A DNA stretch of 33,193 nt, taken from assembly GCA_947466085.1 (NCBI GenBank), contig CANIEC010000042.1:1-33193 (forward strand). The letters run 5' to 3'. The translations under genes and the position numbers were made by a program. Numbering within the stretch: the first letter of the stretch is position 1; every line of letters begins with the position of its first letter. The notes beneath the pieces were generated by a model that searched no databases, had not been told where the DNA came from, and saw only the letters and a program-made list of their open reading frames with translations. Shown here piece after piece: positions 1-33,193 of this stretch. The stretch comes from Rhodospirillales bacterium. Its GTDB lineage: Bacteria > Pseudomonadota > Alphaproteobacteria > Reyranellales > Reyranellaceae.

Positions 1-1
1 A

Positions 2-448
2 CCGTGCCTGGTGCCGGTCTGGCCGTGGGGCCCGGGCGGCAAGCCCCTGATGGCGCCCTCGGGCGTCCTGATGATCGGGCTGGCGCTGGTCCTGCGCGAC
101 CTCGTGCAGCGACGGCTCGGCCGTGGCGTCGCCGTCGGCGCCATCGTGGCAGGCGCTGCCCTGTCGGGAGCCGTCGCGCCGACGCAGCTTCTCGTCGCCT
201 CGGCGACGGCCTTCCTCCTGTCCGAACTTGCGGACTTCGCGGTCTATACGCCGCTGCAGTCGCGCGGCCTCGTGCTGGCCGTGCTGGCCAGCGGTGTCGT
301 CGGGCTGATCGCCGACAGCGTCCTCTTCCTCTGGCTGGCCTTCGGCAGCCTCGACTATCTGGCCGGCCAGATCCTGGGCAAGCTCTGGATGGTCCTGCTG
401 GCCCTTCCCTTCATCCACTGGATCCGCAAACGGGAGTTGTCGACGTGA
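2..448 (+). CDS. VUT family (queuosine precursor transporter-like) membrane protein, 5' partial
   Basis: Integral membrane protein that resembles the VUT/YhhQ family, whose characterised members import queuosine precursors such as preQ0. The visible part, about 148 residues, has several hydrophobic segments (GVLMIGLALVL, GAIVAGAALSGAV, LVLAVLASGVVGLIADSVLF, LWMVLLALPFI) and the family-like phrases LRDLVQRRLG and SELADFAVYTPL. The frame is open to the left edge and begins with CLVPVWPWGPGG, which looks like the middle of the conserved first third, so the true start lies outside the window. A GTG at position 11 is the first possible internal start but would truncate the protein. The stop overlaps the next gene by 4 nt (GTGA), suggesting co-transcription. 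Family assignment is by recognition of the sequence pattern; the substrate is inferred. Confidence 0.75.
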   Translation, partial: PCLVPVWPWGPGGKPLMAPSGVLMIGLALVLRDLVQRRLGRGVAVGAIVAGAALSGAVAPTQLLVASATAFLLSELADFAVYTPLQSRGLVLAVLASGVVGLIADSVLFLWLAFGSLDYLAGQILGKLWMVLLALPFIHWIRKRELST

Positions 449-891
449 GCCTTTCCCTGTTGCCGGTCGACGATCGTGTCTGCGTCTCCGGTCAGCTCGA
501 TCCGAGCGACATGAAGGAAGTCGCCGCTGCGGGCTTCACCGCCGTCGTGAACAACCGGCCCGATGGCGAGGCCTTCTTCGGCCAGCCGAAGACGGCGGAC
601 CTTCGGGCTGCCGCCGAAGCAGCCGGACTGCAATTCCTCGACCTGCCTTTCTCCGGGCCACGCGCGACACCCGACCAGGTGCGTGCCTTCGCCGACCTGC
701 TTGCAGAAGGCGACGGCCGGGTCGTCGCCTTCTGCAAGAGCGGCATGCGATCGGCGCTGCTCTGGGGCGCCGCGTCGCTGGCCAACGGCCGCCCGATCGA
801 AGAGGTCCTGCGCGGCGCACGCAATGCCGGCCAGGAGCTGGGAGGCGTCGCTGAGCTGATGACCGGTCTTGCACAGGCGGCGCGAAGCTGA
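445..891 (+). CDS. DUF442 / TIGR01244 family sulfurtransferase-phosphatase-like protein
   Basis: Small cytosolic protein of 148 residues resembling the DUF442 family (the Blh N-terminal domain type), which has a dual-specificity-phosphatase-like fold and is often annotated as a sulfur transferase. The N-terminal SGQLDPSDM and the VVNNRPDGE motif near residues 34-42 are typical. The probable active-site loop is C97-K-S-G-M-R102-S, a CxxGxR phosphatase/rhodanese-type signature. GTG at 445 is chosen because it overlaps the upstream stop as GTGA and gives the family's usual N-terminus; the frame extends further upstream only as a shadow of the previous gene. Its physiological substrate is unknown. 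Some relatives are linked to sulfide oxidation, but nothing nearby supports that role here. Confidence 0.8.
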   Translation: MSLSLLPVDDRVCVSGQLDPSDMKEVAAAGFTAVVNNRPDGEAFFGQPKTADLRAAAEAAGLQFLDLPFSGPRATPDQVRAFADLLAEGDGRVVAFCKSGMRSALLWGAASLANGRPIEEVLRGARNAGQELGGVAELMTGLAQAARS

Positions 892-976
892 GCCGCCGAC
901 CGAAAGACTTGGCTTGCACCCGAGGCGCCGCCGCTCCTTAATCTCGCGTCCTGAAGAATCCCTGGGGGAGTATTCC

Positions 977-1807
977 ATGTTGAAGTCGATTCTGGCCGTG
1001 TCCGAAGGCGGTCCCGACGCCGCGATGTCGTTCCGGCTGGCCGCCCGCGTCGCCGGCATTTTCGACGCCACCGTGGATGCGCTGCACCTGCCGGTTGGGC
1101 CGGCCGGGGGTGCCATCGGCGGGCTGGCCATGAGCGGCGAGGCGATGCCGCTGATCATGAACCTCGACGACGAGCGCCTCGAGGAGCGCGCCAAGGAATC
1201 GGGCCGCGCCTACAAGGAATTGCTCGGCAGCAACGCCGGCTCGACCTACACCGCCGCCGAGACCGCGACGCTCGACACGCTGGTCGCCATGGGCCGCTGC
1301 TCGGACCTGCTGGTGCTCGGTCGCCCGGGCTCCGACCCGGAGAACGTGGCGCCCGCCACCGTCGAGGCCGCCATCCACGAATGCGCGCGCGCCGTCATGA
1401 TCGCGCCGCCGAACGCCGGCAGCGGCGGCTTCGGCTCGGTCATCGTCGCCTGGAACGGCAGCTTCCAGGCCGCCCGCGCCGTCGAGTATTCCCTGCCGTT
1501 CCTCGCGAAGGCGAGCGCCATCACGATCCTGGTCGTCGGCTCCAAGGCCGACGATGTCGGCGCCTCGTATCTCGCGCGCAATCTCGGCCGGCACGGCATC
1601 AAGACCACCATCGACGCCATCGATCCCGGCGCGGTGTCGGGCCGCGCCCGCGGACGCGCCCTGCTCGACTACACGCACGGCAAGGGCGCCGACCTTCTGG
1701 TGATGGGCGCCTATGGCCGCGGCCAGGTGCTGAGCTTCCTCGGCCTGGGCGGCGCCACCGGCAAGGTGATCTCGTCCTGCCGCGTGCCGCTGCTGCTGGC
1801 GCATTGA
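977..1807 (+). CDS. Universal stress protein, tandem UspA domains
   Basis: Cytosolic protein of 276 residues made of two UspA-like domains. The first begins MLKSILAVSEGG and the second begins near residue 144 with SVIVAWNGS. The second domain ends with GADLLVMGAYGRGQ and LGGATGKVI, close to the G-x2-G-x9-G(S/T) nucleotide-binding signature, although the spacing is about one residue off the canonical form. The C-terminus SCRVPLLLAH is typical of the family. A strong ribosome-binding site (gggggag, 964-970) sits 6 nt before ATG 977, which fixes the start. It is preceded by an 85-bp gap and followed by a palindromic repeat, so it is probably monocistronic. The role is inferred as a general stress or nucleotide-sensing protein; no specific partner is visible. 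Confidence 0.9.
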   Translation: MLKSILAVSEGGPDAAMSFRLAARVAGIFDATVDALHLPVGPAGGAIGGLAMSGEAMPLIMNLDDERLEERAKESGRAYKELLGSNAGSTYTAAETATLDTLVAMGRCSDLLVLGRPGSDPENVAPATVEAAIHECARAVMIAPPNAGSGGFGSVIVAWNGSFQAARAVEYSLPFLAKASAITILVVGSKADDVGASYLARNLGRHGIKTTIDAIDPGAVSGRARGRALLDYTHGKGADLLVMGAYGRGQVLSFLGLGGATGKVISSCRVPLLLAH

Positions 1808-1818
1808 GGGATCAAATG

Positions 1819-1929
1819 CTTCCCCTTTGCGGGCTCCGCAAAGGGGAAGTGCCCTCGTCCTACGAGGGCGATGGGGTCATGACCCCTCCGTCGCGTACGA
1901 CGCGACACCTCCCCATTTGAATGGGGAGG
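1819..1929 (+). repeat. Palindromic repeat, family C, copy 1
   Basis: A chain of four or five hairpins fills the gap between two convergent genes. A 12-14 bp stem (1819-1832 with 1836-1849) is followed by an 8-bp stem (1851-1858 with 1862-1869, loop cct). Next come a ggggtcatgacccc palindrome (1873-1886), a 7-bp stem (gtcgcgt/acgcgac) and a 10-bp stem (1908-1917 with 1920-1929). A second copy lies on the opposite strand at 24569-24691 inside a coding region. The first hairpin could also terminate the stress-protein transcript, but no T-tract follows it. Confidence 0.85.
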
Positions 1930-1975
1930 AACAAGATCGACGCTTGAATTGCCTCGCCCGTCCCCCTAACCCGCC

Positions 1976-3430
1976 TCAGGGGCAGGCGCCGGCGCCCTGG
2001 GTGACCACCTGCGGATCGCTGCAAGCCGTACAGGCGTTGGGATAGGTCCTGCGCGTTCCGTCGCGCAGCTGGCCGCAGGCGGGACGATAGTCCTTGGTGC
2101 ACATCTTCGGCCGCGGATCGGCGCAGGGCCCACCCGCCACCGGCAGCGACTCCGGCGCAAGCTCGGCGCGGGTCAGGCGGAACAGGAACGGCTGGGTCCG
2201 GTACTCGCTCAACGTTCCGAACATGAAGATGGTCGAACCCACCGCGGGCAGCGGACTGAGCGGTCGCATCATCGTCACCTCGAGTTCGACGAGATCGCGG
2301 GCCTGCGCCTCGTCGGTGATTGCGCCCTCGATGCGCTCGGGTGTGGCGCTGATCACCTTCAGCGGCAGCTTCAGCCGCTGGCCGCCCTGCTGCCTGTCGC
2401 CGATCGCCTTCCACACCGCCTCGGCCGCCCGCTTGTTGGCCGGACTGACATCGCGATGGCGCAGCACGAGCACCCACTGCGGCGGCGTCAGCTTCGCCGG
2501 CTCCTTGTCCTCCAGGATTTCCAGCGCTCGCTCGGGGGGCGTCATGTTGCGCGGGATTGATTTCTTGAAACCGGCGGGTGGCGCGCTTTCGTTGGCGACG
2601 CGTGTCACGATCGCGTCCCATCCTTCCTCGCTGCCGCGATAGACGCTGTAGCGCGAGCGAACGTAGCGATCGATGTCCTGCGCGGCGGAGTCGTTCTTCG
2701 CCGCCCTGGCGATGGCGATGGCACGGGCGCCGTACCAGAAGCCCAGCGCATCGACCGGCGAGCCTTCGAGCTGGACCACCGAATACTGATAGACGTCCTG
2801 CAGGTTGGCCGGGTCGGCCGCCACGGCTACGCGATAGTATTCGCGTGCCTTGTCATAGTCCTTCGCCTGCAGCGCCGCGTAGCCCAGCACGCCGTTGAAG
2901 ATGCCCGCCATCTGTTCCTTGAGCTGGGCGAAGCCGGCATCGTCGAGCAACGCAGGCTTCTGCCACCTGGGCATCACGGCAAGGCCGCGCTCGGAAGCCG
3001 TGACGGCCGCTGCCAGCGCCGCGACGTCTCCGCCCGATGCCTTGAGGCGTCCGACATAGGCCCGGTTGGCCAGCGCGCGCACATTGTCGGGATCGACCTG
3101 CAGCAGGCGCGCAACAAGGAAGTCGGCCTTGGCCGGCTGGTTGGCCGCCTGCCAGGCCGAGATCGCCTGTTCGTGGGCGTCCAGGCGCAGGACACTGCCC
3201 GGATACCAGGCGATGAATACCTCCATGGCCTGCGCCCGCCGCGCCGGGTCCTTGGTGTTCAGCGCCGCCATGTAGCTGTCGTATTCGGCGGGGTTGGTGA
3301 AGGAGCCGCGTTGGGCCGGGCTGCCGGACGAGGGCGCAGGCGTCTGCGGGGGTGTCTGGGCGGCAGCGTTGAACGACGCGACGGCAAACGCCGCCGCGAG
3401 AACGATCGCCAACCACCGCCATGCCGTCAT
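1976..3430 (-). CDS. Periplasmic TPR-like protein with C-terminal Kazal-like domain
   Basis: Predicted secreted protein of 484 residues. A signal peptide (MTAWRWLAIVLAAAFAVASFNAAAQ) starts it. A helical repeat region with TPR-like stretches follows (FLVARLLQVDPDNVRALANRAY, then DYDKAREYYRVAVAADPANLQ), and a beta-rich middle contains RPLSPLPAVGSTIFMFGTL. The last about 45 residues are cysteine-rich and carry DYRPACG, TYPNACTAC and a final C, matching the spacing logic of Kazal-type protease-inhibitor domains. ATG 3430 is preferred over the upstream start at 3496 because it begins the signal peptide and has GGAGAGGAG 7 nt upstream. It is divergent from the RND adaptor gene across about 118 bp. 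The function is not known; protease inhibition or cell-envelope protein binding would be inference from the Kazal-like end. Confidence 0.75.
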   Translation of the reverse strand: MTAWRWLAIVLAAAFAVASFNAAAQTPPQTPAPSSGSPAQRGSFTNPAEYDSYMAALNTKDPARRAQAMEVFIAWYPGSVLRLDAHEQAISAWQAANQPAKADFLVARLLQVDPDNVRALANRAYVGRLKASGGDVAALAAAVTASERGLAVMPRWQKPALLDDAGFAQLKEQMAGIFNGVLGYAALQAKDYDKAREYYRVAVAADPANLQDVYQYSVVQLEGSPVDALGFWYGARAIAIARAAKNDSAAQDIDRYVRSRYSVYRGSEEGWDAIVTRVANESAPPAGFKKSIPRNMTPPERALEILEDKEPAKLTPPQWVLVLRHRDVSPANKRAAEAVWKAIGDRQQGGQRLKLPLKVISATPERIEGAITDEAQARDLVELEVTMMRPLSPLPAVGSTIFMFGTLSEYRTQPFLFRLTRAELAPESLPVAGGPCADPRPKMCTKDYRPACGQLRDGTRRTYPNACTACSDPQVVTQGAGACP

Positions 3431-3548
3431 TCCCGACTCCTCTCCGATCACGCGCCGTGTTGCAAGGCCCATCTCGACCTGAATTGCCGTGACCATTTGG
3501 GCGAATTAAGGCACTGTTCCGCCGATAGTTTTAAGCGGGGATTTCAGG

Positions 3549-4676
3549 ATGAAAGACCGACGTTCGACGGCTTCGATGCTCGTCGCTGCGGCGCTTTGGG
3601 TTGCCTGCAGCGCAGCGCAGGCCCAGCAGCCGGGCGCCCCGCCCCCCGCCGTTCTCGTGCAGGCCGCCGAACTGAAGCCGATCGCCGACCAGGCCGAGTT
3701 CATCGGCCGCGCCTCCGCGGTCGACAAGGTCGAGTTGCGCGCCCGGGTGAAGGGCTTCCTCGGTCCGCGCAAGTTCGCCGACGGTGACCAGGTCAAGAAG
3801 GACCAGGTCGTCTTCACCATCGAACCCGAGACCTACCAGGCGGCGGTCGACCAGAAGAAGGCCCAGCTCGACGCCACGCGGGCCGCGCTGGCGAACGCCG
3901 AAACGCAGCTGAAGCGTGCCGCCGAGCTGCTGCGCACCAGCACCGGCACCCAGGTCACCTACGACCAGCGGCTGTCCGAGCAGCTCCAGGCCAAGGCGCA
4001 GGTCGAGGACGCCAGCGCCCAGCTCCGCGACGCCGAACTGCAGCTCTCCTATACCGACATCAAGTCGCCGATCGACGGCCGCATCGGTCGCGCCGCCTTC
4101 TCGCCGGGCAATCTCGTCAGCCCCGACTCGGGGGTGCTGGCCACCGTCGTCAGCGAGAACCCGATCCGCGTGTTGTTCCCCGTGACGCAGCGCGAACTGC
4201 TCGATGCGCGGCGAGACCAGGCCGCCGACCCGAACGGCATCGTGGTGCGCATCCGGCTGGCCGACGGCTCGATTTACAAGGAAATCGGCAAGATCGACTT
4301 CATCGACAACACGGTCGACGCCAAGACCGACGGCCAGATCGTGCGCGCCACCTTCCCGAACCCGGAAGGCATGCTGACCGACGGCCAGACCCTGCGCGTC
4401 ATCATCGAGGGCGAGCAGACACCGACCTCAGTGGCCGTGCCCCAGGCCGCCATTGCCCAGGACCAGACCGGCGCCTACCTGTTCGTCGTCAACGACAAGA
4501 ACGTGGTCGAGCAGAAGCGTGTCCGGACCGGCGTGTCGCGCGACGGCATGGTCGCCATCACCACGGGTCTCCAGGCCGGCGAAAGGGTGATCGTCCAGGG
4601 CCAGCAGCGCGTGCGGCCGGGCATGACGGTCAATCCCAGCGCAGCGCCGCCCTCTGCCTCGACGCAGAAGCGCTAA
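3549..4676 (+). CDS. RND efflux periplasmic adaptor subunit (AcrA/MexA-like)
   Basis: Membrane-fusion protein of 375 residues that would link the inner-membrane pump encoded next to an outer-membrane channel. It has an N-terminal signal sequence ending near AAQAQQ. A lipoyl/barrel-sandwich half follows (VELRARVKGFLG), then a coiled-coil hairpin about residues 95-160 (QKKAQLDATRAALANAETQL, LSEQLQAKAQVEDASAQL). The second lipoyl half is YTDIKSPIDGRIGRAAFSPG, and the beta-barrel and proximal domains end in GLQAGERVIVQGQQRVRPGM. No lipobox cysteine is obvious. The pump gene starts 3 nt after the stop, so the two form an operon. No TolC-like channel and no TetR-type repressor lie within the window, so the substrate and control are unknown. 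Confidence 0.93.
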   Translation: MKDRRSTASMLVAAALWVACSAAQAQQPGAPPPAVLVQAAELKPIADQAEFIGRASAVDKVELRARVKGFLGPRKFADGDQVKKDQVVFTIEPETYQAAVDQKKAQLDATRAALANAETQLKRAAELLRTSTGTQVTYDQRLSEQLQAKAQVEDASAQLRDAELQLSYTDIKSPIDGRIGRAAFSPGNLVSPDSGVLATVVSENPIRVLFPVTQRELLDARRDQAADPNGIVVRIRLADGSIYKEIGKIDFIDNTVDAKTDGQIVRATFPNPEGMLTDGQTLRVIIEGEQTPTSVAVPQAAIAQDQTGAYLFVVNDKNVVEQKRVRTGVSRDGMVAITTGLQAGERVIVQGQQRVRPGMTVNPSAAPPSASTQKR

Positions 4677-4679
4677 GTC

Positions 4680-7600
4680 ATGACGATCTCGTCGCTGTTC
4701 ATCCGCCGGCCGCGGCTGGCGTTCGTCATCTCGACCGTCATCACCATCGCCGGCATCATCGCCATGACGGCGATGCCGGTGGCGCAGTTCCCCGACATCG
4801 TGCCGCCGCAGGTCCGCGTCACCGCGACCTATCCCGGCGCCTCGGCCCAGGCGGTCGAGGAAAGCGTGGCGCAGGTCATCGAGGCGCAGGTCAACGGCGT
4901 CGAGCGCATGATCTACATGAAGTCGACGTCGGGCGGCGACGGCAGCTACGCGCTCAGCGTCAGCTTCGAGGTCGGCTCGAACCCCGACCTCAACACCGTC
5001 AACGTCAACAACAGGGTCAATCAGGCCATCGCCCTCCTGCCGCCCGAGGTTCAGCGGCTGGGCGTCACCACCAAGAAGCAGTCCTCGGCGCTGCTGCAGG
5101 TCGTGGCCGTCTATTCGCCCAACGGCACGCGTGACGCCCTGTTCCTGTCGAACTTCGCGACCATCACCCTGCTCGACACGCTGCGGCGCGTGCCGGGTGT
5201 CGGCGACGCCACGCTGTTCGGTGCGCTCGACTACTCCATGCGCATCTGGCTGAACCTCGAGCGCATGGCGAGCCTCGACATCACCCCCAACGAGGTGGTG
5301 CAGTCGGTCCAGTCGCAGAACGTCCAGGCCGCCGTCGGTCTGGTGGGTGCGGCGCCGCTGCTCGACGACGTCAGCTTCCAGCTCAACATCACCACCCAGG
5401 GCCGCCTCGTCACCGTCGAGGAATTCGAGAACATCGTGGTACGCGCCAAGTCCGACGGTGCGCTGGTTCGGGTCAAGGACATCGCCCGGGTCGAGCTGGG
5501 CGCCAAGACCAGCGACCAGCTCGGCCGCTACAACGGCCAGGCCGCGGCCGGCATCCAGATCTACCAGCTGCCCGGCGCCAACGCGCTGGCCACGGCCCAG
5601 GGCGTGCGCGACGCGATCAAGGCGCTGGAACCGCGCTTCCCCGACGATGTCGCGTACAACGTGATGTACGACACGACGGTCTTCGTGAAGGCCACGATCG
5701 AGAGCGTGATCCACACGCTGATCGAAGCCTTCGTCCTCGTGGCGATCGTCGTCTTCATCTTCCTCGGCAACCTGCGCGCCACCCTGATCCCGATCATCGC
5801 GGTGCCGGTGGCCCTGATCGGCACCTTCGCCGTCATGCTGGCGCTGGGCTACTCGGCCAACACGATCTCGCTGCTGGCGCTGGTGCTGGCGATCGGCATC
5901 GTGGTCGACGACGCGATCGTCGTGGTCGAGGCGGTCGAGCACATGCTCGAGCACGAGCCGGAGCTCACGGTTGCCCAGGCGACCGAGAAGGCCATGGGCC
6001 AGGTCACCGGGCCGATCATCGCCATCACCCTGGTGCTGCTGTCGGTGTTCATCCCGACCGCCTTCATCCCCGGCATCTCGGGCCAGCTCTACGCCCAGTT
6101 CGCCGTGGCCGTGTCGGTCTCGATGATCATCTCGGCGATCAACGCATTGACGCTTTCACCGGCGCTCTGCTCGCTGATCCTGCGCCACCGCAAGAAGCCG
6201 ACCGGCGTCATGGGCTGGATGCAGGGCCGCATCGACAGGACGCGCGACGGTTACACGAAAGTCGTGACGCCGCTGGCGCGGCGCGGAATCATCGCGCTCC
6301 TGCTGGTCGTGGGCTTCGCCGCCGCGACCGGCGGCATCGGCTCCATCGTCCCCTCGGGCTTCCTGCCCGACGAGGACCAGGGCGCCTTCATGGCCGAAGT
6401 GCAGCTCCCCGATGCGGCGTCGACCAACCGCACGCTCGCCGCGGTCGAGGAAGTCGAGAAGACCATCGCGAACAAGCCGTGGAAGCAGAGCGTCTTCACC
6501 GTGTCGGGCTACAGCCTGATCGACGGCCTGGCGCTGCCCAACCGTGCCCTGGTCGTGGTCGAGCTGAAGCCGTTCGACCAGAGAAAGGACGCCTCGCTTT
6601 CGGTGTTCCAGGCGCTGAAGGAGCTGAACATCGCCTTCAGCCAGATCGCCTCCGCCAACGTCTTCGCCTTCAACCTGCCACCCATCATGGGCCTGGGCAA
6701 TTCGTCGGGCTTCGAGTTCGTGGTGCAGTCGCTCGCCGGCGCATCGCCCACCGATCTCGCCGCGGTGGCGCGCGGCGTCATGATCTCGGCGCAGGAAGTG
6801 CCGGAACTCGCCGGGGTCTACACGACCTACAGCGCCTCGACGCCGCAGATAAACCTGAAGCTCGACCGCGAACGGGCCCAGGCGCTGGGCATATCGATCG
6901 CCGACATCTTCTCGGCGATGCAGACGTCGCTGGGCGGCGCCTACACCAACGACTTCAACCTGTTCGGCCGAACCTGGCAGGTGAAGGTGCAGGCCGATGC
7001 CTCGGACCGCAGCAAGGTGAACGACGTCTTCCGCGTGCGGGTGCGCGCGGCGAGCGGCGAGCTCGTGCCGCTGCAGGCGGTGGCGAACATCGAGATGGTC
7101 ACCGCGCCCTCCTCGGTCGTCCGCTACAACAACCTGCGCTCGGTGGTGGTGAACGGGGCGCCCGCGCCGGGCTACTCCTCGGGCGACGCCATCGCCGCCA
7201 TGGAGAAGCTCGCGACCCGCACCCTGCCCGCCGGCTACGGCTTCGAATGGACGGGCACCGCGCTGCAGGAGAAGGCGGCCAGCGGCCAGACCGGCTTCAT
7301 CCTGGGTCTCGCCGTCGTCTTCGCCTACCTCTTCCTGGTCGGCCTCTACGAGAGCACGGCGATCCCGGTGGCGGCGCTGTTGTCGGTCATCGTCGGCCTG
7401 TTCGGCGCGGTGACCGCCCTGCTGATCGCCGGCCTCGACAACAACATCTTCGCCCAGATCGGCATCGTGGTCCTGATCGCGCTCGCGGCCAAGAACGCCA
7501 TCCTGATCATCGAGTTCGCGATGGCGGAACGGGAGAAGGGAGCCGACGTCGTCACCGCGGCGACGACGGCCGCCAACCTGCGCTTCCGCGCCGTCATGAT

Positions 7601-7841
7601 GACCTCGTTCGCCTTCATCCTGGGCCTCGTGCCGCTGGTCATCTCCTCGGGTGCCGGCGCCGCCACCCAGCGCGCCGTCGGCACCGCGGTGTTCGGCGGC
7701 ATGATCGCCGCCTCGTTCCTCGGCATCTTCGTGATCCCGGGCCTCTACGTCGCCTTCCAGCGCTTCCGCGAGACCGTGAAGGGCTGGATGGGCGTCAAGC
7801 CGGCGGTGCCGACGGAGACACCAGCCAAGTCAGAGCACTGA
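4680..7841 (+). CDS. RND multidrug efflux permease, HAE1 family (AcrB-like)
   Basis: Inner-membrane proton-driven efflux pump of 1053 residues, the usual HAE1 length. It starts with the typical MTISSLFIRRPRLAFVIS and shows the first large periplasmic loop (QFPDIVPPQVRVTATYPGAS). The TM4 proton-relay pair appears in GIVVDDAIVVVEAVE, and GFLPDEDQG and GLGNSSGFEF in the porter domain. The TM10 lysine appears in LAAKNAILIIEFA, matching the D407/D408/K940 triad of AcrB. The C-terminal transmembrane segments are complete. It is co-transcribed with the adaptor upstream. The long opposite-strand frame across this gene is a codon-bias shadow. Substrates cannot be deduced; a solvent, drug or aromatic-compound pump is possible next to a catabolic region. 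Confidence 0.96.
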   Translation: MTISSLFIRRPRLAFVISTVITIAGIIAMTAMPVAQFPDIVPPQVRVTATYPGASAQAVEESVAQVIEAQVNGVERMIYMKSTSGGDGSYALSVSFEVGSNPDLNTVNVNNRVNQAIALLPPEVQRLGVTTKKQSSALLQVVAVYSPNGTRDALFLSNFATITLLDTLRRVPGVGDATLFGALDYSMRIWLNLERMASLDITPNEVVQSVQSQNVQAAVGLVGAAPLLDDVSFQLNITTQGRLVTVEEFENIVVRAKSDGALVRVKDIARVELGAKTSDQLGRYNGQAAAGIQIYQLPGANALATAQGVRDAIKALEPRFPDDVAYNVMYDTTVFVKATIESVIHTLIEAFVLVAIVVFIFLGNLRATLIPIIAVPVALIGTFAVMLALGYSANTISLLALVLAIGIVVDDAIVVVEAVEHMLEHEPELTVAQATEKAMGQVTGPIIAITLVLLSVFIPTAFIPGISGQLYAQFAVAVSVSMIISAINALTLSPALCSLILRHRKKPTGVMGWMQGRIDRTRDGYTKVVTPLARRGIIALLLVVGFAAATGGIGSIVPSGFLPDEDQGAFMAEVQLPDAASTNRTLAAVEEVEKTIANKPWKQSVFTVSGYSLIDGLALPNRALVVVELKPFDQRKDASLSVFQALKELNIAFSQIASANVFAFNLPPIMGLGNSSGFEFVVQSLAGASPTDLAAVARGVMISAQEVPELAGVYTTYSASTPQINLKLDRERAQALGISIADIFSAMQTSLGGAYTNDFNLFGRTWQVKVQADASDRSKVNDVFRVRVRAASGELVPLQAVANIEMVTAPSSVVRYNNLRSVVVNGAPAPGYSSGDAIAAMEKLATRTLPAGYGFEWTGTALQEKAASGQTGFILGLAVVFAYLFLVGLYESTAIPVAALLSVIVGLFGAVTALLIAGLDNNIFAQIGIVVLIALAAKNAILIIEFAMAEREKGADVVTAATTAANLRFRAVMMTSFAFILGLVPLVISSGAGAATQRAVGTAVFGGMIAASFLGIFVIPGLYVAFQRFRETVKGWMGVKPAVPTETPAKSEH

Positions 7842-7863
7842 AGTAGAGTCGACCAACTAATCA

Positions 7864-8142
7864 CCTCACCCTGAGAGCCTGTGAATCTTTGAGCAAGGCA
7901 TGGAGAGACGTCACTTTGGAGACGTTTTCGAATCCTGACCGCCTTCTCGCGATTCCATTTCGTTCGTCCCCCGTGGATCGCGAGAATCAAAGTTGCGCGG
8001 TTGTCGGGCTTACGTTTTGCAGTCGAATAGATTCACAAATTCTGAGGAGGCGCGAAGCGCCGTCTCGAAGGGTGGGATACAGACGTGGTGCTCGTGCCCA
8101 CCCTTCGAGACGCGCTCCTTCGGAGCGCTCCTCAGGGTGAGG
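7864..8142 (+). repeat. Palindromic repeat, family A, copy 1 (interrupted)
   Basis: The outer arms cctcaccctgag (7864-7875) and ctcagggtgagg (8131-8142) are exact reverse complements. The inner arms are tctcgaagggtggg (8063-8076) and cccacccttcgaga (8097-8110). Small hairpins are formed by ggcgcgaagcgcc and gcgctccttcggagcgc. The organisation matches the intact copy at 13854-13965, except that 166 bp of unrelated DNA lie between the left outer arm and the rest. No gene is visible in this 445-bp gap between the RND pump and the RutA-like gene. Confidence 0.8.
7876..8041. mobile_element. Putative 166-bp MITE-like insertion inside a palindromic repeat
   Basis: The segment is bounded by the direct repeat CTGAG (7871-7875 and 8042-8046). 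Its ends share the inverted 9-mer TGTGAATCT (about 7880-7888) and AGATTCACA (about 8030-8038), each about 4 nt from the edge. Removing it together with one CTGAG restores the arm cctcaccctgaggag found in the intact copy at 13854. It has no credible open reading frame. These properties suit a non-autonomous element mobilised in trans by a transposase of unknown family. The exact ends and the transposase family are inference. Confidence 0.55.
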
Positions 8143-8267
8143 TGGGTGCACGAATGGAAGTAGTCCCGCCGGCCTACGAAAGAGGCTTGAGTGGCCGTTC
8201 TTTCTTCGGCGCTCCCGGACATCGCGTTGCGTGGCGGCTTGCAATCAAGCCGCGGCCTGACGCTCAC

Positions 8268-8288
8268 AGGCCGAGCTTTGCTCGGCCT
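8268..8288 (-). terminator. Hairpin at the 3' end of the RutA-like gene
   Basis: A perfect 9-bp stem (aggccgagc/gctcggcct) with a 3-nt loop overlaps the stop codon of the minus-strand gene. A second hairpin (gcggctt/aagccgc, 8234-8253) follows downstream. There is no T-tract on the minus strand, so it is at best a weak or Rho-assisted terminator, or an mRNA-end stabiliser. Confidence 0.35.
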
Positions 8289-9372
8289 AAGCGGCGGCTT
8301 TGACCAGACGGTCGCTGCGGCACTTCATGAGCGGCTGGATGTGCTGGCCGAACTGGTCCATGCCGGCCAGGAAGTCGTCGAAGGTCAGCATGATGCCCTT
8401 GGTGCCGGGCACGGTGGCACATTCGTCGAGCATCTTCGCCACGCTGGCATAGGAGCCGACCAGCGTTCCCATGTTGAAGTTGATGGCACCCTCGGGCGCG
8501 GAAATCGCCTTGGCGGTGCCACCCTCGACCGCGTTGGGATCGGCGTCGGCCTGGCCTGACATCCAGGCCATCGCGCCAATGTCGGCGCCCTCGTTGTAGA
8601 GCTTCCACTTGGCCATCGCCTTTTCATCGGTCTCGTCGGCGATCACCATCATGAGCACGTAGTTGCCGACGTCGCGACCGGTCTTCTCGGCCGCCTCGAC
8701 CATCAGCTGGTTGGTCGGCGCATGGGCGGTCGGCGTGTTCACGCCCTTGCCCAGGGTGAAGTTGTAGTTGCAGTAGGTCGCGCCGAACTCCATGCCGCGC
8801 GGGCTCTGGCCGGCGCTGACGATCTTGATCGGAGTCTTGGGACGGGGGGAGAGCTTGCAGTCCGACATCTGGAAGTACTTTCCCTTGAAGTCAGACGTGC
8901 CGGTCTCCCAGAGTTCCTTCATCACCGTCACGAACTCGGTGGAGTAGTCGTAGCGGTAGCCGAAATAGGCCTCGCCGGGCCACAGGCCCATCTGCTCGTA
9001 TTCGTCCTTGGCCCAGCCCGACACGATGTTGACGCCGAACCGGCCGTTCGAGATCGAATCGACGGTCGAGGCCATGCGGGCGACGATGGCGGGCGGGATG
9101 GTGAGCACCGCGACCGAGGCATAAAGCCTGATGCGCTCGGTCACCGCCGCCAGTCCCGCCATCAGGGTGAAGGATTCGAGGTTGTGGTCCCAGAACTCGC
9201 TCTCACCACCGAAGCCGCGCAGCTTGATCATCGACAGGGCAAAATCGAGCCCGTAGCCCTCGGCCTTCTGCACGATCTGCCGGTTGAGATCGAAACTCGG
9301 CATGTATTGCGGCGACGTGGTGGAGATCAGCCAGCCATTGTTTCCGATCGGAATGAAAACACCGATATCCAT
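8287..9372 (-). CDS. RutA-like LLM-class FMN-dependent monooxygenase
   Basis: Luciferase-like flavin monooxygenase of 361 residues that closely resembles pyrimidine monooxygenase RutA. The start [18 protein letters not shown] and the phrases [60 protein letters not shown] and [18 protein letters not shown] are near-matches to E. coli RutA as I recall it. RutA opens the uracil ring using reduced FMN supplied by RutF. ATG 9372 has AGGAGGGC about 6 nt upstream and gives the family N-terminus; the longer frame upstream is not coding. No rutB, rutF or other rut genes are in the window; a VOC gene lies 47 bp upstream. It may therefore act on another cyclic amide or pyrimidine-like compound. Family confidence is high, substrate confidence low. 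Confidence 0.88.
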
Positions 9373-9419
9373 GGAGCCCTCCTGCATACCGGCTCCAGGG
9401 CAGCAAGCGGCATGCCAGC

Positions 9420-9971
9420 CTAGCTGTCGGAAATGCGCCTCTTGAGATCGGAATCGTGCAGGGTCGTGTCCTGCCCTGGCGGCGCGATGCGCACGGCATC
9501 CTCCAGGGTCGCGGTCTGGCGCCATTCCTCGGCCGGCCGGGCGCGATCGTCGGAGCCGATCTGGTCGACGCCCCAGTAGAGTTCGAGATGGTGGCCGTCG
9601 GGATCGAGGAACTCGACCGAGACCTGGCAGCCGGCGCGGCGGCGGCCCTCGTAGACGATCTCGACGCCGTGCGCCTTCAGGTGATCGCGGGCGCGGAAGA
9701 CTTCGTCGAGCGTGGCGAGTTCGAAGGCCAGGTGATGCAGCGTGCGCGCTTTGGCGTCCGCAGCCGGCGCGCCACCGACCAGCGCGAGGCAGTGATGGTC
9801 GCCATTGGAGCGCAGGAACACCATGCCACCCGGCATCATGCTGCCGGGATAGATGTCGGAGACCTTGAAGCCCAGCACCTCGGTATAGAAGCCCCGTGAC
9901 CGATCGAGATCGGCGACATTCACCACTGCATGGCCGAGCTTCTGGACCTTGAAGGGAAGACCCTGGGGCAT
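9420..9971 (-). CDS. VOC family protein (glyoxalase/extradiol-dioxygenase-like)
   Basis: Cytosolic metalloenzyme-like protein of 183 residues with the vicinal-oxygen-chelate fold. The first module starts [19 protein letters not shown] with probable metal ligand H14. LHHLAFE supplies H80, and [11 protein letters not shown] supplies E130. These are the positions of His, His and Glu in type I extradiol dioxygenase or glyoxalase-like proteins. The last about 45 residues (from [11 protein letters not shown]) form a polar tail outside the fold. It lies upstream of the RutA-like gene on the same strand with a 47-bp gap, so the two are probably co-transcribed. It could cleave a diol or act as a lyase on a ring-derived product; the substrate cannot be read from the sequence. 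Confidence 0.85.
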
Positions 9972-10058
9972 TGCCCGCTCCCATATCTGGCGCCGGACTA
10001 CCTTTCTGACCGGGGCTCAGCCATCATGCGCCGAACGAAGCCAAAGGGGAAAGAGCGA

Positions 10059-11333
10059 ATGGCGAAATCGCCGAACAGGCTGTCGGCCAGCGAGGCCGTG
10101 CGACGGATGGGCGAGAAGCGGCTGAAGGCCCGCGACCTCGTCGAGGCCTGCCTCGAGCGCATCGAGCAGCGCGAGGGCCAGGTCCACGCCTGGGAGGCGC
10201 TCGATCGCGAGGGTGCCCGCAAACGTGCCGACCTGCTCGACAAGCGAGCCAAACCGGTCGGCCCGCTGCACGGCGTGCCGCTCGCCGTGAAGGACATCAT
10301 CTCGACCAGGACGATGCCCACGACCTGCGGCTCGCCGATCTATCGCGACCATGTCGCGGGCTTCGACGCCGCCTGCGTCACACAGCTCGTGAAGGCCGGC
10401 GCCATCGTGCTCGGCAAGGCGGTTACCACCGAATTCGCCGGTGCGCATGCCGGCAAGACCCACAATCCGCACAATCTCCGCCATACGCCGGCGGGTTCCT
10501 CTTCCGGCTCGGCGGCCGCGGTCGCCGACTTCATGGCGCCGGTCGGCTACGGTACGCAGACGGCGGGCTCGGTCATCCGGCCCGGCGCCTTCAACGGCGT
10601 GGTCGCCTACAAGGGCACCTATGGCTGGGCCGACATGACCGGCGTGAAGACCTACGCCACGTCGCTCGACACCTTGGGCTTCTTCGCCCGCGAGGCCAAC
10701 GACCTCGCCCTGATCCGCGCCGCCTACGGCCACGAAGCGGCCGATCCGGTCCGTGAAGGCCCGCGCATCGGCCTGATCCGCACCCCGTGGTGGGACCTGG
10801 CCGAGCCGCACAATCAGAAGAACATTCTGGAGGCCGCCCGCACGCTCCGCGCCGCCGGCGCCAGGGTGCGCGAGTGGCAGGCGCCGGAGGACTGGACCGG
10901 GCTGATGCAGGCGCAGCACCGCATCATGACCAAGGAAGCGACGCAGTCCTATGCCCAGGAACGCAAGCGCTTCCCGCATCTCCTTTCCCCGGTGATGCAG
11001 CAGGGCATGGCCGACGGCGATGCGGTGACGGCCAAGCAATATGCCGACGCGAAGAAGCGCAAGAAGGTCGCGGTAGCCCAGCTCGACGACGCCTGGGAGA
11101 AATTCGACCTCCTGCTGGCGCCATCTGCCAAGGGTGAGGCGCCGGCCGGCCTCGGCAGCACCGGCGACGCGATCTTCAATCGCTTCTGGACCCTGCTCGG
11201 CACGCCGTGCATCGCACTGCCTTTCAACACCGGACCGTTCGGCCTGCCGCTCTCCGTGCAGCTGATCGGCAAGCATGGCAGCGACGACCAGCTCATCTCC
11301 TGGGCACGCTGGGTGGAGAGCCGCCTCTCGTGA
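10059..11333 (+). CDS. Amidase signature family enzyme
   Basis: Hydrolase of 424 residues that would release ammonia from a carboxamide. The Ser-cisSer-Lys triad of the amidase-signature family is visible: the lysine in PLAVKDIIST, the cis-serine in the glycine-serine loop TPAGSSSGSAAAVADF, and the nucleophilic serine in GTQTAGSVIRPGAFNGVVAYKG. The C-terminal FNRFWTLLGTPCIALPF and PLSVQLIG are also typical. ATG 10059 is chosen for the aagggga ribosome-binding site before it; an ATG at 10026 is possible, and the start at 9930 is unlikely because it overlaps the divergent VOC gene. The stop overlaps the next gene's GTG, so the two are translationally coupled. The amide substrate is unknown. Confidence 0.9.
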   Translation: MAKSPNRLSASEAVRRMGEKRLKARDLVEACLERIEQREGQVHAWEALDREGARKRADLLDKRAKPVGPLHGVPLAVKDIISTRTMPTTCGSPIYRDHVAGFDAACVTQLVKAGAIVLGKAVTTEFAGAHAGKTHNPHNLRHTPAGSSSGSAAAVADFMAPVGYGTQTAGSVIRPGAFNGVVAYKGTYGWADMTGVKTYATSLDTLGFFAREANDLALIRAAYGHEAADPVREGPRIGLIRTPWWDLAEPHNQKNILEAARTLRAAGARVREWQAPEDWTGLMQAQHRIMTKEATQSYAQERKRFPHLLSPVMQQGMADGDAVTAKQYADAKKRKKVAVAQLDDAWEKFDLLLAPSAKGEAPAGLGSTGDAIFNRFWTLLGTPCIALPFNTGPFGLPLSVQLIGKHGSDDQLISWARWVESRLS

Positions 11334-12133
11334 CGACCAGGGCCGCGGTCCGGCTGGGCCTGATCGGCTACGGCGCCATCGGCAAGCATGTCGAGGCGGC
11401 GCTGAAGGCCGGCAACATCGAGAACCTCGACCTGGTCGCGGCGCTGGTGAAGCGGCCGCGCACTGAGGGTGGCCTGCTGACGCACGAACCCGACCGTTTC
11501 TTCGGCCACGCCTTCGACGCCGTGGCCGAATGCGCGGGGCATGAGGCCGTCCGCACGCACGGGCAGCGCGTGCTGGAAAGCGGCGCGGATTTCCTCGTGA
11601 CGTCCGTCGGCGCCTTCACCGACACGGTCCTGTTCGAGCGTCTGCTGGCCGTCGCCAGGGCCAATGGCGTGCGGCTGATCCTGCCGTCGGCCGGCATCGG
11701 TGCGCTCGACATATTGAGCAGCGCCGCGGTCGGCGGACTGGAAAGCGTCACCGTCACGGTGCGCAAGGACCCGTCCGCCTGGAAAGGCACCATTGCGGAG
11801 ACCCTTGTCGATCTCGACGCGCTGAAAGTCCCGCACACCGTCTTCGACGGGCCGGTGCGCGAGGGCGCCCGGCTCTATCCGCAGAACGTCAACATCTCCG
11901 CCGCCGCGGCCATTGCCGGGCTCGGCCTCGACAGGACGCGCGTCGTCATCGTGGCCGACCCTACCATCACCACTCACATCGTCGAGCTGGAAGCCAGGGG
12001 CGCCTTCGGCCGCTTCACCTTCATGGAAGACGTGGCCGTCAGCGAAGAGAACCGCAAGACCGGGAAGCTGGTCGCCATGGCAATGGTGAAGTCGGTGCGC
12101 CAACTCGCGTCGACGCTCGTGGTCGCCGCCTAG
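11330..12133 (+). CDS. L-aspartate dehydrogenase family protein
   Basis: NAD(P)-dependent enzyme of 267 residues resembling L-aspartate dehydrogenase (EC 1.4.1.21), which interconverts aspartate with iminoaspartate/oxaloacetate plus ammonia. The Rossmann motif GYGAIG is at residues 12-17. AECAGHEAVRTHGQRVLESG and LPSAGIGALDIL follow. The catalytic region shows YPQNVNISAAAAIAGLGLDRT and ends with ENRKTGKLVAMAMVKSVRQL, the counterpart of the family's NPKTS region. The GTG start at 11330 forms a GTGA overlap with the amidase stop and gives the expected short N-terminus. Such proteins can feed NAD synthesis, but pairing with an amidase suggests handling of ammonia or an amino group in a catabolic route. 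That role is inference. Confidence 0.85.
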   Translation: MTTRAAVRLGLIGYGAIGKHVEAALKAGNIENLDLVAALVKRPRTEGGLLTHEPDRFFGHAFDAVAECAGHEAVRTHGQRVLESGADFLVTSVGAFTDTVLFERLLAVARANGVRLILPSAGIGALDILSSAAVGGLESVTVTVRKDPSAWKGTIAETLVDLDALKVPHTVFDGPVREGARLYPQNVNISAAAAIAGLGLDRTRVVIVADPTITTHIVELEARGAFGRFTFMEDVAVSEENRKTGKLVAMAMVKSVRQLASTLVVAA

Positions 12134-12138
12134 CCCAA

Positions 12139-12183
12139 CCTCATGCTTCGAGACGGCTGCTGAGCAGCCTCCTCAGGATGAGG
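12139..12183 (+). repeat. Palindromic repeat, family A, half copy
   Basis: A 45-bp element with arms cctcat/atgagg encloses cttcgagac and a ggctgctgagcagcc hairpin. It corresponds to the right half of the full element at 13854-13965. It lies just after the aspartate-dehydrogenase-like stop and ends 27 nt before the GMC start, so it would form structure between two genes of a possible operon. Confidence 0.7.
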
Positions 12184-12209
12184 TCAATGAATGAACGGGA
12201 GAACAAAAA

Positions 12210-13808
12210 ATGGAAGAGTTCGACTACATCATCGTCGGCGCCGGCGCCGCGGGCTGCGTGCTGGCCAATCGCCTGTCGGCGTCGGGCAAGAACACGGTCG
12301 CGGTGATCGAGGCCGGCAGCAAGGACAACCATATCTGGATCAAGGTTCCGGCCGGCTTCAACAAGACGGTCTACAACGACAATCTCAACTGGGGTTACGA
12401 GACGGCGCCCGGCCCGCACATCGACGGCCGGAAGATAAAGTTTCCGCGGGGGAAAGTGCTGGGCGGCTCGGGCTCGATCAACGGTCATCTCTATGTGCGC
12501 GGCCAGTCGGCCGACTACGACACCTGGGCGCAGCTCGGCTGCCGCGGCTGGTCGTGGGACGACCTGTTGCCCTACTTCAAGCGTGCCGAGAGCCGGGTCG
12601 GCGGCAGCGACGAGGTGCGCGGCCGCTCGGGCCCGCTCAGCATCGAGGACCAGGGAGATCCGCACGACCTTTCCGATGCCTTCATGGCGGCCAACGAGGC
12701 GCTCGGGCTGAAACGCTCGCCCGACTACAATGGCGGCGACCAGGAAGGCACGATGCTCTATCAGCAGATGATGAAGCGCGGCCGGCGCTGGAGCCCCGTC
12801 GACGCCTATCTGCGCCCCGCCATGGACCGGCAGAACCTGAAGGTGATCACCCGCGCGCTGGTCGAGCGGGTCGACCTCGAGGGCAGGAAGGCGGTCGGCG
12901 TCACCTATCGACAGGACGGCCAGACGAAGACGATCCGTGCACGCCGCGATGTGATCCTGAGTGGCGGCGCCATCAACACGCCGCAGCTCCTCCAGATCTC
13001 CGGCATCGGCAACCCCGAGGACCTGAACGCCATCGGCGTCGCGGTGAAGCACGCTCTGCCCGGTGTCGGCCGCAACCTGCGCGACCACTATGCCGTGCGC
13101 GTCTCGGCGCTGGTGAAGGGCGCGGGCTCGCTGAACGAGCGCAGCCACGGGCTACGGCTGGTGGGCGAGGTGATCCGCTACGCCTTCACGCGCAAGGGCC
13201 TGCTGGCGGCGAGCCCCAGCCACGCCGGCGGCTACTTCAAGACGCGGCCGGGCCTCGAGACGCCCGACATGCAGCTCTATTTCGCCCCGGCCAGCTACGC
13301 GCCCGGCAGCTACGGGACGTCGGTACTGGATTCGGTGCCCGGCATGACGCTGGGCTGCTCGCAACTGCGGCCCGAGAGCACCGGCCACGTGAGGGCGCTG
13401 AGTTCGGATCCCGCGGCCAAGCCCGAGATCCAGCCCAACTATCTCGCGGTCCAGCACGATCGCGACGCGCTGCTGGCGGCGATGAAGTATCTCCGCAAGC
13501 TGATCAACACCTCGCCGCTCAAGGAGCATGTGGTCGAGGAGAACCTGCCCGGCCCCGGCGTGCAGACCGACGAGCAGTGGATGGCCCATGCCCGTGCCAC
13601 CGGCTCGACGACCTATCACCCCGTGGGCACGGCGAAACTCGGCACGGATCCGATGGCCGTCGTCGATCCGCTCAGCATGCGCGTGATCGGCCTCACCGGC
13701 CTGCGTGTCGCCGATGCCTCCTGCATGCCGACCATGGTCTCGGGCAACACCTACGCCGCGACCAATGCCATCGCGGAGAAGGCGTCGGACTTGATTCCTG
13801 TGTCGTAA
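12210..13808 (+). CDS. GMC family FAD-dependent oxidoreductase (choline/alcohol dehydrogenase-like)
   Basis: Flavoenzyme of 532 residues that oxidises an alcohol to an aldehyde or ketone. The FAD-binding dinucleotide fold is at the N-terminus (YIIVGAGAAGCVLANRLS, residues 6-23) with the partner VIEAGS. GMC signature 1 is around FPRGKVLGGSGSINGHLYVRG and signature 2 at SGGAINTPQLLQISGIG. The catalytic histidine lies in STTYHPVGTAKLG, and the second active-site residue lies in SGNTYAATNAIAEKA, where Asn replaces the His of some members. The length is normal for the family. ATG 12210 follows cgggagaac. The gene is separated from the aspartate-dehydrogenase-like gene by a half palindromic repeat and is followed by a full one. 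The substrate is unknown; the usual choline dehydrogenase label would be only a family name. Confidence 0.93.
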   Translation: MEEFDYIIVGAGAAGCVLANRLSASGKNTVAVIEAGSKDNHIWIKVPAGFNKTVYNDNLNWGYETAPGPHIDGRKIKFPRGKVLGGSGSINGHLYVRGQSADYDTWAQLGCRGWSWDDLLPYFKRAESRVGGSDEVRGRSGPLSIEDQGDPHDLSDAFMAANEALGLKRSPDYNGGDQEGTMLYQQMMKRGRRWSPVDAYLRPAMDRQNLKVITRALVERVDLEGRKAVGVTYRQDGQTKTIRARRDVILSGGAINTPQLLQISGIGNPEDLNAIGVAVKHALPGVGRNLRDHYAVRVSALVKGAGSLNERSHGLRLVGEVIRYAFTRKGLLAASPSHAGGYFKTRPGLETPDMQLYFAPASYAPGSYGTSVLDSVPGMTLGCSQLRPESTGHVRALSSDPAAKPEIQPNYLAVQHDRDALLAAMKYLRKLINTSPLKEHVVEENLPGPGVQTDEQWMAHARATGSTTYHPVGTAKLGTDPMAVVDPLSMRVIGLTGLRVADASCMPTMVSGNTYAATNAIAEKASDLIPVS

Positions 13809-13853
13809 GGGTTTTGAGGCAAGGCTCGAATCAAATCGAACCTCCAACCACCA

Positions 13854-13965
13854 CCTCACCCTGAGGAGCGGTCCGCAGGACCGCGTCTCGAAGGGTGGGC
13901 GCCAGCACCGCGTTTGTTACCCATCCTTCGAGACGCCGCACTACGTGCGGCTCCTCAGGATGAGG
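13854..13965 (+). repeat. Palindromic repeat, family A, intact copy
   Basis: Outer arms cctcaccctgaggagc and gctcctcaggatgagg pair with one mismatch. Inside are hairpins gcggtcc-gca-ggaccgc (13868-13884) and gccgca-ctacg-tgcggc, and the arms gtctcgaagggtggg and cccatccttcgagac. It occupies most of the 193-bp gap between the convergent GMC gene and the first enolase-family gene, where it could also serve as a bidirectional terminator. Confidence 0.85.
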
Positions 13966-14001
13966 TTGTGGGTTCGATTCGCGCTGGAAAGACTCTCCAG
14001 C

Positions 14002-15141
14002 TCAGACGTAGCCCGGTCCCTCGATGACCGGGTGGGCAATCAGGAACTTCTCGTCGATCTCGACGCCGATGCCGGGCTTGTCGAGCGGGCGGACGTTGCC
14101 GTCCTTGCCGATCTCCCAGGGCGCGCTGCCCAGCTCGTCGCGGAACTTGTTGGCCACCGAAAGGTCGGCCTCGAAGTAGCCGCCATTATCGATCGACGCC
14201 AGGAAGTGGATCGACACGGCGTGATTGAGGCCGGTCATCGAACTGTGCGGATGGATCGGCAGCTTCCACATCGAGGCGGCGGCCGCGATGCGCTGAACCT
14301 CGGTGATGCCGCCGCTCTTGGACAGGTCGGGCTGCAGGATGGTGATGTTGCCATCCTCGATGATCCGGTGGAACTCGAAGCGCGTGTAGTGGTTCTCACC
14401 GGCCGCGAGCGGCGTCACGCCCCAGCCCTTGGCCATCGCGTAGGAGCGGTGGTCGTGAGCCGGAAACGGCTCCTCCAGCCAGGAGATGCCGAGCTCGTCC
14501 ATCGCCGGCATCACGCGCCGCACATCCTCGACCGTATAGCCGGTGTTGGCGTCGGTCAGCAGGACCATGTCGTCGCCGAAGCGCTTGCGCACCGCGGTCA
14601 TGCGCGCGATGTCGTTCTTCACGCTGTCGCCGACCCTGAGCTTCAGTGCCTTGTAGCCCGCCGCGACCATGGGGCCGGCCTCATCGGCTAGCGATTCCGG
14701 CGCCTGGTAACCGAGCGAGATGCCGCCGGCATAGGCCGGCACCGGTTTGTTGGAGCCGCCCAGCAGCTTGTAGAGCGGCCAGCCGACGGCCTTGCCCTTG
14801 ATGTCCCACAGCGCCTGGTCGAGACCGCTCATCGCCATGGCGGTGGCGGCGCCCATGCCGTGGCTGCCGAGCTGGAACTTGTAGATCTTGGCCCAGATGC
14901 CGACCGTGTCGGTCGCATCCATGCCGACCACGAAGCCCTTCAGCGTCGTGTTGATCAGGTGGCCGATGCTGCCGGGCGAGCGCGCATGATGGCTCTCGCC
15001 CCAGCCCACGATCCCATCCTCGGTCGTCACCTTGACCATCACGCAGTCGCGCTTGGTCATGGTGCCGATGCCCAGCGACACCTGCAGCTCCTTGGGCACG
15101 CGATAACTGGTCGGATAGGCCTTTACGTCGACGATTTTCAT
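14002..15141 (-). CDS. Enolase-superfamily enzyme, mandelate racemase/muconate cycloisomerase type (a)
   Basis: Mg-dependent enzyme of 379 residues with an N-terminal capping domain and a beta-barrel. Metal ligands are D197 (LLTDAN), E223 (WLEEP) and E249 (AAGEN), with spacing like mandelate racemase. A His/Asp dyad is visible as D272 (LQPDLSKSGG) and H299 (IHPHSS). The second strand carries K167-L-R169, so arginine replaces the second lysine of the common KxK motif. This points to a dehydratase-like or one-sided acid-base chemistry rather than a two-base racemase. It is last in the minus-strand block, 103 bp after its paralogue at 15245-16384, with a strong hairpin repeat between them. The substrate is probably a hydroxy or sugar acid; this is inference. 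Confidence 0.9.
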   Translation of the reverse strand: MKIVDVKAYPTSYRVPKELQVSLGIGTMTKRDCVMVKVTTEDGIVGWGESHHARSPGSIGHLINTTLKGFVVGMDATDTVGIWAKIYKFQLGSHGMGAATAMAMSGLDQALWDIKGKAVGWPLYKLLGGSNKPVPAYAGGISLGYQAPESLADEAGPMVAAGYKALKLRVGDSVKNDIARMTAVRKRFGDDMVLLTDANTGYTVEDVRRVMPAMDELGISWLEEPFPAHDHRSYAMAKGWGVTPLAAGENHYTRFEFHRIIEDGNITILQPDLSKSGGITEVQRIAAAASMWKLPIHPHSSMTGLNHAVSIHFLASIDNGGYFEADLSVANKFRDELGSAPWEIGKDGNVRPLDKPGIGVEIDEKFLIAHPVIEGPGYV

Positions 15142-15147
15142 ATCTTT

Positions 15148-15218
15148 GTCATCCCGAGCGAAGCGAGGGACCTTTGATCAACGGCCGCACAAGGGTCCCT
15201 CGCTCCGCTCGGGATGAC
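15148..15218 (+). repeat. Palindromic repeat, family B, copy 1
   Basis: A 25-bp inverted repeat (15148-15172 with 15194-15218; arms begin gtcatcccgagcg and end cgctcgggatgac) has one mismatch and a 21-nt loop. It lies between the two enolase-family genes. A related, less perfect copy is at 21817-21883 between two ABC transporter genes. In transcripts it would form a long hairpin capable of modulating read-through or stabilising upstream mRNA. Confidence 0.85.
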
Positions 15219-15244
15219 AATGTGCGGCGACTCTCGGTCGTGCG

Positions 15245-16384
15245 TCACGCCACCTTGTATTTCTTCAGGACCTCGCGATCGATCTCGATGCCGAGGCCAG
15301 GTCCCGTCGGAACCTTGACGATGCCCTTCTTCTGCTCGATCGGCTCCTGCGCCAGGTGATCGCGCAGCGGGTTGGGCGTCTGCTCGAACTCGAGCATCGG
15401 CGGCATCGGGCGGAAGGCCGGCGGCTGGTCCGGCAGGGCGGCGAGGAACTGCACCGTGGCCGCGAGGCCGATGGCCGAGCCCCAGGCATGCGGCACGCAC
15501 TCGACGCCGAAGGCCGAGGCGAGTGTCGCGATCTTGCGGCATTCCGAGAAGCCGCCGGCCGCGCAGAGGTCGGGCTGCACGATGTCCATCGCCTTCCTCG
15601 CGATGACGTCGCGGAAACCCCAGCGGGTGAAATCGTTCTCGCCGCCGGCCACCGCCATGTCGAGCGCGCGCGTCACTTCGATGTAGCCGTCATGATCCTC
15701 GGGGCTGATCGGCTCCTCGAACCACAGTATGTCCTGTTCCTCCAGCATGCGGCCGAGCTTGATGGCATTGGGGACCGAGAAGCAGTGGTTGGCGTCGACG
15801 GCGAGCTTCACGTCCGGCCCGATCGCCTCGCGCACCGCGGTGACCCGCTTCGCATCGAGCTTCAGGTCGCCCAGGCCGATCTTCATCTTGATCGCCTGGA
15901 AGCCGGCGTGCTTGAACTCCAGCGCCTCCTCGACGGCTTCCTCGATCAGGCGATTCATGTCGATGAAGTAGAGCCCGGTTGCGTAAGGAATCACCTCGGT
16001 GCGATAGGCGCCGCCGATCAGCTTATGCACCGGCTTGTTCACGGCGCGGCCCATGATGTCCCACAGCGCGATGTCGATGCCGGAGATGGCCGAGATCGCC
16101 ATGCCGGTCGTGCCGTAATCCTTGATCCTGTTGTAGAGGTCTTCCCAGATCGCCTCGACGTCGAACGGATCGCGGCCGATCACGCGCGCCTTGTACTGCG
16201 TCTCGACGAAGGTCTTGGCGACGGCGGCAGGACCGTAGCACTCGCCCCAGCCGGTGATGCCCTCGTCGGTCGAGATCTCGACCAGGCAGGTCGAGCGCGT
16301 GCCGTAGACCCAGCCGCGCGCCGAGACGAACGGCTTGTCGACCTTGCAGCTCAGGATGTGGCAGACGACGTCCGTCACCTTCAT
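15245..16384 (-). CDS. Enolase-superfamily enzyme, mandelate racemase type (b)
   Basis: Second 379-residue enolase-superfamily enzyme with the full mandelate-racemase-like set. It has K166-M-K168 (AIKMKIG), metal ligands D197 (VDAN), E223 (WFEEP) and E249 (AGGEN), and the dyad D272 (VQPDL) and H299 (VPHAWGS). These numbers are within two residues of those in mandelate racemase (K166, D195, E221, E247, D270, H297). The N-terminus is MKVTDVVCHILSCKV, with GGAGGAAAC before the ATG. It is 24 bp downstream of hyuA, so it belongs to the transporter-hyuA operon. Candidate activities are cycloisomerase, racemase or acid-sugar dehydratase. It is a distant paralogue of the neighbouring enolase-family gene, with which it shares the metal-site layout but not the KxK motif. 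Confidence 0.9.
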   Translation of the reverse strand: MKVTDVVCHILSCKVDKPFVSARGWVYGTRSTCLVEISTDEGITGWGECYGPAAVAKTFVETQYKARVIGRDPFDVEAIWEDLYNRIKDYGTTGMAISAISGIDIALWDIMGRAVNKPVHKLIGGAYRTEVIPYATGLYFIDMNRLIEEAVEEALEFKHAGFQAIKMKIGLGDLKLDAKRVTAVREAIGPDVKLAVDANHCFSVPNAIKLGRMLEEQDILWFEEPISPEDHDGYIEVTRALDMAVAGGENDFTRWGFRDVIARKAMDIVQPDLCAAGGFSECRKIATLASAFGVECVPHAWGSAIGLAATVQFLAALPDQPPAFRPMPPMLEFEQTPNPLRDHLAQEPIEQKKGIVKVPTGPGLGIEIDREVLKKYKVA

Positions 16385-16408
16385 CTTAGTTTCCTCCGGA
16401 TTTATTCG

Positions 16409-18454
16409 TTAGCCGACTGATATCAGCAAATTGCCGAGACTGTCCTGCCGGACCTTGTCGCCCGGTTCGACGACGGTGGTGCAGTCCAGCTGCTCGAGGA
16501 TCGCCGGACCTTCGAGCGTGGCATCGAGCGGCAGCTTCTCGCGGGCATAGACGGGCGTCTCGTGCCAGCCGTCGCTGAACCAGACGCGGCGGACGCCGAG
16601 CCTTGCGGTTTCGAGCGTCGGCGCGCGATCGGTGGCGGCGAGCGCGGCCAGCGAGATTTCCGGCCGCACGCCGATCACCGCCGTATGCAGGTTGACGAGG
16701 ACCGGCGGGATCTCCGGCAGCTCGATGCCGAAGCGGCGGAAGTAGGCCGCCGCGAAAGCCTTATTCAGACCGGCGACTCCGATGTCGGCACTGTCGACGC
16801 CGACCGACAGGATATGGCTCTGCCCCTGGAACTGCATGTCGGCCGAGAGCACGCGGCGCAGCTCGCGCACCGGCACGCCCTCGCGCGCGATCGTCGCCTC
16901 GCCTTCGGCAGCCTGTTCTGCATAGATGCGCGCCACCGTGGCGTCGTCGACCGCGGACAGCGGCTTGTTCACGGTGCGCACATAGTCGTGGCGCAGGTCA
17001 GCCACGACACAGCCCAGCGCATTGGTGATACCGGGCCGCACCGGCACCAAGACCGTCGGGATGCCCAGTTCGCGCGCGAGTGCCGTCGCATGCAGCGGCC
17101 CGGCGCCGCCGAAAGCGAACAGCGCGAAGTCGCGCGGATCGTGGCCGCGCGACAGCGACACCAGGCGCACCGCGCCGGCCATGCGGTCGTTGGCGATGCG
17201 CAGGATGGCGGCGGCGGCTGACTCGGCATCAAGGCCGAGACGCTGCCCGACCTTTTCCAGCACCAGCCCGCGTACATGGTCGAGCGTCACCGGATGGTCG
17301 ACGCCCAGAAGCTTGTCGGGGTTGAGCCGGCCCAGCACCAGGTTGGCATCGGTGATGGTGGGCTCGTCCCCACCGCGGCCGTAGCAGATCGGACCGGGGC
17401 GCGCGCCGGCGCTCTCAGGCCCGACCCGCAGCATGCCCGCCGCATCGACCGAGGCGATGGAGCCGCCGCCGGCGCCGATCGTGTGCACGTCGACCATCGG
17501 CACGTGGATCGGCATCGCATATTCGAGTTCGAGCTCGCCCGAGACCTGCGGCACGGCATTCTCGATCAGGCCGACATCGGTCGAGGTGCCGCCCATGTCG
17601 TAGGTGATCAGGTTGGGGTGGCCCGAAACGCGGCCGGTATAGGCGGCCGCCATCACGCCCGAGGCCGGGCCGGACATCACCGTGTTCACCGCCGCCTCGG
17701 CGATGAGCTGCGAGGAGATCGTCCCGCCATTGCCCTGCATCACCAGCAGGTCGCGGTCGTAGCCCTTGGCCTTCAGCTCCGTACGCAGCCGCGACAGGTA
17801 GCGGTCGAGCACCGGCTGCACGGAAGCATTCACCGCCGCCGTCACGCCGCGCTCATACTCGCGGTATTCCGACAGGATGGCGTGGCCGGCCGTGACATAG
17901 GCATTCGGCCACAGCCCGCGCACGATCTCGGCGGCGCGGCGCTCGTGCGCCGGGTTGATGTAGCTGTGCAGGAAATGGATGACGACGGCCTCGCAGCCCG
18001 CCGCCAGCAGTTTTCGCGCGGCGTCGGCGACGGCGGCCTCGTCGAGCGCCGTCAGCACCTTGCCGTCGGCATCCATGCGCTCGGGCACTTCGAGCCGTAC
18101 CTCGCGGTCGATCATCGGTCGGAAGGTGCCGCGCAAGCCGTAGGCCTGCGGCCGAGTGCGGCGGCCCAGCTCCAGCACGTCGCGAAAGCCCTTGGTGGTG
18201 ATCAAACCGACCCTGGCGATCTTGCGTTCGAGCAGCGCATTGGTGGTCGTCGTCGTGCCGTGCACGACCGCCTGCAGCAGCGCGGGATCCAGGCCCGCCG
18301 CCGCCAGCGCCGCCATGAAGCCGATCGCCTGATTGTCGACCGTGGTCGGCACCTTTGCGAGCTTCACCTCGTTGGTGGCCGGATCGATCGCCAGCAGGTC
18401 GGTGAAGGTACCGCCGACATCGATGCCGACGGTGAAAGTGCTCTTGGCAGCCAT
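16409..18454 (-). CDS. Hydantoinase/oxoprolinase family protein, subunit A type (HyuA)
   Basis: ATP-dependent cyclic-amide hydrolase subunit of 681 residues, similar to N-methylhydantoinase A, 5-oxoprolinase N-half and acetone carboxylase beta. The ASKHA-type phosphate loop is at the N-terminus (VGIDVGGTFTDLLAID). HGTTTTTNALLERK, DMGGTSTDVGLIE, GAGGGSIASVD, GARPGPICYGRGG and FAFGGAGPLHA follow in order, and the C-terminal domain contains DMQFQGQSHIL. The companion B subunit, normally fused or adjacent, is not in the window, which is unusual. The gene is 4 bp from livF upstream and 24 bp from the enolase-type gene downstream, so it is inside the transport operon. It may open a lactam or hydantoin ring of the imported compound; this is inferred. 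Confidence 0.92.
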   Translation of the reverse strand: MAAKSTFTVGIDVGGTFTDLLAIDPATNEVKLAKVPTTVDNQAIGFMAALAAAGLDPALLQAVVHGTTTTTNALLERKIARVGLITTKGFRDVLELGRRTRPQAYGLRGTFRPMIDREVRLEVPERMDADGKVLTALDEAAVADAARKLLAAGCEAVVIHFLHSYINPAHERRAAEIVRGLWPNAYVTAGHAILSEYREYERGVTAAVNASVQPVLDRYLSRLRTELKAKGYDRDLLVMQGNGGTISSQLIAEAAVNTVMSGPASGVMAAAYTGRVSGHPNLITYDMGGTSTDVGLIENAVPQVSGELELEYAMPIHVPMVDVHTIGAGGGSIASVDAAGMLRVGPESAGARPGPICYGRGGDEPTITDANLVLGRLNPDKLLGVDHPVTLDHVRGLVLEKVGQRLGLDAESAAAAILRIANDRMAGAVRLVSLSRGHDPRDFALFAFGGAGPLHATALARELGIPTVLVPVRPGITNALGCVVADLRHDYVRTVNKPLSAVDDATVARIYAEQAAEGEATIAREGVPVRELRRVLSADMQFQGQSHILSVGVDSADIGVAGLNKAFAAAYFRRFGIELPEIPPVLVNLHTAVIGVRPEISLAALAATDRAPTLETARLGVRRVWFSDGWHETPVYAREKLPLDATLEGPAILEQLDCTTVVEPGDKVRQDSLGNLLISVG

Positions 18455-18458
18455 GGGT

Positions 18459-19175
18459 TCAAACCGAAAGATATTGTTCGCGGAGGGAGTCGTTGGCCGC
18501 CAGCTCGGCCATGGAGCCGCCGAAGCGGATCTGGCCCTTTTCGATGATGTAGGCGCGGTCGGCGACGCCCAGCGCGAAATGCAAGTTCTGTTCGCACAGG
18601 ATCACCGACATGCCCTCGCCCTTCAGTGCCCGGATAGAATGGGCCATCTCCTCGACGATGATGGGGGCCAGTCCCTCCGACGGCTCATCGAGCAGGACGC
18701 AGCTCGGATTGCCCATCAGGGTACGGGCGATGGTGAGCATCTGCTGCTCGCCGCCCGACATCCGCCCGCCCGGCCGCTCGCGCATGCGGGCGAGGTTGGG
18801 GAACAGCGCAAAGAGCTTGTCTTCCGTCCAGAGCGGCACGCCGGCCCGCGCCGCCTGGCGGCCGACTTCGAGATTCTCCATCACCGAGAGTTCGGTGAAG
18901 ATGCGCCGTTCCTCGGGCACGTAACCCAGGCCGAGCCGTGCGATGCGATAGGGCGGCAGGCGCTCGATGCGCTGGCCGGCGAAGCTCACCTCGCCGCGGG
19001 CGGGCGGCACCAGCCCCATGATCGCCTTCATCGCCGTCGACTTGCCCGCGCCGTTGCGGCCGAGCAGGGCCACGACCTCTCCGGCGCGTGCCTCCAGCGA
19101 GATGCCATGCAGGATATGGGCGCGGCCGTAGAAGGCGTGCAGGTCCTTGACCTCGAGCATCGGCGGCGCCGTCAA
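18459..19175 (-). CDS. livF: Branched-chain-type ABC transporter ATP-binding protein (LivF)
   Basis: ATPase of 238 residues that powers a HAAT-family importer. It has Walker A GRNGAGKST, the signature SGGEQQML, Walker B SCVLLDEPSEGLAP and the H-loop region SVILCEQNLHFAL. The length and the C-terminal MAELAANDSLREQYLSV are typical of LivF. It overlaps livG by 4 nt (ATGA at 19172-19175) and is followed by hyuA 4 bp later. The Liv-type family transports amino acids, amides, urea and aromatic acids; this cluster suggests the hydroxylated heterocycle or a related amide as cargo, which remains inference. Confidence 0.95.
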   Translation of the reverse strand: MTAPPMLEVKDLHAFYGRAHILHGISLEARAGEVVALLGRNGAGKSTAMKAIMGLVPPARGEVSFAGQRIERLPPYRIARLGLGYVPEERRIFTELSVMENLEVGRQAARAGVPLWTEDKLFALFPNLARMRERPGGRMSGGEQQMLTIARTLMGNPSCVLLDEPSEGLAPIIVEEMAHSIRALKGEGMSVILCEQNLHFALGVADRAYIIEKGQIRFGGSMAELAANDSLREQYLSV

Positions 19176-19921
19176 TGCGCGCTCCCGAGATAGACCGCGC
19201 GCACGTTCGGATTGGCGCGGACTTCGGGCGGCGTGCCGCCGGCGATGAGCACGCCACGGTCTAGCACGATGATGCGGTCGGCCTGGGTGAAGACCACGTC
19301 CATGTCGTGCTCGGTGAACAGGACGGCGATGTTGCGCGCCCGGGCCAGCCGCGCCGTCAGCTCCATCAACGCGACGCGCTCTTTCGGCGCCATGCCGGCA
19401 GTCGGCTCGTCCATGAGCAGGAGGCGCGGTTCGTTGGCCAGCGCGATGGCGAGCTCGACCCGCTTCAGGTCGCCATAGGCCAGCACGCCACAGGTCCGCT
19501 CCGCCTGGTCGAGCATGCCGACCTGGTCGAGCAGCGCATCGGCTTCCCGAGCGAACGCCGCGCCAAAGCGCGACAGCAGCGAGCGCAGCCGGCCCGCGTG
19601 CGAATAGAGCGCCATCTGCACGTTCTCGCGAACGCTGAGCGAAGCGAAGGTGGCGGTGATCTGGAAGGTGCGCCCAACGCCCAGCCGCCAGATGGCGCGC
19701 GGACGGAGGCCCACGATGTCGCGGCCTTCGAGGCGCACGATGCCGGAGTCGGGCGTGAGCTGGCCGTTCAGCATGTTGAAGCAGGTGCTCTTGCCCGCGC
19801 CGTTGGGCCCGATCAGCGCCAGCATCTCGCCGGCCGATACGGCGAAGGAGACATCGGCCACGGCCTGGACACCGCCGAACGCCTTGTGCAGCCCCTCGAC
19901 CTGCAGGATCGCGTGGCTCAT
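19172..19921 (-). CDS. livG: Branched-chain-type ABC transporter ATP-binding protein (LivG)
   Basis: Second ATPase of the importer, 249 residues. Walker A is GPNGAGKST. The signature is degenerate (AYGDLKRVELAIAL, as usual for LivG, which has YGxxK in place of SGGQ). Walker B is RLLLMDEPTAGMAP and the H-loop is AVLFTEHDMDVVF. ATG 19921 (MSHAILQVEGLHKAFGG) gives the family N-terminus and overlaps the permease stop by 4 nt; the longer frame upstream is an out-of-frame extension across the permease gene. It sits between the fused permease and livF in one operon. Confidence 0.95.
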   Translation of the reverse strand: MSHAILQVEGLHKAFGGVQAVADVSFAVSAGEMLALIGPNGAGKSTCFNMLNGQLTPDSGIVRLEGRDIVGLRPRAIWRLGVGRTFQITATFASLSVRENVQMALYSHAGRLRSLLSRFGAAFAREADALLDQVGMLDQAERTCGVLAYGDLKRVELAIALANEPRLLLMDEPTAGMAPKERVALMELTARLARARNIAVLFTEHDMDVVFTQADRIIVLDRGVLIAGGTPPEVRANPNVRAVYLGSAH

Positions 19922-21792
19922 GCCCGCTGCTCCCGCCAGCGCGCGACCAGCGCCTTCAGGCCGCCCACGAGTCCCTGCGGGAACAGCAGCACGATCAGCA
20001 GGATCACGCCGCCCATGACGGCGCGCCAGAATTCGGTGTTGCGGGCCACGACGTCGCGCAGCCAGGTGAAGATCGCCGCGCCGACCACCGGGCCGGTCAG
20101 GGTTTCGACGCCGCCCAGCAGCACCATGATGAGCCCGTCGGTCGATTGCGCGATCGAGATGCTGGAGGGCGAGATGCTGCCCTTGGAGAAGGCGTAGACC
20201 GCGCCGGCGAGGCCGGCCAGCGCGCCGACCAGCACGAAGGCCGCCCATTGGAAGCCGCGAAGGTCGATGCCGATCGCCTCGGCACGCAGTGGTGAATCGC
20301 GCCCGGCCCGCAGGGCATAGCCGAAGGGAGAGAACAGTACGCGCCACAGGAAGACGATGCCGGCGCCGCACAGGACGAGCGCCAGATAGTAGTAGGTGGT
20401 CTTGTCGGCGAGCCAAGGCGACGGCCAGACGCCGAACACGCCGTTGCTGCCGCCAGTGACCGAATCCCACTGGAAGACGATCGACCAGCTGATCTGCGCA
20501 AACGCGAGCGTCAGCATGGCGAGATAGACGCCCGACAGGCGGACGCAGAACCAGCCGTAGACGATGGCGAACAGGCCGGCGACCAGAGGGGCCAGCAGGA
20601 GCGCGGCTTCCATTGGCAGGCCGAAGCGCTTCATCAGCAGGCCCGCCGCATAGGCGCCGATGCCGAAATAGGCGGCGTGGCCGAACGAGACCATCCCAGC
20701 CGGCCCCATGATGAAATGGAGCGAGACGGAGAACAGCGCGAAGCAGACGATGTCGGTCAGCAGGATCGTGGTGTAGCGATCGGCGAACAGCGGCACGAGG
20801 GCGAGCAACGCCAGCCAGACCAGTGCGAAGGTCCAGGACGGCACCTGCAATCGCGGCGCCGGTTCGGCCGCCCGCTGCGCGGCCTGCGGCTTGCCCAGCA
20901 GCCCGTAGGGCCGCACGACCAGCACCAACGCCATGATCAGGAATTCGACCACCAGGGTGAGCTTGGAGAAGGACACCTCGAAGCCAAACCAGGTCACCGT
21001 ACCGATGCCAATGCAGAAGGCCTTGGCGACGCCGATGATGATGGCGGCCAGGAAGGCGCCGCCGATGCTGCCCAGCCCGCCCACCACCGTGACCACGAAG
21101 GCATCGGCGATGATGGCGAGGTCGAGTTCGAGATTGGCGGGCTCGCGCGGGATCTGCAGCGCGCCGCCCAGCCCTGCCAAGACGGAGCCCACGAAGAACA
21201 CCGAGGTGAAGAGCTTGGCCTGGTCGACGCCCAGCGCGCCCACCATCTCGCGGTCCTGGGTCGCGGCGCGCACCAGCGCGCCCCAGCGCGTGCGCGTCAG
21301 CAGCAGCCAGACGAGGCCCAACACGACCGGGCCGATGGCGATCAGCACCAGATCGTAGGCCGGGATGCGCCGCCCCATGATCTCGACCGCCATCGACAGG
21401 CCGGGCGCACGCGGCCCGACCAGATCCTCGGCGCCCCAGGTGAAGAGCGCGATGTCCTTGATCACCAGCACGACCGCGAAGGTCGCCAGCAGCTGGAACA
21501 GCTCCGGCGCGCGATAGATGCGCCGCAGCACCAGCACCTCGATCAGGACGCCGACCAACCCGACCGCAAGGGCGGCCAGCACGACGGCGCCCCAGAAGCC
21601 CAGGGGTGTGCGGCCAAAGAACTCGATCAGCGAGTAGGCGCCGTAGAGTCCCAGCATGTAGAGCGAACCGTGCGCGAAGTTCACGATCCGCGTGACGCCG
21701 AAGATCAGCGACAGGCCGGCCGACACCAGGAACAGCGACGCGGCCGCCGCCAGCCCGTTCAGCAGCTGGATGAGGATGGAAGCGAGAGTCAC
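19918..21792 (-). CDS. Fused LivH-LivM branched-chain-type ABC permease
   Basis: Inner-membrane permease of 624 residues that fuses the two usually separate permeases. Residues 1 to about 300 are LivH-like (MTLASILIQLLNGLAAAASL, FGVTRIVNFAHGSLYMLG, VVGGLGSIGGAFLAA). A short polar linker (KPQAAQRAAEPAPR, about 301-314) follows. Residues about 319 to 624 are LivM-like (FALFSVSLHFIMGPAGMVSFGHAAYFGIGAYAAG, and VLLGGVETLTGPVVGAAIF). Both halves have several transmembrane segments. Standalone LivH and LivM are near 290-320 residues each, so the sum fits a fusion. A palindromic hairpin repeat separates it from the binding-protein gene upstream. Such fusions are known in several alphaproteobacteria. 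Confidence 0.93.
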   Translation of the reverse strand: MTLASILIQLLNGLAAAASLFLVSAGLSLIFGVTRIVNFAHGSLYMLGLYGAYSLIEFFGRTPLGFWGAVVLAALAVGLVGVLIEVLVLRRIYRAPELFQLLATFAVVLVIKDIALFTWGAEDLVGPRAPGLSMAVEIMGRRIPAYDLVLIAIGPVVLGLVWLLLTRTRWGALVRAATQDREMVGALGVDQAKLFTSVFFVGSVLAGLGGALQIPREPANLELDLAIIADAFVVTVVGGLGSIGGAFLAAIIIGVAKAFCIGIGTVTWFGFEVSFSKLTLVVEFLIMALVLVVRPYGLLGKPQAAQRAAEPAPRLQVPSWTFALVWLALLALVPLFADRYTTILLTDIVCFALFSVSLHFIMGPAGMVSFGHAAYFGIGAYAAGLLMKRFGLPMEAALLLAPLVAGLFAIVYGWFCVRLSGVYLAMLTLAFAQISWSIVFQWDSVTGGSNGVFGVWPSPWLADKTTYYYLALVLCGAGIVFLWRVLFSPFGYALRAGRDSPLRAEAIGIDLRGFQWAAFVLVGALAGLAGAVYAFSKGSISPSSISIAQSTDGLIMVLLGGVETLTGPVVGAAIFTWLRDVVARNTEFWRAVMGGVILLIVLLFPQGLVGGLKALVARWREQRA

Positions 21793-21816
21793 GCGATGGC
21801 CGAGGAGAGAGAAGGT

Positions 21817-21883
21817 GTCATCCCGAGCACAGCGAGGGACCTTTCACGATGCCTCAAAGGTCCCTCACTTCGTTCGGGATGAC
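21817..21883 (+). repeat. Palindromic repeat, family B, copy 2
   Basis: Arms of 28 nt (21817-21844 and 21856-21883; gtcatcccgagc and gttcgggatgac at the ends) pair with about four mismatches, some of them G-U in RNA. The loop is 11 nt. It fills the 101-bp gap between the binding-protein gene and the permease gene. The position suggests a role in setting a high binding-protein to permease ratio by 3'-end stabilisation or attenuation. Confidence 0.8.
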
Positions 21884-21893
21884 AGCTGTGCCG

Positions 21894-23099
21894 TCAGTTC
21901 TTCGGCCGCATCTTCTGGACGTCGGCGTCGCTCGGCAGGGCGTCCTTGCCGTCGACGAAGCGCCAGTTCTTCATGTAGCCCTTGCCGTCCTTCACGCCGA
22001 TCTGGCCGACATAGGCGCCCATGGTCGACTGATGGTCGATCGGCCGATACTCGATCATGCCGAAGGGCGTCATCAGCGTGAGGCCCTTCATCGCCGCGAC
22101 CAGCTTCTCCTGGTCGAGCGAGCCCGCCTTCTTGATCGCCTCGGCCGCCGACATCACGGTCGCATAGCCGACCACCGAACCCAGCCGCGGATAATCCTTG
22201 AACTTGGCCTGGTAGGCGTTGAGGAATTTGGTGTGCTCGGGAGTCTTGAGCTCGCTCCACGGATAGCCGGTGACGTACCAGCCGTCGGGCGACTCCTCCT
22301 TCAGCGGATCGAGATACTCGGGCTCGCCGGCCAGCAGGTTGAAGACCTCGACACCCTTGAACAGGCCGCGGGTCTGGCCCTCGCGCACGAACTTGGCGAG
22401 GTCGGGACCGAACAGCGAGGAGAAGATCGCGTCGGGCTTGGCGTCGGCCAAGGCCTGCGCCACGGCGCCCGCATCGATCTTGCCCAGCGGCGTCGCCTGC
22501 TCGGCAACGAATTCGACGTCGGGCTGCTTCTCCTTCAGCAGCTTCTTGAAGGCGGCCGTCGCCGACTGGCCGTACTCGTAGTTCGGATAGACGATCGCCC
22601 AGCGCTTCTTCTTCAGCTTGACGGCATCGGGAATGAGCATCGCCGTCTGCATGTAGGTCGAGGTGCGCAGGCGGAACGTGTAGGCATTGCCCTGGTCCCA
22701 GACGATCTTGTCGGTCAGCGGCTCGGCAGCGATGAACAGAACCTTGCGCTGCTTGGCGAAGTCGGCGACGGCGAGGCCGACATTCGACGGGAAGGTGCCG
22801 ATCAGGAACGCGGCACCCTCACGGCTCAGCAGCTCCTCGGCCACGCGCACGGCGTCTCCGGGATTGCCATTGTCGTCGCGGCTCACGACCTCGATCTTGC
22901 GGCCGAGCACGCCGCCCGCCGCGTTGACCTCCTCCACCGCCAGCTCGATGCCCTTCTTGTAGGGTTCGAGGAAGGCCGGAAAGACCTTGTAGCTGTTGAG
23001 TTCGCCGATCTTGATCGGTGCCTGTGCGGCGGCCGGTCCGACGAGCGACAGCGCCACGAGCGCGGCGGTGCCGGCAAGCAGGCGATTGCGGGTCAGCAT
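21894..23099 (-). CDS. ABC transporter substrate-binding protein, LivK/Peripla_BP_6 type
   Basis: Periplasmic solute-binding protein of 401 residues. A signal peptide (MLTRNRLLAGTAALVALSLVGPAAAQA) precedes the mature start PIKIGELNSYK. The two-lobed type I fold is indicated by PYKKGIELAVEEVNAAGGVLGRKIEVVSRDDNGNPGDAV, AAFLIGTFPSNVGLAVADFA, and RWAIVYPNYEYGQSATAAFKKLL. The C-terminal lobe has GSVVGYATVMSAAEAIKKAGSLD. GAGGGGGATGTC precedes the ATG. Transcription proceeds from the NTF2-like gene 76 bp upstream and continues to the fused permease past a hairpin repeat. The ligand cannot be read from sequence; a small amide, amino acid or N-heteroaromatic acid is likely for this cluster. Confidence 0.93.
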   Translation of the reverse strand: MLTRNRLLAGTAALVALSLVGPAAAQAPIKIGELNSYKVFPAFLEPYKKGIELAVEEVNAAGGVLGRKIEVVSRDDNGNPGDAVRVAEELLSREGAAFLIGTFPSNVGLAVADFAKQRKVLFIAAEPLTDKIVWDQGNAYTFRLRTSTYMQTAMLIPDAVKLKKKRWAIVYPNYEYGQSATAAFKKLLKEKQPDVEFVAEQATPLGKIDAGAVAQALADAKPDAIFSSLFGPDLAKFVREGQTRGLFKGVEVFNLLAGEPEYLDPLKEESPDGWYVTGYPWSELKTPEHTKFLNAYQAKFKDYPRLGSVVGYATVMSAAEAIKKAGSLDQEKLVAAMKGLTLMTPFGMIEYRPIDHQSTMGAYVGQIGVKDGKGYMKNWRFVDGKDALPSDADVQKMRPKN

Positions 23100-23175
23100 G
23101 ACATCCCCCTCTTCAATAAGTGAATCATTCCCTGTGGACCGACCCTAACGAGGCCGGCCCCTCTCCCACAAGCGC

Positions 23176-23556
23176 TCAGTCGGCGAAGCTCGACCGTGCC
23201 TGTATTCCCCAATGACCGTCCTGCAGGGTCACGATGTAGATCGTCTCGAAGACGCCGAGCAGCGAGCCATCCTCGCGCCAGCGGCTGAACTTCACCTTGA
23301 GATGGACCTTGTCGCGGCCGACATGGATCGGCGTGCGCTCGTCCCACCTGCTGTGATGCCAGCCGTCGCCGGCGCGGGCGACGAAATCTCCGAGCCTGTA
23401 GTCGCCATGGTTCGACCAGACGACGACCTTGCCGCCCGCGAGCCGCACATGCGGGAAATTGCAAGCGTCGTTGACCGCCGGCTCGTCATGGCGATTCAGG
23501 CCGCCGATATAGTCGTCCATTACCTTCAGGGCGGCAGCGAGCGTGTCTTCGTTCAT
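23176..23556 (-). CDS. Small NTF2-like (SnoaL-type) protein
   Basis: Cytosolic protein of 126 residues that looks like a SnoaL/NTF2-fold domain. The N-terminal helix contains LKVMDDYIGGLNRHDEPAVND, followed by FPHVRLAGGKVVVWSN and a beta-sheet with VHLKVKFSRWREDGSLLGVFETIYIVTLQDGHWGIQARSSFAD. Members can be small isomerases, hydratases or accessory proteins. It overlaps the DUF1185 stop by 4 nt (ATGA) and is the last gene of the coupled run that begins with the FAD-subunit gene. ATG 23556 is chosen on that overlap. A specific catalytic residue set could not be identified, so its function is unassigned. Confidence 0.8.
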   Translation of the reverse strand: MNEDTLAAALKVMDDYIGGLNRHDEPAVNDACNFPHVRLAGGKVVVWSNHGDYRLGDFVARAGDGWHHSRWDERTPIHVGRDKVHLKVKFSRWREDGSLLGVFETIYIVTLQDGHWGIQARSSFAD

Positions 23557-24140
23557 CGTTGCCCGTCCCCCAACTTGATCCCGTCCGGCGTCAGTCCGCC
23601 GACCCTGGCATGGGGGCGGCCGCCGATCGCGGCGGCGACGATGAACACGATCTCGTCCGGACGCGGACCGTCGGGTACGCAGAACTCGATGGCATCGAAA
23701 TGGCTGCGCACATAGGCCGCCGTCACGTGATGCAGCGGAATGTCGATGCGCGCGCCGGCCGCCGCGACCTTCACGGTCGAGGGCACGATCGACTTGGCGC
23801 CGCCCATCGCATGGCGGATGCCGAAGCCACTGGGCTGATGCCACAGGGCGGCATGTTCCAGCTCGCCGTTCAGTCCGACGATGGCTCCCTTGCCATAGGC
23901 CTCCAACTCGGAGCCCTGGGCGCCCAGGATCTTCATCACGCGTTCCGTGAGATCGACCGCGAGCGGTTCCAGCGCCTTCATCATCGGCTGGATGTCGGCC
24001 ACGTGCCGGCCGGCATAGGGATTGGCAATGACGCCACCGACCACGGCCTTGGTCACCGGCCGCGCCAGCACCGGTCCGAAGTCGTGCAGCGTCTCCTCGA
24101 CCATCGCCACGTACTTCCGCACTTTCACCAGATCGCTCAT
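23553..24140 (-). CDS. Amino acid synthesis family protein (DUF1185, AA_synth)
   Basis: Protein of 195 residues similar to the AA_synth/DUF1185 family, whose biochemical role is not well established despite its name. Typical phrases are RKYVAMVEETLHDFGPVLARPVTKAVVGGVIANPYAGR, LGAQGSELEAYGKGAIVGLNGELEHAALWH, and GGAKSIVPSTVKVAAAGARIDIPLHH. ATG 24140 has GGAGG about 5 nt upstream and fits the family start; the frame from 24188 extends into the preceding gene. It overlaps both neighbours by 4 nt. Its company with a 6-hydroxynicotinate-reductase homologue and a Mo hydroxylase points to ring-compound catabolism rather than amino-acid synthesis. This is contextual inference. Confidence 0.85.
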   Translation of the reverse strand: MSDLVKVRKYVAMVEETLHDFGPVLARPVTKAVVGGVIANPYAGRHVADIQPMMKALEPLAVDLTERVMKILGAQGSELEAYGKGAIVGLNGELEHAALWHQPSGFGIRHAMGGAKSIVPSTVKVAAAGARIDIPLHHVTAAYVRSHFDAIEFCVPDGPRPDEIVFIVAAAIGGRPHARVGGLTPDGIKLGDGQR

Positions 24141-25120
24141 CCCGCCTCCGACAGAGCAAGCGGCGTGCCGCCTGTCTCGATTCGCCATTGTCCTTCGAGC
24201 GACAGCGCCGCGCTGTCGATCAGGCCGCAGAGCCTCAGCCGCCGCGCTTCCGCCGCGCCGCGGTCGAGGGCTGCCGCCACGATCTCCGGCGGCAAGTCAC
24301 CGACCGCCACCGTCACGAGCAGCTCGCCGAGATCGCTGTCCGGATCGAGCGAGCACGCAGGCCGGCGTTCGATGGAAGAATGGTCGGCATTCACTGCGTT
24401 GGCGATCATGGTCGCCGCAGCATCGGCGGCGGCCGCCGTGGCGGCCAGCACGGTCACCGAATCGGCAATGCCCAACGAGAAGGAGCGCCCGCCCCGGCCT
24501 GAGGTCGCTATCCCGCGGACCGGCCGCTCGTGCGTGAGCAAGGCCACGCCGTCCAATGTCTTGTGCCCTTCCTCCCCATTCAAATGGGGAGGTGTCGACG
24601 TCATCGTCGACGGAGGGGTCATACTGTGCTGCGCCGCGCATGACCCCATCGCCCCGTATGACGGGGCACTTCCCCATCTGAATGGGGAAGAGACTGAACC
24701 CGCGACGATGCCGGCGCGCAGCGAATGCCCGGGCGTCAGATGGATCGCGATGTCGCCGCCGTCGTTCACATAGGCCTTGGTGAGCGTGCGGCCCCGCACC
24801 AGCGCCTGCAGCATCTCGTCGGCGACGGCGCCGGCAACGGCGGCCATCGGCGTGATGTAGCGGGCGCGATGCGGCCACACGGCTTCGGCCATGCGCCGCG
24901 CCACCGGCGCCTGCAGCAGGGGATAGGCCTCCCCGACCGGCCGACGCAGTACCAGAAGTTCGCCGACCAGGGTCGGCAGGACGTCGCCGAAGCGATCGAT
25001 CGCTTGCGCATAGGCAAGCTCGACCTCGGCCTGCACGCCGAACGCCTCGACGATGAGATCGATCGGACCGTGCTGCAGATGCAGCCGTCCGTCATCGAGG
25101 CGGGCGGCGACGGCGCTCAT
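24137..25120 (-). CDS. UPF0280 family protein (ApbE-superfamily) with in-frame palindromic insert
   Basis: Protein of 327 residues of the UPF0280 family, classed with ApbE-like proteins. Conserved stretches are TKAYVNDGGDIAIHLTPG (about 114-131), RAGIVAG and GIATSGRGGRSFSLGIADSVTVLAATAAAADAAATMIANAVN (about 203-244). Residues 144 to about 185, between the RAGIVAG and GIATSG blocks, are encoded by a palindromic repeat (24569-24691). This segment is rich in Pro, Ser and Thr and unlike the flanks (for example SMTPPSTMTSTPPHLNGEEG). Removing it leaves about 285 residues, the length I expect for the family. ATG 25120 overlaps the upstream stop (ATGA). UPF0280 function is unknown. As an ApbE relative next to a reductase whose homologue carries covalent flavin, it could be a flavin transferase. 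Whether the insert is tolerated is unknown. Confidence 0.85.
   Translation of the reverse strand: MSAVAARLDDGRLHLQHGPIDLIVEAFGVQAEVELAYAQAIDRFGDVLPTLVGELLVLRRPVGEAYPLLQAPVARRMAEAVWPHRARYITPMAAVAGAVADEMLQALVRGRTLTKAYVNDGGDIAIHLTPGHSLRAGIVAGSVSSPFRWGSAPSYGAMGSCAAQHSMTPPSTMTSTPPHLNGEEGHKTLDGVALLTHERPVRGIATSGRGGRSFSLGIADSVTVLAATAAAADAAATMIANAVNADHSSIERRPACSLDPDSDLGELLVTVAVGDLPPEIVAAALDRGAAEARRLRLCGLIDSAALSLEGQWRIETGGTPLALSEAG
24569..24691 (-). repeat. Palindromic repeat, family C, copy 2, in frame inside UPF0280
   Basis: The element reads on the minus strand in the same order as copy 1. It starts with an outer hairpin (cttccccatt/gatggggaag), then gccccgt/acggggc, then ggggtca/tgacccc with a longer loop, then gtcgacg/cgtcgac, then cctccccattt/aaatggggagg. 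It spans about 123 nt, a multiple of three, and has no stop codon in the host frame. Compared with copy 1, stem bases differ but pairing is kept. Confidence 0.85.
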
Positions 25121-26547
25121 TCGATCCGCACCTTGTGCCGAGCGATCACGTCTTCCAGCGTGACCGCGCGCGAGGCGTAGCCGCCCAGCGCCGCGTAATC
25201 GTCGGCGCGCAGGGTGAACTCGATGGGCGCGACCAGCGCCGGCGTCGGCACATAGCCGAAGGAATTCTCCGGCATGCGCGCTACGTCGACCATCAGGGTG
25301 ATGCCGCCACCCGGCCAGATGAAGGCCGGCGCGCCGCCCAGGCTGACCTTGGTCAGCGTGTCGCGCACCGAGCGCGTGAGCCGCACCGGATTTTCGGTGA
25401 CGCCGGCGCGCAGCGAGCCGCCGGCGCCGGCCATGAACAGCACGGTGCAGAGCGCGGGCTCGCAATTCTCGGCGATGCGCTCGACGACGTGGCGCACCGG
25501 CGCGGGCATCTCGGCGGGCTGCGGCTTCAACTGGTCGTCGAGCGTGAACCAGGCCGAATGCTCGCCGGTCGTCGAGACCATCAGAAGCTTGAGCCCCGGC
25601 CAGGCCTGTTTGGGATCGATCTTCTCGATGATCTCCAGCGGGTCGCTGACATTGGTGCCGCCCCAGCCCATCCCCGGCTCGGCCACCTGGAAGTAGCGGC
25701 CCGGCGTCGAGCGGCGGCCGCGCACGCGGATGCCGGCCGGCTTCATGTCGAGGAAGACGCCGCCCTGATGCTCGCTCAGCACGCCGGTGATGTGGTCGTC
25801 GACCACGATCACTTCGTCGACATGGTCCTTCCATTGCGGCGCGAACATGCCGATCGCCGCCGAGCCGCAGCCGACCCGCATGCGCTCCTCGAGCGTGCCG
25901 TTCACCACCGGTGGCCTGTCGGCCTGAACCACGACCGTCGAGCCGCCGTCGATGGTGAGTTCGACGGCCTCGCGATTGCACAGCGCCAGCAGCGTGTCGC
26001 AGGTGACGACGCCCTCCTTCTTGCTGCCGCCGGTGAGATGGTGGACGCCGCCCAGCGACAGCATCTGCGAGCCGTATTCGGCTGTGGTGACATGGCCCAC
26101 CGCCTCGCCCTTCACCCTCACCGTCGCCTGCTCGGGCCCCAGGTAGCGGTCGGTGTCGATCTTCACCTTGACGCCGCAGTAGCTGAAGATCCCCTCGGTC
26201 ACGACCGTCACCATGTCGACGCCGTCATGCTTCGAGGAGACGATGAAGGGGGCGGGCTTGTAGTCGGGATAGGTCGTGGTGGCGCCGATGCCGGTGACGA
26301 AGGCGCCCTCACCCTTCCCCAGTTCGCCGCGCCAGGCGTCGCTGCCCTCGATGAAGGCGACGCGGGCGAGATCGGGCTTGGCCAGCAGCACCAGCGGATC
26401 GACCCGCACCAGAGCGCCGTTCTCGTTGGCGTAGCGGTCGCAGGCGCCGGCGCGGCCGGGGCGGATGCGGCACAGGACGGGACAGGCATCGCAGCGCACG
26501 ATGCCGGCGCTGCGTTCGGCCTCCGAGAGCGAGATGTCGTCGCTCAT
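25117..26547 (-). CDS. 6-hydroxynicotinate reductase-like iron-sulfur protein
   Basis: Protein of 476 residues recognised as a homologue of 6-hydroxynicotinate reductase. In Eubacterium barkeri that enzyme reduces 6-hydroxynicotinate to 1,4,5,6-tetrahydro-6-oxonicotinate with ferredoxin-type electrons and contains iron-sulfur clusters and a covalently bound flavin. An N-terminal cluster motif is visible at C19, C22, C26 and C36 (CDACPVLC...GACDRY). Other cysteines are in FSYCG, VVTCDTLLALC, RVGCGSA and ENCEPALC. Glycine-rich blocks GIGATTTY, GGVHHLTGGSKKEG and WPGGGITLMVD follow. ATG 26547 is preceded by AAAGGAAGCG and overlaps the Mo-enzyme stop (ATGA). The downstream UPF0280 gene also overlaps by 4 nt. 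Specificity for 6-hydroxynicotinate itself is inferred; a related heterocycle is possible. Confidence 0.85.
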   Translation of the reverse strand: MSDDISLSEAERSAGIVRCDACPVLCRIRPGRAGACDRYANENGALVRVDPLVLLAKPDLARVAFIEGSDAWRGELGKGEGAFVTGIGATTTYPDYKPAPFIVSSKHDGVDMVTVVTEGIFSYCGVKVKIDTDRYLGPEQATVRVKGEAVGHVTTAEYGSQMLSLGGVHHLTGGSKKEGVVTCDTLLALCNREAVELTIDGGSTVVVQADRPPVVNGTLEERMRVGCGSAAIGMFAPQWKDHVDEVIVVDDHITGVLSEHQGGVFLDMKPAGIRVRGRRSTPGRYFQVAEPGMGWGGTNVSDPLEIIEKIDPKQAWPGLKLLMVSTTGEHSAWFTLDDQLKPQPAEMPAPVRHVVERIAENCEPALCTVLFMAGAGGSLRAGVTENPVRLTRSVRDTLTKVSLGGAPAFIWPGGGITLMVDVARMPENSFGYVPTPALVAPIEFTLRADDYAALGGYASRAVTLEDVIARHKVRIE

Positions 26548-29252
26548 GCTCGCTTCCTTTCCAGGGCGACGATGGCCTCGCGCAGGCGATGCGGCAGCAG
26601 CGGAACGCGGTGGACGCGCACACCCGTCGCGTGATGGACCGCGCCGAGGATGGCCGGCGCCGTCGGCACCAGGGCCGGTTCGCCGATTCCCTTGGCGCCC
26701 GAAGGACCCAGCGGCTCGCGATCCTCGATCAGGAGGCACTCGATCTCGGGCACATCGCCGACGGTCGGGATGAGATAGTCGTGCAGGTTCTCGGTGCGGC
26801 CCGGCAGGTATTCCTCCATCAGCGCGAGACCCAGCCCCTGCGCCACGCCGCCCTGGATCTGGCCTTCGACCAGGGTCGGGTTGATCGCCCGCCCGACATC
26901 GTGCGCGGCCACGATGCGCAGGACCTTCACCGTGCCCAGCTCGACATCGACTTCGACCTCGGCGAGCTGCGCGGCGAAAGCATAGGTCGCATAGGGCACG
27001 CCCTGCCCCTCGGCATCGAGCGGCGTGGTCGGCGGATCGAAGGTGCCCTCGCCCATCAGGGGGCCTGATGCGGCGAGATCGATCGTCCGGACTTCGCCGC
27101 CATCGCGCACGGAAAGCGTCGCACCTTCGAGCGACAGGATTGCGTCGGGACCGGCATTGGCCAGCCGCAGGATCTGCTGGCGCAGATCCTGTCCGGCCTT
27201 TTCCGCCGCCTTGCCGGACACGAAGGTCTGGCGCGAGGCCGAGGTCTTGCCGGCATCGGCGGTGAGATCGGTGTCGCCCGTCACCAGCGTGAACTGGTCG
27301 GCGGGAAGACCGACCGCATCGGCGGCGATCTGCACCATGATGGTGTTGCTGCCCTGCCCGATGTCGAGCGCGCCGCTATAGAGCGTCAAGGTGCCGCCGG
27401 GCGACAGGCCCACGCGCATGCGTGAGGGATTGGACATCGAGGTGTTGCCGATCCCGTACCACATGCAGCCGATGCCGATGCCGCGGCGATGCGAGCCGCC
27501 CCTCTCGTTGAACGCGGCAATTTCCTCATGCGCTCGCCGCCAATGCGGTCGCAGCGCATCGAGGCACTGCGCAAGCCCGGCGGAATGGGCGAGCGTCTGG
27601 CCGGTCGCCGTCATGTCGCCGGCGCGCAGGGCGTTGCGATGGCGGAACTCCAGCCGGTCGATGCCGAGCCTGTCGGCGAGTTCATCCATCATCGCCTCGT
27701 GGGCGATGGCGGCCTGCGGTACGCCGAAGCCCCGGAAAGCGCCGGCCGGCGGACCGTTGGTGAAGTAGGCCTCGCCCCAGGTCCGGACATTCGGAATGGC
27801 ATACGGGCCCATCGCATGCACCGGCACGCGGTTGGCGACGGTCGGGCCCCAGGACGCGTAGGCGCCGGTGTCGAAGAGAGCAGTCACGTCGCAGGCCAGA
27901 AGCTTGCCCTCGGCATCGCAGCCGAACCGCGCCGTCACCCGGGCCGGATGGCGCTTGGTGCTGGCCGCCATGCTTTCCGGCCGCGTGTAGACCAGCGCCA
28001 CGGGACGTCCCAGCGTCCAGGCCGCGATGGCGAGCAGCGGCTGCACCGACAGGTCGAGCTTGCCGCCGAAGCCGCCACCGCAAGCCGTCGGCACGATGCG
28101 CACGGCCTCCGGCTTCAGCCGCATCAGGTTCGCGATCTCGTCGCGGTCCATGTAAGGCGTCTGCGTGGTCGCATGAATCTCGATCCGGTCGCCGACCCGG
28201 CGCGCCCAGCCGGCCTCCGGCTCGATGTAGGCGTGCTCGACGAACGCGGTCTCGAACGTGCCTTCCGCCACGGCCGCGCAGGCATCCAAGGCGGCGGCCG
28301 TATCGCCGCTCTTCACCCCGCCCTTCAGCAGCAGGTTGCCCCGCCTGTCGGCCTGCACTAGCGGCGCATCCTCGGCCATCGCGGCATCGACGCCGAACAC
28401 AGGCGGCTCGGGCGTCCAGGTGATCGGCACCTCATCGTCGCGGATCGCCAGCACCTCGGCATGTTCGCCGACCAGGGCGACGACGGCCTCGCCGCGATAG
28501 CGGACCTGCCCGTCCGCGAGGACCGGCTGATCCTTGATGTCGGGATAGATGCCGTAGCCGTTGAACGGCACGTCCGCCGCCGTCAGCACTGCCGCAAGAC
28601 GCCGGCGCAGCGGTTCGAGATCGCCCAGCACGAAGCGCGCCCGCGCGTGCGGTGAACGCACGACGCGGATCCAGAGTGCGTCCCTGGGAATGGTATCGGC
28701 ACCGAACAGGTCGCGGCCCGTGACCTTGGCCGGACCGTCGACCCGCACGATTCGCGACCCGACGGCTTCACCGGCCGCCGATGCGGTCGCGGGCGTCGGT
28801 GCGACGACATCCATCACCGCATCGACGATCTTGCCGTAGCCGGTACAGCGGCAGAGCACGCCCCCCAGGAAATCCTCGACCTCGGCCCGGCTCGGCTTGT
28901 TGTTCCTGCGCACCAGCTCCTGTGCGGCCATCAGCATGCCGGGCGTGCAGATGCCGCACTGGGCGGCGCCATGATCGAGAAACGATTGCTGGAGCGCGGC
29001 CATCGCGTCCGGGCCGGCTTCAAGACCTTCGACCGTCTCGACGGTCCTTCCCTCGATCTGGCCCATGGCGACGAGACAGGAGCAGACCTGGCGGCCATCG
29101 AGCAGCACCGTACAGGCGCCGCAATCGCCTGCGTCGCAGCCAATCTTGGTCCCGGTAACGCCCAGGTCGTCGCGCAGGGCCGACGCCAGTCGCGTGACCG
29201 GCGCGCCGTCCCAGCTTGCTGCACGTCCGTTGAGCGTGAATTCGAGTTTCAT
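26544..29252 (-). CDS. Xanthine dehydrogenase-family hydroxylase, fused [2Fe-2S] and molybdopterin subunits
   Basis: Molybdenum hydroxylase of 902 residues that would add a water-derived oxygen to a heteroaromatic ring. Residues 1 to about 155 are the two-cluster iron-sulfur domain: C39, C44, C47 and C59 (GCDAGDCGACTVLLDG), then C99, C102, C134 and C136 (CGICTPGM, CRCTGY). From about residue 165 the Mo-binding part starts (RIVRVDGPAKVTGRDLFGAD). It contains TQTPYMDRDE, CGGGFGGKLDL, AFRGFGVPQ and the catalytic GAKGIGEPAL with Glu858. FeS and Mo are fused while the FAD subunit is separate, unlike the common three-gene arrangement. The N-terminus overlaps the FAD gene by 4 nt. The substrate is probably the compound handed on to the reductase encoded next; nicotinate is a guess. 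Confidence 0.93.
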   Translation of the reverse strand: MKLEFTLNGRAASWDGAPVTRLASALRDDLGVTGTKIGCDAGDCGACTVLLDGRQVCSCLVAMGQIEGRTVETVEGLEAGPDAMAALQQSFLDHGAAQCGICTPGMLMAAQELVRRNNKPSRAEVEDFLGGVLCRCTGYGKIVDAVMDVVAPTPATASAAGEAVGSRIVRVDGPAKVTGRDLFGADTIPRDALWIRVVRSPHARARFVLGDLEPLRRRLAAVLTAADVPFNGYGIYPDIKDQPVLADGQVRYRGEAVVALVGEHAEVLAIRDDEVPITWTPEPPVFGVDAAMAEDAPLVQADRRGNLLLKGGVKSGDTAAALDACAAVAEGTFETAFVEHAYIEPEAGWARRVGDRIEIHATTQTPYMDRDEIANLMRLKPEAVRIVPTACGGGFGGKLDLSVQPLLAIAAWTLGRPVALVYTRPESMAASTKRHPARVTARFGCDAEGKLLACDVTALFDTGAYASWGPTVANRVPVHAMGPYAIPNVRTWGEAYFTNGPPAGAFRGFGVPQAAIAHEAMMDELADRLGIDRLEFRHRNALRAGDMTATGQTLAHSAGLAQCLDALRPHWRRAHEEIAAFNERGGSHRRGIGIGCMWYGIGNTSMSNPSRMRVGLSPGGTLTLYSGALDIGQGSNTIMVQIAADAVGLPADQFTLVTGDTDLTADAGKTSASRQTFVSGKAAEKAGQDLRQQILRLANAGPDAILSLEGATLSVRDGGEVRTIDLAASGPLMGEGTFDPPTTPLDAEGQGVPYATYAFAAQLAEVEVDVELGTVKVLRIVAAHDVGRAINPTLVEGQIQGGVAQGLGLALMEEYLPGRTENLHDYLIPTVGDVPEIECLLIEDREPLGPSGAKGIGEPALVPTAPAILGAVHHATGVRVHRVPLLPHRLREAIVALERKRA

Positions 29253-30079
29253 GCGGCGACCTTCGACAACAGCCGGCGCAGCAGGACCAGGGCCACCTCG
29301 CTGCGATAGCCGGCACTGCCCCGCACATCGTCGATCGGCGACAGCGGCGCCAGATGGGACGGCGCGAGCCGTTCGCCGAGATGCGCGTCGACCGTCGCGC
29401 CGACAAGCGCCTGCTCCAGGGCCGGCAGCCGTTGCGCAACGGGAGAGCAGGCCCCCACGGCGACGCGCGCCGCCTTGACCTTCCCGTCCTCGACTTCGAC
29501 CAGGGTCGAAGCCATGGCGATCGAGATCACGAGGTAGCGACGCGCGCCGAGCTTCAGGAAGGCGCTCCTCGCCTCGGCTCGCGGGCGCGGGACATGAAGC
29601 GCCACGACGAGCTCGCCGGGCTCCCGGGCCGTCGTGCGGACACCGGTGATGAAGGATGCGAGCGGAAGCCGACGCGCGCCATCGCGGCTTGCAAGCTCCA
29701 CTTCGGCGTCGAGCGCCAGCAGAGCCGGCACGCCGTCGGCCGCCGGCGAGGCGTTGCAGATATTGCCCGCGATCGTCCCCGCGTTCTGGATCTGACGGCC
29801 GCCGACCTCGCGCGCCGCCTGCTTCAGCCCATCGAACATCGGCGGCAGGTCTGCTTCGACCAGTTCGCTCCAGGTCGTGGTGGCGCCCAGCCGCCAGCCG
29901 GCGGATGTCTCTGAAATGCCGCGCAGGGCAGCGATGCCGGCAATGTCGAGCACGTCTTCGGTGACGGCACGGCCGACCCGCGCCGGATAGAAGTCGGTGC
30001 CACCGGCCAGCACCGTGAAAGGCCGGGTCAGTGCCTGGAGTGCCTCTTCAAGGCCTCGGGGTCGGAGATAGGCGCCCAT
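29249..30079 (-). CDS. FAD-binding subunit of molybdenum hydroxylase (CoxM/XdhB type)
   Basis: Medium subunit of 276 residues that passes electrons from the iron-sulfur domain to an acceptor. The FAD site shows FTVLAGGTDFYPARV near residues 19-33, GGRQIQNAGTIAGNICNASPAADGVPALLALDAEVEL, and the C-terminal RGSAGYRSEVALVLLRRLL. The N-terminus MGAYLRPRGLEEALQAL is typical of the family, which supports ATG 30079. The bases just before this ATG contain no ribosome-binding site; a 20-bp near-palindrome sits there instead (30080-30099). It is first of the coupled run and 58 bp after the regulator gene. Confidence 0.92.
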   Translation of the reverse strand: MGAYLRPRGLEEALQALTRPFTVLAGGTDFYPARVGRAVTEDVLDIAGIAALRGISETSAGWRLGATTTWSELVEADLPPMFDGLKQAAREVGGRQIQNAGTIAGNICNASPAADGVPALLALDAEVELASRDGARRLPLASFITGVRTTAREPGELVVALHVPRPRAEARSAFLKLGARRYLVISIAMASTLVEVEDGKVKAARVAVGACSPVAQRLPALEQALVGATVDAHLGERLAPSHLAPLSPIDDVRGSAGYRSEVALVLLRRLLSKVAA

Positions 30080-30099
30080 ATCGTTCGTGTACGTACGAT
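30080..30099 (-). promoter_or_regulatory. 20-bp near-palindrome, candidate MarR operator, abutting start codon
   Basis: The sequence ATCGTTCGTGTACGTACGAT matches its reverse complement at 16 of 20 positions. The form is ATCGTnCGTnnACGnACGAT. It ends directly at the first base of the FAD-subunit ATG, 38 bp beyond the end of the MarR gene. A TTGACT lies 17 bp upstream of it on the minus strand (30122-30117) as a possible -35, but no good -10 was found. MarR proteins usually bind palindromes of this size, so control by the adjacent MarR gene product is inferred. Confidence 0.55.
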
Positions 30100-30137
30100 G
30101 ACACAGGCCACGTGCGAGTCAAACAAATGAGTCGGAT

Positions 30138-30611
30138 TCAGATAATCCGCGAGAGAAGATCGAGAAGCTGCTTCTGCTCCTGCGGATTGAGCGGCTTCAG
30201 GGTCTCGCGCGAAACCGCCGGACCGTTCACCAGCAGCCTGTTGACCAGCCGCTGCCCTTCGGTCGTCAGGCTGAGCAGCGTGCGGCGCGCATCGCCCGGG
30301 TCAGGCCGTGAATCGACGAGGCCGCGTTCCTTCAACCGGCGCACCACGCCCTGCATCGTGGCCTTGTCCATGCCGACGAGACGGCCCAGCAGGTTCTGCG
30401 ACAGCTCGGTGTATTCGTCGAGCTTCGCCAGGCTCGAATACTGGGTCGGCGTGATGTTGGGATCGCCGATACCGGTCTGGAAGATGGCACTCGCGCGCTG
30501 ATGCGCGCGTCGCAGCAGGTAGCCGATCTGATCTTCGATGCGATAGGGCCTGGATGCCGCACTCGACGCAGTCTTCGACTCAAGCTGCTTCTTTGCAACG
30601 TTGCTTCGCAT
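30138..30611 (-). CDS. MarR family transcriptional regulator
   Basis: DNA-binding protein of 157 residues with a winged helix-turn-helix. The N-terminal helices read RIEDQIGYLLRRAHQRASAIFQ, then TPTQYSSLAKLDEYTELSQNLLGRLVGMDKATMQGVVRRLKERGLVDS forms the recognition part. The wing is RPDPGDARRTLLSLTTEGQRL, and dimerisation helices end with QEQKQLLDLLSRII. It has the look of the nicotinate-pathway group (BpsR of Bordetella is a MarR-type repressor that responds to 6-hydroxynicotinate), although that kinship is by memory. ATG 30611 is preferred; an upstream GTG at 30677 would add an atypical Cys- and Arg-rich extension. It is codirectional with the catabolic operon and divergent from the CoA-transferase. 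Confidence 0.88.
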   Translation of the reverse strand: MRSNVAKKQLESKTASSAASRPYRIEDQIGYLLRRAHQRASAIFQTGIGDPNITPTQYSSLAKLDEYTELSQNLLGRLVGMDKATMQGVVRRLKERGLVDSRPDPGDARRTLLSLTTEGQRLVNRLLVNGPAVSRETLKPLNPQEQKQLLDLLSRII

Positions 30612-30900
30612 CGCCCCCCCGGCTTGCTGCTCCTTCGCTACACCGGCCAAGCGCGTCGCACAACGGTCACATAACACTCTTTGTCGAAGGTGAATGCGCG
30701 AGTACTTGAGTCGGCAACGCGGAATCGAAAAGCGAGAACTGTTCGGGCTGTTGCAACCTTTCGAGTCGGAGATCGGGTAATCCGTCGCGGCTGCCGGGCA
30801 TTATCCTCGCGCCTTCAAGGATTTCCGCCTGAGTTCTGCGACGCAGTGGCAAGGACGATGACGCGCGGGCAAGGCGATGGCAGTGTGATCCGACACAGCC
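30612..30900. other. 289-bp divergent intergenic region
   Basis: This non-coding stretch separates the MarR gene (minus) from the CoA-transferase gene (plus). It should contain both promoters, but I could not identify a confident -35/-10 pair. The motif TATGTG on the minus strand near 30673 and the palindrome TTGCAA near 30752 are the only weak candidates. No copy of the 20-bp palindrome of 30080-30099 was found here. Confidence 0.5.
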
Positions 30901-32118
30901 ATGACACAGGACAAGACCATGCCCGGCGCGCTCGAAGGCATCAGGATCGTCGACCTCACCAACATCATCCTCGGCCCCTACGGCACGATGCTGCTGGCCG
31001 ACCAGGGCGCCGACGTCATCAAGGTCGAAGCACCGGAAGGCGATGCGGTGCGTCACATCGGCAAGCCCGGCAAGACGCCGGGGATGGGACCGACCTATCT
31101 GTACGTGAACCGCAACAAGCGCTCGCTCTGCCTCGACCTCAAGAACAAGGACGCGCGCGCCGCCCTGCTCAAGGTCGTGGCGACGGCCGATGCCTTCGTC
31201 CATGCGTTGCGCCCCCAGGCCATCGAGGCGCTGGGTCTGGACTACGAGGAGATCCGCAAGGTGAAGCCCGACATCGTCTATGTCGGCGCCTATGGCTACT
31301 CGGCACAAGGTCCTTACGGAAAACTGCCTGCGTACGACGATGCCATCCAGGCTCGCTTCGGCATTGCCGACCTGATGGGCCGTGCCGCCGGCGACGACGT
31401 CCCGCGCTATCCGCCGACCATCATCGCCGACAAAACGGTGGGTCTCACCTTCGCCTTTTCGACCCTTTCGGCGCTGATGCATCGACAGCGGACCGGTGAG
31501 GGCCAGTTCGTCGAGGTGCCGATGTTCGAGACCATGTCGGCCTGGCTGATGGTCGAGCATCTCTGGGAGCGGACCTTCAGCGACGAGGGCGAGGTCGGCT
31601 ACACCCGCCTGCTCGCCCGCACCCGCAAGCCCTATCGTACCCTGGACGGCTGGATGGCGATCCTGCCCTACAACGACAAGCACTGGCGCAACTTCTTCGA
31701 GCTGGTCGGCCGGGCGGAGGTGCTGGAGGATCCGCGCTATTCGACCCTCAATGCCCGCTCGATGCATATCGGCGACATGTACGCCATGGTCGAGGCGCTC
31801 GCGCCGTCGAAGACCACGGCCGAATGGGTCAGGCTGCTCGACCAGGCTCAGATCCCGAACGCCCCGGTGTCGAAGCCCGCCGACCTCTTCGAGGACCCTC
31901 ACCTCGTCTGGCGCAAGCTCTTCAGGAAGTATCCGCACCCGTCGGAGGGCGAGATCATGATGGTCGAACCGCCGATGACCATGAGCAGGACCCCGCCGTC
32001 CATCCGGTCCATGGCGCCCCTGCAGGGACAGGACTCGCGCGCCGTGCTGGCCGAGGCCGGCGTCAGCGTCGACGATATCGAAGCCCTGAAGACGTCGGGC
32101 GCGCTTATCGAGCCGTAG
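30901..32118 (+). CDS. Class III CoA-transferase (CaiB/BaiF family)
   Basis: Enzyme of 405 residues that moves CoA between carboxylic acids. The family start LEGIRIVDLTNIILGPYGTMLLADQGADVIKVEAPEGD is clear. The catalytic aspartate is probably D146 in AYDDAIQARFGIADLMG, corresponding to Asp169 of formyl-CoA transferase. FVEVPMFETMSAWLMVEH and the C-terminal HPSEGEIMMVEPPMTMS are further family features. An ATG at 30919 (MPGALEG) has a better ribosome-binding site (aggac) and could be the true start. Its last 14 bp overlap the convergent ornithine-cyclodeaminase-family gene. Class III members include a succinyl-CoA:glutarate CoA-transferase, so activation of a ring-derived dicarboxylate is possible but unproven. 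Confidence 0.9.
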   Translation: MTQDKTMPGALEGIRIVDLTNIILGPYGTMLLADQGADVIKVEAPEGDAVRHIGKPGKTPGMGPTYLYVNRNKRSLCLDLKNKDARAALLKVVATADAFVHALRPQAIEALGLDYEEIRKVKPDIVYVGAYGYSAQGPYGKLPAYDDAIQARFGIADLMGRAAGDDVPRYPPTIIADKTVGLTFAFSTLSALMHRQRTGEGQFVEVPMFETMSAWLMVEHLWERTFSDEGEVGYTRLLARTRKPYRTLDGWMAILPYNDKHWRNFFELVGRAEVLEDPRYSTLNARSMHIGDMYAMVEALAPSKTTAEWVRLLDQAQIPNAPVSKPADLFEDPHLVWRKLFRKYPHPSEGEIMMVEPPMTMSRTPPSIRSMAPLQGQDSRAVLAEAGVSVDDIEALKTSGALIEP

Positions 32119-33100
32119 CTTCGACGGCCATTTCCACGGCCAGCTCGGCGGCGGCGAGGTCTTCCAGCGCCGCGCCGACCGACTTGAACAGCGTGATCGA
32201 GGTGGTGTCACCGGCCGCACGGCCGGTCTGCAGGCCCCGCGCCAGATCGAAGAGGTCGGCGATCACGTCGGCGTCCCTGATGGCGCCGCTGGCGATCGGC
32301 TGGACGATGTCGCCCCCCTCCTTCAGTGCGCCGGCACGGGTATCGACATAGAGGCGAGCCCGCTGCACGGCCCGATCGTCGCTCTCGCGCATCTGCGGCG
32401 TGAAGGCGCCCACCAGGTCGATATGCTGCCCCTCGCGCAACCAGCCACCCTCGACCAGGGGAGCCGTGGAAAGCGTGGCGCAGGAAATGATGTCGGCATC
32501 CCGAACGGCGGCCTCGCGGTCGCCGACGGCACGCACGGTCACGGGACGGCCGATCGCCGCCGGCAGGGAAACGGAGAGTCTCGCGGCAAGCGCTTCGGCC
32601 TGGGCCGCCGTGCGGCCCCAGATCGCCACGTCCTCGATCGGCCGCACCTTGGCATGCACGCGGATCAGTTCGGGTGCCAGCGCACCGGTGCCGATCATCA
32701 GCAACCGCGCGGCGTCGGGCCGCGACAGGTAGCGCGCGGCGAGGCCCGAGGCGCAGGCGGTACGCCGCTTGGTCAGCATCGTGCCATCGAGCAGGGCCAG
32801 GGTCGCGCCCGTGCTGCCGTCGAGCAGCAGGTACTGGCCGTAGATCGAGGGCAGCGAACGCCTGCCGTTGTCGGGGAACACCGTCACGACCTTGACGCCG
32901 ACGCGGCCCGAGGCCCCTGTGGTCCAGGCCGGCATCAGGAGCAGCATCGCATCGGCCGAACCGGGGCCGAGCGGCTCCCGGATCGGATGATGATGCCTCA
33001 CCGGCATCTCGCAGCCCGCCCGGAACAGGCCGTCGAGCCGGTCGATCAGCGCGAGGTCGTCCAGGGCGGCGTCGATCTCGGCCGCCGACAGGACCTTCAT
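32105..33100 (-). CDS. Ornithine cyclodeaminase/mu-crystallin family protein
   Basis: NAD(P)-binding protein of 331 residues. The start MKVLSAAEIDAAL is typical. RVGVKVVTVFPDNGRRSLPSIYGQYLLLDG and GTMLTKRRTACASGLAARYLS follow, the latter carrying the conserved lysine and arginine. The nucleotide-binding loop is LLMIGTGALAPELIRVH, then DIISCATLSTAPLV and HIDLVGAFTPQMRE. Members are ornithine cyclodeaminases, alanine dehydrogenases or imine (ketimine) reductases, so a cyclic-imine or amino-acid role would suit this catabolic region. ATG 33100 is chosen from the family N-terminus, but the same frame stays open to the right edge of the window. It converges with the CoA-transferase gene with a 14-bp overlap. 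Confidence 0.88.
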   Translation of the reverse strand: MKVLSAAEIDAALDDLALIDRLDGLFRAGCEMPVRHHHPIREPLGPGSADAMLLLMPAWTTGASGRVGVKVVTVFPDNGRRSLPSIYGQYLLLDGSTGATLALLDGTMLTKRRTACASGLAARYLSRPDAARLLMIGTGALAPELIRVHAKVRPIEDVAIWGRTAAQAEALAARLSVSLPAAIGRPVTVRAVGDREAAVRDADIISCATLSTAPLVEGGWLREGQHIDLVGAFTPQMRESDDRAVQRARLYVDTRAGALKEGGDIVQPIASGAIRDADVIADLFDLARGLQTGRAAGDTTSITLFKSVGAALEDLAAAELAVEMAVEATAR

Positions 33101-33193
33101 GAAAACGGGCCCCGCGTGGCGCGCGTGCCAAGCTCGGGTGCCACGAGGGCGCTCTGCCGCTCGAGGGCCCGCTGGTCGCGCGGCGCCGGGCCG
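33101..33193 (-). other. Right-edge segment upstream of the cyclodeaminase-family gene
   Basis: The last 93 bases lack a stop codon in the frame of the downstream gene. In another frame a TGA overlaps the ATG at 33100 as ATGA, the usual junction of this window. It therefore probably holds the 3' end of an upstream minus-strand gene that cannot be identified from about 30 codons. Confidence 0.4.

What the first reader, a model, noticed from the sequence alone, without database searches (positions are those of the whole stretch)
24566..24691. Palindromic repeat captured in frame inside a UPF0280 gene
A repeat of about 123 bp, present also as a non-coding copy at 1819-1929, interrupts the UPF0280 reading frame without a stop or frameshift. 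It encodes residues about 144-185 (Pro/Ser/Thr-rich) between two conserved blocks, RAGIVAG and GIATSGRGG. This resembles the Rickettsia palindromic elements that insert into genes and are translated, but here in a probably free-living, high-GC organism. Either the protein tolerates a new surface loop, or the gene is non-functional despite the intact frame. It may represent a protein-coding capable repeat family.
Basis: partly seen in the sequence, partly recalled or inferred. Interest (0 to 1): 0.78.

Follow-up and report, generated by a model that had tools for sequence, protein, structure and literature searches.

The report
Palindromic repeat read as protein loop
In a likely Reyranella bacterium, a repeated hairpin-forming DNA element sits in frame inside a conserved gene, where it would add a predicted floppy 46-residue loop to the protein; copies of the same repeat also lie at a boundary where two neighbouring genes have become one open reading frame, so such repeats are a likely source of new protein loops and gene fusions.

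Summary
The UPF0280 gene (24137-25120, minus strand) carries a 138-bp in-frame insert (24563-24700). The insert belongs to a composite palindromic repeat family with 60 copies read in this draft genome (57 of 61 sampled genomes of the genus match; 1 of 142 sampled across the class, the window's own). Orthologues with a clean empty site confirm insertion; 31 of 120 listed homologues carry it, net 23-67 residues. Flanks are under purifying selection (dN/dS 0.09-0.24). AlphaFold gives a confident fold in which the insert is disordered, at a turn between two strands. Elsewhere the family avoids coding sequence: of 110 copies in two genomes, 59 lie between convergent genes, 0 between divergent ones, 4 in frame inside open frames (the same two loci). 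The second locus joins two CaiB/BaiF genes that overlap by ATGA in relatives; 13 of 13 junctions with a significant element are open, 0 of 29 separate junctions has one. Insert distribution is patchy, and some inserts resemble particular genomic copies, so exchange or repeated insertion is likely. Translation is not shown, and the peptide shows no protein-level constraint. It works like Rickettsia palindromic elements: a new variant of a known kind.

The parts
24137..25120 (-). UPF0280 (DUF375, ApbE-like) gene, 327 codons plus stop, with in-frame insert
   Evidence: NCBIfam NF003322 357 bits over cut-off 290; homologues named UPF0280 family; best solved relative 2o34
24563..24700 (-). net insertion, codons 141-186 (46 codons), absent from empty orthologues
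   Evidence: site alignment of DNA and protein
24566..24693 (-). composite palindromic repeat copy
   Evidence: model R1, 136 bits
24571..24592 (.). terminal hairpin, 10-bp arms, 2-nt loop
   Evidence: inverted repeat I4
24669..24690 (.). other terminal hairpin, 9-bp arms, 4-nt loop
   Evidence: inverted repeat I6
24599..24663 (.). inner stems and variable loop
   Evidence: inverted repeat I2; consensus fold of 27 other copies
25117..25120 (-). ATGA overlap of the upstream stop with the UPF0280 start
   Evidence: sequence
24137..24140 (-). ATGA overlap of the UPF0280 stop with the downstream start
   Evidence: sequence
1819..1934 (+). second, divergent, non-coding copy of the family

Best explanation
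A copy of a genus-wide composite palindromic repeat sits in frame between codon 140 and the former codon 141 of the UPF0280 gene, adding 46 codons that would be translated as a predicted disordered loop at the turn between two strands, and it is likely kept because this site tolerates any open, frame-preserving version of the repeat. The repeat looks like a non-autonomous REP/MITE-type element that mostly persists beside the 3' ends of genes (location shown; mobility inferred from empty and filled sites). Copies inside coding sequence are rare, and those seen leave the frame open, at two host loci: inside UPF0280 and at the boundary of two CaiB/BaiF genes, where the element accompanies loss of the ATGA overlap and fusion into one frame (shown in DNA; causation inferred). 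The UPF0280 slot is probably refreshed by gene conversion from genomic copies or refilled by repeated insertion (inferred). Selection acts on the host domains (shown by dN/dS) and presumably on keeping the frame (inferred), not measurably on the peptide. The mobilising enzyme is unidentified.
For: Empty and filled orthologues at one exact site. 60 copies read in G000 and 50 in G066, 59 convergent, 0 divergent, 4 in frame, although only 23 of 300 copy-frames in G066 are both open and a multiple of three long. Flank dN/dS 0.09-0.24 in 6 of 6 pairs. Confident AlphaFold model (pLDDT 84.3) with residues 142-187 under 50 between strands 133-139 and 190-196. Net lengths of 13 different values, 23-67 residues. 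CaiB/BaiF: 16 of 45 read junctions fused, 29 separate; element significant in 13 of 16 fused and 0 of 29 separate. Exchange: insert dS 0.03-0.16 against 0.21-0.81 in flanks; G066 insert nearest to an intergenic G000 copy at 96%; first half of the G034 insert is a second repeat family, 99% identical to one inside a composite G000 copy.
Against: No transcript or peptide evidence. The insert is not monophyletic on the flank tree: 13 changes, at least 4 forced (quick method), so one ancestral capture is not shown. Element trees are poorly resolved, and dS inside the insert rests on 43-44 codons. Protein collections cannot show frame-broken inserts, so only the 5 genomes read as DNA are unbiased. 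No target-site duplication was recognised. Three fused junctions (G068, G008, G065) have no significant element.
Confidence: 0.8

Rival explanations
1. The gene is inactivated by the insert and the open frame is a coincidence on the way to decay.
For: Insert dN/dS near or above 1; patchy presence.
Against: Flanks on both sides of the insert keep dN/dS 0.09-0.24 in 6 of 6 pairs of insert-bearing genes; the frame is open in 5 of 5 genomes read as DNA; 13 different in-frame lengths.
Confidence: 0.06
2. The loop has been taken into service: its peptide has a selected function such as partner binding.
For: Retention in many lineages; the segments SSPF.WG and PPHLNGE recur.
Against: The recurring segments are those encoded by the conserved DNA hairpins; insert dN/dS 0.83-2.99; length varies from 23 to 67 residues; predicted disordered.
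Confidence: 0.1
3. The element is kept in the gene for its DNA or RNA structure, for example to set mRNA stability or translation within the operon, and translation of it is a by-product.
For: Low dS and conserved hairpins inside the insert; location of the family at 3' ends.
Against: Orthologous operons lack it in 48 of 53 rows; several inserts have lost inner parts (P0030, P0031); only 2 of 42 pairs show changes on both sides.
Confidence: 0.15

Closest known systems
Rickettsia palindromic elements (RPE) and Wolbachia counterparts
   Same: About 100-150 bp palindromic repeats, intergenic and in frame inside conserved genes (PMC10969869 and PMC2229807, passages read).
   Different: Other genus and sequence; here rare inside genes (2 of 60 copies in G000), against nearly half of RPEs as reported in PMC10969869; here also at a two-gene fusion. 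Sequence likeness to RPEs was not tested.
Enterobacterial repeat units RU-1/ERIC, RU-2, RU-3 (PMC2759123, passages read)
   Same: Small mobile sequences with open frames fused in frame; one removed a stop codon and extended a C-terminus.
   Different: That paper found none within conserved domains; here the insert lies within the UPF0280 fold.
CGTC- and GTAG-tagged REPs (PMC3733652, passages read)
   Same: Located mainly between convergent and unidirectional genes; reported inside genes; CGTC REPs mostly in alphaproteobacteria.
   Different: Here 9-10 bp terminal hairpins with 2-4 nt loops in a composite of about 120 bp; CGTC lies inside the element; GTAG in only 2 of 27 copies.
Caulobacter/Brucella CIR repeats (PMC2229807, passages read)
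   Same: Alphaproteobacterial intergenic repeats.
   Different: CIRs expose GANTC and are not found in genes; here GANTC in 2 of 27 aligned copies.

Membership tests
UPF0280/DUF375 (host gene) | family profile over curated cut-off | tested here: met
   NF003322 357 bits, cut-off 290. The local Pfam-A scan gave no family, while homologues carry precomputed PF27030.
UPF0280/DUF375 (host gene) | fold | tested here: met
   Best PDB match 2o34, DUF375, E 9e-10, then ApbE proteins.
RPE | palindromic repeat translated in frame within a conserved gene | tested here: inconclusive
   Palindromic, in frame and open; translation not tested.
RPE | sequence of a Rickettsia RPE family | not tested
   No RPE sequence was compared.
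CGTC REP | CGTC at one end of an 8-9 bp stem with 4-5 nt loop and short tail | tested here: not met
   CGTC is present in 27 of 27 copies but internal; terminal hairpins are 9-10 bp with 2-4 nt loops.
GTAG REP with RAYT | GTAG tag | tested here: not met
   GTAG in 2 of 27 copies.
GTAG REP with RAYT | Y1 transposase (PF01797) in genomes that hold the repeats | tested here: not met
   2 of 4 genomes have a match; none in G066 and G034, both repeat-rich.
CIR | GANTC motif | tested here: not met
   2 of 27 copies.
MITE | terminal inverted repeats | tested here: met
   25-nt inverted arms, 88% complementary.
MITE | target-site duplication and a parent transposon | tested here: inconclusive
   No duplication recognised by eye in the flanks; no parent sought beyond PF01797.

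The most novel reading that the evidence does not exclude
The family is a linker donor: its hairpins encode stop-free, Pro/Ser/Thr-rich segments that have more than once turned an ATGA-overlapping gene pair into a single fusion gene, and that fill one fixed slot in UPF0280 with versions swapped in from genomic copies, so a selfish palindrome repeatedly supplies loops and interdomain linkers.
Probability: 0.4. Interest if true: 0.78.

Novelty: new variant of a known kind. Interest (0 to 1): 0.62.

Why it matters
In-frame palindromic repeats are best known from intracellular Rickettsia and Wolbachia, where weak selection is a ready excuse. Here the same behaviour appears in larger genomes (4-10 Mb in the genus), in host genes under clear purifying selection. 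Many filled and empty orthologues, and a second locus where gene fusion coincides with the element, make it directly testable whether small palindromes are raw material for protein loops and gene fusions, and how such inserts are exchanged.

Tried and rejected
Structure job 1 used a near-uniform alignment (A2) and gave mean pLDDT 45; it was discarded and job 2 with divergent homologues (A3) was used. Rfam gave no match at the gathering threshold. A RAYT as general mobiliser was rejected, since G066 and G034 have no Y1_Tnp match. Intrinsic-terminator function is not supported: 0 of 26 copies have 6 or more T in the 12 nt after one end (one end and one strand checked), and the scan at 1500-2300 gave no terminator-like site on the copy there. 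Long open frames over elements in G017, G015, G031, G008 and G034 were not captures: in four the two flanks code on opposite strands, in G031 the right flank does not look coding. In the hydantoinase A/B junction (L158) a stop lies inside the element, so it is a C-terminal tail and not a fusion. G004 was set aside: runs of N lie in its UPF0280 gene and its CaiB/BaiF junction. A search with the insert peptide found 23 proteins, all UPF0280; it missed 8 of the 31 known carriers and saw only 180-572 aa, so it does not exclude other host genes. Monophyly of the insert was tested and not shown.

Rows dropped: two weak G000 matches (E 3e-4 and 1e-3) and one weak G066 match (5e-4) were left out of the 60 and 50 copies. 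L256 (contig end) and L269-L271 (anchor motif not found) were not read at the CaiB/BaiF junction and are outside the 45; the tree holds 30 loci and not those. The element comparison used 29 of 60 G000 and 49 of 50 G066 copies. The census was repeated with one threshold, whose numbers are given. The empty-empty dN/dS pairs planned were not computed.

Full report
What is there. The UPF0280 gene occupies 24137-25120 on the minus strand (327 aa) and matches NCBIfam NF003322 with 357 bits over a cut-off of 290. The closest named proteins are from Reyranella sp.. Its start overlaps the upstream stop and its stop overlaps the downstream start, both as ATGA. Within it, 24566-24693 is a copy of a repeat with 62 places matched in this 5.17-Mb draft, of which I kept 60. 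Relative to empty orthologues the net insertion is 24563-24700, exactly 46 codons (141-186), after Ala140.

Is it an insertion? Of 53 rows read at the site, 48 have no insert and 5 rows (3 distinct genomes: G000, G027, G029) have one. G066 and G034 add two more genomes. Of 65 genomes of the genus, 60 match the protein at E of 1e-60 or better; 5 have a match that runs through the insert (G034 to its contig end), without stops. Among the 120 listed of 7,999 homologues, P0001-P0031 carry the insert; of the others, P0032-P0059 were shown to be empty in the alignment and the rest are 281 aa long bar one of 291. Net lengths, counted as length minus 281, run from 23 to 67 residues with 13 different values over window plus 31. 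Protein collections cannot show frame-broken copies, so this count is biased towards open frames.

The element. Twenty-seven genomic copies, the UPF0280 copy left out, align with 83% mean column identity. They fold into terminal hairpins, inner stems and a variable loop (consensus -65.8 kcal/mol; 2 of 42 pairs have changes on both sides), so the structure rests on complementarity more than on covariation. The model from them matches 57 of 61 sampled genomes of the genus at E of 1e-6. In 142 genomes sampled from the class it matches only the window's own at 1e-9; that scan used strict filters, and one further genome of the genus in it was also without a match. Rfam has no match in the window.

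Where copies lie. A codon-usage score trained and checked on 15 window genes separates right from wrong frames. With one threshold G000 has 33 copies between convergent genes, 18 between genes in the same direction, 2 in frame within an open frame, 7 unclear and 0 between divergent genes, of 60; G066 has 26, 19, 2, 3 and 0, of 50. Convergent and divergent boundaries are equally frequent on a circular chromosome, so 33 to 0 and 26 to 0 are strong biases. This location pattern is known for REPs (PMC3733652, passages read). Only 23 of 300 copy-frames in G066 are both open and a multiple of three long, so frame preservation is not the default.

Selection. Among the four whole insert-bearing genes (6 pairs) the flanks have dN/dS 0.13-0.24 on the 5' side and 0.09-0.15 on the 3' side. 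The insert has 0.83-2.99, because its dS is low (0.03-0.16 against 0.21-0.81 in the flanks). With 43-44 codons this is noisy. It says that the gene works and that the insert is constrained, or homogenised, as DNA rather than as protein.

Structure. With a diverse alignment AlphaFold gives mean pLDDT 84.3; segments under 50 are 142-187 and the last five residues; the insert lies between strands 133-139 and 190-196. The best solved relative is 2o34, a DUF375 protein, followed by ApbE flavin transferases. The insert therefore enlarges a turn; disorder is predicted, not measured.

History. The flank tree needs at least 13 changes of insert state, and well-supported branches force 4 (quick method, 101 rows). 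P0018 (filled) and P0080 (empty) are 96% identical outside the insert. Window and G027 inserts are 95% identical, including the loop; the G066 insert is closest to an intergenic G000 copy (96%, against 93% to the window insert), and the G029 insert scores highest with a long-variant G000 copy (88% over 144 columns). In G034 the first half of the insert is a second repeat family with 11-24 matches in each of four genomes, 99% identical over 68 bp to the one inside a composite intergenic G000 copy. Exchange with genomic copies, or repeated insertion at one site, explains this better than plain descent, but the element tree has few supported branches.

A second locus. In G000 another copy lies in frame in an 814-codon frame with CoA_transf_3 matches (PF02515); G066 and G029 have the same. 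In relatives the two halves are separate genes. Of 45 junctions read, 16 are fused and 29 separate, the second gene starting at ATGA in 28 and GTGA in 1. The element is significant (E of 4e-7 or better) in 13 fused junctions, weak or unrecognised by the model in 3 (G008, where half an element is visible, G068 and G065), and absent from the 29 separate ones. The tree of 30 loci needs 5 changes of state (6 with G034 counted as separate), 3 of them forced; G087 is fused within an otherwise unfused clade. Among five fused genes (10 pairs) the domains have dN/dS 0.08-0.13 and the linker 0.35-0.91. A database search with the linker listed 25 proteins, all PF02515, 575-779 aa. Whether the element caused each fusion or entered a junction already fused is not shown; its absence from separate junctions favours cause.

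Comparison. It works like RPEs (PMC10969869 and PMC2229807, passages read) and enterobacterial RUs (PMC2759123, passages read); the original RPE papers were not read (one look-up failed). It does not meet defining features of CGTC REPs, GTAG/RAYT REPs and CIRs. Ten paper searches listed no title or abstract start describing this repeat in Reyranella or a palindromic repeat at a two-gene fusion boundary; the library is open-access only and the lists were capped.

Verdict. Observation confirmed and extended: a REP/MITE-like family, read through in frame at two host loci. Translation, the cause of the fusions and the mode of exchange remain to be tested.

Noticed in passing
L237 1634-4075 (G000 C1:46633-49074) and related loci L242-L255, L259, L275: Two CaiB/BaiF CoA-transferase genes, separate in 29 read relatives, form one open frame in 16; in 13 of these a significant copy of the repeat encodes the linker.
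   Followed up: yes
element copies in G000 and G066: Two subtypes follow gene orientation: asymmetric copies are mostly between convergent genes (35 against 6 tandem), symmetric copies mostly between co-directional genes (27 against 5 convergent), Fisher p 2e-9, a post hoc test; copies of unassigned type left out.
   Followed up: partly
L160 and L202, right end of the element: The last bases of some tandem-type copies, GGGGAGG, lie 3 nt before the next ATG and could serve as its ribosome-binding site.
   Followed up: no
L158 1500-1628 (G000 C1:76547-76675): A copy between hydantoinase A and B genes: the A frame runs into the element and stops inside it, giving a repeat-encoded tail.
   Followed up: partly
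L034 177-247; window 8196-8225: A second palindromic repeat family (11-24 matches in each of four genomes) nested in the G034 insert; a 30-bp partial match lies in this window.
   Followed up: partly
window ORFs 15138-15542 (-) and 20677-21882 (+): Translations contain VIPSGARDP..SLASLGMT and VIPSTARDL strings, which I recall as a common palindromic repeat read as peptide in many genomes.
   Followed up: no
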